Below, one piece after another: positions 1-64,000 of a stretch of DNA of 64,000 bases; position 1 is the stretch's first letter, and each line of letters begins with the position of its first letter. The DNA lies in assembly GCF_001701025.1 (NCBI RefSeq), contig NZ_CP016793.1:2046001-2110000 (forward strand), given 5' to 3'. Source of the stretch: Lentzea guizhouensis (GTDB taxonomy: Bacteria; Actinomycetota; Actinomycetes; Mycobacteriales; Pseudonocardiaceae). The notes below the pieces were generated by a model. That model searched no databases and was not told the DNA's origin. It worked only from the letters and a program-made list of their open reading frames with translations. The position numbers and the translations under genes were made by a program.

Positions 1-1
1 C

Positions 2-100
2 GAACCCGCGCTCCAGCTCTACCGCAAGCGCGGCTTCGTCGAAACCGGCACCCACGAGGTCGCCCCCGGCGTGTCGCTCACCAACCTGAGCCGGCCCTAG
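2..100 (+). CDS. GNAT acetyltransferase, C-terminal fragment
   Basis: Only the last 32 codons are inside the window; the gene begins upstream of base 1. The visible residues include ALQLYRKRGFVETG, which matches the final strand-helix of GNAT N-acetyltransferases, where a Leu-Tyr pair precedes an Arg/Lys-x-x-Gly-Phe turn that contacts acetyl-CoA. The substrate cannot be told. Its TAG stop overlaps the stop of the convergent small gene on the other strand, so the two 3' ends share two bases. Confidence 0.75.
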   Translation, partial: EPALQLYRKRGFVETGTHEVAPGVSLTNLSRP

Positions 101-453
101 GCGAACCCGCGGAGTTCCTCCGGCGCCGCACCTTCGTGCGCGACGCCGTCACGCACGGTCCACGCCGTCGCGTGGCGGCGTTCGTCGGTCAGCAGGAAGA
201 AGCCGACCGGCCGGTCCCCGTCGGAGTCCGCGAGCAACGCCAGCTCCGCGACCTGCGAGCGCAGCCAGTCCACGGACGGCGCGCGGACGTCACCGCCGTG
301 GGACACGTAGAGCGTCCAGTTGAAGGGCCTCGCCGGGACCGCCCAGCCGTCGGAGTACGGGTCGTGGCGGTGGGCGGCCAGCACTTCCTCGACCGCCGCA
401 CGTTGCTCATGCGTGAACTCGAGCCAGCCGCGCACCCCCACGTACGTCCCCAT
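97..453 (-). CDS. Conserved small actinobacterial protein of unknown function
   Basis: A 118-residue soluble protein beginning MGTYVGVRGWLEF, with no signal peptide or membrane segment. I recognise the style (an N-terminal GWLEF segment, a central PFNWTLYVSHGGD segment and a FFLLTDE strand) as a conserved actinobacterial hypothetical family but cannot assign a reaction. The frame stays open upstream to about base 741, but that part is low-complexity Arg-rich and overlaps the end of oppF, so the ATG at 453 is preferred. A TATAGT -10-like hexamer (minus strand, complement of 461-466) lies only seven bases before this ATG, which would give a leaderless or nearly leaderless transcript. Confidence 0.6.
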   Translation of the reverse strand: MGTYVGVRGWLEFTHEQRAAVEEVLAAHRHDPYSDGWAVPARPFNWTLYVSHGGDVRAPSVDWLRSQVAELALLADSDGDRPVGFFLLTDERRHATAWTVRDGVAHEGAAPEELRGFA

Positions 454-515
454 GCCGCGCACTATAGGCAGCGGGTCGCACGGGCCAGCGCACCACGAGC
501 GGAGCTCGAACGCCA

Positions 516-560
516 GCGGGGCGCCTCCGCACCCCTCGGGGGAGTGCGCAAGCGCCCCGC
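516..560 (-). terminator. Terminator hairpin of the opp operon
   Basis: Nested inverted repeat just after the oppF stop: outer arms of 9 bp (GCGGGGCGC / GCGCCCCGC, 516-524 and 552-560) are perfect, with a second inner stem of about 7 bp between them. No U tract follows, as is usual in actinobacterial intrinsic terminators. It could also be an mRNA-stabilising 3' structure. Confidence 0.6.
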
Positions 561-580
561 AGGCACTTCGGGACGAGCGG

Positions 581-1576
581 TCAGACGACCGCGCGCTCCT
601 CGGCGAAGTGGCAGGCCGACGGGTGGCCGGCCGCCCGCACGACGAGCTCCGGCACCTCCGTGGCGCAGATGTCCTGCGCCTTCCAGCACCGCGTGCGGAA
701 CCGGCAGCCCGACGGCGGGTCGAGCGGTGACGGGACGTCACCGGTCAGCCGGATGACGTCGCGGCGGCCGCGCTGGGTCGGGTCGGGCACCGGCACCGCG
801 GACAGCAGCGCCTGGGTGTACGGGTGGGTCGGGTGCTCGTAGATCTGCTCCTCGGTGCCGATCTCCACGATCTTGCCGAGGTACATCACCGCGACGCGGT
901 CCGACAGGTGCCGCACGACGGACAGGTCGTGCGCGATGAACACGTACGACAGGCCCATCTCGGTCTGCAGGTCGCCCAGCAGGTTCATGACCTGCGCCTG
1001 GATCGACACGTCCAGGGCCGACACCGGCTCGTCGCACACGATCACCTTGGGCTTCAACGCCAGCGCGCGGGCGATGCCGATGCGCTGGCGCTGGCCGCCG
1101 GAGAACTGGTGCGGGTACCGGTTGATGTGCTCCGGGTTGAGGCCCACGGTCTCCAGGAGCTCCTGGACCTTCCGCTGCCGCGAGCCCTTCGGCGCGACCT
1201 CGGTGTGGATCTCGTAGGGCTCACCGACGATGTCGCCGACCGTCATGCGCGGGTTCAGCGACGTGTACGGGTCCTGCAGCACGATCTGGATGTCGCGGCG
1301 CAGCTTGCGCAGCTCCGCGCCCTTCATGCTGAAGATGTCGCGGCCCTCGAACCGCGCCAGGCCCGAGGTCGGCGGCTCCAGGCGCATCAGCACCTGGGCC
1401 AGGGTGGACTTGCCGCAGCCGGACTCGCCGACGACGCCCAGGGTCTCGCCCTTCTGCAGCGAGAACGAGACGCCGTCGACGGCCTTGACGTGGCCCACGG
1501 TGCGCTTGAACAGCACACCGACGCGGACCGGGAAGTGCTTGACGAGGTTCTCGACCTCGAGGATCGGCTCAGCCAC
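581..1576 (-). CDS. oppF: Oligopeptide/dipeptide ABC importer, ATPase OppF/DppF
   Basis: 331-residue ABC ATPase that powers peptide import together with OppD. Walker A is GESGCGKST at residues 50-58, the signature FSGGQRQR at about 158-165, and Walker B VIVCDEP at about 178-184. A C-terminal Cys-containing extension ([14 protein letters not shown]) is typical of the OppD/OppF subfamily, where it can hold an Fe-S or metal site. The ATG overlaps the end of oppD by eight bases, so the two are translationally coupled. It is the last gene of the five-gene operon. Whether the substrate is a dipeptide, an oligopeptide or another solute cannot be read from the ATPase. Confidence 0.93.
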
Positions 1577-2555
1577 GAGCGACGACCTCCTCCGCGATGT
1601 GGCACCGGCTGGTGCGGCCCATGCCGAGGTTGTGCACGGCCGGGACCTCGGTCACGCACCGGTCGAACGCGCGCGGGCAGCGCGGGTTGAACGGGCAGCC
1701 GGGCGGGATGTTGGTCAGCGACGGCGGCAGACCCTTGATCGTCTTGAGCTCCTGGCCGCGCAGGTCCACGCGTGGCAGCGACTCCAGCAGCGACTCGGTG
1801 TACGGGTGTCCTGGCGCGCGGAACAGCTCGTAGACGTCGGCGTGCTCGACGATGCGGCCCGCGTACATGACCGAGATCCGGTCCGCGACGTCGGCGACCA
1901 CGCCGAGGTCGTGGGTGATCAGGATCATGCCCATGTCGCGTTCCTTCTGGATCTCCGCGAGCAGGTCCATGATCTGGGCCTGCACCGTGACGTCCAGCGC
2001 GGTGGTGGGCTCGTCCGCGATCAGCAGCTCCGGGTCGAGCGCGAGCGACATCGCGATCATCGCGCGCTGCCGCATGCCGCCGGAGAACTGGTGCGGGTAG
2101 TCGTTGACCCGTCCCTTGGCGTTCGGGATCTTGACCTGGTCGAGCAGCTCGACCGCGCGCTTGCGGGCGTCCGCCTTGGACATGCCGCGGCGGACCCTGA
2201 GCTGCTCCTCGATCTGGAACCCGACGGTGAAGACCGGGTTCAGCGCCGAGAGGGCGTCCTGGAAGATCATGGCGATGCCCTCGCCGCGGACCTGCCTGCG
2301 GTCCTCCGCCGACTTGGTCAGCAGGTCCTCACCGCGGAACTTGATCGTGCCGTTGGTGATGAACGCGGGCGGCATGTCCAGGATGCCCATGATCGTCTGC
2401 GCGGTCACGGACTTGCCGGAACCGGATTCGCCCAGCACGGCGAGGGTTTCACCGGCGGAGACGTGGTAGTTCACGCCGTTGAGCACCTTCGCGACACCGT
2501 CGCGGGTGCGGAATTCCACGTGGAGATCCTCGACCTCCAGCAGTGGCTGAGTCAC
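1569..2555 (-). CDS. oppD: Oligopeptide/dipeptide ABC importer, ATPase OppD/DppD
   Basis: 328-residue partner ATPase of OppF. Walker A GESGSGKS is at residues 42-49, the signature is [13 protein letters not shown], and Walker B is [12 protein letters not shown]. The C-terminal oligopeptide-transporter domain is present with [14 protein letters not shown]. The heterodimer OppD/OppF couples ATP hydrolysis to the OppB/OppC channel at the inner membrane face. The start codon lies 10 bases after the oppC stop, with a GGGAGA Shine-Dalgarno element just upstream of the ATG. Confidence 0.93.
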
Positions 2556-2565
2556 GAGATCTCCC

Positions 2566-3540
2566 CTATCGGGACTTGGGGTCGAGTGCGTCGCGCACGG
2601 CGTCGCCGAGCATGACGAAGGCCAGGACGGTGATCGTCACGAAGCCCGCGGGGAACAGCAGCATGTGCGGTGCCGCCTGGAAGTAGTCGCGGGACTCCGA
2701 GATCATCACGCCCCAGGACACGACCGGCGGGCGCAGGCCGATGCCGAGGAACGCGAGCGTCGCCTCGGCGCCGATGAAGGCACCCAGCGCGATCGTCGCG
2801 TACACGAGCACCGGGGCGACCGTGTTCGGCAGCAGGTGCCGGAACACGATGCGGATCGGCGAGGCGCCGAGACCGCGGGCCGCCTTGACGTAGTCCTGCT
2901 GCTTGGCCACGAGCGTCGCGGAACGCATGATGCGCATCGCGACCGGCCACGACAGCACCGCGATCGAGAGCACCACCTGCGTGACGATCTTGACCACACC
3001 GGGGTTCTCGGTCGGGGCGTTCAGCGTGGTCAGGATGACGATCGCGCCGAGCACGAACGGGATGCCGGCGAAGATGTCGGCGAACCGGGACAGCAGGCTG
3101 TCGAGCCAGGTCTTCGCGTACCCGGCGATGATGCCGACGGTCGAGCCGATCAGCACGGTCAGCAGGGTTGCGAAGATGCCGACGAGCAGCGATGCGCGGG
3201 CGCCGTGCATGGCACGGGCGTAGACGTCGTAGCCCTGCAGGTCGTAGCCGAACCACGCGTCACCCGACGGCGGCTGCAGCGACTTGTCGAGGTTCGCGGC
3301 GCGCGGGTCGACCGACGTGAACAGCGTCGGCCAGATCGCCATCAGCACGACGACCGCGATGATCACCAGCGAGATGATGAACGTGGGCTTGGTGCGCAGC
3401 TCGCCCCACGCGTCGCTCCAGAGCGAACGGGGCTTGCGCTGCTTCTGCGACGAGTCGTCGACGTGGCTCAGCTGGTCGACACCGGCCGCCGCGGACGCCT
3501 CGAGTCCGGCTCCACCGGACACGGATCCTGGGTCACTCAT
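2566..3540 (-). CDS. oppC: Oligopeptide/dipeptide ABC importer, permease OppC/DppC
   Basis: 324-residue inner-membrane permease. A hydrophilic cytoplasmic N terminus of about 55 residues is followed by a first membrane helix and, after a periplasmic-type loop, the five-helix binding-protein-dependent transport domain. The ATPase-docking loop is visible as AARGLGASPIRIVFRHLLPN, the EAA-like motif of this family. The ATG overlaps the oppB stop by eight bases. OppC pairs with OppB to form the translocation pore. Length and topology are normal for the family. Confidence 0.92.
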   Translation of the reverse strand: MSDPGSVSGGAGLEASAAAGVDQLSHVDDSSQKQRKPRSLWSDAWGELRTKPTFIISLVIIAVVVLMAIWPTLFTSVDPRAANLDKSLQPPSGDAWFGYDLQGYDVYARAMHGARASLLVGIFATLLTVLIGSTVGIIAGYAKTWLDSLLSRFADIFAGIPFVLGAIVILTTLNAPTENPGVVKIVTQVVLSIAVLSWPVAMRIMRSATLVAKQQDYVKAARGLGASPIRIVFRHLLPNTVAPVLVYATIALGAFIGAEATLAFLGIGLRPPVVSWGVMISESRDYFQAAPHMLLFPAGFVTITVLAFVMLGDAVRDALDPKSR

Positions 3541-4462
3541 AGCGAATCCTCGGGTCGAGAACGGCGTACAGGAGGTCGACGAGCAGGCTCATCAGCAGGT
3601 AGACGAGCACCAGCAGGGTCACGATGCCCGTGACCATGACGCCTTCCTTCTCCTGGATGCCGCGGAAGATCAGGCCGCCGATGCCGTTGATGTTGAAGAC
3701 GCCCTCGGTGACGATCGCGCCGCCCATGAGGCTGCCGAGGTCGGTGCCGAGGAACGTGATCACCGGGATCAGCGAGTTGCGCAGCAGGTGGACGCCGACG
3801 ACGCGGGACTGCGGCTGGCCCTTGGCGATCGCGGTGCGCACGTAGTCGGACCGGCGGTTCTCCACGATGCTGCTGCGGCTCAGGCGGGCGACGTAGGCCA
3901 TCGAGAGACTGCCGAGCACGAAGCCGGGCAGGATCAGCTCACCGAACGTCGGGTCGGAGCTGACCGAGGTGTCCATGAGGTCGAAGCCCTGCGGGCCGAG
4001 GTACAGGCGCAGCACGAAACCGGTGACGAACACCGGCAGCGAGATCAGGAAGAGCGTCGAGACCAGGACCAGGTTGTCCAGGAAGCCGGACTTGCGCAGA
4101 CCGGTGAGGACACCGGCGATGATGCCGATGATCGCCTCGATGACCAGCGCGATGAGGCCCATCTTCAGCGTGATGGGCCAGGAGGTGGCGATCTGCTCAC
4201 CGACGGAGACGCCGTTGAACGTGGTGCCGAAGTCACCGACGACCAGGTTGCCCAGGTACTTGAAGTACTGGATCACCAGCGGGTCGTTCAGGTTGAGCTT
4301 CTCGCTCATCTCGGCGATGTAGGACGGGTCGCACGGACGCTGGCCGCACTTGCCGGCGAACGGGTCCTGCGGAATCGCCCAGACGAGGGCGTAGATCAGG
4401 AAGGTGGTCCCCAGGAAGACCGGTATCAGCTGCAGCAGACGGCGCAGCACATAGCGACCCAT
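3533..4462 (-). CDS. oppB: Oligopeptide/dipeptide ABC importer, permease OppB/DppB
   Basis: 309-residue permease with the usual first helix at the extreme N terminus (RYVLRRLLQLIPVFLGTTF), an extracytoplasmic loop containing two Cys (GKCGQRPCDPSY), and a C-terminal transport domain with the coupling loop AIAKGQPQSRVVGVHLLRNS. It forms the membrane channel together with OppC. It is preceded by a 120-base interval after oppA that contains a strong hairpin, which may lower expression of the permeases relative to the binding protein. Confidence 0.92.
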   Translation of the reverse strand: MGRYVLRRLLQLIPVFLGTTFLIYALVWAIPQDPFAGKCGQRPCDPSYIAEMSEKLNLNDPLVIQYFKYLGNLVVGDFGTTFNGVSVGEQIATSWPITLKMGLIALVIEAIIGIIAGVLTGLRKSGFLDNLVLVSTLFLISLPVFVTGFVLRLYLGPQGFDLMDTSVSSDPTFGELILPGFVLGSLSMAYVARLSRSSIVENRRSDYVRTAIAKGQPQSRVVGVHLLRNSLIPVITFLGTDLGSLMGGAIVTEGVFNINGIGGLIFRGIQEKEGVMVTGIVTLLVLVYLLMSLLVDLLYAVLDPRIRYE

Positions 4463-4509
4463 GAGGTCGGCTCCTTGCGTGGTGGGGGGCGTCTGAGCCT
4501 GAACACCGC

Positions 4510-4551
4510 TCCGGCCCCGCGCCCGTGACGCTGGGTGGACGCGAGGCCGGA
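4510..4551 (-). promoter_or_regulatory. Intercistronic hairpin between oppA and oppB
   Basis: Arms TCCGGCC (4510-4516) and GGCCGGA (4545-4551) are perfectly complementary, and the stem can be extended by an inner CGCG/CGCG pairing. Such hairpins after binding-protein genes commonly partially terminate transcription or protect the upstream mRNA, giving more binding protein than membrane components. The role here is inferred from position. Confidence 0.5.
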
Positions 4552-4582
4552 TACTGCGTGTTGCTCAGCGGGTGTTCGGCTG

Positions 4583-6202
4583 TCAGCCCTTGACGCGGAA
4601 GGACGCGAGGTCCGCGTCACGCTTGAAGGTCAGCTTGGCGGCGAGCAGGTTCTTGGAACGGCCGCCGATGCCCTTCTCGTTCCAGGTCGGGATGGACGGC
4701 ATCTGCTTCGCGATGATGTCCTCCGCCTGCTGGTACAGCTTGATCGCGGCCGCCTCGTCCGCGGTGCCGTCGGCCTGCTCCAGGAGCTTGTCGACCTCGG
4801 GGTTCGAGAAGTTCGAGTCGTTCGACGAACCACCGGTGCGGTACAGCGGGTTGAGGAAGTTCTCGATCGACGGGTAGTCGGCCGACCAGTCGGAACGGCT
4901 CATGCCGGTCAGCTGCTTGCCGTCGACGATCTGGCGGAACGCACCGAAGTTGGTGGCACCGACGAACTCGCACTCGACGCCCAGCGCGTCCTTGATGCTG
5001 TTGCAGGCCGCCTCGAGCGGCTCCTTGCGGCCACCGTCCTGGTTGGACTGGATGGTCAGCTTGCCGGTGAAGCCGGACTCCTGGAAGAGCTGCTTCGCCT
5101 TGTCCTTGTTGTACGTGCAGAACTCGCCGCAAACGCCCTTGCGGTAGCCGTTGATGCCGGGCGAGACCCAGCCGTCGGACGGCGTGTACGAGCCCGCGAG
5201 CACGGTCTTGGTGATCTGCTCCCGGTTGATGGCCATCGAGATGGCCTGGCGGAGCTTCACGTTGTCCTTGAACGCCGGCACGTAGTACGGCAGCGCGATC
5301 GCGGACTGGCCCAGCAGGTTCGCGGTGAGCACCTGGTCACCGAGGTCCGCCTTGTACTTCTCGCCGACCTTGGCCGACGGGGGCAGGGCCTCCATGAAGT
5401 CCAGCTTGCCGGCCACCAGGTCCTGGTAGGCGGTCTCCTGGCTGGAGTAGATCTTGATGTCGAGGGTCTTGAAGTGGATCTTCTCGCCCTTGTAGTCGTC
5501 GAAGCGCTCGAGCTTGATGAGCGAGTTCGGCGTGCGCGAGACGAACTTCAGCGGGCCGTTGCCGATCGGCTTGGCCTCGAACGCCTTGGGGTCCGCGAAG
5601 AACGCGTCCGGCAGCGGCGAGAACGGCAGGTAGCCGATCATCGTCGTGAAGACCGAGGTGGGCGCGTTGAGCGTGACCTTGAACTCGTAGTCGCCGACGA
5701 CCTCGAGGCCGGACATCTTGTCCGCGGTCGGCTTCGCGGCCTCGTCGGACGGGTGCACGTCCTTGAAGCCCTGGATGACCGAGAAGAACGAGGCGCCCTG
5801 CTGGGCGTTGTTCGAGTTCGCGGACCAGTTCCATCCGTCGACGAAGTTCTTCGCCTTGACGTCGGTGCCGTCGTGGAACTTCCAGCCCTGCTTGAGCTTG
5901 ATGTTGTAGACCTTGGCGTCACTGGACGTGATCGACTCGGCCAGGAGGTTCGTCGGCTTGCCGTCCTCCGGCGCGTAGTCGACCAGGCGCGCGAACAGGG
6001 CCTCGGTGACCTTCGAGCCACCGGCCTCGGTCGTGTTGGCCGGGAACAGCGTGCTCTTGGGCTCGGTGCCGTAGATCGACACCGTGCCCTCGGGGTTCTC
6101 CTTGCCCTCGGAGGTGGTGGAACCGCCACCCCCGCCGCACGCGCTGAGCGTCATGGCCAGCGCGGCCGGCAAAGCCACCCACGCAACCCGTGATCGCGAC
6201 AT
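4583..6202 (-). CDS. oppA: Peptide-binding lipoprotein of the ABC importer (SBP family 5)
   Basis: 539-residue extracytoplasmic solute-binding protein. The N terminus is a lipoprotein signal: a short basic start, a hydrophobic core and the lipobox LSAC with Cys22, followed by a glycine-rich linker. The rest is the family 5 binding fold, including LKQGWKFHDGTDVKAKNFVD and a late segment RSDWSADYPSIENFL, typical of OppA/DppA-like proteins. It captures peptides outside the membrane and delivers them to OppBC. A GGGAGAGAAG ribosome-binding site immediately precedes the ATG. It is the first gene of the operon, so its promoter must lie between 6203 and 6377. Confidence 0.93.
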   Translation of the reverse strand: MSRSRVAWVALPAALAMTLSACGGGGGSTTSEGKENPEGTVSIYGTEPKSTLFPANTTEAGGSKVTEALFARLVDYAPEDGKPTNLLAESITSSDAKVYNIKLKQGWKFHDGTDVKAKNFVDGWNWSANSNNAQQGASFFSVIQGFKDVHPSDEAAKPTADKMSGLEVVGDYEFKVTLNAPTSVFTTMIGYLPFSPLPDAFFADPKAFEAKPIGNGPLKFVSRTPNSLIKLERFDDYKGEKIHFKTLDIKIYSSQETAYQDLVAGKLDFMEALPPSAKVGEKYKADLGDQVLTANLLGQSAIALPYYVPAFKDNVKLRQAISMAINREQITKTVLAGSYTPSDGWVSPGINGYRKGVCGEFCTYNKDKAKQLFQESGFTGKLTIQSNQDGGRKEPLEAACNSIKDALGVECEFVGATNFGAFRQIVDGKQLTGMSRSDWSADYPSIENFLNPLYRTGGSSNDSNFSNPEVDKLLEQADGTADEAAAIKLYQQAEDIIAKQMPSIPTWNEKGIGGRSKNLLAAKLTFKRDADLASFRVKG

Positions 6203-6258
6203 CTTCTCTCCCGCCTATTCCCGGCGGCGCCGCAAGTGGTGCGGGCGCACGCCTCCCC

Positions 6259-6279
6259 GGGAGGTCTCGTCCACCTCCC
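6259..6279 (-). promoter_or_regulatory. Hairpin in the oppA leader
   Basis: Perfect 7-bp arms GGGAGGT and ACCTCCC separated by seven bases, about 57 bases upstream of the oppA start. Either a regulatory 5' UTR structure or an operator; nothing more specific can be seen. Confidence 0.35.
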
Positions 6280-6377
6280 AAAACGTGAGAGGACGTTAAC
6301 CGGGCTGTCCAGGAGTACGCGCACCGAAAGCGGTCACAAAATAGTCACGATCGCCTCAAGTCGACCTTAATTCGCCT

Positions 6378-7319
6378 CTAGACCAGCGAAAACGCGATGC
6401 CGTCGAGGATGTCGTGCTCACTGCAAACGAGCACGTCGATACCCGCGCGATTCTGCAGCTCCTCGGCAATCGCACGCAGAACGATCGCTCCACCGCAGAT
6501 GACGTCCACCCGGCCGGGATGCATGGGTCCCAACCTGGCCCGTTCATCATGCGTCATCGCGAGAACACTGTCAGTGATTTCACGGACATTGTCAAGTGTG
6601 ATGCGGGAGAGGTGGATTTCGTCGCTGTTGTACACCTCAAGGCCCTGGACCAGGGCGGACAACGTCGTAACCGTTCCAGCAACACCGATCCAGGTGCGCG
6701 TCTTCTCGACCGGAACAGTTTCGAACGCCAATTGAACCTGCTCGCGCGCAAACGCTTCCGCTTTGTCCACCTCGCCCTTCGCGGGCGGATCGGAGTGCAG
6801 GAATCGCTCGGTCAGCCGGACGCACCCGATGTCCATCGACCGCGCGGCCTCGACGTCGGATCCGCCGCCGAGGACGAACTCGGTCGAACCTCCACCCAGA
6901 TCGGTGACGAGGAAGGGTCCCTCGTCCGGGTCGAGGTCGGCCACCGCGCCGAGGTAGGACAGCCGCGCCTCCTCGTCCCCGGTGATCACCTCGGCCGGCG
7001 CCCCGAGGATCTCGCGGGTCATGTCGAAGAACTCGTCCCGGTTGCGCGCGTCCCGCGTGGCACTCGTGGCCACCATCCGTGCGCGCTCCACGCCCTTGCG
7101 CTGCATCGTGCGCGCGTAGTCGAGCAGCGCCTCCCTCGTGCGCCGGATCGCGTCGGGGTGCAGCTCCCCCGTCGCGTCCACCCCCTGCCCGAGCCGCACG
7201 ACCTGCATCTCGCGGTGCACGTCGCGCAGCCACGCCGTACCGTCGTCCCGCTTCGTCACGTCCGCGACCAGCAGGCGGATCGAGTTGGTCCCGCAGTCGA
7301 TGGCGGCAACCCGCGCCAT
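6378..7319 (-). CDS. ppx: Exopolyphosphatase / guanosine pentaphosphatase (Ppx/GppA)
   Basis: 313-residue cytoplasmic enzyme of the ASKHA phosphatase superfamily. The phosphate-1 loop is AAIDCGTNSIRLLVAD at the N terminus, and the glycine-rich phosphate-2 loop is VTDLGGGSTEFVLG near residue 142. These enzymes release phosphate from polyphosphate or convert pppGpp to ppGpp. The length is that of the short actinobacterial form without the C-terminal HD domain. In M. tuberculosis the orthologue (ppx2) directly follows the DUF501 gene; here four genes lie between them. The ATG at 7319 is followed at once by the conserved motif. Confidence 0.93.
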   Translation of the reverse strand: MARVAAIDCGTNSIRLLVADVTKRDDGTAWLRDVHREMQVVRLGQGVDATGELHPDAIRRTREALLDYARTMQRKGVERARMVATSATRDARNRDEFFDMTREILGAPAEVITGDEEARLSYLGAVADLDPDEGPFLVTDLGGGSTEFVLGGGSDVEAARSMDIGCVRLTERFLHSDPPAKGEVDKAEAFAREQVQLAFETVPVEKTRTWIGVAGTVTTLSALVQGLEVYNSDEIHLSRITLDNVREITDSVLAMTHDERARLGPMHPGRVDVICGGAIVLRAIAEELQNRAGIDVLVCSEHDILDGIAFSLV

Positions 7320-7407
7320 GGATCACTCCTCGGTTCGATGTTCTCCGGCAAGCATGGCGCAGACCACCGAGCCGGCCCACTCGCCCTCGGCCGCGGCGAC
7401 CGGGTGG

Positions 7408-7959
7408 TCAGGCCGTACCCCGCCACTCCTCTTCGAGGACCGCGTAGACGAAGAGGTCGCCCCACTCGCCCTTGAAGATCTCGTTCTGCCGGTGGTGCGC
7501 CTCCCTGCGCATCCCGAGCCGTTCCATCAGGCGCCACGACGGCTCGTTGCGCGGGTCGCACTGCGCGATGACCCGGTGCAGGTGCAGCTGGCCGAAGGCG
7601 AGGTCGAGCATCTGCTCGGCGGCCTCGCGCGCGTAGCCCCTGCCGTGGAAGGCCGGGTTGAAGATGTAGCCCAGCTCGCCCTGCCGGTTGTCCCTGCTCA
7701 GCCACTTGATGTCGATCTCGCCGATGACCGTGCCGTCGAGGGTGGCGGCGAGCGCGAGGGACTGGCCCTCCTCGGTGAGCTCGTCCATGGCGGACCACTT
7801 GGCGAGCTTCTCCGCGGTCTCGGCCTCGGTCAGGGCCTCGTCGTAGAGGTAGCGGGCGAGCTCGGGCAGGCGGCGGTAGGCGTGGACGTCGGCGAGGTCG
7901 GTGACCTCGAAGGGGCGGAGGAGGAGGCGGTCGGTCTTGATCGGGTAGTCAGGACGCAC
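7408..7959 (-). CDS. GNAT N-acetyltransferase (RimJ/RimL type)
   Basis: 183-residue acetyltransferase of the RimJ/RimL-like GNAT group: IKTDRLLLRPFEVTDLADV at the N terminus, a pyrophosphate-binding stretch FNPAFHGRGYAREAAEQ, and RVIAQCDPRNEPSWRLMERL near the C terminus. It probably acetylates an amino group of a protein or small molecule; the substrate is unknown. The frame is open well upstream, but the GTG at 7959 gives an N terminus (VRPDYPIKTDR) that matches the paralogue next door (VLPDYPLETTR), so it was chosen. The pair are likely tandem duplicates that have diverged. Confidence 0.82.
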   Translation of the reverse strand: MRPDYPIKTDRLLLRPFEVTDLADVHAYRRLPELARYLYDEALTEAETAEKLAKWSAMDELTEEGQSLALAATLDGTVIGEIDIKWLSRDNRQGELGYIFNPAFHGRGYAREAAEQMLDLAFGQLHLHRVIAQCDPRNEPSWRLMERLGMRREAHHRQNEIFKGEWGDLFVYAVLEEEWRGTA

Positions 7960-8011
7960 GGGGTCCACCTTGCCAAGGAACGCCGTGCGCGCCTCCTGAA
8001 TTTTCGCGGTG

Positions 8012-8986
8012 TCACGAAAGCCGCGGTCGAGGTCGCGCGTCGCCGTGGCGACCCGGTGGGACGACCTCCCACCTCTCCCCCGTCTCCGCGAAGTCCGGCT
8101 CGCGGACCAACAGGTGAGGGGTGACGTGCTCGGCGGACAACAGCCCTTCGACGATCGCGCGAGCAGCGGCCGACCCGGCCCCGCCGTGCACCGGCCACAG
8201 CTGCGGCCCCGGATCGGCACCTTCGGCGAACTCGCCGACGAGCACCGCGCCGTCCGCCGCGGGAACCGGCCACAGCCCGAACAGCCTGTCGTCCTCCTGG
8301 TCGGGGTCGAACCGTTCCGCGACCAGCTTGAAGTACCAGCACGCGTCCCCGGCCGCACTGACCACCACGCCCTCGATCGGACCGTCGTACCAGCCGAAGG
8401 TGAGCAGCACCGAAGCCCTCGCCGACGGCTTCGCGCGGTCACGCCACTCCCGCGCGAGCACCGAGTAGGTGACGAGGTCGAGCCACTCCCCCTCGACCAG
8501 CAGGTTCTGCCGGTGGTACGCCTCCTTGCGCATCCCCAGCCGCTCCATCAGCCGCCACGACGGCACGTTCTCCGGGTTGGCCTGCGCGACGATCCGGTGC
8601 AACCCGAGCTCCTCGAACCCGAACCGCAGCAACTCCCCCGCCGCCTCGCCCGCCAGGCCACGGCCGCCGAACTCGGGGTTGAAGACGTAGCCGATCTCGC
8701 CCTGCCGGTGCTCCTCGCTGAGCCACTTGAACACGACGTCCCCGACGACCCGGTTCGCCTCCGGCCAGAACACGGCGAGCGAGAGGGCCTGCCCGTCGGG
8801 GGTCAGCGACGTCCTGGCCGCCTTGGCGGCGAGGAGGTCGGCGGCCGCGGCGTGGGTGGTCACCTTGTTGAGGAGGTAGCGGTTGACGTCGGGGTGGGTG
8901 CGGTAGGCGGCGTAGTCGGCGAGGTCGCCGGTGGTGAAGGGGCGCAGGAGCAGGCGGGTGGTTTCGAGGGGGTAGTCGGGGAGCAC
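8012..8986 (-). CDS. GNAT acetyltransferase fused to a C-terminal WYDGP-type domain
   Basis: 324 residues. Residues 1-180 form a RimJ/RimL-like GNAT domain (TTRLLLRPFTTGDLADYAAY, FNPEFGGRGLAGEAAGEL, NPENVPSWRLMERLGM) clearly paralogous to the neighbouring downstream gene. From about residue 190 to 310 there is an extra domain beginning VLLTFGWYDGPIEGVVV, resembling stand-alone actinobacterial proteins of unknown function that share a WYDGP motif. Reading through from GNAT to the second domain is in frame with no stop. The combination suggests that the second domain senses or recruits the acetylation target, but this is inference. The start is GTG 8986. Confidence 0.78.
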   Translation of the reverse strand: MLPDYPLETTRLLLRPFTTGDLADYAAYRTHPDVNRYLLNKVTTHAAAADLLAAKAARTSLTPDGQALSLAVFWPEANRVVGDVVFKWLSEEHRQGEIGYVFNPEFGGRGLAGEAAGELLRFGFEELGLHRIVAQANPENVPSWRLMERLGMRKEAYHRQNLLVEGEWLDLVTYSVLAREWRDRAKPSARASVLLTFGWYDGPIEGVVVSAAGDACWYFKLVAERFDPDQEDDRLFGLWPVPAADGAVLVGEFAEGADPGPQLWPVHGGAGSAAARAIVEGLLSAEHVTPHLLVREPDFAETGERWEVVPPGRHGDARPRPRLS

Positions 8987-9062
8987 GGGACCACCCTGCC
9001 AAGAAACGCGGGCGCCGCCGCGCGAATTACGGGGCGGTCAGGGCCTCACGCCGGGAACAGCA

Positions 9063-10394
9063 TCAGGTCGTGGTGCTCACGACCGGGCCGCTCGACCCCG
9101 TCACCGGCGCCGCGCTGCTGGGAACCGCGCTGCTGGTAGCCGCGGTCGTCGTCTGCTGGGTCGTCGTCTGCTGGGTCGTCGTCTCCACCCGCGTGGTCGA
9201 GCCCGGCGTCTCGCTCGACGAGGAACCGACCGGCGGGTTCGACGGCTCCTGTGCGGGCGGGGTGGAGGACGACGAAGACGGTGGCGTGGAAGAAGAGGAC
9301 GACGGCGGGCACGACGGCGACGTGGAGGACGGCGGCGTCGAGGAAGAGGACGACGACGGCGGGGTCGACGACGAAGGCGGCGTGCACGGGTTCGAGGACG
9401 AAGGCGGCGTCGACGGTGAGGAGGAGGTCGACGACGGCGGGTTGGAGGTGCCGGGGTTGTCCGGGTTGCCGCCGGGGTTCGGGGTGCCGGGGTTGCCCGG
9501 GGTCGGGTTCAGGACGTTGTTGCCGTCGTCGGGGAGCAGCGGCAGCGCGTCGACGTTGTCGGAGTACTGCTTGGCCCACTTCAGGACCGTGCGGACGTAC
9601 TCGTTGGAGTTGTTGTAGCGGAAGATCGCGGCCGAGCGGGCGGACGGCTGGGTGAGGTCGCCGCCGCCTGCGCAGAGGTAGCGGCCGGCGCCCAGGGCGG
9701 CGTCGTAGATGTTGTTCGGGTTGATGACGCCGTCGTCGTTGCCGTCGGCGCTGTAGCCGGCCCAGGTGCTCGGGATGAACTGCATCGGGCCGACCGCGCG
9801 GTCCCAGGTGGTGTCGCCGTCGAGGCGGCCGCCGTCGGTGTCGCGGATGGCGGCCATGCCGGGGGCGCCGTTGAGGACCGGGCCGAGGATCTTGGGGGTG
9901 GCGTCGCCGAGGCCGGTCACGCGGCCGTTGTTGGCGTGGTTGGACTCGACCTTGCCGATGCCGGCGAGCAGGGCCCAGTCGAGCTTGCAGCCGGGGACCA
10001 GGGTGGCCATCTTGTCCTCGGCGCGCAGGTAGGCCTCCAGCACGACGCCGGGGATGCCGTAGTCGCCGGGGAAGTCCTCGATGATGCCGGGGTCGTTGTC
10101 CAGGTCGTCGATGTCGCCGTCTTCGAGGTCGAGCAGCAGCGCGGCGCTCAGCTCGTCGGACAACGGCAGGCGGCCGGTGGCGCCGAGCTCGGACGGGTCG
10201 CGGCGCAACGCTCCGAAGACGTCGGCCGGGCCCAGGGTGACGGCCATGTCGGAGTGCTTGGAGACGTTGACCCAGTCGACCAGCTTGGTGCCCACGATCA
10301 TCGCCGGCGCGAGCATGGCAGCCAGCGCGGCCACGGCGAAGCCCTTGTGACGGGCTGACAGAGCCGCGGGACCACGCAGTTTGGCCATTGCCAC
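9063..10394 (-). CDS. Membrane-anchored lytic transglycosylase with long Ser/Thr/Pro tail
   Basis: 443 residues. One membrane helix lies near residues 18-37, so the bulk is outside the cell. The catalytic region (about 125-285) has the MltB-type pattern: LLAGIGKVESNH carries the probable catalytic Glu, followed by TTWDRAVGPMQFIPSTW and a C-terminal YNNSNEYV. It would cleave peptidoglycan glycan strands to 1,6-anhydro products. The last 140 residues are almost only Ser, Thr, Pro and short Gln-Thr repeats, a flexible probably O-mannosylated wall-spanning tail; a protein mannosyltransferase gene lies at the other end of the window. A GAGAGGTGAG site five bases before the GTG supports this start. 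Confidence 0.85.
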   Translation of the reverse strand: MAMAKLRGPAALSARHKGFAVAALAAMLAPAMIVGTKLVDWVNVSKHSDMAVTLGPADVFGALRRDPSELGATGRLPLSDELSAALLLDLEDGDIDDLDNDPGIIEDFPGDYGIPGVVLEAYLRAEDKMATLVPGCKLDWALLAGIGKVESNHANNGRVTGLGDATPKILGPVLNGAPGMAAIRDTDGGRLDGDTTWDRAVGPMQFIPSTWAGYSADGNDDGVINPNNIYDAALGAGRYLCAGGGDLTQPSARSAAIFRYNNSNEYVRTVLKWAKQYSDNVDALPLLPDDGNNVLNPTPGNPGTPNPGGNPDNPGTSNPPSSTSSSPSTPPSSSNPCTPPSSSTPPSSSSSSTPPSSTSPSCPPSSSSSTPPSSSSSTPPAQEPSNPPVGSSSSETPGSTTRVETTTQQTTTQQTTTAATSSAVPSSAAPVTGSSGPVVSTTT

Positions 10395-10535
10395 GAATAC
10401 TCACCTCTCGTGCGTCATCGCGGCGCGCCGTTCCACAGTTACGGCGTGCGCCCCCTCGCTGCCCTGTTCCCAGCCTGCCTCACTCGCGGGTCCAGGTGTA
10501 CCCAAGACGGAGTGAAGCGCCTGTTCGGTTCCGTT

Positions 10536-10558
10536 GACTGTTAACTGGCTGAACAGTC
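10536..10558 (-). terminator. Hairpin at the end of the eno-ftsB-DUF501 operon
   Basis: Perfect 7-bp arms (GACTGTT / AACAGTC) with a 9-base loop, spanning the TAA stop of the DUF501 gene. Its position at the 3' end of the operon suggests termination, although no U tract follows. Confidence 0.4.
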
Positions 10559-11059
10559 ACCGGCCGGCCACAGGGCCTGCTCCCGCAAGAGTGCCAGCGC
10601 CTCGTCCCCGAAGGGATTGACCCCGGGGCCCTTCGCGAGGGCATGGGCGACGTGCACGTGGAGGCACTTGACCCTGCTCGGCATGCCGCCCGCGGTGACT
10701 TGCGTTCCCAGCGACTCGATGGCGTCCCGCTCGGCGAGGTACGACTCGTGCGCGCGCTGGTAGGCCGCCGCGAGCTCGGGGTCCTCCGCGAGCCGCTCGG
10801 TCTGCTCCTTCATCAGCCCGCTGCCCTCCAGCGTGCTGACCAGGGAGTTCAGCTTCGGGCAGGTCAGGTAGAACATCGTCGGGAACGGGGTCCCGTCCGG
10901 CAGCCGCGGGTTCGTCTGCACGACGTTCGGGTGCCCGGAAGGGCACCGCGACGCGATCGCACGGGTACCGCGCGGCGTCCGGCCGAGCTGCTGAGCGACC
11001 GTCTCCAGGTCAGCAGCGTCTACTTGTGCGTCACCGATTGCCAAAGTTCCTCGTACCAA
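10541..11059 (-). CDS. DUF501 family protein
   Basis: About 172 residues of the DUF501 family, found almost only in Actinobacteria between ftsB and ppx. Conserved segments present are SRCPSGHPNVVQTNPRL, PFPTMFYLTCPKLN, AGGMPSRVKCLHVHVAHALA and GVNPFGDEA, with Cys and His residues suggesting a metal or redox site. The function is unknown. The start is uncertain: no ATG or GTG exists in this region of the frame, and TTG codons at 11059 and 11044 both lie inside the end of ftsB, so translation is probably coupled to ftsB. Confidence 0.85.
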   Translation of the reverse strand: MVRGTLAIGDAQVDAADLETVAQQLGRTPRGTRAIASRCPSGHPNVVQTNPRLPDGTPFPTMFYLTCPKLNSLVSTLEGSGLMKEQTERLAEDPELAAAYQRAHESYLAERDAIESLGTQVTAGGMPSRVKCLHVHVAHALAKGPGVNPFGDEALALLREQALWPAGDCSAS

Positions 11060-11514
11060 GACTGGTTCGCCGACGGCTTGCCCGACGGACGCTCCGATTC
11101 AGTGTTGCGGTTCTCGTCACCCGGCAGCTGCACGATGTACGGCGTCTCGCCGGGCCGCACCCAGTGCAGCCGCTTGCGCGCCTCGATCTCGACGAACGCC
11201 GGGTCGTTCAGCTGCGACTTGCGGTGCTCCAGCGCGGCGACCTGCTCGCGGAGCTTGTCCGACTCCGCGTTCGCGTCGCGCAGCTCGTCGCGCTGGGACA
11301 GGTAGGTCCGCAGCGGGACCGCGATGCTCAACGCCAGTGCGCACAGCACCATCGCGAACATCGCGGCCCGCCGCGTCCCGGTCATCCCGAAGGCGCCGCC
11401 CGTGCCGTCGGAACGGCGGGCGGGCCCCTTCGGACGCGGTGGCTTGCGCGCGCGAGCGGGCCGCGCCTCCCGTTCGGCACGGGGGCGGCGAGGTCGACGC
11501 GCGCGCTCGGCCAT
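11020..11514 (-). CDS. ftsB: Septum formation initiator FtsB/DivIC
   Basis: 164-residue bitopic membrane protein of the divisome. A basic, Pro/Arg-rich cytoplasmic tail of about 45 residues precedes one membrane helix (AAMFAMVLCALALSIAVPL), then a coiled coil (RDELRDANAESDKLREQVA) and the conserved PAFVEIEARKRLHWVRPGET segment of the family. It bridges FtsL and FtsQ during septation. It begins three bases after the enolase stop and overlaps the DUF501 start, the usual actinobacterial eno-ftsB-DUF501 arrangement. Confidence 0.93.
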   Translation of the reverse strand: MAERARRPRRPRAEREARPARARKPPRPKGPARRSDGTGGAFGMTGTRRAAMFAMVLCALALSIAVPLRTYLSQRDELRDANAESDKLREQVAALEHRKSQLNDPAFVEIEARKRLHWVRPGETPYIVQLPGDENRNTESERPSGKPSANQSWYEELWQSVTHK

Positions 11515-11517
11515 GCG

Positions 11518-12882
<1,365 letters not shown>

Positions 12883-12958
12883 TCAGATCACAGCGGGCCA
12901 CCGGCGCCGGTCTGCTGAATCGTGCCAGAAGTTCGGCACGCCGCCCAGAACTCGATGA

Positions 12959-13606
12959 TCAGGTCTGCTCGACCAGTCCGGAGGCGGTCAGCGCGAGGTG
13001 CTGCTCCAGCACGGCGACCGCGGCGCCGGCGTCACGGGCCAGCGCGGCCTCCTCCAGCCGGCGGTGCTCGGCGACGTGGTCCCGACCGGCGTTGCGGCGG
13101 GCCGAGAAGCGACGGGCCAGCTCACTGGCGGTCCACATCCGGTCGAACGTCTCCAGCAGGGTGTCGTTGCCGCACCCCTCCAGCAGCGTGCGGTGGAACA
13201 GCCGGTGCGCCTCCGCCCACGCCTCGGTGTAGTGCTCACCGCCGTCGAACGGCGGGGTGCGCGCGAGCCGGTGGTGGGCGGCTCGGACCCGCGTCTCCCA
13301 GTCGAGGTCACCGCGCTCGACCGCCATCCGCAGCACGACGGGTTCGACCGCGAGCCGGGCCTCGGCGATGTCCTGCCAGCGCCGGTCGGTGAACTCGGGC
13401 ACGGCGAAACCGCGGTTCGGCAGCCGGTCGGCCAGGCCGTCGCCCACCAGCCGCACCAGCGCCTCGCGCACGACCGCCAGGCTCACCCCGTGCGCTTTGG
13501 CCAGGTCCTGGGGCTTGAGAGGGGCACCGGGCGCGTGGCCGCCGCGCATGATCGCGTCACGCAGGTCCGCGTGCACCTGCTCCGAGAGCATCACATCGGC
13601 GAGCAT
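12959..13606 (-). CDS. GntR-family regulator, FadR/FCD subgroup
   Basis: 215-residue DNA-binding protein. An N-terminal winged helix (QVHADLRDAIMRGGHAPG, QDLAKAHGVSLAVVREALVRL) precedes an all-helical FCD ligand domain with the metal-binding-type residues EARLAVEP, HRLFHRTLL and EHRRLEEA. FCD regulators respond to carboxylic acids and usually repress adjacent genes. The frame is open to 13651, but the ATG at 13606 leaves a typical N terminus and frees the palindrome at 13621-13632 as an operator. It is transcribed away from the PEBP-SRPBCC fusion gene, its most likely target. Confidence 0.82.
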   Translation of the reverse strand: MLADVMLSEQVHADLRDAIMRGGHAPGAPLKPQDLAKAHGVSLAVVREALVRLVGDGLADRLPNRGFAVPEFTDRRWQDIAEARLAVEPVVLRMAVERGDLDWETRVRAAHHRLARTPPFDGGEHYTEAWAEAHRLFHRTLLEGCGNDTLLETFDRMWTASELARRFSARRNAGRDHVAEHRRLEEAALARDAGAAVAVLEQHLALTASGLVEQT

Positions 13607-13620
13607 AGACGAACCGTCGG

Positions 13621-13632
13621 ATAATCGATTAT
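13621..13632. promoter_or_regulatory. Palindrome ATAATCGATTAT, candidate GntR operator
   Basis: A perfect 12-bp A/T-rich palindrome in an otherwise G/C-rich sequence, centred between the divergent gntR and PEBP-SRPBCC genes; a related half-site (GATCATCGATC) follows at about 13640. Position and symmetry fit autoregulation by the FCD-type GntR protein. Confidence 0.5.
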
Positions 13633-13672
13633 TGTTGCGATCATCGATCAACCACGGAAGAGGACCTCACCC

Positions 13673-14659
13673 ATGAACGACCCGTTCGCCCGCCTTCCCG
13701 AGGCGGCCACCTTCACCGTCACCAGCAGCTCGGTCACCGACGGCGCCGTGTGGGCACCCGAGCAGCTCGGCGGCAAGGACGTCTCGCCCCAGCTGTCCTG
13801 GACCGGCGCCCCGGACGGCACCAGGAGCTACGCCGTCACCGTCTACGACCCCGACGCCCCCACCGGGTCCGGTTTCTGGCACTGGGCGGTCGCCGACATC
13901 CCCGCCACCTGCACCGATCTGCCCGAAGGCGCCGGTGATGCCACCGGTTCCGGCCTGCCGCAGGGCGCGTTCCAGCTGCCCAACGACGCCCGGCTCGCGC
14001 AGTACGTCGGCGCCGCACCGCCCGCGGGCCACGGCCGGCACCGCTACTTCGTCGTCGTGCACGCCCTCGGCGTCGAGTCGATCGGGGTTCCCGCCGACGC
14101 GACGCCCGCGCTGCTCGGTTTCCTGATGAGCGCGCACGTCCTCGGCCGCGCCGTCCTGGTCGCCACGGCGGAGACACCGGGGCCGGAGCTGATCGAGGTC
14201 TCCCGGCTGGTGCCCGCTCCCGCCGACGCGGTCTTCGCCGTGCTGACCGACCCGTTCGGCCACGTGGAGATCGACGCGTCCGGGATGCTCATGGGCGCCG
14301 AGGGCGCCCCGGTCACGCAGGTGGGCGACCGGTTCGTGGTGCACATGGACCGCGAGGCGCTCGGTGACGTGCCGCTGGGCCGGTACGACGTCGACGTGGT
14401 GATCACGAAGCTCGTCCCCGGCGAGGAGATCGCGTGGACCGTCGAGGGCCGGGTCGGGCCGCACGCCCGCCACGTGTACGGCTACCGGCTGGCACCGGCC
14501 GCGAACGGCACGCTCGTCACCTCGTACTACGACTGGTCGCAGGTCAGCGACGAGTGGCGCGGACGCGTGACGTTCCCGGTGGTGTCGCAGGCAGCGCTCA
14601 AGGCGACGCTGGGGATCCTGGAGCGGGTGGTGCGCCGCCGGTCACCGGCAGGTGCTTGA
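13673..14659 (+). CDS. PEBP (YbhB/YbcL) domain fused to an SRPBCC domain
   Basis: 328 residues. Residues 1-167 are a complete phosphatidylethanolamine-binding-protein-like domain: [20 protein letters not shown], the ligand-site [14 protein letters not shown], and [10 protein letters not shown]. From about 170 the chain continues in frame into a START/polyketide-cyclase-like SRPBCC domain ([20 protein letters not shown]...[12 protein letters not shown], and a C-terminal TSYYDWSQV). Both domains bind hydrophobic ligands. I know of them only as separate proteins, so the fusion is unusual. The last 62 bases overlap the 3' end of the convergent P450 gene. An AGAGGAC ribosome site precedes the ATG. 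Regulation by the divergent GntR gene is likely. Confidence 0.8.
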
Positions 14660-15866
14660 CGCCGTTCTGGAAGTTCGACCGCAACCGGCTGACCTCGCCG
14701 GCGAGCTCCAGCCGGCCCGGCAGGTCGAGCACCGCCTCGAACACCGCGCGCAGCTGGGTCCTGGCCAGCTGCGCGCCGAGGCAGAAGTGCGGGCCGTGCC
14801 CGAAGCTCAGGTGGTCGGCCTCCCGACGGCCCACGTCGAACCGGTCGGGCTCGGTGAACACGCGCTCGTCCCGGTTCGCCGCCGAGAACCACACGACGAC
14901 CTTGTCCCCCGCCCCGATCTCCACGCCGGACAACGAGGTGTCCTGAATGGCCGTGCGGCGGAAGTGCATCACCGGCGTCCACCAGCGCAGCATCTCCTCG
15001 ACCGCGGTGCCGAGCAGCGACCGGTCGGCGCGCAGTCGTTCGTACTGGCCGGGGTGGTCGAGCAACGCGATCAGGCCGCCGGGGATGCCGTTGCGCAGGG
15101 TCTCGTTGCCCGCCACGGAGAACAACCAGAAGAGGTTCTCGAACTCCTCCAGCGACAGGTCCTCCTGCATGAGGTTGCTGATCACGTCGTCCGATGGATG
15201 CGCACGCTTGTACGCGCCCAACGCGTGCGCATAGGCGTAGAGGTCGGGCATGCCGTTGCGTGCGCGCGGGTCGCGGCCATCGTCCGGACGAAGTTCCACC
15301 GCCTGCAACGCCATGTCGGTCATGCCGGCGGTGGAGCTGGACGACAGCGCGTACTCGGCGTCCTGGAAACCGATCACGCGGTTGCTCCAGTCGTAGAGCA
15401 GCGCACGGTCCTGGCGGGGCACGCCGAAGACGTCGGCGAGCGTCAGCAACGGCAGGTCGGCGACGTCGGCGGCGAAGTCACCGGACGGTTCGGCGACGAT
15501 CCGGCGGGCGTTCGCGCGGATGCCCTCCTCCAGCCTCGCCACGGCCCGCGGGGTGAACGCCCTGGTCAGCATGCGCCGCAGCCGGGAGTGCTCAGGCGGG
15601 TCCTGGTTGAGCATCATGCGCTGGACGTACTTCAGGTCGTCCGGCTGAGGGTCGCGGATCTGGGTGGCGCCGCGGTGCGAGGAGAAGATGGCGGGCGACT
15701 TCAACACCGTTCGGACGTCGTCGTAGCGGAAGACCGCCCAGAACGATCCGGCGCCGGAGTCGTCGATGCGCACGACGTTCTTTTCGCGCAGCCGGGTGAG
15801 TGCGTCGTACGGGACACCCGAGGTATATGTGTCCGGGTCGACGATCAGCTCGGCATCGGTCCGCAT
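14598..15866 (-). CDS. Cytochrome P450
   Basis: 422-residue soluble bacterial P450. The I-helix oxygen-activation motif is AGNETLRN (about residue 252), the K-helix ExxR is EEMLRWW, and the haem loop [15 protein letters not shown] places the ligand Cys near residue 360. The segment [10 protein letters not shown] after the K helix resembles steroid/fatty-acid hydroxylating actinobacterial families such as CYP124/125/142, but the family number cannot be set without alignment. No ferredoxin or reductase gene is adjacent. Its ATG lies 16 bases from the GTG of the divergent alpha/beta hydrolase, implying a shared, very compact control region. Confidence 0.93.
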
Positions 15867-15882
15867 AGAACGGGATTCTGAC

Positions 15883-16584
15883 GTGCTCCATGTCGAACGT
15901 GGCGGGAACGGACCGCTGCTGGTGCTGCTGCACGGCCTCGGCGCGACCGGCGAGGTCTGGGACCAGGTCGTCGGGAACTGGCACGGCAGCTGGCTGGTGC
16001 CGGATCTGCCCGGTCACGGCCGCAGCGGCCGGATCGAGCGGTACACGTTCGGCTCCATCGCGGCCGCCGTCGCGGAGGTGGTGCCGCGCGAGCCCGTCAC
16101 GGTCATCGGCCACTCGCTCGGCGGCGTGGTCGGCCTGGCGCTGGCGAGCGGCTGGTTCGGCGTCGAGGTGACGACCGCGGTCGGCGTCGGGATCAAGGTC
16201 CAGTGGACCGACGAGGAGCTGGCCAAGGCCGCCGCGCTCGCCGCCAAGCCCGCCAAGGTCTTCGAGACCGAGGCAGAGGCCGTCGACCGCGCCGCCAAGA
16301 TGGCCGGTGTGCCGCTCAGGCACGGAGTGTCCGAGGTGGACGGCGGCTGGGCACCCGTGCTGGACATGCGCGCGTTCGGCGTCGGCCGCCCGGACATGGC
16401 CGGACTGGTGATGGCCGCGCAGGCGCACGTGGTGCTGGCGGCGGGCGAGAACGACCCGATGAGCCCCCAGGAGCACCTGAAGGAGCTGGTGCCGGAGCCG
16501 GTGGTGTTCACCGGCGCCGGCCACAACGTGCACGTCGAGTCGCCCTCGTCCCTGTCCGGACTGCTCGCTCAGCTCGCGAGGTAG
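15883..16584 (+). CDS. Alpha/beta hydrolase
   Basis: 233-residue single-domain hydrolase. The oxyanion region is LLHGLGATGEVW, the nucleophile elbow is GHSLGGV (Ser), an acid residue lies in AGENDPMSP, and the catalytic His is in GAGHNVHVESP. The cap region between them is small and Ala/Lys-rich. It probably acts on an ester, lactone or similar small molecule. The reading frame is open further upstream into the P450 gene, but homology begins at VLHVERGGNGP, so the GTG at 15883 is used. The 3' end overlaps the convergent SDR gene by 16 bases. Confidence 0.83.
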   Translation: MLHVERGGNGPLLVLLHGLGATGEVWDQVVGNWHGSWLVPDLPGHGRSGRIERYTFGSIAAAVAEVVPREPVTVIGHSLGGVVGLALASGWFGVEVTTAVGVGIKVQWTDEELAKAAALAAKPAKVFETEAEAVDRAAKMAGVPLRHGVSEVDGGWAPVLDMRAFGVGRPDMAGLVMAAQAHVVLAAGENDPMSPQEHLKELVPEPVVFTGAGHNVHVESPSSLSGLLAQLAR

Positions 16585-17309
16585 CCGCCGTCGGCCGCGA
16601 GCACCGTGCCGGTCACGAAGCTGGAGCGGTCGGACGCGAGGAACAGCACGACGTCGGCGATCTCCTCCGGCTCGCCGACGCGGGCCAGCGGCAGCTGGTT
16701 GCTGAACTCCTCGAACACCTCACCGGCCTGCGTCACCGCGGCGTCGGTGCGGATCGGACCGGGCGCCACCGAGTTGACGCGCACGCCGTGTGCGCCGAAC
16801 TCGACGGCCCACGAGCGGGTCAGCGCGTCCATCGCGGCCTTGGACGCGCTGTACACGCTGGTGACCGGGTTGCCGACGTCCGCGCCGATGGACGAGATGT
16901 TGATGATCGCGCCCTTCTTCTTCGAGACCATCGCCGGAGCGAGGGCCGCGGTGAGGAAGTAGGTGCCGCGCACGTTGACGTCGAAGACCTGGTCGTAGGT
17001 CTCGACGGACTGCTCGGTGGTCGGCGCGAACGGGAAGATGCCCGCGTTGTTCACGAGCACGTCGACCTCGCCGACCTCCTGCGCGAGCTTGCGGACGTCG
17101 TCGAGGTTTCCGACGTCGGAGACGACGAAGTGGCCGGTGCCGCCGGCCTTCTCGACCAGCTCGACGGTCTCCTTGCCCAGCTCGGCGCGGCGACCGGTGA
17201 GGTAGACGGTGGCCCCCGCCTCCGCGAGCCTGACCGCGATCGCGCGGCCGATGCCGGAGGTGGCGCCGGTGACGAGTGCCTTCTTGCCTGCGAGTTCCTT
17301 GGTTGACAT
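16569..17309 (-). CDS. Short-chain dehydrogenase/reductase (classical SDR)
   Basis: 246-residue NAD(P)-dependent oxidoreductase with all classical SDR marks: cofactor motif TGATSGIGRA, DVGNLDD, NNAG, the catalytic Ser in INISSIGA, YSASK with catalytic Tyr and Lys, and the PGPIRTD loop. An Arg pair after the second strand (TGRRAEL) suggests NADPH preference. The substrate is unknown. The ATG at 17309 lies 50 bases from the end of the SARP-like regulator. Its grouping with a P450 and a hydrolase suggests a small oxidative pathway, but no further enzymes accompany them. Confidence 0.9.
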   Translation of the reverse strand: MSTKELAGKKALVTGATSGIGRAIAVRLAEAGATVYLTGRRAELGKETVELVEKAGGTGHFVVSDVGNLDDVRKLAQEVGEVDVLVNNAGIFPFAPTTEQSVETYDQVFDVNVRGTYFLTAALAPAMVSKKKGAIINISSIGADVGNPVTSVYSASKAAMDALTRSWAVEFGAHGVRVNSVAPGPIRTDAAVTQAGEVFEEFSNQLPLARVGEPEEIADVVLFLASDRSSFVTGTVLAADGGYLAS

Positions 17310-17359
17310 GTCTACGAACTTGGCCCCACCGGATGGTCGAGCCATAAATTCCGGGTGAA

Positions 17360-18898
17360 TCAGCTGGTCGGAACCAGTGTGCGCAGGCCGTAGAACATCT
17401 TCACGAACCGCGGCAGCCGGTACCGGCCGAGCGTCAGCGGCTCGATCAGGTGCACGTCGGCGAGAGACTCCAGCAGCACCTCCATGCACGCCAGATCCAT
17501 GCCGCTCAGCTCGGCCGCCTCGCAGATGTTGATCACGTCGTGCTCCTGGCGGGCGAAGTCGCGCAGCAGGCGGCGTTCCTCGTCGGTGAGCTGCCGCTCG
17601 GCCTTGACCAGCGGCGCCAGCACGGCCCGGCAGTCGGACGGGACGGCGTTGCCGAGCCTGGTCTCCCGTTCCATCTGCCTGACCAGCATCTCGACCGTCC
17701 ACTGCGGACGGGCGCTGAGCTTGCCGCCGAGCACCCTGATCGGGTTCGGCAGGTAGGAGACACCGGCCAGCACGAACGCGGCCTGCTCGGGTTCGGCGTC
17801 GATCCGCCTCGGGTCGAGGACCTTGCGGAACAGCTCGTGCGCCTCGGCCTCGGTGAGCCCGGCGATCTTGAACCAGGTCACGCCGGGAATCTCGTTCAGC
17901 CTGCGCAGGCTGGTCAGGATCATCGCGGAGCCCGGCGTGTGCAGATCGCTCAGGGACGCGGCGTCCGGCACGTCGTCGACGATGACCAGGAACCGCTTGC
18001 CGCGCGCCTTCTCCCGCCACAGCGCGGCCCGGTCGCCGGTCGGGTTCTCGACACCGACCGCGCGCAGCAGCTCCTGCACGACGTCGTTGCCGCGCACGAA
18101 GATCTGGCCGTCGTGGAACCGGTGCTTCGCGAGGTGGCCGATCCGGGTGGCGAGCGCGGTCTTGCCGCTGCCGTGCATGCCGGTGATGCCGACCGTGCCG
18201 GGCAGCACCTGCAACGCCCGCGCGATCTCCTGGGCGCGACCGGTGAAGTCGGGCAGGTCCGGTGGCAGCTGCTCGGGCCTGCGGGCGAGCAAAAGGTCGC
18301 CGTTGAGGATCTGCGCGTGCACCTTGCGCAGCTCGGGGCCGGGTTCTAGGCCCAGCTCGTCGTTCAGCAGAGCGCGCGCCTGGTGGTACTGGTCGAGCGC
18401 CTCCGCCTGCCGGCCGTCGCGGTAGAGGGCGTGCATCAGCAGCGCACGCGGGCGTTCCCGCAACGGGTTCGCGGTCACGTGCTTCTGCAGCTCCAGCACG
18501 TCGAGCTCGCGTTCCAGCCAGTCCTCGCGGGCCTTGAGCCGCTGCTGCGCGAGCCTGACCCGTTGCGCGTCGAAGTAGGTGCTGTTCAGGCCTTCGAGCG
18601 GCTCACCGCGGCAGTCGTCGACCAGTTCGGCGCGGACGGTGTAGCCGCCGTCCTTCGACTTCAGGTCCAGCTCCGGCAGGGCTTTGCGGATCTTGTACAT
18701 GTACGTCCGCAGTGCCATCACCGCGCTCGGCGTCGGGTCGTCCCAGACCATGCCGATCAACTGGTCGTTGCTCAACCGGATGCCGTTGTTCAGCAGCAAC
18801 GCCGCCAGCACCGCGCGTTGCTGGCGCGGGCCGAGGTCGATCTCGTCATCGTCGCGCCAGGCTCGGACTGGACCCATCAGTGAGAAGCGCAGGCTCAT
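17360..18898 (-). CDS. SARP/AfsR-type transcriptional regulator, short form
   Basis: 512 residues. An OmpR-like winged helix (RQQRAVLAALLLNNGIRLS, TYMYKIRKAL; about 1-95) is followed by the bacterial transcriptional activator helical domain (about 110-200, ending LGLEPGPELRKVHAQIL) and an NB-ARC/STAND ATPase with P-loop GMHGSGKT near residue 240 and Walker B FLVIVDDVPD. The protein ends after a winged-helix segment and lacks the long TPR tail of full AfsR. Such proteins activate secondary-metabolite or stress genes. Its closest co-oriented neighbour is the SDR gene. The ATG giving MSLRFSLMG was chosen over the GTG 12 bases upstream. Confidence 0.88.
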   Translation of the reverse strand: MSLRFSLMGPVRAWRDDDEIDLGPRQQRAVLAALLLNNGIRLSNDQLIGMVWDDPTPSAVMALRTYMYKIRKALPELDLKSKDGGYTVRAELVDDCRGEPLEGLNSTYFDAQRVRLAQQRLKAREDWLERELDVLELQKHVTANPLRERPRALLMHALYRDGRQAEALDQYHQARALLNDELGLEPGPELRKVHAQILNGDLLLARRPEQLPPDLPDFTGRAQEIARALQVLPGTVGITGMHGSGKTALATRIGHLAKHRFHDGQIFVRGNDVVQELLRAVGVENPTGDRAALWREKARGKRFLVIVDDVPDAASLSDLHTPGSAMILTSLRRLNEIPGVTWFKIAGLTEAEAHELFRKVLDPRRIDAEPEQAAFVLAGVSYLPNPIRVLGGKLSARPQWTVEMLVRQMERETRLGNAVPSDCRAVLAPLVKAERQLTDEERRLLRDFARQEHDVINICEAAELSGMDLACMEVLLESLADVHLIEPLTLGRYRLPRFVKMFYGLRTLVPTS

Positions 18899-18938
18899 GC
18901 AACGGCACAACGCCGCCGCGCATTCCCCGCTTCCCGCC

Positions 18939-19379
18939 TCACGGCAACGGGCGCGGCTCGATGACCTGTTTCATCACAATGGTCGACGTCAGCCCGCGCA
19001 CACCGGGCAAACGGGCCAGCGTGCCCTCGTACAGCCGCTGGTAGGACGCGAGGTCCTCGGTCACCACCCGCAGCAGGTAGTCGGGGCTGCCGAACAGGCG
19101 CTGCGCCTCGACGACGTTGGGCACCGCCGCGAGCGCGCCGTCGAAGTCGTCCAGCGACTCCAGCCGCACCTTGGCGAACACCAGCGCCTCGAACCCGAAC
19201 CCGATCGCGGCCGCGTCCACCACGGCGCGGTACCCGCGGATCACGCCTTTGTGCTCCAGCTCCCGCAACCGGCGCTGACACCGCGAGATGCTGAGCTGCA
19301 CGCGTTCGGCGAGATCGGTGACGGTCATCCGGCCGTCACGTTGGAGCTCGGCAAGAATCTTGCGGGCTACCGCGTCCAT
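18939..19379 (-). CDS. Lrp/AsnC-family regulator
   Basis: 146-residue feast/famine regulator: N-terminal helix-turn-helix (ARKILAELQRDGRMTVTDLA, LSISRCQRRLRELE) and a C-terminal RAM/AsnC ligand-binding domain (GFEALVFAKVRLES, SPDYLLRVVTEDLASY). These bind amino acids and form octamers on repeated DNA sites. It is transcribed divergently from a MalY/PatB-type aminotransferase with only 81 bases between the ATGs, and that interval is packed with nested inverted repeats, so autoregulation and control of the aminotransferase are likely. GTG at 19385 is an alternative start. Confidence 0.88.
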   Translation of the reverse strand: MDAVARKILAELQRDGRMTVTDLAERVQLSISRCQRRLRELEHKGVIRGYRAVVDAAAIGFGFEALVFAKVRLESLDDFDGALAAVPNVVEAQRLFGSPDYLLRVVTEDLASYQRLYEGTLARLPGVRGLTSTIVMKQVIEPRPLP

Positions 19380-19410
19380 GTGCACATCTTTGCGCGTTAT
19401 CTGTGCTCCT

Positions 19411-19460
19411 GCAGCAAACAACGCAAACACTTGTTGCGTGATCTCTCATAGCTTTGCTGC
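19411..19460. promoter_or_regulatory. Nested inverted repeats between lrp and aminotransferase genes
   Basis: Outer arms GCAGCAAA (19411-19418) and TTTGCTGC (19453-19460) enclose inner arms ACGCAA (19421-19426) and TTGCGT (19434-19439); the element GCAAACA also occurs twice directly (19414-19420, 19423-19429). The right outer arm ends exactly at the aminotransferase ATG. Multiple spaced sites are what an Lrp octamer needs, so this is the probable operator and would block translation or transcription initiation. Confidence 0.6.
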
Positions 19461-20600
19461 ATGAACCCGTTACGCGAGCTCAAGCTCGACCAGCTGAAGC
19501 AGCGGACCAGCATGAAGTGGCGGTACTACCCGGAGGACGTGCTACCGGTCTGGGTGGCCGAGATGGACGTTCCGCTGGCCGAACCGGTCGCGCGGGCGAT
19601 CACCGACGCGGTGGCGCTGGGCGACACCGGCTACCCGGCCGGCACCGCCTACGCCGAGGCGCTGGCGGCGTTCGGACGGGAGCGCTGGGGCTGGGAACCC
19701 GCCGTGGAGCGCACCGCGATCGTGCCGGACGTGATGATGGGCGTCGTCGAGATGTTCCGGCTGGTGTCGGCTCGGGACGCGCCCGTCGTGGTCAACTGCC
19801 CGGTCTACCCGCCCTTCTACCAGTTCGTCGAGTCGCTGGGGCGGACGGTCGTCGAGGCGCCGCTGTCGTCGTCGTGGCGGATCGACTTCCCGGTGCTGGA
19901 ACAGGCTTTCGACCGTGCCGGGCGTGGCGCGGTGTACCTGTTGTGCAGCCCGCACAACCCGACCGGGACCGTCCACACCGCCGCCGAGCTGGCGGCCGTC
20001 GCGGAGCTGGCCGACCGGTACGGCGTGCGGGTGGTCGTGGACGAGATCCACGCGCCGCTCGTGGCGTCCGGGGTGCGGTTCGTGCCCTACCTGAGCGTGT
20101 CGGGCAACGCGCTGTCGCTGATGTCGGCGTCGAAGGCGTGGAACCTGGCCGGGCTCAAGGCGGCACTGGCCATCGCGGGCCCGGAGGCGGCGGAGGACCT
20201 CGCGCGGCTGCCGGAGGAGGTCGGCCATGGCCCGAGCCACGTCGGGATCCTCGCCCACACCGCGGCCTTCCGGGACGGCGGCGAGTGGCTCGACGCGGTG
20301 CTGACCGGGCTCGACGAGAACCGGCGGCTGCTGGCGGACCTGCTGGCGTCGGAACTGCCGGACGTGGGCTACTCGCCGGGGCAGGGGACGTACCTGGCGT
20401 GGCTGGACTGCCGGGCGCTGGGGCTCGGTGAGAGCCCGGCCAAGGAGTTCCTGCGGCGCGGCCGGGTCGCGGTGAACTGCGGGATCCCGTTCGGCAGTGG
20501 CGGGGAGGGGTTCGTGCGGATGAACCTGGCAACCTCACCGGAGATCATCACCGAGGCGGTCGAGCGGATGGCCTCGGCGTGCAACGGGACGTCGTCCTGA
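19461..20600 (+). CDS. MalY/PatB-type PLP-dependent aminotransferase (putative C-S lyase)
   Basis: 379-residue fold-type I PLP enzyme of the class I/II aminotransferase superfamily. The N terminus with [19 protein letters not shown] is the hallmark of the MalY/PatB cystathionine beta-lyase subgroup. The PLP-binding residues are seen in [11 protein letters not shown] and in [10 protein letters not shown], with the Schiff-base Lys in [12 protein letters not shown]. These enzymes cleave C-S bonds of cystathionine or related sulphur amino acids; some are aminotransferases. Control by the divergent Lrp-type gene fits an amino-acid role. Length is normal. Confidence 0.87.
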
Positions 20601-20746
20601 GCACTCGCCACCGGTGGCCGGGGTCCGAATTGGACTGCGGGCTCGTGCTCGGTTCGCGGCGTTCCGGCTCGGCCCGGCCACCCCTTCAGGTCCTGTCGCC
20701 CGGACGGCAGTCGTCGAACCGGCTCGCGGTGGGTACCGTTGATCGA

Positions 20747-21130
20747 ATGACGGACGGCACCTTCGAGGCGTTCCGCAAGGCGGAGGCGTTGCTGGGCCAG
20801 CAACGGCCGCTGGACGCGCTGCGCGAGCTGCGCCAGGTGCTGGACGAGGCCCCGGACGCACCGTCCGTGCAGCTGCTCGCCGGCCGCGCCTACCTCGGCA
20901 CCGCACAGCTGAGGCGGGCGGAGGAGGCGTTCCGCAAGGTCCTCGACCTCGACCCGAGCGACCACTACGCCCGCTTCGCCCTGGGCAAGACCCTGCAACG
21001 GCAGCTGCGGCTGCCCGAGGCCCTGGCCCAGCTGCGGATGGCGGTGGCGATGAACCCGTCGCCCGAGTACCAGGAGGCGCTCGGCGAGGTCAAGGCCAGG
21101 CTGGCGCTCGGCGGCGACCAACCGGGCTGA
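20747..21130 (+). CDS. Small TPR protein
   Basis: 127 residues forming about three tetratricopeptide-like helix pairs (FRKAEALLGQQRPLDALREL, AGRAYLGTAQLRRAEEAFRK, ALGKTLQRQLRLPEALAQL). It is a scaffold without catalytic residues; such small TPR proteins are common in actinobacteria with unknown partners. The frame is open upstream, but similarity to TPR repeats begins after the ATG at 20747. The stop overlaps the start of the next gene (TGATG), so the two are translationally coupled. Confidence 0.78.
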   Translation: MTDGTFEAFRKAEALLGQQRPLDALRELRQVLDEAPDAPSVQLLAGRAYLGTAQLRRAEEAFRKVLDLDPSDHYARFALGKTLQRQLRLPEALAQLRMAVAMNPSPEYQEALGEVKARLALGGDQPG

Positions 21131-21648
21131 TGAAGCGCACCTGGGTGCTCGTGACGGTGACCGCCTGCGTGCTGAGCGCGTGCACCGCCCAGCACCCCCA
21201 GACCGCCCGCCCGGCACCACCCACCGCCACCAGCTCGGTGGAGGAAACACCGGCCGCCAGCGTGACCGCGACCGCCGACGTGCTGGAACCCGTTCTCCGC
21301 CACCGCTTCGCCGACAGCTACGCGGGCCTGGAACTGGACCACGCCAAGCACACGGTGATCGTCTGGCGACTCCCGAACCCGGACCTGGACGCCGAGGTGC
21401 GCGCGCTGGCACCGGGCGCGAAGATCGCGTTCACCGAGGCCCGCCTCCCGATCGCACGCCGCAGCACCCTGGCCGCGCAGATCACGAGCGACCAAGCGCT
21501 GTGGGCGGAACGAGGCGTGAACGTGGTCGCAACCGCCGTGGGCGACGCGTCCGTTCAAGTGAGCGTCAAACGGGTGACCGCACAAACCAAACGCGCAATG
21601 GCCGAGCACTACGGTTGCTGGGCCATCGACGTCAAAGAAGTCATTTGA
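21130..21648 (+). CDS. Putative lipoprotein of unknown function
   Basis: 172 residues with a clear lipoprotein signal (MKRTWVLVTVTACVLSACTA, lipobox LSAC, Cys18), a Thr/Pro/Ser-rich linker to about residue 45, and a globular domain of about 120 residues with mixed alpha/beta character (SYAGLELDHAKHTVIVWRL). One Cys (HYGCWAI) lies near the C terminus. I do not recognise the domain. Coupled by a TGATG overlap to the preceding TPR gene, which suggests the two work together at the membrane. Confidence 0.72.
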   Translation: MKRTWVLVTVTACVLSACTAQHPQTARPAPPTATSSVEETPAASVTATADVLEPVLRHRFADSYAGLELDHAKHTVIVWRLPNPDLDAEVRALAPGAKIAFTEARLPIARRSTLAAQITSDQALWAERGVNVVATAVGDASVQVSVKRVTAQTKRAMAEHYGCWAIDVKEVI

Positions 21649-21777
21649 GATTTCATTCTCCTCAAAAGCTCCGGCTCATTCTGCGAAGTTTCACTTCATC
21701 GTGTACGCCCTGCTCCGCGCGAGGTTGCGTTCCTCAATCGAGCCACCCGCTTGCCGCGAGCACGTAGCCTGGTTCTC

Positions 21778-22590
21778 GTGGTCCCGCCGCCGCTCGAACC
21801 CCGCCACCGCTCCCGCTCGGCCAACATCGCCGGCCGCATCGTCCTGGTGCTGCTCCTGATCGTGGTCGTAGCAGCAGGAGCCTGGGGCCTGGGCGCCCTG
21901 AACCGCCGCGACGCCGCCCCCCTGGGCCCACCCCCGTTCCCGGTCCCCCTCCAAGAGGTAGAACCAGGCGCCGCCGCCCCCGGCAACGCCATCGCCCCCT
22001 CCACCGCAAACGGCCCGAACCCGCTCACCGAATGGGCAACCCGCGTCGCCTCGAAAACCGACATCCCCCTCCGCGCCCTGCACGCCTACGCCGCCGCCGA
22101 CATATCAATGCAAACCGAAGCCCCTGCCTGCCGCATCTCCTGGGCGACCCTCGCAGGAATCGGCCGAATCGAATCGCACCACGGCAACATCAACGGCGCC
22201 CGCCTCCAAGAAAACGGCCTCCCCTCCCGCCCCATCATCGGCATCCCACTGGACGGCTCCCCCGGTATCAAAGCCATCCGCGACACCGACGGCGGCCGCC
22301 TGGACACCGACACCACCTGGGACCGCGCAGTGGGCCCGATGCAGTTCATCCCGGGCACCTGGAACCGCTGGGCAAAACGCGCCGCCCCCGACGGCCTCCC
22401 CGCCGACCCGCAAAACATCGACGACGCGGCCCTGACCGCGGCCCGCTACCTGTGCGGCGGCGGAGCCCGCGACCTCGGCACCGGCGCAGGCTGGTGGGCA
22501 GCCGTGCTCGCCTACAACAACTCGGTGGAGTACGGGCAGAACGTGTTCAGCGGCGCGGATGCCTACGCGCGGGCAAGCGCGTCCCAGTAG
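21778..22590 (+). CDS. Membrane-anchored lytic transglycosylase (MltB-like), paralogue
   Basis: 270 residues. A membrane helix rich in Leu/Val (GRIVLVLLLIVVVAAGAWG) is followed by a Pro-rich linker and a catalytic domain closely parallel to the protein at 9063-10394: SWATLAGIGRIESHHG with the probable catalytic Glu, TTWDRAVGPMQFIPGTW and AYNNSVEYGQ. It lacks the long Ser/Thr tail. It occupies the region between mazG and eno, where M. tuberculosis has the transglycosylase lipoprotein LpqU, so it may be the LpqU counterpart although its orientation differs. The start is uncertain: GTG 21778 was chosen over ATG 21751, and no strong ribosome site is seen. Confidence 0.8.
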   Translation: MVPPPLEPRHRSRSANIAGRIVLVLLLIVVVAAGAWGLGALNRRDAAPLGPPPFPVPLQEVEPGAAAPGNAIAPSTANGPNPLTEWATRVASKTDIPLRALHAYAAADISMQTEAPACRISWATLAGIGRIESHHGNINGARLQENGLPSRPIIGIPLDGSPGIKAIRDTDGGRLDTDTTWDRAVGPMQFIPGTWNRWAKRAAPDGLPADPQNIDDAALTAARYLCGGGARDLGTGAGWWAAVLAYNNSVEYGQNVFSGADAYARASASQ

Positions 22591-22823
22591 CCTGCTCTTG
22601 GGTTGGCTCAGCGGGTTCTTGTGCTTTGCGGCTCGTCTGACCTGGGCGAACGCGTAGTCCGCGACACGATCGGGTGACCTCTGTCCTGATCCGGTCCTGG
22701 TGACGTCTATCAGGCATGTCCCAAACACATGGTCACGATCGCCCGCAGATATGGAAACGCGAGACGGGCGCCGCACTCATGCCCTTCCGCACAGGGAGAT
22801 CTGGCACCTTTCCTTTGCCGCGT

Positions 22824-23140
22824 CGGGCTCCTGCCTCACGTCGCCAGGCCGAGCTGCTGTTTGCCCTCACCGGGTCGGGCTGCTGTCTCGCCCCGCCAGG
22901 CCCGGCTCCTGTTTCACCCACCGGGTCCGGCTCCTGTTTCGCCCCACCGGCTGGGCTCCTGTCTTGCCCCACCGGCTGGGCTCCTGTCTTGCCCCACCGG
23001 CTGGGCTCCTGTCTCGCCCCACCGGCTGGGCTCCTGTCTCGCCCCACCGGCTGGGCTCCTGTCTCGCCCCACCGGCTGGGCTCCTGTCTCGCCTCACCGG
23101 CTGGGCTCCTGTCTCGCCTCACCGGCTGGGCTCCTGTTTT
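22824..23140. repeat. 25-bp tandem repeat (minisatellite)
   Basis: Seven near-identical 25-bp units (GGGCTCCTGTCTCGCCCC plus ACCGGCT) run from 22951 to 23125, with changes only at one or two C/T positions. Five more degenerate units precede them from 22824, and a partial unit follows to about 23140. The unit length is not a multiple of three, so an encoded peptide would repeat only every 75 bases. Increasing identity towards the right end suggests recent expansion there. Confidence 0.9.
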
Positions 23141-23153
23141 CTCGCTGGCCTGG

Positions 23154-23292
23154 GGTGGTGTGGTTTCGTCACGAGTCGCAGGCGAAGCCCTGCCGCGCTT
23201 GGAGGGATGAGTCAAGTCCACGCTCTTCGGACTTGACTCATCCCTCCAAGGGTGGCTGCCTCTGGTGCGACTCGGGACGAAACCACACCACC
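23154..23292. repeat. Large nested palindrome
   Basis: Outer arms 23154-23180 and 23266-23292 are 27 bp with one mismatch. Inside them a second pair, 23199-23219 and 23229-23249, is 21 bp and perfect with a 9-base loop. The arms start with GGTGGTGTGGTTTCGTC and TTGGAGGGATGAGTC respectively. The two unpaired side segments (18 and 16 bases) are unlike each other. This is far larger than a normal terminator and looks like a dispersed palindromic element or a small non-autonomous mobile unit. Confidence 0.8.
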
Positions 23293-23395
23293 AACGCACG
23301 CCCCTACGCAGCCGCAAGCCGCCCAACCCAACCGGCGTGCCATCAACCCACGAACGGCGCCGGCCCGGTTTTTGATCAGATTGTCAGGGGGTCGA

Positions 23396-23412
23396 GGGGG
23401 ACGGAGTCCCCC
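23396..23412 (-). terminator. Hairpin downstream of the Pro/Ser-rich membrane protein gene
   Basis: Perfect 7-bp arms GGGGGAC/GTCCCCC with a 3-base loop, 176 bases beyond the stop of the minus-strand gene. A plausible terminator, though it could equally serve plus-strand transcription. Confidence 0.4.
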
Positions 23413-23587
23413 CGCCGCCGGAGGCCCCACACACCCGCCACACCCGCACCCACCCCAACCACCCCACGAACTCCCAACAGGAACCCGCCGACGCAACCGG
23501 GGGACGACCCACGAAACCCACGCGCTCCCAAGCACATTCGAAGAAGGCCGAGGCCGGACGGAAGATTCGACCTCAGCCCCCTCCGCC

Positions 23588-24349
23588 TCAAATCCGCGCC
23601 GACCCACCCAACGCGGACGCCTCACCAGGAACCGACAACGGCAGTCCCACCAACACCTCAACCACGGAATCCACCGGCTCGCCCCGCTCCCCTGAATCCG
23701 CCCGATCAACAGACGGAGCCGGACACGGCGGCGTCCCAGGCGAAGCCCCCGGCGCAGAAACCGGCGGCGCACCACCCGGCAGCACCGGCTCCTCCGACCG
23801 CGGCGTCGAAGGCGGAACCCCCTCGGGCTCCACAGGAGCCAATGACACCGACGACCCCGGCGGCACAGACGAAACCGACGAACTCCCCGAAGTCACAACA
23901 GGCCCAGCACTATCCGAAGTAGACGGACCCTCCTCCGACCCGCCCCCCGGATCCCCAGGACCCCCCAACGAATCCCCAGGCTCCTCATTCCTCCCCTCAG
24001 CCGCCGGCTTCCCCACCGCCACCACCGACGTCGTCACCACCCGCGTCTCGGTCACCGTCGACACCGCCGCCCGCGGCTGCGTCTGCGTCGCCATCCGCGC
24101 CGCCCGCACCTCCCGCGCCTGCCCTTCCGCCACAACGGTTTCCGTGACCGTCGACGTCGTCAGAGCGTCGAACGGCTCCGTCCACCACTGCGCGGTCGGC
24201 CGGGACAGCGGAGGCGCCGCGAGCGGCGCCTCCGACGGTGAGCCTGTCAGGGCGATCAAGGCGAACATGCCGCCGAGTGCCAGGAACGGCACCACGACCA
24301 CGGCTCCGAAGCACCCACGGCCACTGCGCGGCTCTTCTCGGTGACTCAT
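23588..24349 (-). CDS. Putative single-pass membrane protein, Pro/Ser/Gly-rich exterior
   Basis: 253 residues. After a basic start (MSHREEPRSGRG) there is one membrane helix (AVVVVPFLALGGMFALIALTG), then an extracytoplasmic part with Thr/Val-rich repeats (TSTVTETVVAE, STVTETRVVTTSVVAVG) and a long low-complexity Ser/Pro/Gly/Glu tail. No enzyme motif is visible. Composition resembles wall-spanning stalks. The frame extends to 24436, but the ATG at 24349 gives a sensible membrane protein. Compositional bias means some doubt that it is a real gene. Confidence 0.5.
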   Translation of the reverse strand: MSHREEPRSGRGCFGAVVVVPFLALGGMFALIALTGSPSEAPLAAPPLSRPTAQWWTEPFDALTTSTVTETVVAEGQAREVRAARMATQTQPRAAVSTVTETRVVTTSVVAVGKPAAEGRNEEPGDSLGGPGDPGGGSEEGPSTSDSAGPVVTSGSSSVSSVPPGSSVSLAPVEPEGVPPSTPRSEEPVLPGGAPPVSAPGASPGTPPCPAPSVDRADSGERGEPVDSVVEVLVGLPLSVPGEASALGGSARI

Positions 24350-24377
24350 CTGCGACACACCCCCGGCGGCGAGGACA

Positions 24378-24413
24378 ACTGTTCCGTCTTGTTGATCGTC
24401 CACAAGGAACAGT
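24378..24413. promoter_or_regulatory. Inverted repeat ACTGTTCC...GGAACAGT
   Basis: Two perfect 8-bp arms (24378-24385 and 24406-24413) separated by 20 bases, in the short interval between the tricorn gene end and the start of the membrane protein gene. The centre-to-centre distance of 28 bp fits two protein-binding half-sites better than a hairpin. Confidence 0.35.
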
Positions 24414-24446
24414 GCGTCACAGTTCTTTAGCCACACGATGGTGTGG

Positions 24447-27400
24447 TCACCTCAGCGGTGGCAACTCCGGAGCGTGAGCGGCGGGCGAGGATGAAAGCCT
24501 TTCCAGGGCCAGTGAAACGGCTCGTTCGAGTTGGGGGTCGCGGCCGGAGACGCGGTCGGCCGGGGTCATGACGACCTCGATGTCCGGGTCGACGCCGTAG
24601 TTCTCCACGTCCCAGCCGTGGCCTCCGAACCAAGACGCGTACCTCGGTTGGGTGACCATGGTGCCGTCGACGAGCGTGTAGCGCATGTCGATGCCGATCA
24701 CGCCGCCCCAGGTGCGGACGCCGATGACCGGGCCGATGCCCAGTTCCTTGATGGCCACGTTGACGATGTCGCCGTCGGAGCCGGCGAACTCGTCGGCCAC
24801 CGCCACGACCGGGCCGCGCGGGGCGTCCTGGGGGTAGCTCTCGGAGGCGGTGTAGCCGCGGGCGACGGACCAGCCGATGATCTTGCGGCCCAGCTTTTCG
24901 ATCACGAGCTGGGAGGTGTGGCCGCCGCCGTTCTCGCGGACGTCGAGGACCAGGGCCTCGCGGTTCAGCTCCACGCGCAGGTCGCGGTGCAGTTGTGCCC
25001 AGCCGGCGCCCATCATGTCCGGGATGTGCAAGTAGCCCACACGGCCGTCGGACAGCGAGTGTGTGTACGCGCGCCTACCGGCGACCCAGTCGTGGTAGCG
25101 CAGAGGCTCCTCATCGGCCAACGGCACGACCACGACCCGACGCAGTTCGCCACCACCACCTGGGCGCACCGTCAGCTCGACGGGCTTGCCGGCTGTTCCC
25201 ACCAACAACGGGCTGGGGCCGGACACACCGACCGGACGGCCGTCCACGGCCACGATGGCGTCTCCCGCGCGCACGGCCACTCCTGGCGCCGTGAGCGGCG
25301 AACGCGCGTGCGGGTCCGAAGTCTCGCCGGGGATCACGCGCTCCACGACCCACGAGTCCCCGGAACGCACCAGGTCCGCGCCCAGCAGGCCCTGACGGCG
25401 TGATGCGGAGACGTGCGGCGAGGAACCCCAGACATACGCGTGGGACGTGCCGAGCTCGCCCTGCACCTCCCACAGCAGGTCGACCAGGTCGTCGTGGCTG
25501 CCGAGCTCGTTCACCAGCGGGCGGTACCGGTCGAGCTCGCCCTGCCAGTCGACGCCGCCCATGTCGGTGCGCCAGAAGTTGTCGCGCATGAGCCGGCCGT
25601 TCTCGGCGTACATCTGCGCCCACTCCAGCGCCGGGTCGACGACGACGCGCACCCGTGCCAGGTCGATCTCGACGTAGTCGGCGGAGTCCTCGTCGGCCTT
25701 GCTGTCGGTCGGCACGACGCGCAGGTCACCGTGGTCCTCGACGACCATCCGGCGGCCGTCGCCGGAGACCGCAAACGCTTCCGCGCTGTCCGCGAGGACC
25801 TCGGTCTTCCGCTTCGAGAAGTCGTAGCGCTCCAGCACCGTGCGCGGTGGCCGCGCGTCCGGGGTCGCCAGGTTGTCGCCGAGCACGCCCAGCAACGGCC
25901 GGCGCAGCCACAGCAGACCGCCGCGGGCCGCCCGGAGCCCGGAGTACTCGGCGGCCACGACGGGCACCGGCACGACCCGGTCGGCCAGGCCCTCGATGTC
26001 GACCTTCGACACCGGCGGCTTGCCGTCGTCGTCCGGCGAGTCCTTGTCGTCGTCCTCGTCGCCCACCGGACGGCCGCCGTGCATCGGGGCGAACGGCGAC
26101 GGCGTCGTCGCGGCGAGCGGCACCAGGTACGGGCGGCAGCCCGTCGGGAACGAGAGGTCGAAGACGTGCGCGTCGTAGACCGGGTCGAACGTCCTGATCG
26201 ACAGGAACGCGAGGTACTTGCCGTCCTCGGTGAAGGTCGGCGCGAAGTCGGCGAACCGCAGCGGCGTCACGTCCACGGCGGACAGGTCCGTCGTGGAGGC
26301 CATCTTGATGTGCCGCAACGGTGTCGGGCCGGGGTGCGACCACGCGAGCCACCCGGAGTCCGGCGAGAACGCCAGGTTGCTCACGTTCGCGTTCGCGCCC
26401 GACACGACGACGCGGACCTCGCCGGACGCGACGTCCACCAGCAGCAGCCGGCCGTCGTGCGTGCCCACGGCCACCCGCGCGCCGTCCGGTGAGGCGACCA
26501 GCGACAGCACCCGGCCCAGCTGACCGGACGCGATGCGGCGCGCGGTGTTGCCGGGTTCGACGCCGCCGACGGGCGCGATCTCCAGCGCCTCCTCGCCCTC
26601 GACGTCGGTCACCCACACCACGTGGTCGGTCTCGCCGAGGATCCTCGGCAGCCGTGCCCGCACGTCCGAACGCTCCGCCAACGCGCGCACGGGACCGTCG
26701 CGGTGCGTTACCCAGTGCACGGAACCGCGCACTTCGACGGCGGACGCGCGGCCGGTGTGGTCGACGGTGAACGAGTCGATGTTGCCGGAAGCCTTGACGT
26801 GGTGCGGTTGCCGGCCAGTGCGCGGCCCGCCCAGCTTGATGTCGAGCTTGCGCAGCTCCGCCAGGCCCTCCAGCAGCCACAGCTCGCCGGCGGAGTGGAA
26901 GATCACCCGCGAGCCGTCGGTGGAGGCGTTGCGCGCGTAGAACTCCAGTTCGGTGTGGCGGCGCAGGTCAGTGCCGTCCGGCGCCACCGAGTACACGCTG
27001 CCGACGCCGTCGTGGTCGGACAGGAACGCGATCCGCCCGTCGACCCACATCGGGTTCGTCAGCGGCGACTTCAGGTCGGCGAGGATCCGGGTGAACTCAC
27101 CGTCGCCCGCCGTGTCCACCCACAGCTTGCCCGCGGTGCCGCCGCGGTAGCGCTTCCAGTACGAGGGGTCCTGCATGTAGCTGGACGAGGTGACGACCTG
27201 CCCGTCCGGCCCGAACGAGACGTCGTTGACCCACCCGTACGGCAGCAGCTCGGCCGGTTCCCCGTCCAGCGGCACGGCCCAGGCCTGCTTGCGGTTCCGG
27301 GACATCTGTCCGGTCGTCGAGACGGCGACCACCCGGCCGTCCGGAGTCCAGCCCGACACCGCCGTGCGGACGACGCCGAAGTGCGTCAACCGGCGCGCGG

Positions 27401-27623
27401 GACCACCGTCCACAGGGGCCACCCGCACCTCGGGGGCCCCGTCGATCCAGCTGGCCCAGGCCAGCTGCGTGCCGTCGGGGGAGAACCGCGGCGAGCGGAC
27501 GGGTACCTGGTCGGCGGACGCGCGCCAGGCCCTTCCTCCGTCGACGGGGGCGAGCCACACGTCGTCCTCGGCCACGAACGTCACCAAGTCACCGCGAAGG
27601 TGCGGGTACCGCAGGTAAGTCAC
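24447..27623 (-). CDS. Tricorn protease homologue (S41 family)
   Basis: 1058-residue cytoplasmic peptidase of the tricorn type. The N-terminal two thirds are beta-propeller repeats (SPRFSPDGTQLAWASW, NLAFSPDSGWLAWSHPG and others) that gate the chamber. A PDZ segment follows (GVAVRAGDAIVAVDGRPVG), then the S41 core with GYLHIPDMMG, VLDVRENGGGHTS and the nucleophile Ser in EFAGSDGDIVNV near residue 948. Tricorn cuts proteasome products into short peptides. An acidic low-complexity insert (DEDDDKDSPDDDG) lies between propellers. It starts 29 bases after mazG ends, so it may be co-transcribed. Confidence 0.92.
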   Translation of the reverse strand: MTYLRYPHLRGDLVTFVAEDDVWLAPVDGGRAWRASADQVPVRSPRFSPDGTQLAWASWIDGAPEVRVAPVDGGPARRLTHFGVVRTAVSGWTPDGRVVAVSTTGQMSRNRKQAWAVPLDGEPAELLPYGWVNDVSFGPDGQVVTSSSYMQDPSYWKRYRGGTAGKLWVDTAGDGEFTRILADLKSPLTNPMWVDGRIAFLSDHDGVGSVYSVAPDGTDLRRHTELEFYARNASTDGSRVIFHSAGELWLLEGLAELRKLDIKLGGPRTGRQPHHVKASGNIDSFTVDHTGRASAVEVRGSVHWVTHRDGPVRALAERSDVRARLPRILGETDHVVWVTDVEGEEALEIAPVGGVEPGNTARRIASGQLGRVLSLVASPDGARVAVGTHDGRLLLVDVASGEVRVVVSGANANVSNLAFSPDSGWLAWSHPGPTPLRHIKMASTTDLSAVDVTPLRFADFAPTFTEDGKYLAFLSIRTFDPVYDAHVFDLSFPTGCRPYLVPLAATTPSPFAPMHGGRPVGDEDDDKDSPDDDGKPPVSKVDIEGLADRVVPVPVVAAEYSGLRAARGGLLWLRRPLLGVLGDNLATPDARPPRTVLERYDFSKRKTEVLADSAEAFAVSGDGRRMVVEDHGDLRVVPTDSKADEDSADYVEIDLARVRVVVDPALEWAQMYAENGRLMRDNFWRTDMGGVDWQGELDRYRPLVNELGSHDDLVDLLWEVQGELGTSHAYVWGSSPHVSASRRQGLLGADLVRSGDSWVVERVIPGETSDPHARSPLTAPGVAVRAGDAIVAVDGRPVGVSGPSPLLVGTAGKPVELTVRPGGGGELRRVVVVPLADEEPLRYHDWVAGRRAYTHSLSDGRVGYLHIPDMMGAGWAQLHRDLRVELNREALVLDVRENGGGHTSQLVIEKLGRKIIGWSVARGYTASESYPQDAPRGPVVAVADEFAGSDGDIVNVAIKELGIGPVIGVRTWGGVIGIDMRYTLVDGTMVTQPRYASWFGGHGWDVENYGVDPDIEVVMTPADRVSGRDPQLERAVSLALERLSSSPAAHAPELPPLR

Positions 27624-27652
27624 GTGATCGACGTTAGCCCACCGTCACCGGT

Positions 27653-28573
27653 TCAGGAGGGCCAAAACCGCCGCCAGTCGTCCGCTGTCAGCGATTCCAG
27701 ACCTTCGGCCCGTGCCTTCGCTTCGGCATCCCGCACCTTGGCGGCGAACTGCCGGCACACCTGGCGCAGCTCCGTCTCCGGGTCCTCACCGGCGAGCTTG
27801 GCGAGCGCGGTCACGGCGAACAACGTCGTGCCCGTGTCGTCGCCCTCCGGCAGGAGGTCGACCGGGAGACCCGCGCGTCCGGTGCGCTGCACCAGCTTCG
27901 CCGCCAGCGCGACCGCGGGCTGACCGAGCGCCACACCGTCCACACTGGACTCGCGGCGCTTCTCGGCCTGCTTGAGCTCCTCCCAGCGGTGCTGCTGCGA
28001 GGTCGCGTCGTGCACGGCGGGGTCGTGGCCCTCGAAGACGTGCGGGTGCCTGCCGACCAGTTTCGCGACCAGCTCGGCGGCCACCGCGTCGATGTCGAAC
28101 GGGTCGTCGGCGTCCTCGGCCGCGACCCGCGCGTGGAACAGCACCTGCAGCAGCACGTCGCCGAGCTCTTCGCGCATCGCCGCCCTGCCGCCGTCCTCGA
28201 TGGCCTCGAGCAGCTCGAACGTCTCCTCGACCAGGTACTGGCGCAACGACTCGTGGTCCTGCTCGGCGTCCCACGGACAGCCGCCGGGCGACCGCAGCCG
28301 GTGCATCACCGCGGCCGCGTCGAGCAGCCCGGCACCCATCGGCTCCGGCGTGGTGATCACGACGGCACCGGGGTACGGCGCGGCCGAGGTCGTGAGCACC
28401 ACGGCACCGTCTTCGAGGTCCTCGGGAGCAGCACCGTCGACGCCGAACGCCGACCAGCGCTCCACCGGCACGCCCTCGCCCGCGTAGACGGCGGTGGCCG
28501 CACGCAACGCGGGCAGGGCGGCAGTGGGCAGCACGGCGCCGAGCCGCTCGCTGAGGACGACTGCGGTGATCAA
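27653..28573 (-). CDS. mazG: Nucleoside triphosphate pyrophosphohydrolase MazG
   Basis: 306 residues. The MazG fold starts near residue 90 (MHRLRSPGGCPWDAEQDHES) with the metal-binding EETFELLEAI and EELGDVLLQVLFHARVA. A second, degenerate helical part follows (RWEELKQAEKRRES). The N-terminal 85 residues are the actinobacterial extension. MazG hydrolyses non-canonical or excess NTPs to NMP and pyrophosphate and can lower ppGpp. The ATG overlaps the stop of the SurA-like lipoprotein gene (ATGA), indicating coupling. In M. tuberculosis mazG likewise lies close to mfd. Confidence 0.94.
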   Translation of the reverse strand: MITAVVLSERLGAVLPTAALPALRAATAVYAGEGVPVERWSAFGVDGAAPEDLEDGAVVLTTSAAPYPGAVVITTPEPMGAGLLDAAAVMHRLRSPGGCPWDAEQDHESLRQYLVEETFELLEAIEDGGRAAMREELGDVLLQVLFHARVAAEDADDPFDIDAVAAELVAKLVGRHPHVFEGHDPAVHDATSQQHRWEELKQAEKRRESSVDGVALGQPAVALAAKLVQRTGRAGLPVDLLPEGDDTGTTLFAVTALAKLAGEDPETELRQVCRQFAAKVRDAEAKARAEGLESLTADDWRRFWPS

Positions 28574-29538
28574 GACTTCTTCTGGGTCGCGGCCACGCCG
28601 ACGAACCCGGCCCGCTCGCCGGCCTTGCCGACGACGGTCGGACCGTTCTCACCCTCCTGGGCGATCGGACCGGTCGGGTCCCACACGCCGTAGCGCGGGT
28701 TGATCTCGATGTCCAGGTCGGCCGCGTGGAACTGGGCGATCCGGATGCCGAAGTCCGCGAGCACCGCCGGGGGCACGCGGTCGGCCAGGTCCTCCTCACC
28801 CGGCGTCGCCGGGAGCGTGGTGCGCTCCTTGACCAGCGCCACCATCCAGCTGGCCTGCTGCTGGTCGACGGGGAAGGCGACGACCGTGCCCGGCTTCACG
28901 CCCCACAGCATGGTGCGCAGGACCGAGCCGTTCTCGGAGGCGCGGACCTTCTGGCCGCTGCCGGAGGCCCGCTGGCCGCTCGACGTGCGCGGGGCCTCTT
29001 CCATGAACCGGGTGAACTTCGCCGGGTCGGCGGCGGCCTCCGCGGCCTTCTCCCTGGCTTCCTTCGGGTCCCTGACCTGGAAGAAGTCGATCGTGACCTC
29101 GAGGGTGGAGAGGTGGCGCCTGGCCAGCTCACCGATGACCAGCGCGTCGCGCTGGCGGCGGTGGATCGTCGTGGCGTCCTGCACGCTCTGCTTGGAGGCC
29201 TCCTCGGGCCCGCCGCGCTCCTGCACCGCGTCGTACACCTTGGTCTCGTCGACCGTGATGTTCTCGCGTTGCGCGGCGTGCTCGACGATCTTGTGCGTGA
29301 TCTCGTCGGCCACGACGAGCCGCGAGATCTGGTCGAGCTTGCCCTGGTCCTGCATCTGCTGGGCGACGGTTTCCTTCTTGAGCACCGTGACGGTGCGGTC
29401 CTGGACGGTCTGCAGGTCGATCGTCTGACCACCGACGATCGCGGCCGAACCGGCCTTTGCGGGACCGGTGCCGCATCCGGTGGCGAGAAGCGCCACGGCA
29501 ACACCGACCAGCGAGAAACGCTTCAGAACAGTGCTCAC
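28570..29538 (-). CDS. SurA-N-domain lipoprotein (putative folding factor)
   Basis: 322 residues. Lipoprotein signal with lipobox ATGC (Cys22), then IVGGQTIDLQTVQDRTVTVL and helices typical of the SurA N-terminal chaperone domain (SurA_N_3 type). A conventional parvulin PPIase domain is not evident; the C-terminal part has weak PpiC-like character (ITVDETKVYDAVQER, MLWGVKPGTVVAFPVDQQ). It probably assists folding of exported proteins outside the membrane. It lies between mfd and mazG, with a four-base overlap into mazG and a 13-base gap after mfd. Confidence 0.82.
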   Translation of the reverse strand: MSTVLKRFSLVGVAVALLATGCGTGPAKAGSAAIVGGQTIDLQTVQDRTVTVLKKETVAQQMQDQGKLDQISRLVVADEITHKIVEHAAQRENITVDETKVYDAVQERGGPEEASKQSVQDATTIHRRQRDALVIGELARRHLSTLEVTIDFFQVRDPKEAREKAAEAAADPAKFTRFMEEAPRTSSGQRASGSGQKVRASENGSVLRTMLWGVKPGTVVAFPVDQQQASWMVALVKERTTLPATPGEEDLADRVPPAVLADFGIRIAQFHAADLDIEINPRYGVWDPTGPIAQEGENGPTVVGKAGERAGFVGVAATQKKS

Positions 29539-29551
29539 GGGGTCCAGCCTC

Positions 29552-32500
29552 TCACGCCGTGGTGACCGGGGTCACGGGAGTCCCCGCCAGTGAGTCGAGG
29601 AACGCACCGCACCAGTCCAGCAGTTCCTGATCACGCAGCTGCGGTGCACCCATCCGGCCGCCCGCCGCTCCCTCCGTCGGCCTAGGCACGGTCACCGTGC
29701 CCATCGCCTGCTTGTACACGGCCTTGGGGAAGAGCCTGCGCAACCGGACCAGCTGGGAGTCGAGCAGCTCCAGCTTCGCGAACCGGATGTTCTGCCCCAT
29801 CGCGATCACCTCGGTGACGCCGTGGCGGCGGCAGGTGTGCCGCAGCCTGGCCACGCCGAGCAGGCGCTCGACCGGCTCCGGCGGCGTGCCGTAGCGGTCC
29901 TTGAGCTCGTCCCAGACGGCCTGCAGGGCCGGCTCGTCCGAGGCGGCCGCGATCTTGCGGTAGGCCTCCAGGCGCAGCCGCTCGCCGGGCACGTAGTCGT
30001 GCGGGATGTGCGCGTCGACCGGGAGGTCGACCCGCACCTCGGCGAGCTCCTCCTCGACCTCGCCGCCGTCCGCGCCCGCGTGCTTGCGGAACGCCTCGAC
30101 GGCCTCGCCGACCAGCCGCACGTAGAGGTCGAAGCCGACGCCCGCGATGTGACCGGACTGCTCGGCGCCGAGGATGTTGCCGGCACCGCGGATCTCCAGG
30201 TCCTTCATCGCGACCGCCATGCCCGCGCCGAGCTCGGTGTTCTGCGCGATCGTGGCGAGCCGGTCGTGCGCGGTCTCGGTCAGCGGCGTCTCGGCCGGGT
30301 ACAGGAAGTACGCGTACCCGCGCTCCCGGCCGCGGCCGACGCGGCCGCGCAGCTGGTGCAGCTGGGCCAGGCCGAGCAGGTCGCCGCGTTCGACGATCAG
30401 CGTGTTGGCGTTGGAGATGTCGAGGCCGGTCTCGACGATCGTGGTGCAGACCAGGACGTCGAACTCGCGTTCCCAGAAGCCCTGGATGATCTTTTCGAGC
30501 TTGTCCTCGTTCATCTGGCCGTGTGCGGTGACGACCCGTGCCTCCGGTACGAGGTCACGGATGCGGCGCGCGGCCTTCTCGATCGACGAGACCCGGTTGT
30601 GCACGAAGAAGACCTGGCCGTCGCGCAGCAGCTCGCGCCGGATCGCCGCGCCGACCTGCTTGTCGTCGTAGGCGCCGACGTAGGTGAGGATCGGGTGCCG
30701 TTCCTCCGGCGGGGTCAGGATCGTGGACATCTCGCGGATGCCGGCGAGCGACATCTCCAGCGTGCGCGGGATCGGCGTCGCGGACATCGTGAGCACGTCG
30801 ACGTGCGTGCGCAACGCCTTGATGTGCTCCTTGTGCTCCACGCCGAACCGCTGCTCCTCGTCGACGATCACGAGGCCGAGGTCCTTGTACCGCACGGTCT
30901 TCTGCAACAACCGGTGCGTGCCGATCACGATGTCGACCTCGCCGTCGGCGAGCCCCGCGATGGTCCGCTCGGACTCCTGCGGGTCGGTGAACCGGCTGAG
31001 CCCCTTGACGTTCACCGGGAACTGGCGCATCCGCTCGGCGAACGTGTTGAGGTGCTGCTGGGCCAGCAGCGTCGTCGGCACCAGCACGGCGACCTGCTTG
31101 CCGTCCTGCACCGCCTTGAACGCCGCGCGGACCGCGATCTCCGTCTTGCCGTAGCCGACGTCACCGCAGATGACGCGGTCCATCGGCACGCCGCGTTCCA
31201 TGTCGGCCTTGACCTCGTCGATCGCGGCCATCTGGTCCTGCGTCTCGGTGAACGCGAACGCGTCCTCCAGCTCGCGCTGCCACGGCGTGTCGCTCGCGAA
31301 CGCGTGACCGGGGGCGGACTGGCGGGCCGCGTAGAGCTGCACGAGCTCGGCCGCGATCTGCTTGACCGCCTTGCGCGCCTTGGACTTCGTGTTCTTCCAG
31401 TCGCTGCCGCCGAGCTTGTTGAGCGTGGGCAGCTCACCGCCGACGTACCTCGACACCTCGTCGAGCTGGTCGGTCGGCACGAACAGCCGGTCGCCCGGCT
31501 GACCGCGCTTCGACGACGCGTACTCCAGCACCAGGTACTCGCGGGTGGCGCCGGCGACCGTGCGCTGGACCATCTCCACGTACTTGCCGATGCCGTGCTG
31601 CTCGTGCACCACGAAGTCACCCGCCTTGAGCGCCAGCGGGTCCACCGCGTTGCGCCGCTTCGACGGCATCTTGCGCATGTCCTTCGTGGACGTGCCGCCG
31701 CGACCGCCGGTGAGGTCGGTCTCGGTCAGCACGACCAGCGCGAGGTCCGGCAGCACGAAGCCGTCCTCGAGCGCACCGCGCACGACCGTGACCACGCCGG
31801 CTTTCGGCGCCTCGTCGAGGGACTCGACGCAGACGGCGGCGACCTCGGCTTCCTTGAGCCGTTCCTCGGCGCGGTGCGCGGTACCGGCGCCGGGCACGAC
31901 GAGCACCGCCGCGCCACCCGTGGCCGTGTGCGCCTTGAGGTCCGCGAACGCCCGCTCGACGTCGCCGGAGTAGGCCTCGACCGGCTTGACGTCCAGGTGC
32001 ACCACGTCGGCGGCGTCGGTGGTGAGCTGGCTGAGCGTCCACCACGGACGGTCGCCGGCGCGCGCGGCCTCGGAGATCTCGCCGAGGCCCTGGTAGGCGC
32101 TGCGGCCGAGGTCGATCGGCGCCTTGCCCCCGCCGGCGGCGGCCATCCAGGACGCTTCCAGGAACTCCTGGCCGGTGCGCACCAGGTCGGCGGCGCGGGC
32201 GCGGATCTTCTCCGGGTCGTTGAGCAGCACGTGCGTGCCCTTGGGCACCACGTCCGTGAGCATCTGCAGCTCGCCGGGGCACAGCGCCGGGATCAACGCC
32301 TCCATGCCCTCGACCGCGATGCCGTTCGAGATCTTCTCCAGCATCTCGGCCAGGTGCGCGTCGGACTGGTGCTCCTGCGCCAGGTCCGCCGCGCGCTGCT
32401 TCACGTCGTCGGTCAGCAGCAGCTCACGGCACGGCGGCGCGACGAACTCCTGGACCTCCTCCGGCAGCGACCGCTGGTCCTGCACCGAGAACGGCCGGAT

Positions 32501-33106
32501 CTCGCTGACCTCGTCGCCCCAGAACTCGACGCGGTAGGGGTGCTCGGCGGTCGGCGGGAAGATGTCGAGGATGCCGCCGCGGGTGGCGTACTCGCCGCGC
32601 TTCTCGACCATGTCGACGCGGGTGTAGGCGTTCTCGGCCAGGCGCGTGACCAGCTCGGCGAAGTCCTGCTCCTCGCCGACCACGAGGTGCACCGGCGCGA
32701 GGTCGCCGAGGCCGGGCGCCATCGGCTGGATGAGGCTGCGGACGGTCGTGACCAGCACCTTGACCGGGTTGCCCGCGGGGTGCTTGAGCCGGCGCAGCAC
32801 CTGCAGGCGAGCACCGACCGTGTCCGCGCGCGGGCTGAGGCGCTCGTGCGGCAACGTCTCCCAGCTCGGGAAGAACGCCACCTGGTCCGCCCCGATGAGG
32901 TCGCGCAGGACGTTCGTCAGCTCTTCGGCCTCGCGCCCGGTCGCGGTGACGGCGAGCACCGGCCTGACCGTCGAGAGCGAGGCGGCGACCAGCGGGCGGG
33001 CGGCCAGCGGACCGTCGAGCGCCAGCTCGGGCACACCCGCCGAGTCGATCAACGTGCGGAGGGCTTTGTCAGGCAGGACACCATCGAGCAGGCCGAGCAG
33101 CGGCAT
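29552..33106 (-). CDS. mfd: Transcription-repair coupling factor Mfd
   Basis: 1184 residues, full length. Order: UvrB-like damage-recognition module (about 1-350), RNA-polymerase interaction domain around [23 protein letters not shown]2 translocase with Walker [10 protein letters not shown], Walker [19 protein letters not shown], motif [18 protein letters not shown], and motif [13 protein letters not shown], then the C-terminal TRCF domain. Mfd removes stalled RNA polymerase from lesions and recruits UvrA. It heads the mfd-surA-mazG cluster; the divergent DUF4291 gene begins 171 bases away. Confidence 0.97.
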
Positions 33107-33277
33107 GATTTACAAACCCCGGTCGAGTGGGAGACGCCAGACAGACCCCTGCCTGGGACGAGGGGTCTCGGCACCCACCATAACCCCTGGGGCGAACCCT
33201 TATCGGGTGACTCGCGCCCGCTCCAGTGGTCGCGCTGGGCGACGAAACGCGGTTGACCCCGCCCTGATCCTGAAGCC

Positions 33278-33811
33278 GTGGAGATGAGAGAGATCAGGGC
33301 TGACTACGACGATCAGTCCATCGTGGTCTACCAGGCGTACTCACCCGTCATCGCAGATCCGGCGGTCGCTGCCCAGCGGTTCGTCGCGCCGTTCAAGATG
33401 GAGCGGATGACGTGGATCAAGCCGTCGTTCCTCTGGATGATGTACCGCTGCGGGTACGCGCAGAAGGAGGGCCAGGAGCGGGTGCTGGCCGTGCGGATCA
33501 CCCGCGAAGGGTTCGACTGGGCCGTGCGGAACGCCGTCGAGAGCAGCGTCAAGGGCAAGCCGGCCGTGCGGGTGCAGTGGGACCCGGAGCGCGGGCTGCG
33601 GCACGAGGCGTTGCCGTACCGGTCGATCCAGATCGGGCTGACGCGCGAGGCCGTCGAGAAGTACGTGCACGAGTGGACCATCGGCATCACGGACGTGACC
33701 GACCTTGCGCGCGCGGTGCACGCGGCGGTGCGTGCGGGTGATGACGACGCGGCGCGCGCGTTGCTGCCGAACGAGCGGCCTTACGGAACCTCCACGGCAC
33801 AAAACGCATAG
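33278..33811 (+). CDS. DUF4291 family protein
   Basis: 177 residues of the DUF4291 family: MREIRADYDDQSIVVYQAYS, VAPFKMERMTWIKPSFLWMM, YAQKEGQERVLAVRITREGF and LPYRSIQIGLTREAVEKY are all conserved family segments rich in aromatic residues. There is no signal peptide. The function of the family is not established. Translation could start at GTG 33278 or ATG 33284. The sugar dehydrogenase gene begins eight bases after its stop, so the two probably share a transcript from the promoter region opposite mfd. Confidence 0.88.
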   Translation: MEMREIRADYDDQSIVVYQAYSPVIADPAVAAQRFVAPFKMERMTWIKPSFLWMMYRCGYAQKEGQERVLAVRITREGFDWAVRNAVESSVKGKPAVRVQWDPERGLRHEALPYRSIQIGLTREAVEKYVHEWTIGITDVTDLARAVHAAVRAGDDDAARALLPNERPYGTSTAQNA

Positions 33812-33818
33812 TTGGGAC

Positions 33819-34928
33819 ATGCGCGCACTCGTTGCTGCAGGGTTGGTGCTGGTCCTCGCCTCGTGCTCCACGCCCGAACCGGGCGGGAACGCACCCTCGA
33901 AGGCGCCCGCCCCACAGGGCCTGGCGGTCGAGGAGGTCGCGGGAGGCTTCCAGCACGCCTGGGACCTCGGGTTCCTCCCGGACGGTTCGGTGCTGGTGAC
34001 CGAGCGGCCGGCGACGGTCAAGCTGGTCAAGGACGGGCGGGTCACGCCGGTCGACGTCGACCTGACCGACGTGCAGGTGCGCGGTGAGGGCGGGTTGATG
34101 GGGGTGGTCGTGCACCCCGACGGCCAGCGGTTCACGGCCTGCTACAACACGGCCAGGGACGTGCGGCTGGTGACGTTCCGGCTCGAGGGCACCAAGGCCA
34201 CGAAGGTCAAGGACCTGCTCACCGGCATGCCGTCGAACTCCAGCGGGCGGCACTCCGGGTGCCGGCCGACGCTCGGGCCGGACGGGGCCATGTGGGTCGC
34301 CACCGGTGACATCGCCCAGGGCCGCAACCCGCAGGACCGCGCCAACCTGGGCGGCAAGGTGCTGCGGATCGACCCGGAGACCGGTGAGGGCGCGAAGGGC
34401 AACCCGTTCGAGTCGTCGGGCAACGCCAACGAGCGGCGGGTCTACAGCTACGGGCACCGCAACGTGCAGGGCGTGGTGTTCCGGCCCGACAGCGACCAGG
34501 CGTTCTCCAGCGAGCACGGGCCGTCGGTCGACGACGAGGTCAACCTGCTGAAGGCGGGCGGCAACTACGGCTGGGACCCGTCCCAGGGCGGCACGCAGGG
34601 CGGGTACGACGAGTCCGTGCCGATGACCGACCTGCAGCGGTTCCCGGACGCGGTGCCGGCGGTGTGGTCGTCCGGGTCGCCGACCGAGGCGATCTGCCAG
34701 GCGGCGTTCTGGAACGGCAAGCTCGCGATCACCGCGTTGAAGGGCTCGAAGCTGCTGCTCTTCACGCTCGACGACGCCGGGAAGGTGCAGAACGTCAGCG
34801 TCCCCGAGGAGCTCGACGACAAGTACGGCCGGCTGCGCGCCGCGCGCACCGGACCCGACGGCGCGCTCTACCTGACGACGTCCAACGGCACCGGCGACAA
34901 GCTGCTCAAGCTCACCGGGACCGTCTGA
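33819..34928 (+). CDS. PQQ-type soluble aldose dehydrogenase lipoprotein
   Basis: 369 residues. Lipoprotein signal (MRALVAAGLVLVLASCSTP, lipobox LASC, Cys16) followed by the six-bladed propeller of the glucose/sorbosone dehydrogenase family: HAWDLGFLPDGSVLVTER, VRGEGGLMGVVVHP, ATGDIAQGRNPQD, GHRNVQGVVFRPDS and EHGPSVDDEVNLLKAGGNYGW. Members oxidise sugars outside the membrane with PQQ, though many actinobacterial homologues may lack cofactor. No PQQ-biosynthesis genes are in the window. The frame is open upstream, but the signal peptide fixes the ATG at 33819. Confidence 0.88.
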   Translation: MRALVAAGLVLVLASCSTPEPGGNAPSKAPAPQGLAVEEVAGGFQHAWDLGFLPDGSVLVTERPATVKLVKDGRVTPVDVDLTDVQVRGEGGLMGVVVHPDGQRFTACYNTARDVRLVTFRLEGTKATKVKDLLTGMPSNSSGRHSGCRPTLGPDGAMWVATGDIAQGRNPQDRANLGGKVLRIDPETGEGAKGNPFESSGNANERRVYSYGHRNVQGVVFRPDSDQAFSSEHGPSVDDEVNLLKAGGNYGWDPSQGGTQGGYDESVPMTDLQRFPDAVPAVWSSGSPTEAICQAAFWNGKLAITALKGSKLLLFTLDDAGKVQNVSVPEELDDKYGRLRAARTGPDGALYLTTSNGTGDKLLKLTGTV

Positions 34929-34936
34929 GGGCTCGG

Positions 34937-34976
34937 CGAACGGTGCCGTTCGACCCCTCGACGAACGGCACGTTCG
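34937..34976. terminator. Pair of related hairpins between convergent genes
   Basis: Two palindromes, CGAACGGTGCCGTTCG (34937-34952) and CGAACGGCACGTTCG (34962-34976), sit eight bases beyond the sugar dehydrogenase stop and before the end of the convergent tetR gene. They are near copies of each other and can also pair together. Most likely a bidirectional terminator; a TetR-binding site is a less likely alternative because of position. Confidence 0.5.
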
Positions 34977-35056
34977 ACGTCGCGGACTCCGGTTCCGGAG
35001 AACCCGTCCCCTGAACACATCGCTCGACGGCCCCCGGACCGTTTCAGCTGCCGCCG

Positions 35057-35671
35057 TCAGGACCGCGAACGCAGACGCGGCTTGTGCTCCATCGCGGACA
35101 GGCCGTTCCAGGCCAGGTTGACGAGGTGGGCCGCCACCTCGTCCTTCTTCGGCTTGCGCACCTCCAGCCACCACTGCCCGGTCAGCGCGACCATCCCGAC
35201 CAGCGCCTGCGCGTAGAGCGCGGCGAGCTTGCGGTCGTAGCCCCGCCGGGCGAAGTGCACGCCGAGGATGTGCTCGACCTGCGAGGCGATGTCGTTGAGC
35301 AGCGACGAGAACGTGCCGCCGGACGACGCGACGGGCGAGTCCCGCACCAGGATGCGGAACCCGTCCGTCGAGGAGTCGATGTAGCCGAGCAACGCGCAGG
35401 CGGCCCGTTCCAGCAGCTCACGCGGGTGGTCGCCGCCGTCGAGCGCGTCGGCGATCTGGTCCATCAGGCGCCGCATCTCGCGGTCGACGACAACGGCGTA
35501 GATGCCCTCTTTGCCGCCGAAGTGCTCGTAGACAACGGGCTTCGAGACGGAGGCGCGGTGCGCGATCTCCTCGATCGAGGTGGCCTCGAAGCCCTTCTCG
35601 GCGAACAGGGACCGGGAGACGTCCAGGAGCTGCTCGCGGCGTTCCTTGCCCGTCATCCTGACCCTGGCCAT
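35057..35671 (-). CDS. TetR-family transcriptional regulator
   Basis: 204 residues: N-terminal helix-turn-helix (EKGFEATSIEEIAHRASVS followed by KPVVYEHFGGKEGIYA) and an alpha-helical ligand domain. It corresponds in position to the TetR gene Rv1019 next to mfd in M. tuberculosis, suggesting conservation of this locus. It is divergent from the membrane-anchored hydrolase gene with 109 bases between starts, so that gene is the likely target. The ligand is unknown. Confidence 0.92.
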   Translation of the reverse strand: MARVRMTGKERREQLLDVSRSLFAEKGFEATSIEEIAHRASVSKPVVYEHFGGKEGIYAVVVDREMRRLMDQIADALDGGDHPRELLERAACALLGYIDSSTDGFRILVRDSPVASSGGTFSSLLNDIASQVEHILGVHFARRGYDRKLAALYAQALVGMVALTGQWWLEVRKPKKDEVAAHLVNLAWNGLSAMEHKPRLRSRS

Positions 35672-35780
35672 CGAGCCAGCCTACGTGGCTCCCCCGCCAC
35701 GCCGACGAGATGCGCGCGGCCGTCCGGCTTGGCGCGCTGTGTCGCGTGGCATCGAGCCCTGCGCGCGGGATGATCGGTGG

Positions 35781-36920
35781 ATGGTCAGACGCAGGATCAT
35801 CCGGGTCACCGTCATCTCGCTGCTGTCCCTGCTCGTGCTGGTCACCGCGGCGCTGGGCGGCATCGGCTGGTACTACAGCGGTGAGCTGCTCGAACCGGCC
35901 GAGGTGCCGCAGCGGTACCCGGAGACCTCGCTGGGCCAGGACGGCGACAACGTCGTGCTCGCGGAGTCGAAGCTGAGCACGCAGGCCGGCACGTTCGGCC
36001 TGGTCTGGCCCGGTGGCAGCGCGAAGGTCGGCGAGGTGGTCACGGCGGAGGACGGCCGCGTCGAACGCCCGCTGCTGGAGGGCACGGCGCCGCCGGACGG
36101 CACGAAGGTGCGCATCGAGACCGACGTCTACGAGGGCAACCCCAAGACCACGCTGGGTCTGGTCTACAGCGAGGTCCGGGTGCCGTCCGAGCTCGGCGAG
36201 ATGCCCGCGTGGCTCGTGCCCGCCGCGAGCAAGGACACGTGGGTCATCACCGTGCACGGGCGGGGCGCGTCGCGCGAGGAGGCGCTGCGCGTGGTGCCGC
36301 AGCTGCACACCGCGGGGCTGCCCGTTCTGCTGATCACCTACCGCAACGACGTGGGCGCGCCCGCGTCCCCGGACGGCCTCTACCACCTCGGCGACACCGA
36401 GTGGCGCGACGTCGAAGCCGCCATCAGGTACGCGCAAGGCCAAGGTGCGCGGGAGGTCGTGCTCTACGGCTGGTCGATGGGCGGCGCGATCGTCGGGCAG
36501 GCGCTGGCCCGGTCAAGTGCGGCGGCGGTGGTCAGCGGGGTCGTGCTCGACTCGCCCGTCACCGACTGGACGCAGACACTGGACCTGCAGGCGCGGAACC
36601 GGGGCGTGCCGACCTGGCTCACGCCGGTGGCCGAGCTGGTCTCCGGCTGGCGCGCCGACATCGACTTCGACCGCTTCGACCTCGTGCGCAACCCGCCCGC
36701 CACGAAGCCGCCGACGCTGGTCTTCCACGGCACGGCGGACGGCACCGTGCCCGCCCAGTCGTCGCGCGACCTGGCGACCGCCGCGCACGGCCTCGGGTGG
36801 CCGCTGAGGTACGTGGAGATCCCCGGCGCCGACCACACCTCGGGGTGGAACGTGGCGACCGACACCTACCGCAGAGAGCTCGGCGACTTCCTGACCAGCG
36901 CAATCGGTGTTCGGCCGTGA
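35781..36920 (+). CDS. Membrane-anchored alpha/beta hydrolase
   Basis: 379 residues. An N-terminal signal anchor (IIRVTVISLLSLLVLVTAAL) places the enzyme outside the membrane. A beta-rich segment of about 110 residues precedes the hydrolase domain: TVHGRGASREEALRV at the oxyanion loop, nucleophile YGWSMGGA, acid in HGTADGTVPAQ, and His in PGADHTSGWN. It resembles prolyl-oligopeptidase-like/BAAT-type hydrolases. The substrate is unknown. The ATG at 35781 directly precedes the basic MVRRR start of the anchor. Likely controlled by the divergent TetR gene. Confidence 0.87.
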   Translation: MVRRRIIRVTVISLLSLLVLVTAALGGIGWYYSGELLEPAEVPQRYPETSLGQDGDNVVLAESKLSTQAGTFGLVWPGGSAKVGEVVTAEDGRVERPLLEGTAPPDGTKVRIETDVYEGNPKTTLGLVYSEVRVPSELGEMPAWLVPAASKDTWVITVHGRGASREEALRVVPQLHTAGLPVLLITYRNDVGAPASPDGLYHLGDTEWRDVEAAIRYAQGQGAREVVLYGWSMGGAIVGQALARSSAAAVVSGVVLDSPVTDWTQTLDLQARNRGVPTWLTPVAELVSGWRADIDFDRFDLVRNPPATKPPTLVFHGTADGTVPAQSSRDLATAAHGLGWPLRYVEIPGADHTSGWNVATDTYRRELGDFLTSAIGVRP

Positions 36921-37020
36921 TCTTGCGGGTGATCGTCGTGACGGCCAGTCGAGTGGCGGTTGGACAAGCGGAGGAGGTCTCGTGACAACATGTGCGCAGG
37001 ACGCGCTCCGGTTCGTCCGG

Positions 37021-37091
37021 TCCGCCATGGTGTAAAGGCAGCACCTCGGATTTTGGTTCCGATGGTCCAGGTTCGAATCCTGGTGGCGGAG
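37021..37091 (+). tRNA. tRNA-Gln, anticodon TTG
   Basis: Complete cloverleaf: acceptor arms TCCGCCA (37021-37027) and TGGCGGA pair over all seven positions; the anticodon stem TCGGA/TCCGA encloses loop TTTTGGT with anticodon TTG at 37053-37055; the T arm is CCAGGTTCGAATCCTGG. The discriminator is G at 37091, and CCA is not encoded. It reads CAA (and CAG by wobble) codons. It lies in the 270-base interval between the hydrolase and the GGDEF gene. Confidence 0.95.
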
Positions 37092-37191
37092 CAGAGGCCT
37101 TGAGGGCACAGGGTCGCGGTCTTTGGGAGGTGCGGAGCTGCCCGAGGAAACGGTCGACGAGCAGGGCAACGTGGGGCACCGCCACCACGAG

Positions 37192-38811
37192 ATGTCCGAC
37201 GCGTGGCTGGTGGGCCGCGCGAGCGAGCTCGTCGCCGTGGCCCAGAGCAGCCACCTCGCGGCGCAGCTGGACGCGGCGAACGAGATAGACCACATCCTCG
37301 CCGAGGCCCAGGGCCGCGGCGAGCCCCGCATCGTCGCGCAGCTGCTGCGCGCCGCCGCCGTGGTCCGGCTCGTCACGCCCGGCCTGGTCGACATGTCCGA
37401 CCCGCAGCTCGACGAGATGCTCGCGCACTGCCGCCGGCACGGGCTGATCGTGCTGGAGGCGGACGCGCGGGCGTTGCGCGGCCGCCGGTTCCTGCTGGGC
37501 AACGCCGAGGACAAGGCGCTCACCGAGATCGCCGCGGCGCTCGCGATGATGCTCGACGAGGAGCCGGAGCCCGACCCGGTCTTCGACAAGCGGACGTGGG
37601 ACCAGCTGCTGGCCACGACCCTGCAGGACATCGCGCTGGTGCTGACCCAGCTGGGCGTCTACGAGATGGCCGACGACGTGCTGGCCCGCGCGCACAACGC
37701 GCTGTGGGAGAGCGGTCAGCCGCACCAGATCTACGTGCACCTGGTGAACCGCACGCGGCTGCGGATCGGCTGGGGCCTGCGTCTCGAACGGGTGAACTTC
37801 CGGCAGGAGGCCGACGAGCAGTTCCGGGTCGCGGCCGGGCTCGCCGAGGCCGCCGAGGTCCCGTTCCGCCAGTCGCTGCACCCCGGCAGGCGCGACCTCG
37901 ACGCCGCCGAGCAGGTGCCGATCCTCGGTGCCGCGCAGGCGCTGACGAACCCGAGCGAGGACCACCTCGACCGGCTGTGGTCGTTGCGCGGGCTGTCCAT
38001 GTACGCGCGGGAGCTGATCATCGTCGCGATCGCGCTGGCCCGGTGCCTGGTCGAGGCGAACCGGCTCGACGACGCGCTGAAGGTGCTCGGCGACACCCGC
38101 ACGCAGATGGAGCACGACACGTCGGAACCGTCGCTGGTGCTGTCGCTGGAACGCGAGTACGCGCACCTCTGCGGTCCACACACGACGTCCGCTTTGGAGG
38201 CTTACAACTCGGCGCTGGAGGCCGAGCTGTGGCACATGCGGGAGTCGCGGGTCGCCACGTTGATGACGCGCCGTGAACACGAACGGCTGACGCGTGCGCA
38301 CGGTGCGATAGCGCAGCAGGCGTTGCAGGACCCGTTGACCGGGCTGCCGAACCGCCGCGCGCTCGACGACAAGATGGGCGAGCTCATCGCCGGTGAGGTG
38401 TACCCGTTCTCGATCGCCCTGGTGGACCTCGACGGGTTCAAGGGCGTGAACGACCGGCATTCACACGCCGAGGGTGATGATGTTCTTCGGGTGATTGCCA
38501 GCACACTCCGCCAGGCGCTGCGGGGTGACGACATGGTGGCCCGCTACGGCGGCGACGAGTTCGTGGTGCTGCTGCCGGGAGCACCCCTGCACGCCGCGGA
38601 GGCCGCGCTCGGCCGGGCCGTGGATGCCGTGGCAGGCCTGCCAATCGACCTCTCACGCGGGGTGACGCTGTCGGTCGGGGTCATCTCGCTGCGCCCGCGC
38701 GAATCGGCCAACCAGGCCCTGTCAAGAGCTGACTCGGCGATGTACGTGGCGAAGCGCCAGGGTGGCTGCCAGGTTGCGGCGGTGGCGGGGGAGCCGTCCG
38801 CGGAGGCTTAG
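37192..38811 (+). CDS. Diguanylate cyclase with N-terminal helical repeat region
   Basis: About 539 residues. The C-terminal GGDEF domain (from about residue 375) includes [32 protein letters not shown] and the active site [14 protein letters not shown] near residue 451, all intact, so synthesis of cyclic di-GMP from two GTP is expected. No RxxD inhibitory site is evident five residues before the active site. The N-terminal 350 residues are helical and TPR-like ([33 protein letters not shown]), without a membrane segment. No EAL domain. TTG 37123 and GTG 37171 are alternative starts in frame. Confidence 0.88.
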
Positions 38812-38858
38812 GCTGGTCCGCGGACTTCGAACCACCCAGCCTGTTAGGGAGAGCGTTG

Positions 38859-40328
38859 ATGCTCGAAGGCCCTGTCAGCACGGTCGTGCTCGCCGCCGGG
38901 GAAGGCACCCGCATGCGGTCGTCCACGCCGAAGGTGCTGCACCGGATCGCCGGACGTTCACTCGTCGAACACGCGGTGCGCGCGGCGGCGGGCACAGACC
39001 CCGACCACCTCGCCGTCGTCGTCGGCCACGGCCGGGAGGCGGTCACCGAGCACCTCGACGCCTTGTCCGGCGCGCTGGGCCGCAAGGTCACCGTCGCCGT
39101 GCAGGCCGAGCAGAAGGGCACCGGGCACGCGGTCTCGTGCGGCCTGGCCGAGCTGCCGCACGACCTGGGCGGCACCGTGGTCGTGAGCTACGGCGACGTG
39201 CCGCTGCTCGACACGCCGACGCTGACCGCGCTGCTGGCCGAGCACTCTGCCGCCGGCAACGCGGTGACCGTGCTGACCGCCGTGGTGGACAACCCCACCG
39301 GGTACGGCCGGATCGTGCGCGACGCCGACGGCTCCGTGCAGCGGATCGTCGAGCAGAAGGACGCCAGCGCGACCGAGCAGCTGATCACCGAGATCAACTC
39401 GGGCGTGTACGCGTTCGACGCGGCGGTGCTGCGCGACGGGCTGTCGCGGCTGTCGACCGACAACGCGCAGGGCGAGCTGTACCTCACCGACGTGCTGGGC
39501 ATCGCCCGCGGCGACGGCCTGCGGGTCGGCGCCCTGACCGCGTCCGACCGCTGGCTCGTCGAGGGCATCAATGACCGCGTGCAGCTGGCCGCCGTCGGTG
39601 CCGAGATGAACCGCCGGATCGTCGAGGACCACCTGCGCTCCGGCGTCACGTTCGTCGACCCGGCCTCGGCCTGGGTGGACGCGGACGTGCGGATCGGCCA
39701 GGACGCGCTGATCGAGCCGAACGTGCAGCTCCGCGCGGGCACGGTGATCGGTTCCGGTGCCGTGGTCGGCCCGGACACCACGCTGTCCGGCGTGGCGGTG
39801 GGCGACGGCGCCTCGGTCGTGCGGACCCACGGCAGCGACTCGGAGATCGGCGCCGGCGCGAGCGTCGGCCCGTTCGCCTACCTGCGCCCCGGTACGTCTC
39901 TAGGCGTCAAGGGCAAGATCGGCACGTTCGTCGAGACCAAGAACTCGACGATCGGCGAGGGTTCGAAGGTCCCCCACCTGTCCTACATCGGCGACGCCAC
40001 GATCGGCGATCACAGCAACATCGGTGCAGCATCGGTAACTGTCAACTACGACGGGGTGAACAAGCACCGCACGATCGTCGGATCCCACTGCCGCACCGGC
40101 TCGGACAACATGTTCGTAGCGCCGGTGACGGTGGGCGACGGCGCGTACACCGGCGCGGGCACGGTCCTGCGCCGCGACGTCCCACCGGGCGCACTGGCCG
40201 TGTCCGGCGGCCCGCAGCGCAACCTCGAAGGCTGGGTCCTCAGCCGGCGTGAGGGCACGGCGGCGGCCCAGGCGGCCGCCGCGGCACTCGCGCAGCAGAA
40301 TTCCGAGAAGACAGAGGAGGGTCGCTGA
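38859..40328 (+). CDS. glmU: Bifunctional GlmU: glucosamine-1-P acetyltransferase / UDP-GlcNAc pyrophosphorylase
   Basis: 489 residues. The N-terminal uridyltransferase has [33 protein letters not shown] and [11 protein letters not shown]. The C-terminal left-handed beta-helix has hexapeptide repeats ([21 protein letters not shown]-type turns) and the acetyltransferase site region [15 protein letters not shown]. The enzyme makes UDP-N-acetylglucosamine for peptidoglycan. An AGGGAGAG ribosome site supports ATG 38859, preceded by an in-frame TTG. prs follows after two bases, so the two form an operon. Confidence 0.97.
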
Positions 40329-40330
40329 CC

Positions 40331-41314
40331 GTGAACCCGCAGATGTCCGGCACACCGAAGAAGAACCTGATGCTCTTCGGAGGTCGTGCCTACCCGGAGC
40401 TGACGGAGGAGGTCGCGAAGCACCTCAACGTCACCGTGACCCCGCAGCAGGCCTACGACTTCGCGAACGGCGAGATCTTCGTCCGCTTCGAGGAGTCGGT
40501 CCGCGGCTGCGACGCCTTCGTGATCCAGTCCCACACCGCTCCCATCAACCAGTGGCTGATGGAGCAGCTGATCATGGTCGACGCCCTGAAGCGCGCCTCG
40601 GCCAAGCGGATCACCGTGATCATGCCGTACTACCCGTACGGCCGTCAGGACAAGAAGCACCGCGGCCGCGAGCCGATCTCCGCGCGCCTCATCGCCGACA
40701 TGTTCAAGACCGCCGGCGCCGACCGCCTCGTCTCGGTCGACCTGCACACCGCCCAGATCCAGGGCTTCTTCGACGGCCCGGTCGACCACCTGTGGGCCAT
40801 GCCCCTGCTGGCCGACCACATCCGCGGCAAGTACGCGGGCCACGACCTCACCGTCGTCTCCCCCGACGCTGGCCGCACCAAGCTCGCCGAGAAGTGGGCC
40901 GACACCCTGGGCGGCGCGCCGATCGCGTTCATCCACAAGACCCGCGACCCGCTGCGCCCCAACGAGGTCGTCTCGAACCGCGTGGTCGGCAAGGTCGAGG
41001 GCCGCCTCTGCATCGTGATCGACGACATGGTCGACACCGGCGGCACCATCGCCGGCGCCGTGAAGCAGCTGCTGAACGAGGGCGCCGCCGACGTGGTCAT
41101 CGCCGCCACGCACGGCATCCTCTCCGGCCCGGCCACCGAGCGCCTGCAGAACTCCGGCGCCCGCGAGGTCGTGTTCACCGACACGCTGCCGATCCCGGCG
41201 GAGAAGCGCTTCCCCTCGATGACCGTGCTGTCGATCGCGCCGCTGCTGGCGCGGGTCATCCAGGAGGTGTTCGAGGACGGGTCGGTGACGTCGCTGTTCG
41301 ACGGCAACGCCTGA
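40331..41314 (+). CDS. prs: Ribose-phosphate pyrophosphokinase
   Basis: 327 residues. PRPP synthase hallmarks: FANGEIFVRFEESVRG, the catalytic flexible loop YYPYGRQDKKHRGREPISAR, VDLHTAQIQGFF and the ribose-5-phosphate loop VIDDMVDTGGTIAGAVKQL. It supplies PRPP for nucleotides, His, Trp and arabinogalactan precursors. It begins with GTG two bases after glmU; the glmU-prs pair is conserved in actinobacteria. In M. tuberculosis the lipoprotein gene lpqT follows; here it is absent and a terminator and rplY follow directly. Confidence 0.97.
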   Translation: MNPQMSGTPKKNLMLFGGRAYPELTEEVAKHLNVTVTPQQAYDFANGEIFVRFEESVRGCDAFVIQSHTAPINQWLMEQLIMVDALKRASAKRITVIMPYYPYGRQDKKHRGREPISARLIADMFKTAGADRLVSVDLHTAQIQGFFDGPVDHLWAMPLLADHIRGKYAGHDLTVVSPDAGRTKLAEKWADTLGGAPIAFIHKTRDPLRPNEVVSNRVVGKVEGRLCIVIDDMVDTGGTIAGAVKQLLNEGAADVVIAATHGILSGPATERLQNSGAREVVFTDTLPIPAEKRFPSMTVLSIAPLLARVIQEVFEDGSVTSLFDGNA

Positions 41315-41326
41315 TCGTTCTGCCCT

Positions 41327-41367
41327 GGGGGCCTTGCACGCACGCTTCGGCGGGCGTGGAGGGCCCC
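41327..41367 (+). terminator. Terminator of glmU-prs
   Basis: Two-part stem: outer GGGGCC/GGCCCC and inner CACGC/GCGTG, with a GC-rich loop, 12 bases after the prs stop. It is followed by CTTCGGCTTTCG with scattered T residues. Confidence 0.65.
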
Positions 41368-41534
41368 TTCGGCTTTCGCGCGGTTCGTTCGCAGGCTCGC
41401 GCAGAGGTCCCCTCCGCGGTTGGGTCCCCCGCGACCCAACGTACCGACGGGGTCTGACAACCTCGGGGCACCGACGCTGCCCCTCCCTCCCCCCGCCACC
41501 GACCCCCGATTAGGCCTCCCGATCCTCTCTCACC

Positions 41535-41718
41535 TACACTGGTCGGGTTGCCTCGGCGAGGGCGAGCTACCTAGCTCGGCGTGATCGACGCGGTGGCTTG
41601 ATGCCGCGCGTGTTGACCTGTTCCGCGCTGCTCGCCGCCGCTGGCCATCACCCCCACACGCTGATACTTGTGCACCGCCCCGACGTACAAGGCCAGACCT
41701 GTTAAGGAGTACCCCACC
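41535..41718 (+). promoter_or_regulatory. Putative rplY promoter and structured leader
   Basis: After the prs terminator, 41368-41534 shows nothing recognisable. TACACT at 41535-41540 is a reasonable actinobacterial -10 element, although no good -35 is seen. It would give a leader of about 170 bases containing a perfect hairpin CGAGCTA/TAGCTCG (41563-41578) and ending with the strong ribosome site AAGGAGT. A long structured leader before a ribosomal protein gene suggests autogenous control by L25, but this is inference. Confidence 0.4.
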
Positions 41719-42321
41719 GTGTCCGAGGTCCGTCTCGCCGCTGAGCAGCGCACTGAATTCGGCAAGGGCGCCGCCCGCCGTACCCGTCGCGCCGGCAAGA
41801 TCCCCGCGGTGCTCTACGGCCACGGTTCCGACCCGAAGCACCTGGCCCTGCCGGCGCTCGAGTTCGCCCGTGTCGTCCGTGAGCACGGTCAGAACGCCGT
41901 CCTCACCCTCGCCCTCGACGGCGGGAGTGAGCTGGCGCTGACCAAGACCGTCACCACGCATCCCATCAAGAACTACATCGAGCACGTCGACCTGCTGCTC
42001 GTCCAGCGCGGCGAGAAGGTCACCGTCGAGGTGCCGCTGGTCATCTCGGGCGAGCCCGCCTCGGGCACGCTGCTGACGCAGGACCTCAGCACGATCCAGA
42101 TCGAGTCCGACGCGATGAACATCCCGGAGCAGATCGAGCTGTCGATCGACGGTGTCGCCGCGGGCACGCAGATCCACGCCAGCGACCTGACGCTGCCGGA
42201 GGGTGCCGTCCTGATCACCGACGCCGACGCCCTCGTCGTCGCCGTCAACGAGGCGCCGTCCGCGGCGCAGCTCGAGGGTGACGACACCGCTGCCCCGGCC
42301 GAGGCCACCGAGGAGAGCTGA
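41719..42321 (+). CDS. rplY: Ribosomal protein bL25 (CTC type)
   Basis: 200 residues. The N-terminal 5S rRNA-binding L25 domain (RTEFGKGAARRTRRAGKIPAVLYGHG and IEHVDLL) is followed by the TL5/CTC beta domain (EVPLVISGEPASG, LSIDGVAAGTQIHASDL) and an acidic Ala/Glu tail. It binds 5S rRNA in the large subunit and is often stress linked. Start GTG 41719 has an AAGGAGT site nine bases upstream. Next to pth as in mycobacteria, but with a DivIVA-repeat gene inserted. Confidence 0.97.
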   Translation: MSEVRLAAEQRTEFGKGAARRTRRAGKIPAVLYGHGSDPKHLALPALEFARVVREHGQNAVLTLALDGGSELALTKTVTTHPIKNYIEHVDLLLVQRGEKVTVEVPLVISGEPASGTLLTQDLSTIQIESDAMNIPEQIELSIDGVAAGTQIHASDLTLPEGAVLITDADALVVAVNEAPSAAQLEGDDTAAPAEATEES

Positions 42322-42345
42322 GCCCCATCACGTCGGGCCGGACAA

Positions 42346-42384
42346 ACGGCGCGCCACCTCCTCACGAGGGGGGCGGCGCGCCGT
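42346..42384 (+). promoter_or_regulatory. Hairpin after rplY that overlaps the next ribosome-binding site
   Basis: Perfect 10-bp arms ACGGCGCGCC (42346-42355) and GGCGCGCCGT (42375-42384). Inside them CCTCCT faces AGGGGGG, so the likely Shine-Dalgarno sequence of the following gene is paired with an anti-SD-like stretch. The right arm ends at the first base of the TTG start. It may terminate rplY transcription or hold down translation of the DivIVA-repeat protein. Confidence 0.55.
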
Positions 42385-42890
42385 TGCAGCACCTGCGTCC
42401 GACCGAGATCAGGGTCAAGACCTTCCGCCGCAAGCGGCAGGGGTACGACCCCGGCCAGGTGCACGAGTTCCTGCTGATCATCGCCGACGCGCTGGCCGGC
42501 CGGATGCGGCTCAACCCCGACCACGTGCACACCGTGCGGTTCGCCGCGGTGCCCAACGGCTACGACCCGCGGGCCGTGGACGAGCTGCTGCACCTGCTGG
42601 AGTTCCAGGTCCGCAACGGCATCGTGCCGCCCACCGGCCTGAACACCGGTGAGGACCTGGCCGCGCGCAAGATCCCCAAGTCGAGCACCGGCTACGATCG
42701 CGTCGAAGTCGACGCCTTCCTCGCCCGCGCCGCGGCCAACCTGGACGGCCGGGGTGCGATGACCTCCACCGAGGTCCGCAACACCCGGTTCAGCACCACG
42801 TCCGGCCTGCTGGGCCGCGGGTACCAGGTGCAGGCCGTGGACGCGTTGCTGGACGACCTCGAGCAGGAGTTGCGCTTCCGTGGACGATGA
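42384..42890 (+). CDS. Small protein of four DivIVA-like repeats
   Basis: 168 residues built almost entirely of four copies of the DivIVA N-terminal motif, in which a hydrophobic strand is followed by a GYD turn and a short helix with the pattern V-D-x-hydrophobic-L: residues 4-37 ([16 protein letters not shown]), 43-76 ([12 protein letters not shown]), 90-120 ([12 protein letters not shown]) and 127-163 ([12 protein letters not shown]). The long coiled coil of true DivIVA/Wag31 is missing. The motif binds curved membranes or partner proteins at poles and septa in DivIVA, so a scaffold role is inferred. Start is TTG; the end overlaps pth by 11 bases. Confidence 0.8.
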
Positions 42891-43458
42891 GCTCGCCCCG
42901 AACGATCTCGCACTGATCGTCGGCCTGGGCAATCCCGGCCCGAAGTACGAAGGCAACCGCCACAACATCGGGTTCCTCGTCCTCGACGAGCTGGCCGCCC
43001 GCGTCGGCGGCAAGTTCAAGGCCCACCGCTCCGGCGCTGAGATCGTCGAGGGCCGCCTGTCCGGCCGCCGCGTCGTCCTCGCCAAGCCGCGCAGCTTCAT
43101 GAACCTCTCCGGCGGGCCCGTCTCCAGCGCCGCCAAGTTCTACAAGCCCACCATCATCGTCGTCGTCCACGACGAGCTCGACCTCCCGTTCGCCGCGATC
43201 AGGATGAAGCTCGGCGGCGGCGACAACGGCCACAACGGACTCCGCTCCATCACGAAGTCGTTGGGCACCAAGGACTACCACCGCGTCCGCTTCGGCGTCG
43301 ACCGCCCGCCGGGCCGCCAGGACCCCGCCGACTACGTGCTCAGGGACTTCTCCGCGGTGGAGCGCAAGCAGCTCGCCCTGGAGATCGACCGGGCGGCGGA
43401 CGCGACGGAGGCGTTGGTCAGCAAGGGCCTGGAAGCCGCCCAAAACGCCTTCCACTGA
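42880..43458 (+). CDS. pth: Peptidyl-tRNA hydrolase
   Basis: 192 residues; recycles tRNA by hydrolysing peptidyl-tRNA released from stalled ribosomes. Conserved residues are intact: Asn in [18 protein letters not shown] with the catalytic His, [11 protein letters not shown], Asp in [10 protein letters not shown], and [13 protein letters not shown]. It begins with GTG inside the end of the DivIVA-repeat gene. Usual length. rplY-pth order is conserved across actinobacteria. Confidence 0.97.
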
Positions 43459-43493
43459 GCCGTAGGATGACGGCATGACCAACCGAAAGGCTC

Positions 43494-43802
43494 ATGCCGC
43501 GTAGGCGTCCCGACGTGCTGAAGGGCTTCTCCAGCCGGTTCCTCGGCGACCTGGACCGCCTCGAACGCACCCGCAACTACCTCTGGCCGGGCGAAGTCAT
43601 GCGCGCCCTCGAAGCCTGGCTCAGGTATGCGGACTCTCCCGCTCGCCGTTTCTGGCTCGACGACAACCTCGTCGACGACTGCGGCTGCTGCCCTGATCCC
43701 GTCGAACAGCGCCAGCTCCTGGAGCACGTCGCCTGCGCGCTCCCCCGCAAGAGTGCGCGGGAGCTGCGCAGACGACTCGACGAGCTCGATGACCTCTACT
43801 AG
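43494..43802 (+). CDS. Conserved small protein of unknown function
   Basis: 102 residues, basic N terminus ([12 protein letters not shown]), central [18 protein letters not shown] and a Cys cluster [14 protein letters not shown] followed by an amphipathic C-terminal helix ([16 protein letters not shown]). The Cys arrangement could bind metal but is short. I cannot name the family. An AAAGG element three bases before the ATG is a weak ribosome site. The TAG stop overlaps by two bases the stop of the convergent acyl-AMP ligase gene. Confidence 0.68.
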
Positions 43803-45412
43803 ACCAGCGCGGCCGCCGCGGACCGCCGGAGCTTGCCCGACGGCGTCTTCGGCAACGTCCCCGGCGGCTGCACCACCACGGCGAACGGGCGCAACCCGAC
43901 CGCGTCGACCACGCGGGCCGTGACCTCCTTGACCAGGCCCTTCTCCGCCTCCGCGTCACCGGCCAGCTTCGACTCGACGACGACGGCGAACCGTTCGCGC
44001 TGCGTCCCGGCGTCCAGGCGCACGGCCACCGCGTTGCCCGCGCGCACGCCGTCCACCGAGCAGGCCGCGCGTTCGACGTCGGTCGGGTAGATGTTGCGGC
44101 CGCCCATGATGATGACGTCCTTGCGCCGCCCGCAGACGACGACCTGGCCGTCCTCGACGGTGTAGCCGAGGTCCCCGGTGGACAGCCAGCCCTCGGCGTC
44201 CTGTGTGGCCAGTGGGCCGTTCACGGTCAGGTAGCCGGGGGTGACGGCGTCGCCGCGGATCTGGATCTCGCCGACCGAGCGCAGGCCCACCACGCCACCC
44301 GAGTCGTTGACCACGCGCAGTTCCAGGCCCGGCAACGGCGGTCCGAGCAGCGGGTAGGCACGGCCGTTCTCGGACGGCACGGCCTGGCGCGAGGCCTCCA
44401 GCTCGTCGGCGTCCACCACGTCCACCGACAGGCCGGTGAACAACGGCGCGAAAGCCACGCCCAGGGTGGTCTCCGCCATGCCGTACGCCGCCAGGATCGA
44501 CTCCGGTCGCAGGCCGAAACGCGCGCCCGCGTCGATGAACGACTTGACCGCCGCCGGGTCGATCGGCTCGGCGCCGTTCAAGGCCAGCCTCAGCGTGGAC
44601 AGGTCGAACGAGTCGGACGACGAGGCCAGCCGGCGCGCCACGATCGCGTAGGCGAAGTTCGGCGCGGCGGTGATGGTGCCCTTGTGGCGCGTGATCAGGT
44701 CCGCCCACAGGGTCGGGCGCGACAGGAAGTCGACAGGTGTGACCTTCACGAGCTCCAGGCCGAACAGCATCGGCACGGTCAGGAACCCGACCATCCCCAT
44801 GTCGTGGAACAACGGCAGCCACGACACCATGACGTCGGACTCCGGGTCCAGCGCCGCTGCCTCGCGCATTCCAAGCGCGTTCGACATCAGGTTGCGGTGG
44901 GTGATGCGCACCGCTTTGGGGTCGGCGGTGGAGCCACTGGTCAACTGCAGCAGTGCGGTGGCATCCTCGGAGGTGGGAACAGGGTCGGCGATCGGCTCGC
45001 CGTCGAGCTCGGCCACCGTGCGGTAGGCGATCCCGTGCTCGTCCAGCACGGGGGCCAGCGCGTCGAACGGGGCGCCGAGCAGCACCAGACGAGAGTCGAT
45101 CATGGCGAGCACCCGCATCGTGTCCTCGGCCCACTCGGCCAGGTCGGTGCGCGGTGTGGGTTGATGCAACATCGTGACGCTCCCACCGCACAGCCAGACG
45201 GCTTGCACGGCCGGGGCGATGGCGGCGGGTTCGGCGGCGAGCACCGCGACCGCGGTGCCCGGCGCCAGATCGAGCGCACCGGCCATCCGCCGGGCGCGTT
45301 CGTGCACCTCGGCCCAGGTCCGGCGGACGGGCTCGGCGGGCTCACCCGTCGTCATGCCCCTGTCCCTGCCGTTTGCGGCCGTCGCCAGCATCACATCCAC
45401 GAACTGACTCAT
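43799..45412 (-). CDS. Fatty-acyl-AMP ligase (FadD/Pks16-like)
   Basis: 537-residue ANL-superfamily adenylating enzyme. AMP-binding P-loop [57 protein letters not shown] and the hinge/C-terminal [20 protein letters not shown], with the catalytic Lys in [11 protein letters not shown]. The FHDMGM and AETTLG forms are those of fatty-acyl-AMP ligases, which hand acyl-adenylates to carrier proteins. It is the positional counterpart of M. tuberculosis Rv1013 (pks16) between pth and ispE. The open frame runs upstream, but [13 protein letters not shown] at 45412 is the natural start. Confidence 0.9.
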
Positions 45413-45512
45413 GTTCGCGATCGTAGTGGCGGCCTTTGGTCCATCAGGGCGAAACGTTATGCCACGCGAAACGCGATACTCCCCAGTACAGGTACGCAGG
45501 AGGAGGTCATTG

Positions 45513-46844
45513 GTGGATCGGGGCGGCCCCGGAGCGCAGCATCGTCTACCCGCGCATCCGGCACCTCTGCTCTCCGCACAGGACGTGGCGCTCGTCGCGT
45601 TCCACCGCCCTCCCAGGGGTGCGCGCGGGTACGACGCGGCCGAGGTGGACGCATTTCTCGACCGGGTCGAGGACACCATGCGCAGCAAGGACATCCTCAC
45701 GCGTGAAGATGTGCTCAACGTCAGGTTCAGCACGGCGACCCGTGATCCCGGCTACGACGTGAACGAGGTCAACGTGTTCATGGAGCTGGTGGCCGACACG
45801 TTGCGGTCCACTCCGCAACGTCAGCAGGCCGCCGCACCGGCGCAGGGCGCGCACGCCACGTCCCAGGCGCTCAGACCCGCGGTGCGACTGTCCCCCGACG
45901 ACGTGGCGGCCGTGCGGTTCCACAAGCCCAGACCGGGGACCCGCGGGTACCACGAGGGCCAGGTCGACGCGTTCCTCGACCGCATCGAGGCCACTCTGCG
46001 GGGCCAGGACAACCTGACCGCCCAACAGGTTCAGGACGCGGTCTTCGGTGAGACCGCTCCCGGCACGTTCGGCTACGACTCGGAGGACGTCGACACGTTC
46101 CTCGACCTGGTCGTGCTGATGTTCGAGACCGCTCCCCCGCCGGCCCCGGTGCCGCCGCCGACGACGCAGCTGCCGCAGCAGCGTCCGCAACGTCCGGGCC
46201 CGCCGCCGCAACAACAACGGCCCCAACCGCAACGTCCCCCGCTCGCCCCGCCGCCCAAGCCGCCGCTACAGGCACCGGCGCTGCCCGCACCGCCGCCTCC
46301 CCAGACCGTCCCGGAGCAGGGGCTCACCGCGAAGGACATCCGCAACGTCGCGTTCCACCGCCCTCCCCGCGGCCGCCGTGGCTACCAGGAGTCCCAGGTG
46401 GACGCTTTCCTCGACCGCATCGAGGCGACGCTCATGGGCCAGGACAACCTGACCGGCAAGGACGTCCGCGACATCCGGTTCTCCCGGCCGCTGATCGGCA
46501 GGCGCGGGTACGACGAGACCGAGGTGGACGCGTTCCTGGCGCAGGTCGAGCAGCAGCTCTCCGGGCCGGTGCGCAGCATCCCGCGGGTCAAGTCGTGGAA
46601 GGACCTCCGCCAGCTGCGCATCCCGCAGGCGGCGTCCGGCCAGCGCGGCTACCGCACCGCGCAGGTGGACCGGATGCTGGAGGAGATCGGCGTCGCGCTC
46701 GACGGCATGCTGGGGGCGACCTCCGAGGAGGTCATGAAGGCCCGCTTCAGCTACGCGCTGCTGTCCGGTCAGGGCTACGACACGTCGTTCATCGACGAGC
46801 TGCTGCCCCAGCTGGCCGACGAGCTGCGCCGCCGCGGCAAGTAG
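45513..46844 (+). CDS. Large protein of eight DivIVA-like repeats with Pro/Gln linker
   Basis: 443 residues. Eight copies of the DivIVA N-terminal motif can be read, beginning near residues 20, 61, 125, 167, 270, 312, 360 and 401; the clearest contain [51 protein letters not shown] and [17 protein letters not shown]. They fall into four pairs, with a Pro/Gln-rich linker at about 208-268 ([18 protein letters not shown]). There is no membrane helix or coiled coil. AGGAGG six bases before GTG 45513 sets the start. Related to the four-repeat protein at 42384; probably a polar or septal scaffold. Confidence 0.82.
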
Positions 46845-46858
46845 CCCAGTTCGCTGCT

Positions 46859-46907
46859 GGCGTCTGCAAGTACCACCAACTCGCAGTTGGTAGTACTTGC
46901 AGACGCC
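46859..46907. terminator. Long bidirectional hairpin terminator
   Basis: Arms 46859-46881 and 46885-46907, 23 bp with one mismatch and a 3-base CGC loop, centred between the convergent DivIVA-repeat and secreted-protein genes. The position is exactly that of a shared terminator. Confidence 0.8.
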
Positions 46908-46943
46908 GTGGAGCACGGGCGCCGGCAGTGCTGGCGGACGTCC

Positions 46944-47351
46944 TCAGCCGCACAAGGAGTTGCGCGAGGAGAAGTAGCTGATGCCGTAGCTGGTGTCCGT
47001 GCCGCCGTTGCGGGTCCAGGCCGTCACGCACGGGTGCTTGTCGGCCGAGCTGTAGAACTTCCCGTCTTCCTTCCACTGGCCGGCCAGCGTCCGCGTCCTG
47101 ACCTTGAACAGCAGGCCGCGGCCCTTCTCGACCGACGTGCAGTGACCGGGAGCCGCCTCACCCGACGCCCCGTGGTTGCCGAGGAACACGATCTGGGCCC
47201 TGGCGCTGCTGCCCTTGCTGATGCACACGTTGTACTGCAGCGTGTCGGCCGCCGCGGCGGTGCCGGCACCGACCAGGGTCAACGCCCCGGTCGCCGCCAC
47301 CGCACTGGCCGCCGCGACGATCCGCCTGCTCCACAACACCTTCGCACCCAT
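46944..47351 (-). CDS. Small secreted protein with four cysteines
   Basis: 135 residues. A Sec signal peptide (SRRIVAAASAVAATGALTLV, cleavage probably after GTAAAA) leaves a mature domain of about 100 residues with four Cys (NVCIS, GHCTS, HPCVT, NSLCG), probably two disulfides, and a Tyr/Ser-rich C terminus. No family is recognised. ATG 47351 is chosen; ATG 47369 is also in frame. Transcribed towards the shared hairpin at 46859-46907. Confidence 0.68.
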   Translation of the reverse strand: MGAKVLWSRRIVAAASAVAATGALTLVGAGTAAAADTLQYNVCISKGSSARAQIVFLGNHGASGEAAPGHCTSVEKGRGLLFKVRTRTLAGQWKEDGKFYSSADKHPCVTAWTRNGGTDTSYGISYFSSRNSLCG

Positions 47352-47462
47352 GGGATCCGCACTCTCCATCCGTTCGCAGTGGATCACCGGGGAGTCTGGT
47401 GCCGCGCGAGATCGGTTGGCGAGGCTCTGGCAGCGCCCGTAAGGAATTCGTCCTTTTTCGGA

Positions 47463-49235
47463 TCAGCCCTCGACCGCCTCGGCGGCCTCCATCCACGCCG
47501 CCTCGACGTCGGACTCCTCGGCCAGCACGGACTTGAGCTCGGCGTCGAGCTTCAGCAGGCGGTCCGGGTCGGTGGCCGCCTCGGCCAGCGCCGCGTGCAG
47601 CTCGGCCTCCTTCTTGTGCAGCTGCTCCAGCCGCCGTTCCAGCCGGGCCAGCTCCTTGCGGGCGGCGCGCTGGTCGGCGGCGTTGGAGGGAGCCTTCTGA
47701 GTGGCCGGACCGGAGCCCGCGGTCTCCCTGTCGCGCAACGAGTCCCGGCGCTTGAGGTACTCCTCGATGCCGCCGGGCAGGTCGGTCAGGCCGCCGTCAC
47801 CGAACAGCGCAACGACCTTGTCGCACACGCGCTCGACGAGGTACCGGTCGTGCGAGATCACGATCAGCGTGCCCGGCCAGGAGTCGAGCAGGTCCTCCAG
47901 CTGCTGCAACGTGTCGATGTCCAGATCGTTCGTGGGCTCGTCGAGCAGCAGCACGTTCGGCTCGGCCATCAGCAGCCGACACAGCTGCAGCCGCCGCCGT
48001 TCGCCACCGGACAGGTCGGACACCGGCGTCCACTGCTTCTGCGACGAGAACCCGAACCGCTCGCCCAGCTGCGAGGCGGACATCTCGTACTTGCCGAGCA
48101 CGACCCGGCGCGCGACCTCCTCGATCGCCTCCAGCACGCGCATCGAGCCGTCGAGGTCGAGCAACTCCTGCGAGAGGTGCGCGATCTTCACCGTCTGGCC
48201 CTGGATCCGCTTGCCCGTCTCGGGTTCGCGCTCACCGGCCAGCAGCCGCAGCAACGTCGTCTTGCCGGAACCGTTGACGCCGACGAGGCCGACCCGTTCG
48301 CCCGGCCCGATCCGCCAGGTCAGGTCGCGCACGAGCACCCGGTCCGGAATGGACAGTGTCACGTCCTCCAGCTCGATCACCGTGCGGCCCAGGCGCTTCT
48401 TGGCGAACGCGAGCAGCTCGACGTTGTCCCGCAGCGGCGGCACGTCCGCGATCAGCGCCTCGGCCGCCTCGATCCGGTAGCGCGGCTTGGAGGTCCGCGC
48501 GGGCGCACCCCGGCGCAGCCACGCGAGCTCCTTGCGGGCCAGGTTCTGCCGCTTCTCCTCCAGCACGTCCGCGAGCCGGGTCCGCTCGGCGCGGGCGTAG
48601 ATCCAGTCGGCGTAGCCGCCCTCGTACTGCTCGACCTTGCCCTGCACGACCTCCCAGGTGCGGTTGCAGACCGTGTCGAGGAACCACCGGTCGTGGGTCA
48701 CGACGACGAGCGCGCACTTGCGGGCCAGCAGGTGCTCGGCCAGCCAGCGCACACCCTCGACGTCGAGGTGGTTCGTCGGCTCGTCCAGCACGAGCAGCTC
48801 GAGGTCCTGGATCAACGCGGCCGCGAGCGCGACCCGACGCCGTTCGCCACCGGACATCGTGGAGACCACGGAGTCCAGGCCCAGCGCCGTGATCCCGAGT
48901 CCGTCCAAGATGGACCGGACTCGGGCGTCGGCCGCCCACTCGTGCTCCGCGTCGAAGCCCAGCGGGTCGATCACCGCGTTGCGCACGGTCGACCCGACCG
49001 GCAGCTCGGTGCGCTGCGTCACGACCGCCATCCGCAGGTCCCGCGACCGCGACACCCGGCCGTCGTCGGCGGGCTCCACCCCGGCCAGCACCTCGAGCAG
49101 CGTCGTCTTGCCGCCGCCGTTCAGCCCGACGACACCGATCCGGTCGCCCTCGCTGACGCCGAGCGACACGCCGTCGAGCAGCGGCCGGACGCCGAACGAC
49201 TTCGACACGGACTCCAGGTTGACCAGGTTGGCCAT
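47463..49235 (-). CDS. ABC-F ATPase (Uup-like)
   Basis: 590-residue soluble protein with two ABC domains and no membrane part. First Walker A GLNGGGKTT, signature MSGGERRRVAL, Walker B LLVLDEPTNHLD; second Walker A GVNGSGKTT, signature LSGGERRRLQL, Walker B VLLLDEPTNDLD. A linker of charged helix (RTRLADVLEEKRQNLARKEL) joins them, and the C terminus is a coiled coil (KELARLERRLEQLHKKEAEL) as in Uup. ABC-F proteins act on the ribosome or on DNA branch structures. It lies next to ispE as in many actinobacteria, here separated by the TROVE gene. Confidence 0.92.
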   Translation of the reverse strand: MANLVNLESVSKSFGVRPLLDGVSLGVSEGDRIGVVGLNGGGKTTLLEVLAGVEPADDGRVSRSRDLRMAVVTQRTELPVGSTVRNAVIDPLGFDAEHEWAADARVRSILDGLGITALGLDSVVSTMSGGERRRVALAAALIQDLELLVLDEPTNHLDVEGVRWLAEHLLARKCALVVVTHDRWFLDTVCNRTWEVVQGKVEQYEGGYADWIYARAERTRLADVLEEKRQNLARKELAWLRRGAPARTSKPRYRIEAAEALIADVPPLRDNVELLAFAKKRLGRTVIELEDVTLSIPDRVLVRDLTWRIGPGERVGLVGVNGSGKTTLLRLLAGEREPETGKRIQGQTVKIAHLSQELLDLDGSMRVLEAIEEVARRVVLGKYEMSASQLGERFGFSSQKQWTPVSDLSGGERRRLQLCRLLMAEPNVLLLDEPTNDLDIDTLQQLEDLLDSWPGTLIVISHDRYLVERVCDKVVALFGDGGLTDLPGGIEEYLKRRDSLRDRETAGSGPATQKAPSNAADQRAARKELARLERRLEQLHKKEAELHAALAEAATDPDRLLKLDAELKSVLAEESDVEAAWMEAAEAVEG

Positions 49236-49277
49236 CAAAACCTCACGACTAGTAAGAAACTGCCCGGTGAAGGCTAC

Positions 49278-50264
49278 CTACCAGGGCCAAAGCTCCTGCT
49301 CCCCAGCCTCGAACAGACCCAGCGCCCGCTGGCAGCCGGCCTTGGTGCCGTCGTGGCGGTACCGGTACCTCGACACCGAGGCCCACTCCGCGTCCCGGTC
49401 GTCCAGGTCCCAGACGTGCAGTGGCACGTTCCGCGGCACGGACCGGCTCAGCGAGCGGTCGAGCTGCTGGGACTCGGTGATGACGACGACGCGGTCGTGG
49501 CGGCGGTACCGGGTGCGGACGACCTTCAGCAGGGCCCGCTCGCGCTCGGGGGCGACGCCGTGCCGCCGGAACCGCACGGCCTCCGCCCGCTCGCACCTGC
49601 CCAGCACCGTCTCGACGATCCCCTCGGCCCCGTACCGCTCGACCGCCGTCAGGTCGGCCAGCAGCAGCGTGTGGCCGGAAATCCGCGGTGGCGGCGCCGC
49701 CGGTGGCGGGAGCGAGGGCCGGCACTCCTCGGCGTGGCGGTCGTAGCGGCGGTCGATGATCGACCGGAACAGCGCGGACTGGCGTTCGTCGACCGGTTTC
49801 GGGTGCACGAGGTTCAGGACGTCGCCGAACCGGAGGCTGATGAAGGTGAGGTCGTCCTCGATCACGGACTGTTCGGTGTAGAGGCGGCGGACGGCGTCGC
49901 CGATACCGCGCTTCACCGGCTTGGGCACAGCGCGTCCGTGTTTGTAGTGCCAGTAGTTCAGCAGCCAGGTGGGGTCGTTCGGCTCCGCGAGCACGGAGTC
50001 GACCACCTGGCGGGACATGCCGTGCAGGCCGGCGGCCAGGCGGGCCGCGACGAACTCGGCGGCACCCGCGTGCGCGGTGTAGGCGAGGCCGACGTCGTGG
50101 CGGGCCCAGCGCAGCAGCGCGGCGGTCCAGCCGGGGTCCTCGACGGTGCTGCGGCGGACCAGGCCCGCGTAGTGGTCGAGGCGATCGGGGTGGAGGTTCG
50201 GGTGGTTCCCGACCAGGTCGGAGACGACCATCCGGAACAGGTCGCGGCGCAGCTGTCTGCCCAC
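49278..50264 (-). CDS. TROVE-domain (Ro60/Rsr-like) protein, truncated or divergent
   Basis: 328 residues. The N-terminal 150 residues carry TROVE signatures of Ro60/telomerase/vault proteins: LRRDLFRMVVSDLVGNHPN, LVRRSTVEDPGWTAALLRWA, EFVAARLAAGLHGMSRQVVD and PKPVKRGIGDAVRRLYTEQ. The usual vWA domain with an intact DxSxS metal site is absent; a degenerate remnant (GHTLLLADLTAVERYG) follows. Full bacterial Rsr proteins are about 500 residues. Ro60 binds Y RNAs and misfolded RNAs and works with PNPase in bacteria. GGGGGAGG seven bases before GTG 50264 sets the start; GTG 50297 is less likely. Confidence 0.72.
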   Translation of the reverse strand: MGRQLRRDLFRMVVSDLVGNHPNLHPDRLDHYAGLVRRSTVEDPGWTAALLRWARHDVGLAYTAHAGAAEFVAARLAAGLHGMSRQVVDSVLAEPNDPTWLLNYWHYKHGRAVPKPVKRGIGDAVRRLYTEQSVIEDDLTFISLRFGDVLNLVHPKPVDERQSALFRSIIDRRYDRHAEECRPSLPPPAAPPPRISGHTLLLADLTAVERYGAEGIVETVLGRCERAEAVRFRRHGVAPERERALLKVVRTRYRRHDRVVVITESQQLDRSLSRSVPRNVPLHVWDLDDRDAEWASVSRYRYRHDGTKAGCQRALGLFEAGEQELWPW

Positions 50265-50292
50265 CTGGTCGCCTCCCCCGGCACGTGCGGGA

Positions 50293-50363
50293 GCCACGCG
50301 TGCCCCGAGAACTCGAGATCGCCCCCGTTTGGAACGGGCGCTTCACACCGGGGCACGCGTGGC
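50293..50363 (-). other. Nested inverted repeat beside the TROVE gene: structured RNA or ispE terminator
   Basis: Arms GCCACGCGTGCCCCG (50293-50307) and CGGGGCACGCGTGGC (50349-50363) form 15 perfect base pairs, extendable to 18 with one mismatch. The 41 bases between contain an inner hairpin CCCGTT-TGG-AACGGG. The shape, a long stem closing an internal loop plus hairpin, is that of Y RNAs, which are typically encoded next to Ro60-type genes. I could not identify a Ro-binding consensus, so a terminator for ispE remains possible. Confidence 0.45.
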
Positions 50364-50374
50364 GCCACCGAATT

Positions 50375-51340
50375 CTAGGCGTGGACCTCGGGCGGCGTCG
50401 GCTTCGGCTCTTCGGTCGCGATGACACGCGCACCGGGCACCGGGCCCTGTGCCACGCGCACGGTGCGACACACACCCGCACCTGCGAGCTCTGCCGCGAC
50501 GCGCACGGCCGTGTCGTTGTCCTCGCACAAGAACGCCGTCGTGGGACCGGAACCGGACACGATGCCGGCCAGCGCGCCCGCGTCGACACCCGCGCGCAAC
50601 GTGCGGCGCAGGTTCGGGCGCAGTGACACGGCGGCGGCCTGCAGGTCGTTGCCCAGCAGCAACGCGAGCTGGCGGGGGTCGCCGGAGGACAGGCCCTCCA
50701 GGACCGCCTCGACCTGGCCGACGCGGGGCGGGTCTCCGTCGGTGCGCAGGCGGTCGAGCTCGTCGAACACGTCCGGGGTGGACAGTCCACGCCGGTCGAA
50801 CGCCAGCACCCAGTGGAACTGGTGCCGCGCCAGCACCGGCACGATCCGCTCACCGCGGCCGGTGCCGAGCGCGGTGCCGCCGTAGAGGCAGAACGGGACG
50901 TCGGCGCCGAGCTTGCCGGCCAGCTCGGCCAGCTCGTCACGGCTGATCTCCAGCCGCCACAGGGAGGCCAGGCCGACCAGGGTGGCCGCGGCGTCGGCGC
51001 TGCCGCCCGCCATGCCGCCGGCGACCGGGATCGCCTTGCGGATGACCACGCGGACCTTGGGGTCGTCCGGGTCCTTGCCGACGTGCGCGGCCAGCAGGCG
51101 CACGGCACGCCAGGCTAGGTTGGAGGCACCGGTGGGCACCTGGTCGGCGCCCTCGCCGTGGACCTCGACACCGGGCTCGTCGGCGACGGCGACGGTGACC
51201 TCGTCGGCCAGCGAGAGCGCCTGGAAGATGGTCACCAGGTCGTGGTATCCGTCCGGTCGCACGTCGCCGACGGCCAGGTGCAGGTTGACCTTGGCCGGGA
51301 CGCGGACCGTGACCGGGGGTGGGACGACTGCGAGCACCAC
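50375..51340 (-). CDS. ispE: 4-diphosphocytidyl-2-C-methyl-D-erythritol kinase
   Basis: 321-residue GHMP kinase of the MEP isoprenoid pathway. Substrate-binding [23 protein letters not shown] at the start, the ATP loop [20 protein letters not shown], and the C-terminal [13 protein letters not shown] motif are complete. In M. tuberculosis ispE lies next to ksgA; here the metNIQ importer is inserted between them. Start GTG 51340 (a second GTG follows immediately). Confidence 0.96.
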
Positions 51341-51385
51341 GTCAGCCTACGGGCGATCGGCGCCCGCGGACTCCTCCCCCGGTCA

Positions 51386-51403
51386 CCGGTGATCTCACAC
51401 CGG
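51386..51403 (-). terminator. Hairpin at the metQ stop
   Basis: Perfect 6-bp arms CCGGTG/CACCGG with a 6-base loop, overlapping the metQ stop codon, at the end of the metNIQ operon. No U tract. Confidence 0.35.
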
Positions 51404-52195
51404 GATGACGGAACCGTTGAAGGTCTGCTTGATGTAGTCCTTGACCTGCTGCGACGCCAGCAGCTCCGCCAGGTCCCTGATGCGCTTGTCGTCCTTGAGC
51501 TCACTGCGGGTGACCAGGCCGTTGGCGTTGGGGTTGCCCTCGGCCTTCTCCAGCACGAGCGCGTCGGTGGCCGGCTTGAGCTGCGCGTCGATGGCGTAGT
51601 TGCCGTTGATCACCGAGGCGTCGGTGTCGTCCAGCGCACGCGGCAGCTGAGCGGCCTCCAGCGGCACGAACTGCAGGTTCTTCGGGTTCTCCGCGATGTC
51701 GCGCACGGTCGGCTGGTCGACGGCCTTGAGCTTGATCAGGCCGTTGGCCTCCAGCAGCTTCAGGCCGCGGGCCTCGTTGGTGGCGTCGTTGGCGACGGCG
51801 ACCTTGGCGTTCTGCGGCAGCTCGTCGATCTTCTTGACCTTCTTGGAGTACAGGCCCAGCGGCTCGACGTGGACGCCCTCGACCCACTCGACCTTCGCGC
51901 CGCTCTCCTTCGTGAACGTCGCCAGGTACGGGACGGTCTGGAAGTAGTTGGCGTCGAGCGAGCCGTCGACCAGCGCGGTGTTGGGCTGGACGTAGTCGGT
52001 GAACTCGACGACCTCGACCTTCAGGCCCTTGGACGACGCGAGGTTGTCGGCGACGTACTTCAGGATCTGCGCGTGCGGGACCGGCGAGACGCCGACCTTC
52101 AGCGTGTCGGAAGCGGACGAACCGCCGGACGAGCAGGCGGACAGAGCGGTCAAACCGGTCAAAGCGGCAGCGATGAGGGCAGCACGAATACGCAT
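51395..52195 (-). CDS. metQ: Methionine-binding lipoprotein MetQ (NlpA family)
   Basis: 266 residues. Lipoprotein signal with lipobox LSAC (Cys21), then the NlpA fold: LKVGVSPVPHAQILKYVADN, VVEFTDYVQPNTALVDGSLDAN, NYFQTVPYL and VINGNYAIDA. It captures methionine (including D-Met in some species) outside the membrane for MetNI. Last gene of metN-metI-metQ, 27 bases after metI; a SAM-clan riboswitch precedes the operon. Confidence 0.94.
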   Translation of the reverse strand: MRIRAALIAAALTGLTALSACSSGGSSASDTLKVGVSPVPHAQILKYVADNLASSKGLKVEVVEFTDYVQPNTALVDGSLDANYFQTVPYLATFTKESGAKVEWVEGVHVEPLGLYSKKVKKIDELPQNAKVAVANDATNEARGLKLLEANGLIKLKAVDQPTVRDIAENPKNLQFVPLEAAQLPRALDDTDASVINGNYAIDAQLKPATDALVLEKAEGNPNANGLVTRSELKDDKRIRDLAELLASQQVKDYIKQTFNGSVIPV

Positions 52196-52222
52196 GACGT
52201 TCCTTTTGAGAATTGCGACGGG

Positions 52223-52906
52223 TCAGACGGAGGCGTGCCGGCGTCGGTCGGACGCACGAGCGGCACGGGTGAAACCGAACTGGATCACGGTCGTGAGCAC
52301 GGCGAGCCAGGCCACGGTGCTCCACAGGATCCGGTCGTTGAAGCGCTGGTAGCCCTCGCGGATGGCCAGGTCACCGAGGCCACCGCCGCCGATCACGCCC
52401 GCCATGGCCGAGTAGCCGATCAACGCGATGACGGTGACGCCGATGGCGTTGATGAGCGCCGGCAACGACTCGCGGATCAGCACGCTGCGCACGATCCTCA
52501 GCGTCGAGGCGCCGGTCGTGATCGCGGCCTCGACCACGGTCACGTGCACCTCGGACAGGATGTTCTGCACGAGCCGCCCGACGAACGGGATCGCTCCCAC
52601 CGCCAGCGGCACGATGACCGCGGTGCTGCCGATGGACCCGCCGACGATCAGGCGGGTCACCGAGGTGAGGGCGACGAGCAGCACGATGAACGGCATCGAG
52701 CGGCCCAGGTCGGTGACGAAGCTCAGGACGCGGTGCACGGCGGCGTTCGGCCGCAGCCCGCCCTTGGCGGTGAGCTGCAGCCAGACTCCGACCGGAATTC
52801 CCAGAACAGTGGCGATCACGGTGGAGACGCCGACCATGTACAGCGTCTCCCCGGTGGCCTCGACGAGGTAGCTCACCACGTCGGACCAGGGTGTTGCAGA
52901 CCTCAC
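52223..52906 (-). CDS. metI: Methionine ABC importer permease MetI
   Basis: 227 residues with five membrane helices in the binding-protein-dependent transport domain. The ATPase-coupling loop is EAAITTGASTLRIVRSVLIRES. The segment FVTDLGRSMPFIVLLVALTS and the C-terminal GGGGLGDLAIREGYQRFN are MetI signatures. The start overlaps the metN stop by four bases, so assembly of MetN2I2 is translationally coupled. Confidence 0.94.
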   Translation of the reverse strand: MRSATPWSDVVSYLVEATGETLYMVGVSTVIATVLGIPVGVWLQLTAKGGLRPNAAVHRVLSFVTDLGRSMPFIVLLVALTSVTRLIVGGSIGSTAVIVPLAVGAIPFVGRLVQNILSEVHVTVVEAAITTGASTLRIVRSVLIRESLPALINAIGVTVIALIGYSAMAGVIGGGGLGDLAIREGYQRFNDRILWSTVAWLAVLTTVIQFGFTRAARASDRRRHASV

Positions 52907-53901
52907 GCAGCTACTCCCTGCGGCCCCTTCAGGGACCTCTGAACCGCGCCGCCGGCCTCACTGATCCACTCGAGCGCCGAGTCGGACCGCTCGCCGTTCA
53001 GGCCGAGCCGGAACCGGGCCACCGGCGTCTCGCCGAGGCGGGTCAGCCCGCCACCGACGATGTTCAGCTCGACGCCGAACCGGTTGGCGACCTCGGGCAG
53101 CAGCGCGCCGACCGCGGCGAACCCGACGAGCACGACGTCCGCGACGCGGTCGTAGGCGCTCTCGTTGATCGGGTTCAGGTCGACGGCGGGCAGCAGCGCG
53201 GAGCTCGTGCGGCTGGCGGCGTTGTTGACGAGGTCGAGCACCTTGCCGTGCTCGACCACCCGGCCCTGCTCCAGCACCGCGACGTCATCGCAGATCTTGC
53301 GGACCACGCCCATGTCGTGCGTGACGACGAGCACGGTCACACCCAGCTCAGCGCGCGCACGGTCGAGCACCGTCAGCACGGACCCGGTGGTCTCCGGGTC
53401 GAGCGCACTGGTGGGCTCGTCGGCGAGCAGGACGGACGGGTTGGCGGCGAGCGCGCGCGCCACGGCAATGCGCTGGCGCTGCCCGCCGGACAGCTGATCG
53501 GGGTAGGAGCCGGCCTTGTCGGTGAGCCCGACGAGGTCCAGCAGCTCACCCACGCGGCTGCGCCGCTGCGGCCCCGGCACGCCGGCGCTCTCCAGCGGCA
53601 GCGCGATGTTGCCCGCCGCGGTGCGCTGCCGCAGCAGCGAGTCCCCCTGCGGCACAACGCCGATCTGCCGGCGAGCAGCCCGCAGCGCGGACCCGTCGAG
53701 CGCGGTGATGTCCGTGCCGTCGACGCGGATCGCACCCGAGTCGGGGCGCTCCAGCAGCGCGACACAGCGAGCCAGCGTCGACTTGCCGGCCCCGCTCGGG
53801 CCGACGACGCCGAGCACGGTGCCGGCCTGGACGTCGAGGGTGACGCCGTTCAGCGCGTTGACACCCTGAAAGGACTTGGTGAGGTTCTCGACAGTGATCA
53901 C
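52903..53901 (-). CDS. metN: Methionine ABC importer ATPase MetN
   Basis: 332 residues. Walker A GPSGAGKST, signature [15 protein letters not shown], Walker B VLLADEPTSALDPET. The C-terminal NIL regulatory domain (about 250-320; INIVGG-type strands such as GVELNIVGGGLTRLGETPV) binds methionine and closes the transporter when the amino acid is plentiful. First gene of the operon, about 230 bases downstream of the riboswitch aptamer. Confidence 0.95.
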   Translation of the reverse strand: MITVENLTKSFQGVNALNGVTLDVQAGTVLGVVGPSGAGKSTLARCVALLERPDSGAIRVDGTDITALDGSALRAARRQIGVVPQGDSLLRQRTAAGNIALPLESAGVPGPQRRSRVGELLDLVGLTDKAGSYPDQLSGGQRQRIAVARALAANPSVLLADEPTSALDPETTGSVLTVLDRARAELGVTVLVVTHDMGVVRKICDDVAVLEQGRVVEHGKVLDLVNNAASRTSSALLPAVDLNPINESAYDRVADVVLVGFAAVGALLPEVANRFGVELNIVGGGLTRLGETPVARFRLGLNGERSDSALEWISEAGGAVQRSLKGPQGVAA

Positions 53902-53984
53902 TTCTGCTCCACGGCTGCACGCGACGGCACACGCTCCCGTTGTCCGGGGGTGCGCGGTCGAAGTTCTTGCTCAGGTGTGCGCCA

Positions 53985-54007
53985 CTCGTTGGCCCAGAAG
54001 GGCCGAG
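53985..54007 (-). promoter_or_regulatory. Hairpin in the metN leader (possible expression platform)
   Basis: Stem GGCCC/GGGCC with a 4-base loop and an outer CTCG/CGAG extension, between the SAM aptamer and the metN start. It may act as a terminator or as a switch element controlled by the aptamer; no U tract is present. Confidence 0.45.
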
Positions 54008-54131
54008 CGCGCGTCAAAGGACTTTGAGAAGGCGCCTTAGACGAGGTGGCGACGACATGCAGAAGTGGTGCGACGGCACTGGTCGACGACTCGCCGGCGC
54101 GTCAGCATTCGCGAAGTACCCACGTGATCCT

Positions 54132-54219
54132 CCATCGGTCCTGGCGTTAGCACCTGCCCGCATCCAGCGGGTGGTTGCTGCGACGTCGTAGAGCCAGGTC
54201 TCTCAGTCGCTCCGGATGG
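54132..54219 (-). promoter_or_regulatory. SAM-clan riboswitch upstream of metNIQ
   Basis: On the minus strand the core reads CTGGCTC, then GCAACC (complement of 54173-54178), a 5-bp helix CCCGC/GCGGG (54157-54171), AGGTGCTAA (complement of 54147-54155) and GCCAG pairing back to CTGGC. The ends CCATcCGG and CCGATGG close a P1 helix. GCAACC and AGGTGC(C/T)AA are the conserved ligand-site sequences of S-box-type aptamers. Sitting directly upstream of a methionine importer, it should turn metNIQ off when S-adenosylmethionine is high. SAM-I versus SAM-I/IV type is undecided. Confidence 0.72.
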
Positions 54220-54310
54220 CAGTTAGCAGTCAACCGGACGGACGTTCGGTTGCGCAAGCCAGATTCCGATTCGTTCGACAGATCACACTGTTGGCCGAAG
54301 GATCGCCGGA

Positions 54311-55138
54311 TCAGACCTCGGCGATCCGGACAAAGTCGATCACGCTCAGCTGCTCGGCCCTGACCTGGGGATCAATGCCCGCTTTGCCGAGGAGCTCGTC
54401 GACGTCCGGCAGGTAGCTCTTGAGGGCGGCCCTGAGGGTTTTGCGGCGTTGCGCGAAGGCCGTGTCAACGATCTTGAACAGCTTGGCCTTGTCCACAGTG
54501 GACAACGGCTTTTCGTGGCGCTGGAAGGCAACCAGCCCGGAGTCGACGTTGGGCGCGGGCCAGAAGACGTTCCGCCCGACCGGCCCGGCCTTGCGCGCGT
54601 CGGCGTACCAGGCGAGCTTCACGCTGGGCACCCCGTAGATCTTGCTGCCGGGCTTGGCCGCCATCCGGTCCGCCACCTCCGCCTGGACCATCACAAGCCC
54701 CTTCCGCAGGCTCGGCAGCTCGTGCAGGAGGTGCAGGACCACGGGCACCGCGACGTTGTACGGCAGGTTGGCGACGATCGCGGTGGGTTGCACCGGCAGG
54801 TCTTCTTGGGTGACTTTCATGGCGTCCTTGAGGACGACGTGGAGCTTGCCGGCGTTCTCCGGGTCGTGCTCCCGGACCGTCTGCGGGAGGCGGTGGGCGA
54901 GCGGCGGGTCGATCTCGACCGCCACCACCTGGTGGGCCGCGGGGAGGAGCGCGAGGGTCAGGCTGCCGAGGCCGGGGCCGACCTCGAGGACGACGTCGTC
55001 CTCGGTCAGGGAGGCGGCGGAGACGATCTTGCGGACCGTGTTGGGGTCGTGGACGAAGTTCTGGCCGAGCTTCTTGGTCGGGCGGATGCCGAGCTCTTCG
55101 GCTAGACGGCGGACTTCGGTCGGTCCCAGCAGGCTCAC
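54311..55138 (-). CDS. ksgA: 16S rRNA dimethyladenosine transferase KsgA/RsmA
   Basis: 275 residues. Rossmann methyltransferase that dimethylates two adjacent adenosines in the 3' hairpin of 16S rRNA. SAM site [16 protein letters not shown] and [15 protein letters not shown], catalytic loop [16 protein letters not shown], and the C-terminal [17 protein letters not shown] helix domain. The frame is open to 55243, but GTG 55138 ([17 protein letters not shown]) matches the family start. Located beside rpfB as in mycobacteria. Confidence 0.95.
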
Positions 55139-55637
55139 CGGGGCATTCTCGCATTGGGGAGGGAGAGCGTCGTCGTGGCGGCCTGGGTGCGGGGCCGGGG
55201 TCCGTACCAGGTCGATCACCTTGGCACCGGGGTTGCGCGGCACTGGCCGAAACCGGTGCGTCCACCGCCGCCTTCGCGACGATAGCGATTGGGGTGTACC
55301 GCTGCCCGTCGCTGAAGGCTGAAAAGCCTCGCCTTCGGCTCGATGGGCCCGCCTGGGGCGTGGGCTTTCGTCTCGCTTCGCTCGATCACGGCGCAGGCGC
55401 CGTCGACCGCCAGCTCTGCAGTGGACCGACCCGGCTCGGCGTGACCCGACCCAGCCCAGCTCGGCATGATCGGCTCAGCGTGGCCCGCCCGGCAAAGCCC
55501 AAGCCAAGCCCAAAATAGAGCCGACAAGCGCGAAACCTCACCCGGCACCCACCGAACCCCCCGCCCCGGCAACCACAAGGGCCGCCCCGAACAACCCGGA
55601 GCGGCCCAAGCGGAAAGCGCGGTTCAAGGCGAGCGGT
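55139..55637. other. Intergenic interval between ksgA and rpfB
   Basis: No gene is supported. The left part contains imperfect short repeats of GCTCGGC(G/A)TGA type around 55430-55490; the right part holds the rpfB terminator hairpin listed separately. The ksgA promoter must lie in the left third, but I cannot place it. Confidence 0.6.
55579..55607 (-). terminator. Terminator of rpfB
   Basis: Arms GGGCCGC/GCGGCCC (7 bp) continue inward after one G-U position into CCG/CGG, about 30 bases after the rpfB stop; on the RNA strand UUGUGGUU follows. Confidence 0.7.
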
Positions 55638-57262
<1,625 letters not shown>

Positions 57263-57352
57263 CGACGTTGCGCAAACACCCCCGCCAATGTTGTGACCTC
57301 AGTCACCCCAGAGGGGTAGGAACCCTTTGCTCCGTTCGTCTTAGGACGCATC

Positions 57353-58129
57353 TCAGTAGTCGAGCCCGAACACTCGTTGAGCATTACGGGTGACTGCGGA
57401 GCAGAGTTCAGAAAGATCTTCGCCACGCAGGGTGGCCAAGCTCCGAACTGTGTAATTCACACAATAAGGTTCATTCGGCCGCCCCCGGAACGGATGCGGT
57501 GTCAGGAACGGCGCGTCCGTCTCAACCAGAAGCTGATCTTGCGGCACCAACCGGGCCGCCTCCTGCAATGCGCGCGCGTTCTTGAACGTCACCGGTCCCG
57601 CGAACGACAGCACGTACCCCGCGTCCACACAGCGGCGCGCGAAGCCGGCGTCACCGGAGAAGCAGTGGAAGACCACAGTGGACGGTGCGCCCTCTGCGTC
57701 GAGCACCTTCACGATGTCCTCGTGCGCGTCCCGGTCGTGGATCATCAACGGCTTGCCGACGCGCTTGGAAAGGTCGATGTGCCAACGGAAAGCCTCGTGC
57801 TGCGCGGCCGGCGGCGAGTAGTCCCAGTAGTAGTCGAGACCGGTCTCGCCGATCGCCACCACGCGGTCGAACCGGGCCAGCCGCTCCAGCTCCGCCTTCT
57901 CCTCGTCGCCGAAGGAGGACGTGCGCGTCGGGTGGACCGCCACCGCCGCGTAGACCCGCGAGTCCCATGTGGACGCTTCGGCGGCCCACTGCGCGGCCTT
58001 CAGGTCGTCCGCGACGGTCACCACGTGTGAGACGCCCGCGGCCTCGGCCCGGTCCAGCAGGACCGCGACGTCGGCCGCGTCGACCGCACCGCACGCGTCC
58101 AGGTGCGTGTGGGCGTCGACCACCGGCAC
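57353..58129 (-). CDS. tatD: TatD-family metal-dependent DNase
   Basis: 258-residue TIM-barrel hydrolase. Metal ligands are seen in VVDAHTHLD, GETGLDYYWD, IHDRDAHEDI, FHCFSGDAGF and ETDAPFLTPHP. TatD enzymes are 3'-5' exonucleases linked to oxidative damage repair. The start overlaps nothing: GTG 58129 is 11 bases after the metG stop (GTG 58123 is the alternative), while the frame upstream runs into metG. Conserved metG-tatD-rpfB order. Confidence 0.94.
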   Translation of the reverse strand: MPVVDAHTHLDACGAVDAADVAVLLDRAEAAGVSHVVTVADDLKAAQWAAEASTWDSRVYAAVAVHPTRTSSFGDEEKAELERLARFDRVVAIGETGLDYYWDYSPPAAQHEAFRWHIDLSKRVGKPLMIHDRDAHEDIVKVLDAEGAPSTVVFHCFSGDAGFARRCVDAGYVLSFAGPVTFKNARALQEAARLVPQDQLLVETDAPFLTPHPFRGRPNEPYCVNYTVRSLATLRGEDLSELCSAVTRNAQRVFGLDY

Positions 58130-58139
58130 CGGAAGGGGT

Positions 58140-59930
58140 TCACTTGACGATCGGGGCCCACTCGGGCCCGGTGTCGCCCAGTTCCTTCTCCAGCTTCGAG
58201 AACAGCGGAGACGGCTTGGCGAGCGGCCGGCCGACCTCGATCGGCGTCGACTCCCAGCGCGCCTGCTCACCGGCGTAGTCACCGGTCAGCACCGGGTACG
58301 AGCGCTCGGGCACGTCGAGGTCGGTGACCTCGTCCATCGACGGCTGGGCCGCCCACACGCCCGTGCCGCCCAGCGCCTCGTGCACCTTCTGCGCCGAGTG
58401 CGGCAGGAACGGCGTCATGAGCGTGTTCGCGTCCTGCACGACCTGCAACGCGGTGTGCAGCACCGAGTCGCGGCGCTCCGGGTCGTCCTTGAGCTTCCAC
58501 GGCTCCTGGTCGGACAGGTACTTGTTCGCCGCCGAGATCACCCGCATCGCCTCACCGGAGGCCTGCTTGAACCGCGAACGGCGCAGGTGCGCGCCGACAG
58601 TGTCGAACGCCGCCTTGGACTGCGCGAGCAGCTCGTGGTCGGCGGGCGTCAGCGCGACGGCCTTCGGGATGGCGCCGACGTTCTTGTGCGCCATGGAGAT
58701 CGAGCGGTTGACCAGGTTGCCCCACTCGTTCGCCAGCTCGAAGTTCGTCCGGCGGACGAACTCCTCCCAGGTGAAGTCGGTGTCCTGGTTCTCCGGTCCC
58801 GCGACGGAGATGAAGTACCGCAGCGCGTCCGGCCCGAACTCCTTCAGGAAGTCGCCGACGTAGATCACGGTGCCGCGCGAGGTCGAGAACTTCGACCCGC
58901 TCATCGTCAGGTACTCCGACGACACGACCTCGGTCGGCAGGTTCAGCGTGCCGAACCGGCCGGGCTCGCCGCCCTTGTCGCCGGCGCCGTTCTGGCCGAG
59001 CAGCAACGACGGCCAGATCAGCGAGTGGAAGACGATGTTGTCCTTGCCCATGAAGTAGTAGCCCTGGGCGTCACCCGTCCAGAACTCCTTCCAGGCGTCG
59101 TCGTCACCGGACCGCCGCGCCCACTCCACCGACGCGCTCAGGTAGCCGATCACCGCGTCGAACCACACGTAGAACCGCTTCATCGGCTGGTTGCTCCACC
59201 CGTCGAGCGGGATCGGCACACCCCAGTCGAGGTCGCGGGTGATGGCGCGCGGCCGCAGGTCCTTGATCAGGTTCTGCGAGAACTTGAGGACGTTGGGACG
59301 CCACTCGGTGCGCGTGCCCATCCACGAGCCCAGCGACTCGATGAACGACGGCAGGTCCAGGAACAGGTGCTCGGTCTCGACGAACTTCGGCGTCTCCCCG
59401 TTGATCCGCGAGCGCGGGTTCTTCAGGTCGATCGGGTCGAGCTGGTTGCCGCAGTTGTCGCACTGGTCGCCACGCGCGCCGTCGTACCCGCAGATCGGGC
59501 AGGTGCCCTCGATGAACCGGTCGGGCAGCGTCCGGCCGGTCGACGGGCTGATGGCGCCCATCTCGACCTTCGGCAGCACGTACCCGTTCTTCCACAGCGC
59601 GGCGAACAGGTCCTGCACCACCTGGTAGTGGTTGCCGGTCGTGGTGCGGGTGAAGAGGTCGTAGGACAGCCCGAGGCCCTGCAGGTCCGAGGCGATCACG
59701 CGGTTGTACTTGTCGGCGAGCTCACGCGCGGTGAGCCCTTCCTTCTCGGCCTGCACCTGGATGGGTGTGCCGTGCTCGTCCGTGCCGCTGACCATGAGCA
59801 CCCGGTTCCCCGACATGCGCATGTAGCGGGAGAACACGTCGGAGGGGACACCGAAACCGGAGACATGACCGATGTGCCGGGGGCCGTTGGCGTAAGGCCA
59901 GGCCACCGCGGTCAGTACGGAGGCACTCAT
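58140..59930 (-). CDS. metG: Methionyl-tRNA synthetase
   Basis: 596-residue class I aminoacyl-tRNA synthetase charging tRNA-Met. HIGH motif in [15 protein letters not shown] (19-22), zinc knuckle [23 protein letters not shown]-like loop as [11 protein letters not shown], and the anticodon-binding helical domain. No C-terminal dimerisation EMAP domain. First gene of the metG-tatD cluster; the divergent PadR gene begins 54 bases away. Confidence 0.97.
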
Positions 59931-59984
59931 GTGCCTAGCCTACGGAGGCGGTGCCAGCCGCTTTTCACTGCATGGGAGGTCGGA

Positions 59985-60536
59985 TTGTCCGCGACCAGGA
60001 TGCTGGTGCTCGGCGTGGTCAAGCTCGTCGGCGAGGCACACGGCTACGTGGTGCGCCGCGAGCTGAAGTCGTGGTCGGCGGACAGCTGGGCGAACGTGCA
60101 ACCGGGCTCGATCTACCACGCCCTGAAGTCGCTGGCCAAGGACGGTCTGCTGGAGCCGGTCGGCACCGAGTCGGCGGAGGGCCCGGCCAGGACCACCTAC
60201 CGGATCACCCCGGCGGGTGAGCACGAGCTGGGCGACCTGCTCGGCCACGCGCTCGGTGACGCGCAGGCGGGCAACGCCGAGGTCTCCGCGGCCGTGGCGA
60301 TGCTGAACCTCGTTCCCCGCAAGCAGGCGGTCACGCTGCTGCGCAACCGGCTGGCCGGGCTCGAAGGGCAGCTCGGCCCGACCAGGCACGGCATCGGCTC
60401 GCTGCCGGAGATGGGCAAGCCCGAGCACGTCAGCGAGCTCTTCCGGTTGTGGCTCGTCCACCTCGAAGGCCAGGTCAGGTGGACCCGGGAGCTGATCGAG
60501 CGGCTGGAGTCCGGGGCCTACGAGCTAATCGACTAG
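59985..60536 (+). CDS. PadR-family transcriptional regulator
   Basis: 183 residues. N-terminal winged helix typical of PadR (TRMLVLGVVKLVGEAHGYVV, RRELKSWSADSW, GSIYHALKSLAKDGLLE, TTYRITPAGEHEL) and a C-terminal helical dimerisation part. Such proteins repress adjacent drug exporters and release DNA on binding the drug. TTG 59985 with GGGAGG five bases upstream is the start; the frame continues far upstream as the antisense of metG. It precedes an ABC exporter and two operators. Confidence 0.85.
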   Translation: MSATRMLVLGVVKLVGEAHGYVVRRELKSWSADSWANVQPGSIYHALKSLAKDGLLEPVGTESAEGPARTTYRITPAGEHELGDLLGHALGDAQAGNAEVSAAVAMLNLVPRKQAVTLLRNRLAGLEGQLGPTRHGIGSLPEMGKPEHVSELFRLWLVHLEGQVRWTRELIERLESGAYELID

Positions 60537-60586
60537 TCAAACTTGAATAGTCAGCGCTACCCTCTAGTCAAAATTGACTAGAGGGG
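60534..60586. promoter_or_regulatory. Paired PadR operators before the ABC exporter
   Basis: Site 1 (60534-60551) has arms CTAGTCAA and TTGAATAG, one mismatch from perfect. Site 2 (60561-60586) is a perfect palindrome with 12-bp arms CCCTCTAGTCAA/TTGACTAGAGGG around two central A. Both share CTAGTCAA-NN-TTG(A/C)-TAG and their centres are 31 bp apart, three helical turns. Site 1 begins within the last codons of the padR gene. Confidence 0.75.
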
Positions 60587-60593
60587 ACTGACC

Positions 60594-61523
60594 ATGATCA
60601 AGGCACGCGGGCTCGCGCGCCGGTTCACCACCAAGGCGGGCCCGGTCGACGCCGTGCGCGGGGTGGACGTCGACGTCGCCGAAGGGGAGCTCGTCGGGTT
60701 CCTCGGGCCGAACGGCGCGGGCAAGTCGACGACGTTGCGCATGCTCACCACGCTGCTGCGGCCGACGGCGGGCGAGGCGCTCGTCGCGGGCCACGACCTG
60801 CTGACCGACCCGGCCGGCGTGCGCCGCAACATCGGGTACGTCGGCCAGAAGAACGGCGCGAGCGCCGACCAGCGGGTCGCCGACGAGCTGGAGTTCCAGG
60901 CCCGCTTCCACGGCCTGTCCAGGGCTCAGGCCCGCCGCAGGATCGCCGGCCTGCTCGACCGGTTCGACCTCCAGGGCCTGGAGAAGCGCGCGGTCGTGAC
61001 GTTGTCGGGCGGCCAGCAACGCCGGCTCGACATCGCCATGGGGATGCTGAACGCCCCGCCGCTGCTGTTCCTCGACGAACCGTCCACCGCGCTCGACCCG
61101 CAGAGCCGCCGCAACCTGTGGGACCACGTCAGGCGGCTGCGGGCCGACGGCACCACGGTCTTCCTGACCACGCACTACCTCGACGAGGCCGACGTGCTGT
61201 GCGACCGGCTGCTGGTGATCGACCACGGCGCGATCGTCGCCGAGGGCTCACCGGACGAGCTCAAAAGCCGCGTCTCCGGTGACCTGGTCGTGCTCGGCAC
61301 ACCTCAGGCGCTGCTGGTGTCGGAGAAGTTCGACAACGCCGTCGTCGACGGTGAAGAGGTCAGCTTCCGCGTCCCGAACGGCGACCGCGCGCTGCCGGGA
61401 CTGCTGCGCGACCTCGGCGACATCGGCGTCGAGCTGCACTCGGTGCAGGTGCACCGGCCGACGCTCGACGACGTGTTCCTGACCATGACCGGTCGTTCCC
61501 TGCGGGAGGACAGCAATGCGTGA
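60594..61523 (+). CDS. ABC exporter ATPase, DrrA type
   Basis: 309 residues. Walker A GPNGAGKST, signature LSGGQQRRLDIAMGM, Walker B LLFLDEPSTALDPQ, and the C-terminal DUF4162-like region (LPGLLRDLGDIGVELHSVQV, RPTLDDVFLTMTG) characteristic of DrrA daunorubicin-resistance ATPases. It energises the permease encoded next, with an 8-base overlap. Starts eight bases after the perfect operator palindrome, so repression by the upstream PadR protein would be direct. Confidence 0.93.
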   Translation: MIKARGLARRFTTKAGPVDAVRGVDVDVAEGELVGFLGPNGAGKSTTLRMLTTLLRPTAGEALVAGHDLLTDPAGVRRNIGYVGQKNGASADQRVADELEFQARFHGLSRAQARRRIAGLLDRFDLQGLEKRAVVTLSGGQQRRLDIAMGMLNAPPLLFLDEPSTALDPQSRRNLWDHVRRLRADGTTVFLTTHYLDEADVLCDRLLVIDHGAIVAEGSPDELKSRVSGDLVVLGTPQALLVSEKFDNAVVDGEEVSFRVPNGDRALPGLLRDLGDIGVELHSVQVHRPTLDDVFLTMTGRSLREDSNA

Positions 61524-62226
61524 CACCTGGCTCGTGTTCTGGCGTGTGATGCTGCCGGTGCTGCGCAACCCGGTCGCGGTCGTGTTCGGGATCGCCCAGC
61601 CGTTGCTCTACCTCGGCCTGTTCGGGCCGCTGCTCGGCGACGGCGGCTGGCAGTGGTTCGTGCCGGGTCTGCTGGTGCAGATGGCGTTGTTCGGCACCGC
61701 CTACGCCGGCTTCTCGCTGCTGCCCGAGGTGCGGACGGGTGTGCTGGAACGGCTGCGGGTCACGCCGGTCAGCCGGATCGCGCTGCTGGTCGGGCGGGTC
61801 GGCAAGGACGTGGTGCTGCTGGTCGTGCAGAGCCTGCTGATCGTGCTGGCCGCGACGGCGTTCGGGTTCCGCGCGTCGGCAGGCGACGTGCTGCTCGGCC
61901 TCGGGCTGGTGGCGTTGCTCGGCGTCGCCATCGGGTCCGCGTCGTACGCGGTGGCGTTGAAGGTGAAGCTGGAGTACGTCTTCGCGTCGGTCCTGTCGGC
62001 GGTCATCGTGCCGTTGATGCTGCTTTCCGGCGTGCTGCTGCCCATGTCGAACGGCCCGCGGTGGCTCTACTGGCTGTCGCGGCTCAACCCGCTGGCGCAC
62101 GTCGTGGACGCCGAGCGGTCGATCTTCAACTCGGGTCCGGTGCTGGTCGGGCTGGTCTCGGCGGCCGTGTTGGTGGTCGTGGGCGTGTTCGCCGGCGTGC
62201 GCACGTTCAACAGGGAGTCAGCTTGA
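61516..62226 (+). CDS. ABC-2 type exporter permease, DrrB type
   Basis: 236 residues, six predicted membrane helices of the ABC-2 family: VFGIAQPLLYLGLFGPLL, PGLLVQMALFGTAYAGFSLL, conserved cytoplasmic ERLRVTPVSRIALLVGRVGKD, and the C-terminal LSRLNPLAHVVDAERSIF. With the DrrA-like ATPase it would export a drug, lipid or natural product; the substrate is unknown. The 3' end overlaps rsmI (opposite strand) by nine bases. Confidence 0.92.
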   Translation: MRDTWLVFWRVMLPVLRNPVAVVFGIAQPLLYLGLFGPLLGDGGWQWFVPGLLVQMALFGTAYAGFSLLPEVRTGVLERLRVTPVSRIALLVGRVGKDVVLLVVQSLLIVLAATAFGFRASAGDVLLGLGLVALLGVAIGSASYAVALKVKLEYVFASVLSAVIVPLMLLSGVLLPMSNGPRWLYWLSRLNPLAHVVDAERSIFNSGPVLVGLVSAAVLVVVGVFAGVRTFNRESA

Positions 62227-63072
62227 CCTGACCGCGGCGTCGTAGAGGGCCTTCTTGCTGACCCCGGCCGCCTCCGCGACCTCGGCGGCGGCCGACTTCA
62301 TCCGCTCGCCGTCCGCGACCCGCTGCTTCACCTCGGCGACCAGCGTCTCCAGGTCCGGCTTGGCCGCTGCGGGCGCCGGTCCGAGCACCACGGTGATCTC
62401 GCCGCGTGCGCCTTCCACGGCCCACTCGGCGAGCTCAGCCAGTGACCCGCGCACGACCTCTTCGTACTTCTTCGTGAGCTCACGGCACACGGCAGCCGCC
62501 CGGTCCGGGCCGAGCACCTCCACGGCGTCCGCCAGCGTGTCCGCGAGCCGATGGGGTGCCTCGAAGAAGACGACCGTGCGCTGTTCCGCGGCCAAAGGGG
62601 CGAACCAGCGCTTGCGCTCGCCGGACTTGCGCGGCGGGAAGCCGTCGAACGCGAACCGGTCGCTCGGCAGGCCGGACAGGGCCAGCGCTGTCGTGACGGC
62701 GGACGGCCCCGGCAGGCAGGTGACCGTGATGTCCGCCTCCACGCAGGCGGCGACCAGCCGGTACCCCGGGTCCGACACGCTCGGCATGCCCGCGTCGGTC
62801 ACGAGCAGCACCGTCTCGCCGCCGTGCAGCGACTCGAGCAGCCCCGGCAGGCGGGCCTGCTCGACCTGGTCGTAGAAGCTGATCACCCGCCCGGACGGCT
62901 TGACCTGCAGCGCGGCCGCGAGGCTGTGCAGTCTGCGGGTGTCCTCCGCGGCGATGACGTCAGCGGTCGCCAGCGCCTCGACCAGGCGTGCGGAGGCGTC
63001 GCGGATGTCGCCGAGTGGGGTAGCGGCGAGGACCAGACGGCCTGAACCGGATACAGGACTCACACCGTTCAC
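62218..63072 (-). CDS. rsmI: 16S rRNA 2'-O-ribose C1402 methyltransferase RsmI
   Basis: 284 residues of the tetrapyrrole-methylase-like fold. Conserved ATPLGDIRDASARL, AEDTRRLHSLAAAL, VTDAGMPSVSDPGYRLVAAC, PGPSAVTTALALSGLPSDRF and FFEAPHRLADTL. It methylates the ribose of C1402 in the decoding centre. GTG 63072 and GTG 63063 are both possible starts. Divergent from the mannosyltransferase with about 15-24 bases between starts, as Rv1003 and Rv1002c are neighbours in M. tuberculosis. Confidence 0.95.
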   Translation of the reverse strand: MNGVSPVSGSGRLVLAATPLGDIRDASARLVEALATADVIAAEDTRRLHSLAAALQVKPSGRVISFYDQVEQARLPGLLESLHGGETVLLVTDAGMPSVSDPGYRLVAACVEADITVTCLPGPSAVTTALALSGLPSDRFAFDGFPPRKSGERKRWFAPLAAEQRTVVFFEAPHRLADTLADAVEVLGPDRAAAVCRELTKKYEEVVRGSLAELAEWAVEGARGEITVVLGPAPAAAKPDLETLVAEVKQRVADGERMKSAAAEVAEAAGVSKKALYDAAVRSS

Positions 63073-63087
63073 CCTACGATCGGCGGC

Positions 63088-64000
63088 GTGACAGTCCTCG
63101 TGCAGCCAGGAGAGGCGCCCGTCGCCGTCGTGGAGGAACCGCGCACGGACCGTGCGGCGGCTCTCGACCCGCCTCCCCACGGAGATCGGATGCGCGGGTG
63201 GCTCGTCACGATCGTCGTGACGCTGATCGGCGCCGTAGTGCGGTTCTGGAACGTCGGCTACCCGACGGACAAGGGCACGCCGATCTTCGACGAGAAGCAC
63301 TACGTGCCGCAGTCGGCGCAGGTGCTGCGCAACGGCGGCTACGAGGACAACCCCGGCTACGAGCTGATCGTCCACCCGCCGCTCGCGAAGCAGCTGATGG
63401 CGATCGGCCAGGAGCTCTTCGGCTACGACGGCATCGGCTGGCGGTTCGCCTCGGCGCTCGCGGGCGCGATCACGATCCTGCTGATCGTGCGGATCGCCCG
63501 CCGCCTGACCCGCTCCGACCTGCTGGGCGCGCTGGCCGGCGTGCTGCTCATCGCGGACGGCGTCTCGCACGTCCAGTCGCGGATGGGCATGCTCGACATC
63601 TTCCTGGCGCTGTTCGTCGTGGCGGCGTTCGGCTGCCTGGTCGTGGACCGCGAACAGGTGCGCGAACGGCTCGCGGTCGCCGTGCGCGAGGGGTTCATCA
63701 CCAACTCGGCGTTCGGCCCGTGGCTCGGCTTCCGCTGGTGGCGCTTCGGTGCGGGCGTGATGCTCGGTCTGGCGTGCGGCATCAAGTGGTCCGGCATCTG
63801 GTACATCGCCGCGTTCGGCCTGCTGACGGTCATCTGGAGCGCGCTGGCACGGCGGGCGGCCGGCGTCGAGGAACCGTGGCTGGGCGCCCTGGCCAAGGAC
63901 GTCCTGCCCTCGCTCGGCGGCCTGGTCGCGATCCCGGTGGTGGCCTACCTCGTGACGTGGTTCCCGTGGATGGCCAGCGAGACCGGCATCGACCGGCACG
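63088..64000 (+). CDS. pmt: Protein O-mannosyltransferase (GT39), N-terminal part
   Basis: The first 304 codons are inside the window; the gene runs off the end. A cytoplasmic tail of about 37 residues precedes a membrane helix (WLVTIVVTLIGAVVRFW). The GT39 catalytic loop IFDEKHYVPQSAQVL with the essential acidic pair is present, then VHPPLAKQLMAIGQ and further membrane helices (ALAGVLLIADGVSHVQSRM, GMLDIFLALFVVAAFGCLV). It transfers mannose from polyprenyl phosphate to secreted proteins during Sec export, and could modify the Ser/Thr-rich exported proteins in this window. Confidence 0.92.
   Translation, partial: MTVLVQPGEAPVAVVEEPRTDRAAALDPPPHGDRMRGWLVTIVVTLIGAVVRFWNVGYPTDKGTPIFDEKHYVPQSAQVLRNGGYEDNPGYELIVHPPLAKQLMAIGQELFGYDGIGWRFASALAGAITILLIVRIARRLTRSDLLGALAGVLLIADGVSHVQSRMGMLDIFLALFVVAAFGCLVVDREQVRERLAVAVREGFITNSAFGPWLGFRWWRFGAGVMLGLACGIKWSGIWYIAAFGLLTVIWSALARRAAGVEEPWLGALAKDVLPSLGGLVAIPVVAYLVTWFPWMASETGIDRH

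Follow-up and report, generated by a model that had tools for sequence, protein, structure and literature searches.

A probable reduced Ro/Y pair beside ispE in Lentzea guizhouensis: a short Ro homologue and a headless Y-type RNA

The window, a stretch of 64,000 nucleotides of the Lentzea guizhouensis genome, carries in minus-strand order the essential metabolic gene ispE, an RNA-like element that starts 6 nt past the ispE stop codon, a gene for a short Ro paralogue and a gene for an ABC-F type ATPase. The positions of these features, together with the parts distinguished in the RNA and in the protein, are presented in Table 1.

Table 1. Features of the ispE locus; nucleotide positions are those of the window, and residue ranges are those of the short Ro protein.
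Feature	Position	Strand	Description
ispE	50375..51340	minus	Upstream neighbour, same strand as short Ro
Mini Y RNA element (predicted)	50289..50368	minus	Terminal stem of ~18 bp, conserved asymmetric internal loop, short inner hairpin
5' core of Y module	50340..50351	minus	CCGGUGUGAAGC
Inner hairpin	50321..50341	minus	Stands where standard Y RNAs have a longer head, which contains UACUUC, or a tRNA-like head
3' core of Y module	50305..50322	minus	GCGAUCUCGAGUUCUCGG; common standard form GCGAyyUUGAUCUCGG
Spacer between element and GTG start	50265..50288	minus	24 nt; ribosome-binding-like sequence GGGGGAGG; no T-tract
Short Ro paralogue gene	49278..50264	minus	GTG start, 328 aa; from open reading frame and homology
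First half of TROVE/HEAT ring	residues ~1-176		Invariant His154, aligned to Ro60 H187
Pro-rich linker	residues ~177-193
Reduced vWA domain	residues ~194-328		Without MIDAS
ABC-F type ATPase gene	47463..49238	minus	Downstream neighbour of short Ro

A phmmer search with the 328-aa protein retrieved TROVE proteins of about 520 aa, the best match (E 1.7e-58) being to a TROVE protein of 524 aa, with 42-53% identity among the full-length rows listed. Alignment with full-length Lentzea Ro proteins placed residues ~3-182 of the short form at 42-49% identity and its last ~85 residues at 28-36%, and this homology at both ends indicates that the loss was internal and that the protein is not only an N-terminal fragment. 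An earlier note, made from the window alone, had described a truncated Ro60 with N-terminal TROVE segments; the first half of the ring is indeed kept, and the C-terminus is kept as well. In the alignment, residues 209-353 of P0018 (145 residues) are opposed by 19 residues in the short form, whose fold order is ten helices followed by an alpha/beta domain. Alignment and helix count together revealed that the second half of the HEAT-repeat ring is gone. As the earlier note had stated, the metal site of the vWA domain is no longer intact: most short forms have DLxAV in place of DTSxS, they lack the GNGTxT segment with the middle T, and in most of them TDEQ reads TExQ, with the D replaced, so that the DxSxS...T...D pattern of MIDAS is lost in the alignment. 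Judged by these alignments, the 328-aa protein belongs with the Ro60/TROVE homologues and has lost an internal stretch, keeping the first ring half and a shrunken vWA domain; with neither a complete ring nor a MIDAS it is no bona fide Ro60/Rsr, yet it is homologous to a Ro protein.

The histidine H187 of Ro60 is needed for Y RNA binding. Its counterpart here, assigned by alignment to residue 187 of 1yvp, is conserved without exception in the 21 rows of alignment A3. Fold comparison with an AF2 model returned Ro60/TROVE proteins in all ten best rows, a match that is not fully independent because the input alignment included full-length Ro rows. The TROVE structures 9kop and 9l5y, the latter titled a Ro60 dimer from Thermus phage phiLo, have about 500 aa with a complete ring and vWA domain, unlike the short Ro. 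The profile searches gave a divided answer, since the phmmer homology to TROVE proteins stands beside the lack of any Pfam family at E<=1 for the short protein, which thus did not reach the cut-off of PF05731 (TROVE). When 35 aligned members were scanned against Pfam, TROVE was matched in 30, the same number as the full-length rows, and in the first aligned member the hit spans residues 269-331, within the 209-353 stretch to which the short form contributes only its 19 residues. Scans of the short protein gave no family with PADLOC, a single match under its cut-off with NCBIfam (E 0.13) and two weak unrelated matches with PHROGs (E 0.006 and 0.099). That the short Ro arose by recent duplication of a standard Lentzea Ro is not favoured, as the short forms are set apart in a tree of Ro forms, where the midpoint root and long branches make their placement uncertain.

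Thermodynamic folding, which the earlier note had proposed, gave -65.6 kcal/mol for the minus strand of 50265-50380 (z = -3.5), a value equalled by 1 of 200 shuffles. The fold agrees with the earlier description of a 15-bp perfect stem with an internal loop and an inner hairpin, and the stem sits within an 18-nt inverted repeat with arms at 50290-50307 and 50349-50366. Among the six genomes that carry the element, the internal loop is nearly invariant and two-sided compensatory change occurs in 4 of 30 pairs. Four two-sided pairs were reached by 1 of 500 shuffles, the covariation score by 10 of 500 and the number of pair types by 247 of 500, so that covariation, the check proposed in the earlier note, is present and, with six sequences, modest. 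The Ro-binding consensus, which had previously gone unrecognised, can be read in the element as CCGGUGYGAAGC ... GCGAUCUCGARUUCUCGG. The 5' core is CCGGUGCGAAGC in four of six copies, the same as in standard Lentzea Y RNAs, and the copy in G010 reads GCGCTGC in place of GCGAAGC. Scanning for the pattern CGAAGC...GCGATCTCGA recovered four of the six elements, along with matches due to chance. The proposed comparison with Rfam left the element unmatched by any family, including YrlA (RF02553), which has a tRNA-like head, whereas the mini Y element has none.

The genome of the window (G000, 9.998 Mb) contains two full-length TROVE genes elsewhere, each with upstream Y RNA. At G000:C1:3928400-3931600 the gene is preceded by tandem Y RNAs, one of them YrlA-like, and at G000:C1:664300-667400 by one compact Y RNA, the protein there giving no match to the pattern D[TVS]SxS. 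Across the genus, Rfam YrlA matches with E 1e-8 to 2e-5, below the gathering score, lie beside a full-length Ro gene, on its upstream side, in 20 Lentzea genomes; the model is loose, hitting 12 of the 14 control genomes once E<=1 is allowed, and only low-E matches beside Ro genes were used. The tandem RNAs of these standard loci, a compact type without and a YrlA-like type with a tRNA-like module, share the 5' core CCGGUGCGAAGC and commonly the 3' form given in Table 1. In the inner stem of the compact RNAs 14 two-sided covarying cells were counted, a number reached by none of 500 shuffles. A search of 20 full-length-Ro loci of Lentzea for CGG[TC]GCGAA[GT], with CTCGG further on, counted 38 standard Y cores. 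All 38 carry UACUUC behind this pattern, ~8 nt past GCGAAG, and by its sequence the CUUC of this motif could pair with GAAG. Outside Lentzea, the five first-hit RNAs have UACUUC in three cases and UCCUUC in two. The mini Y RNA differs from all counted cores of the full-length loci in this respect, with UACUUC in none of the six copies by pattern count.

The relation of the element to these RNAs was assessed with a covariance model, R2, built from 17 compact Y RNAs that precede full-length Ro genes and including no copy from an ispE locus. In the 64-kb window the element was the top match (26.9 bits, E 0.0012) and the only one with E<1, the runner-up scoring 12.9 bits (E 1.2). The model recovered four of the five other ispE-locus copies, thus five of six overall, the copy of G010 not being found at E<=10. 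Together with the phmmer result, this match upholds the earlier reading of a TROVE/Ro60-like protein next to a Y-RNA-shaped repeat. At the scale of the 24 Lentzea genomes, the listed matches with E<=0.2 all lie at full-length-Ro Y loci, at ispE loci (G006, G002, G001 and G017) or at a cluster in G021, the copies of the window and of G010 being missed; three matches with E 0.26-0.55 (G006, G019, G023) are unexplained. R2 also points to a third Y RNA in most standard loci. Of 150 genomes of the family, 21 have a match at E<=0.01, and a same-strand TROVE reading frame was found at all 12 loci fetched from this search (seven from Lentzea and five from three other genera). A second model, R1, built from the element copies, gave a single strong match (E<=2.3e-18) in every one of the six carriers and at best E 0.079 in the other 18 Lentzea genomes. 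R1 does not find standard Y RNAs, presumably because the stem sequence dominates the model. On this comparison the element is a Y-type RNA, carrying the conserved core of the Y RNAs before full-length Lentzea Ro genes.

Genomic context analyses revealed that the short gene and the element occur together in six of 24 Lentzea genomes (G000, G001, G002, G006, G010 and G017), each of the six element copies adjoining a short Ro gene, and that neither was found in the other 18 by protein, DNA and R1 searches, the best E of the DNA search for the element being 0.005. This joint presence and absence suggests that short Ro and RNA were gained or lost as one unit. The gene ispE was found in 23 of the 24 genomes and is absent from the matches in G011. 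In 15 of the 17 genomes with ispE and without short Ro, the ABC-F gene starts 2-172 nt past the last ispE codon; the distance is 547 nt in G018, and in G007 a stretch of about 690 nt showed no ABC-F start. No copy of the element was seen behind ispE in any of these 17, where the stretch inspected ran to the ABC-F start in 15 genomes and was 260 nt long in G018 and G007. As a separate observation, ispE appears at G012:C39:15761-16721 as two overlapping matches, perhaps owing to a frameshift or an assembly error.

Taken at its full extent, the evidence indicates that the locus probably encodes a dedicated reduced Ro/Y pair. Among other readings, the strongest is that the element acts only in cis, as a 5' UTR leader that mimics a Y RNA, is never a separate small RNA and lets short or full-length Ro repress or stabilise the mRNA. 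This reading, possible and clearly the less favoured, agrees with the 24-nt spacing to the start codon in the genome of the window and with the six minimum-energy folds, in which flanking bases, not identical in every fold, extend the pairing past the main stem in the direction of the ribosome-binding region. It also agrees with standard loci: in two of 11 tried, those measurable by script, 50-55 nt separate the end of the last Y core from the start of the full-length Ro gene. Against it, the same arrangement is seen in standard loci, where several RNAs in tandem, among them one that has a tRNA-like head, resemble separate small RNAs; moreover, a leader and a separate small RNA are not mutually exclusive.

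That short Ro and element are what is left of a once complete Ro/Y locus in decay is improbable. The losses of half the ring, of the metal site and of the RNA head would suit decay, as would an intermediate form of 396 aa in Lentzea tibetensis, the patchy occurrence in six of 24 genomes and the NG86 estimates of dN/dS, which at 0.34-0.59 over the 15 pairs of the six short genes imply weaker constraint than those of YN00. The YN00 values, however, are 0.066-0.237 in 12 of the 15 pairs (three not being computable), no stop codon lies inside the short Ro match in any of the six carriers, the stem of the element has compensatory changes, and the C-terminus is kept, reading WPW in 16 and WPF in one of the 17 short forms fetched. 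The short gene thus looks to be under purifying selection. The alternative raised in the earlier note, that the element terminates transcription of ispE, here with the short gene as a neighbour by coincidence, fits badly and is very improbable, for although the element lies directly behind ispE as a very stable hairpin and unrelated long perfect hairpins (about 26-31 bp) stand between ispE and the ABC-F gene in G003, G013 and G016, no terminator-like site was found at the element and no T-tract follows it, the element was not seen in the stretches inspected after ispE in the 17 genomes with ispE and without short Ro, nor by DNA search in the 18 non-carriers, and its internal loop, needless in a terminator, is among its best conserved parts and matches that of Y RNAs.

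For the reduced Ro/Y pair, homology of both parts, short Ro and mini Y RNA, is highly probable, and their physical pairing as a particle is likely. The two homologies, the co-occurrence, the conservation of structure and the signs of purifying selection are read from sequence; we infer transcription of the element, binding, and autoregulation or competition. The mini Y RNA would consist of the Ro-binding stem and internal-loop core capped by a short hairpin, and short Ro would retain the half of the HEAT ring that recognises Y RNA, including the counterpart of H187, so that in the simplest reading the protein would bind the RNA through an H187-type surface. The RNA, which lies just before the short Ro start codon, is probably transcribed as leader of the short Ro mRNA. 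An open half ring without MIDAS would not thread misfolded RNA as through a closed ring, and since such a particle could not thread RNA, short Ro most likely regulates. It may control its own synthesis via the leader, compete with full-length Ro for Y RNAs, or both, and the spacings before the start codon (24 nt here, 50-55 nt at the two standard loci) make leader-type autoregulation plausible in both settings; any specific regulatory role is nevertheless a tentative proposal. With UACUUC absent, the mini Y RNA may lack something that Ro requires. More speculatively, Ro and Y RNA may have been co-reduced, the protein losing ring half and metal site and the RNA losing UACUUC and head, into an open mini-RNP that regulates or antagonises the full-length Ro/Y particles in the same cell, which would suggest that UACUUC is recognised by the missing portion of Ro; we hold this complete scenario to be rather doubtful.

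The Lentzea pair can be compared with the Salmonella rsr-yrlBA operon and the Deinococcus Rsr/Y/PNPase system, in which the bacterial Ro60 orthologue Rsr goes with a Y RNA (PMC7790460, PMC4726728). As far as these accounts extend, the systems have in common a TROVE-type gene adjoining an RNA whose terminal stem carries the Ro-binding site; unlike them, the Lentzea short protein has neither the second ring half nor MIDAS, and the Lentzea mini RNA has no tRNA-like head, which YrlA has, and precedes the gene. The likeness to full-length Lentzea TROVE loci is closer, with the same 5' and 3' RNA cores, RNA-then-gene order and a homologous protein, although the locus at G000:C1:3928937-3931117 differs in its protein of 527 aa from the MSKFN start, its DTSGS MIDAS and its tandem Y RNAs including a YrlA-like tRNA module. 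A literature search over the titles and abstract starts listed, a weak test of novelty in print, found no truncated bacterial Ro and no headless mini Y RNA, and the terms 'Lentzea' and 'Y RNA' together returned 0 papers.

The role of bacterial Ro proteins and Y RNAs is still largely open, and a natural Ro and Y pair reduced to what serves recognition would uncouple Y-RNA binding from both the threading of RNA and the metal site. The comparison also singles out UACUUC as a second, unexplained motif of Lentzea Y RNAs, and a Y-type RNA outside every Rfam family makes further unannotated ones probable.

Two observations concern other sites. In G021, where a comparable YrlA match occurs without a full-length Ro gene, three tandem Y RNAs lie at G021:C2:1172800-1176400, with 3' cores at 655, 792 and 938 of the minus strand and three R2 matches; no TROVE frame was found in this 3.6-kb locus and no match in the protein search, which makes them orphan Y RNAs. 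Downstream of them lies an ORF whose start looks HNH-like on visual inspection and whose second half gives a MarR-type match below the cut-off. In the window itself, a SAM riboswitch (RF00162, 61.3 bits) was found on the minus strand at 54129-54222, upstream of an ABC ATPase gene whose best NCBIfam match, below cut-off, is MetN.
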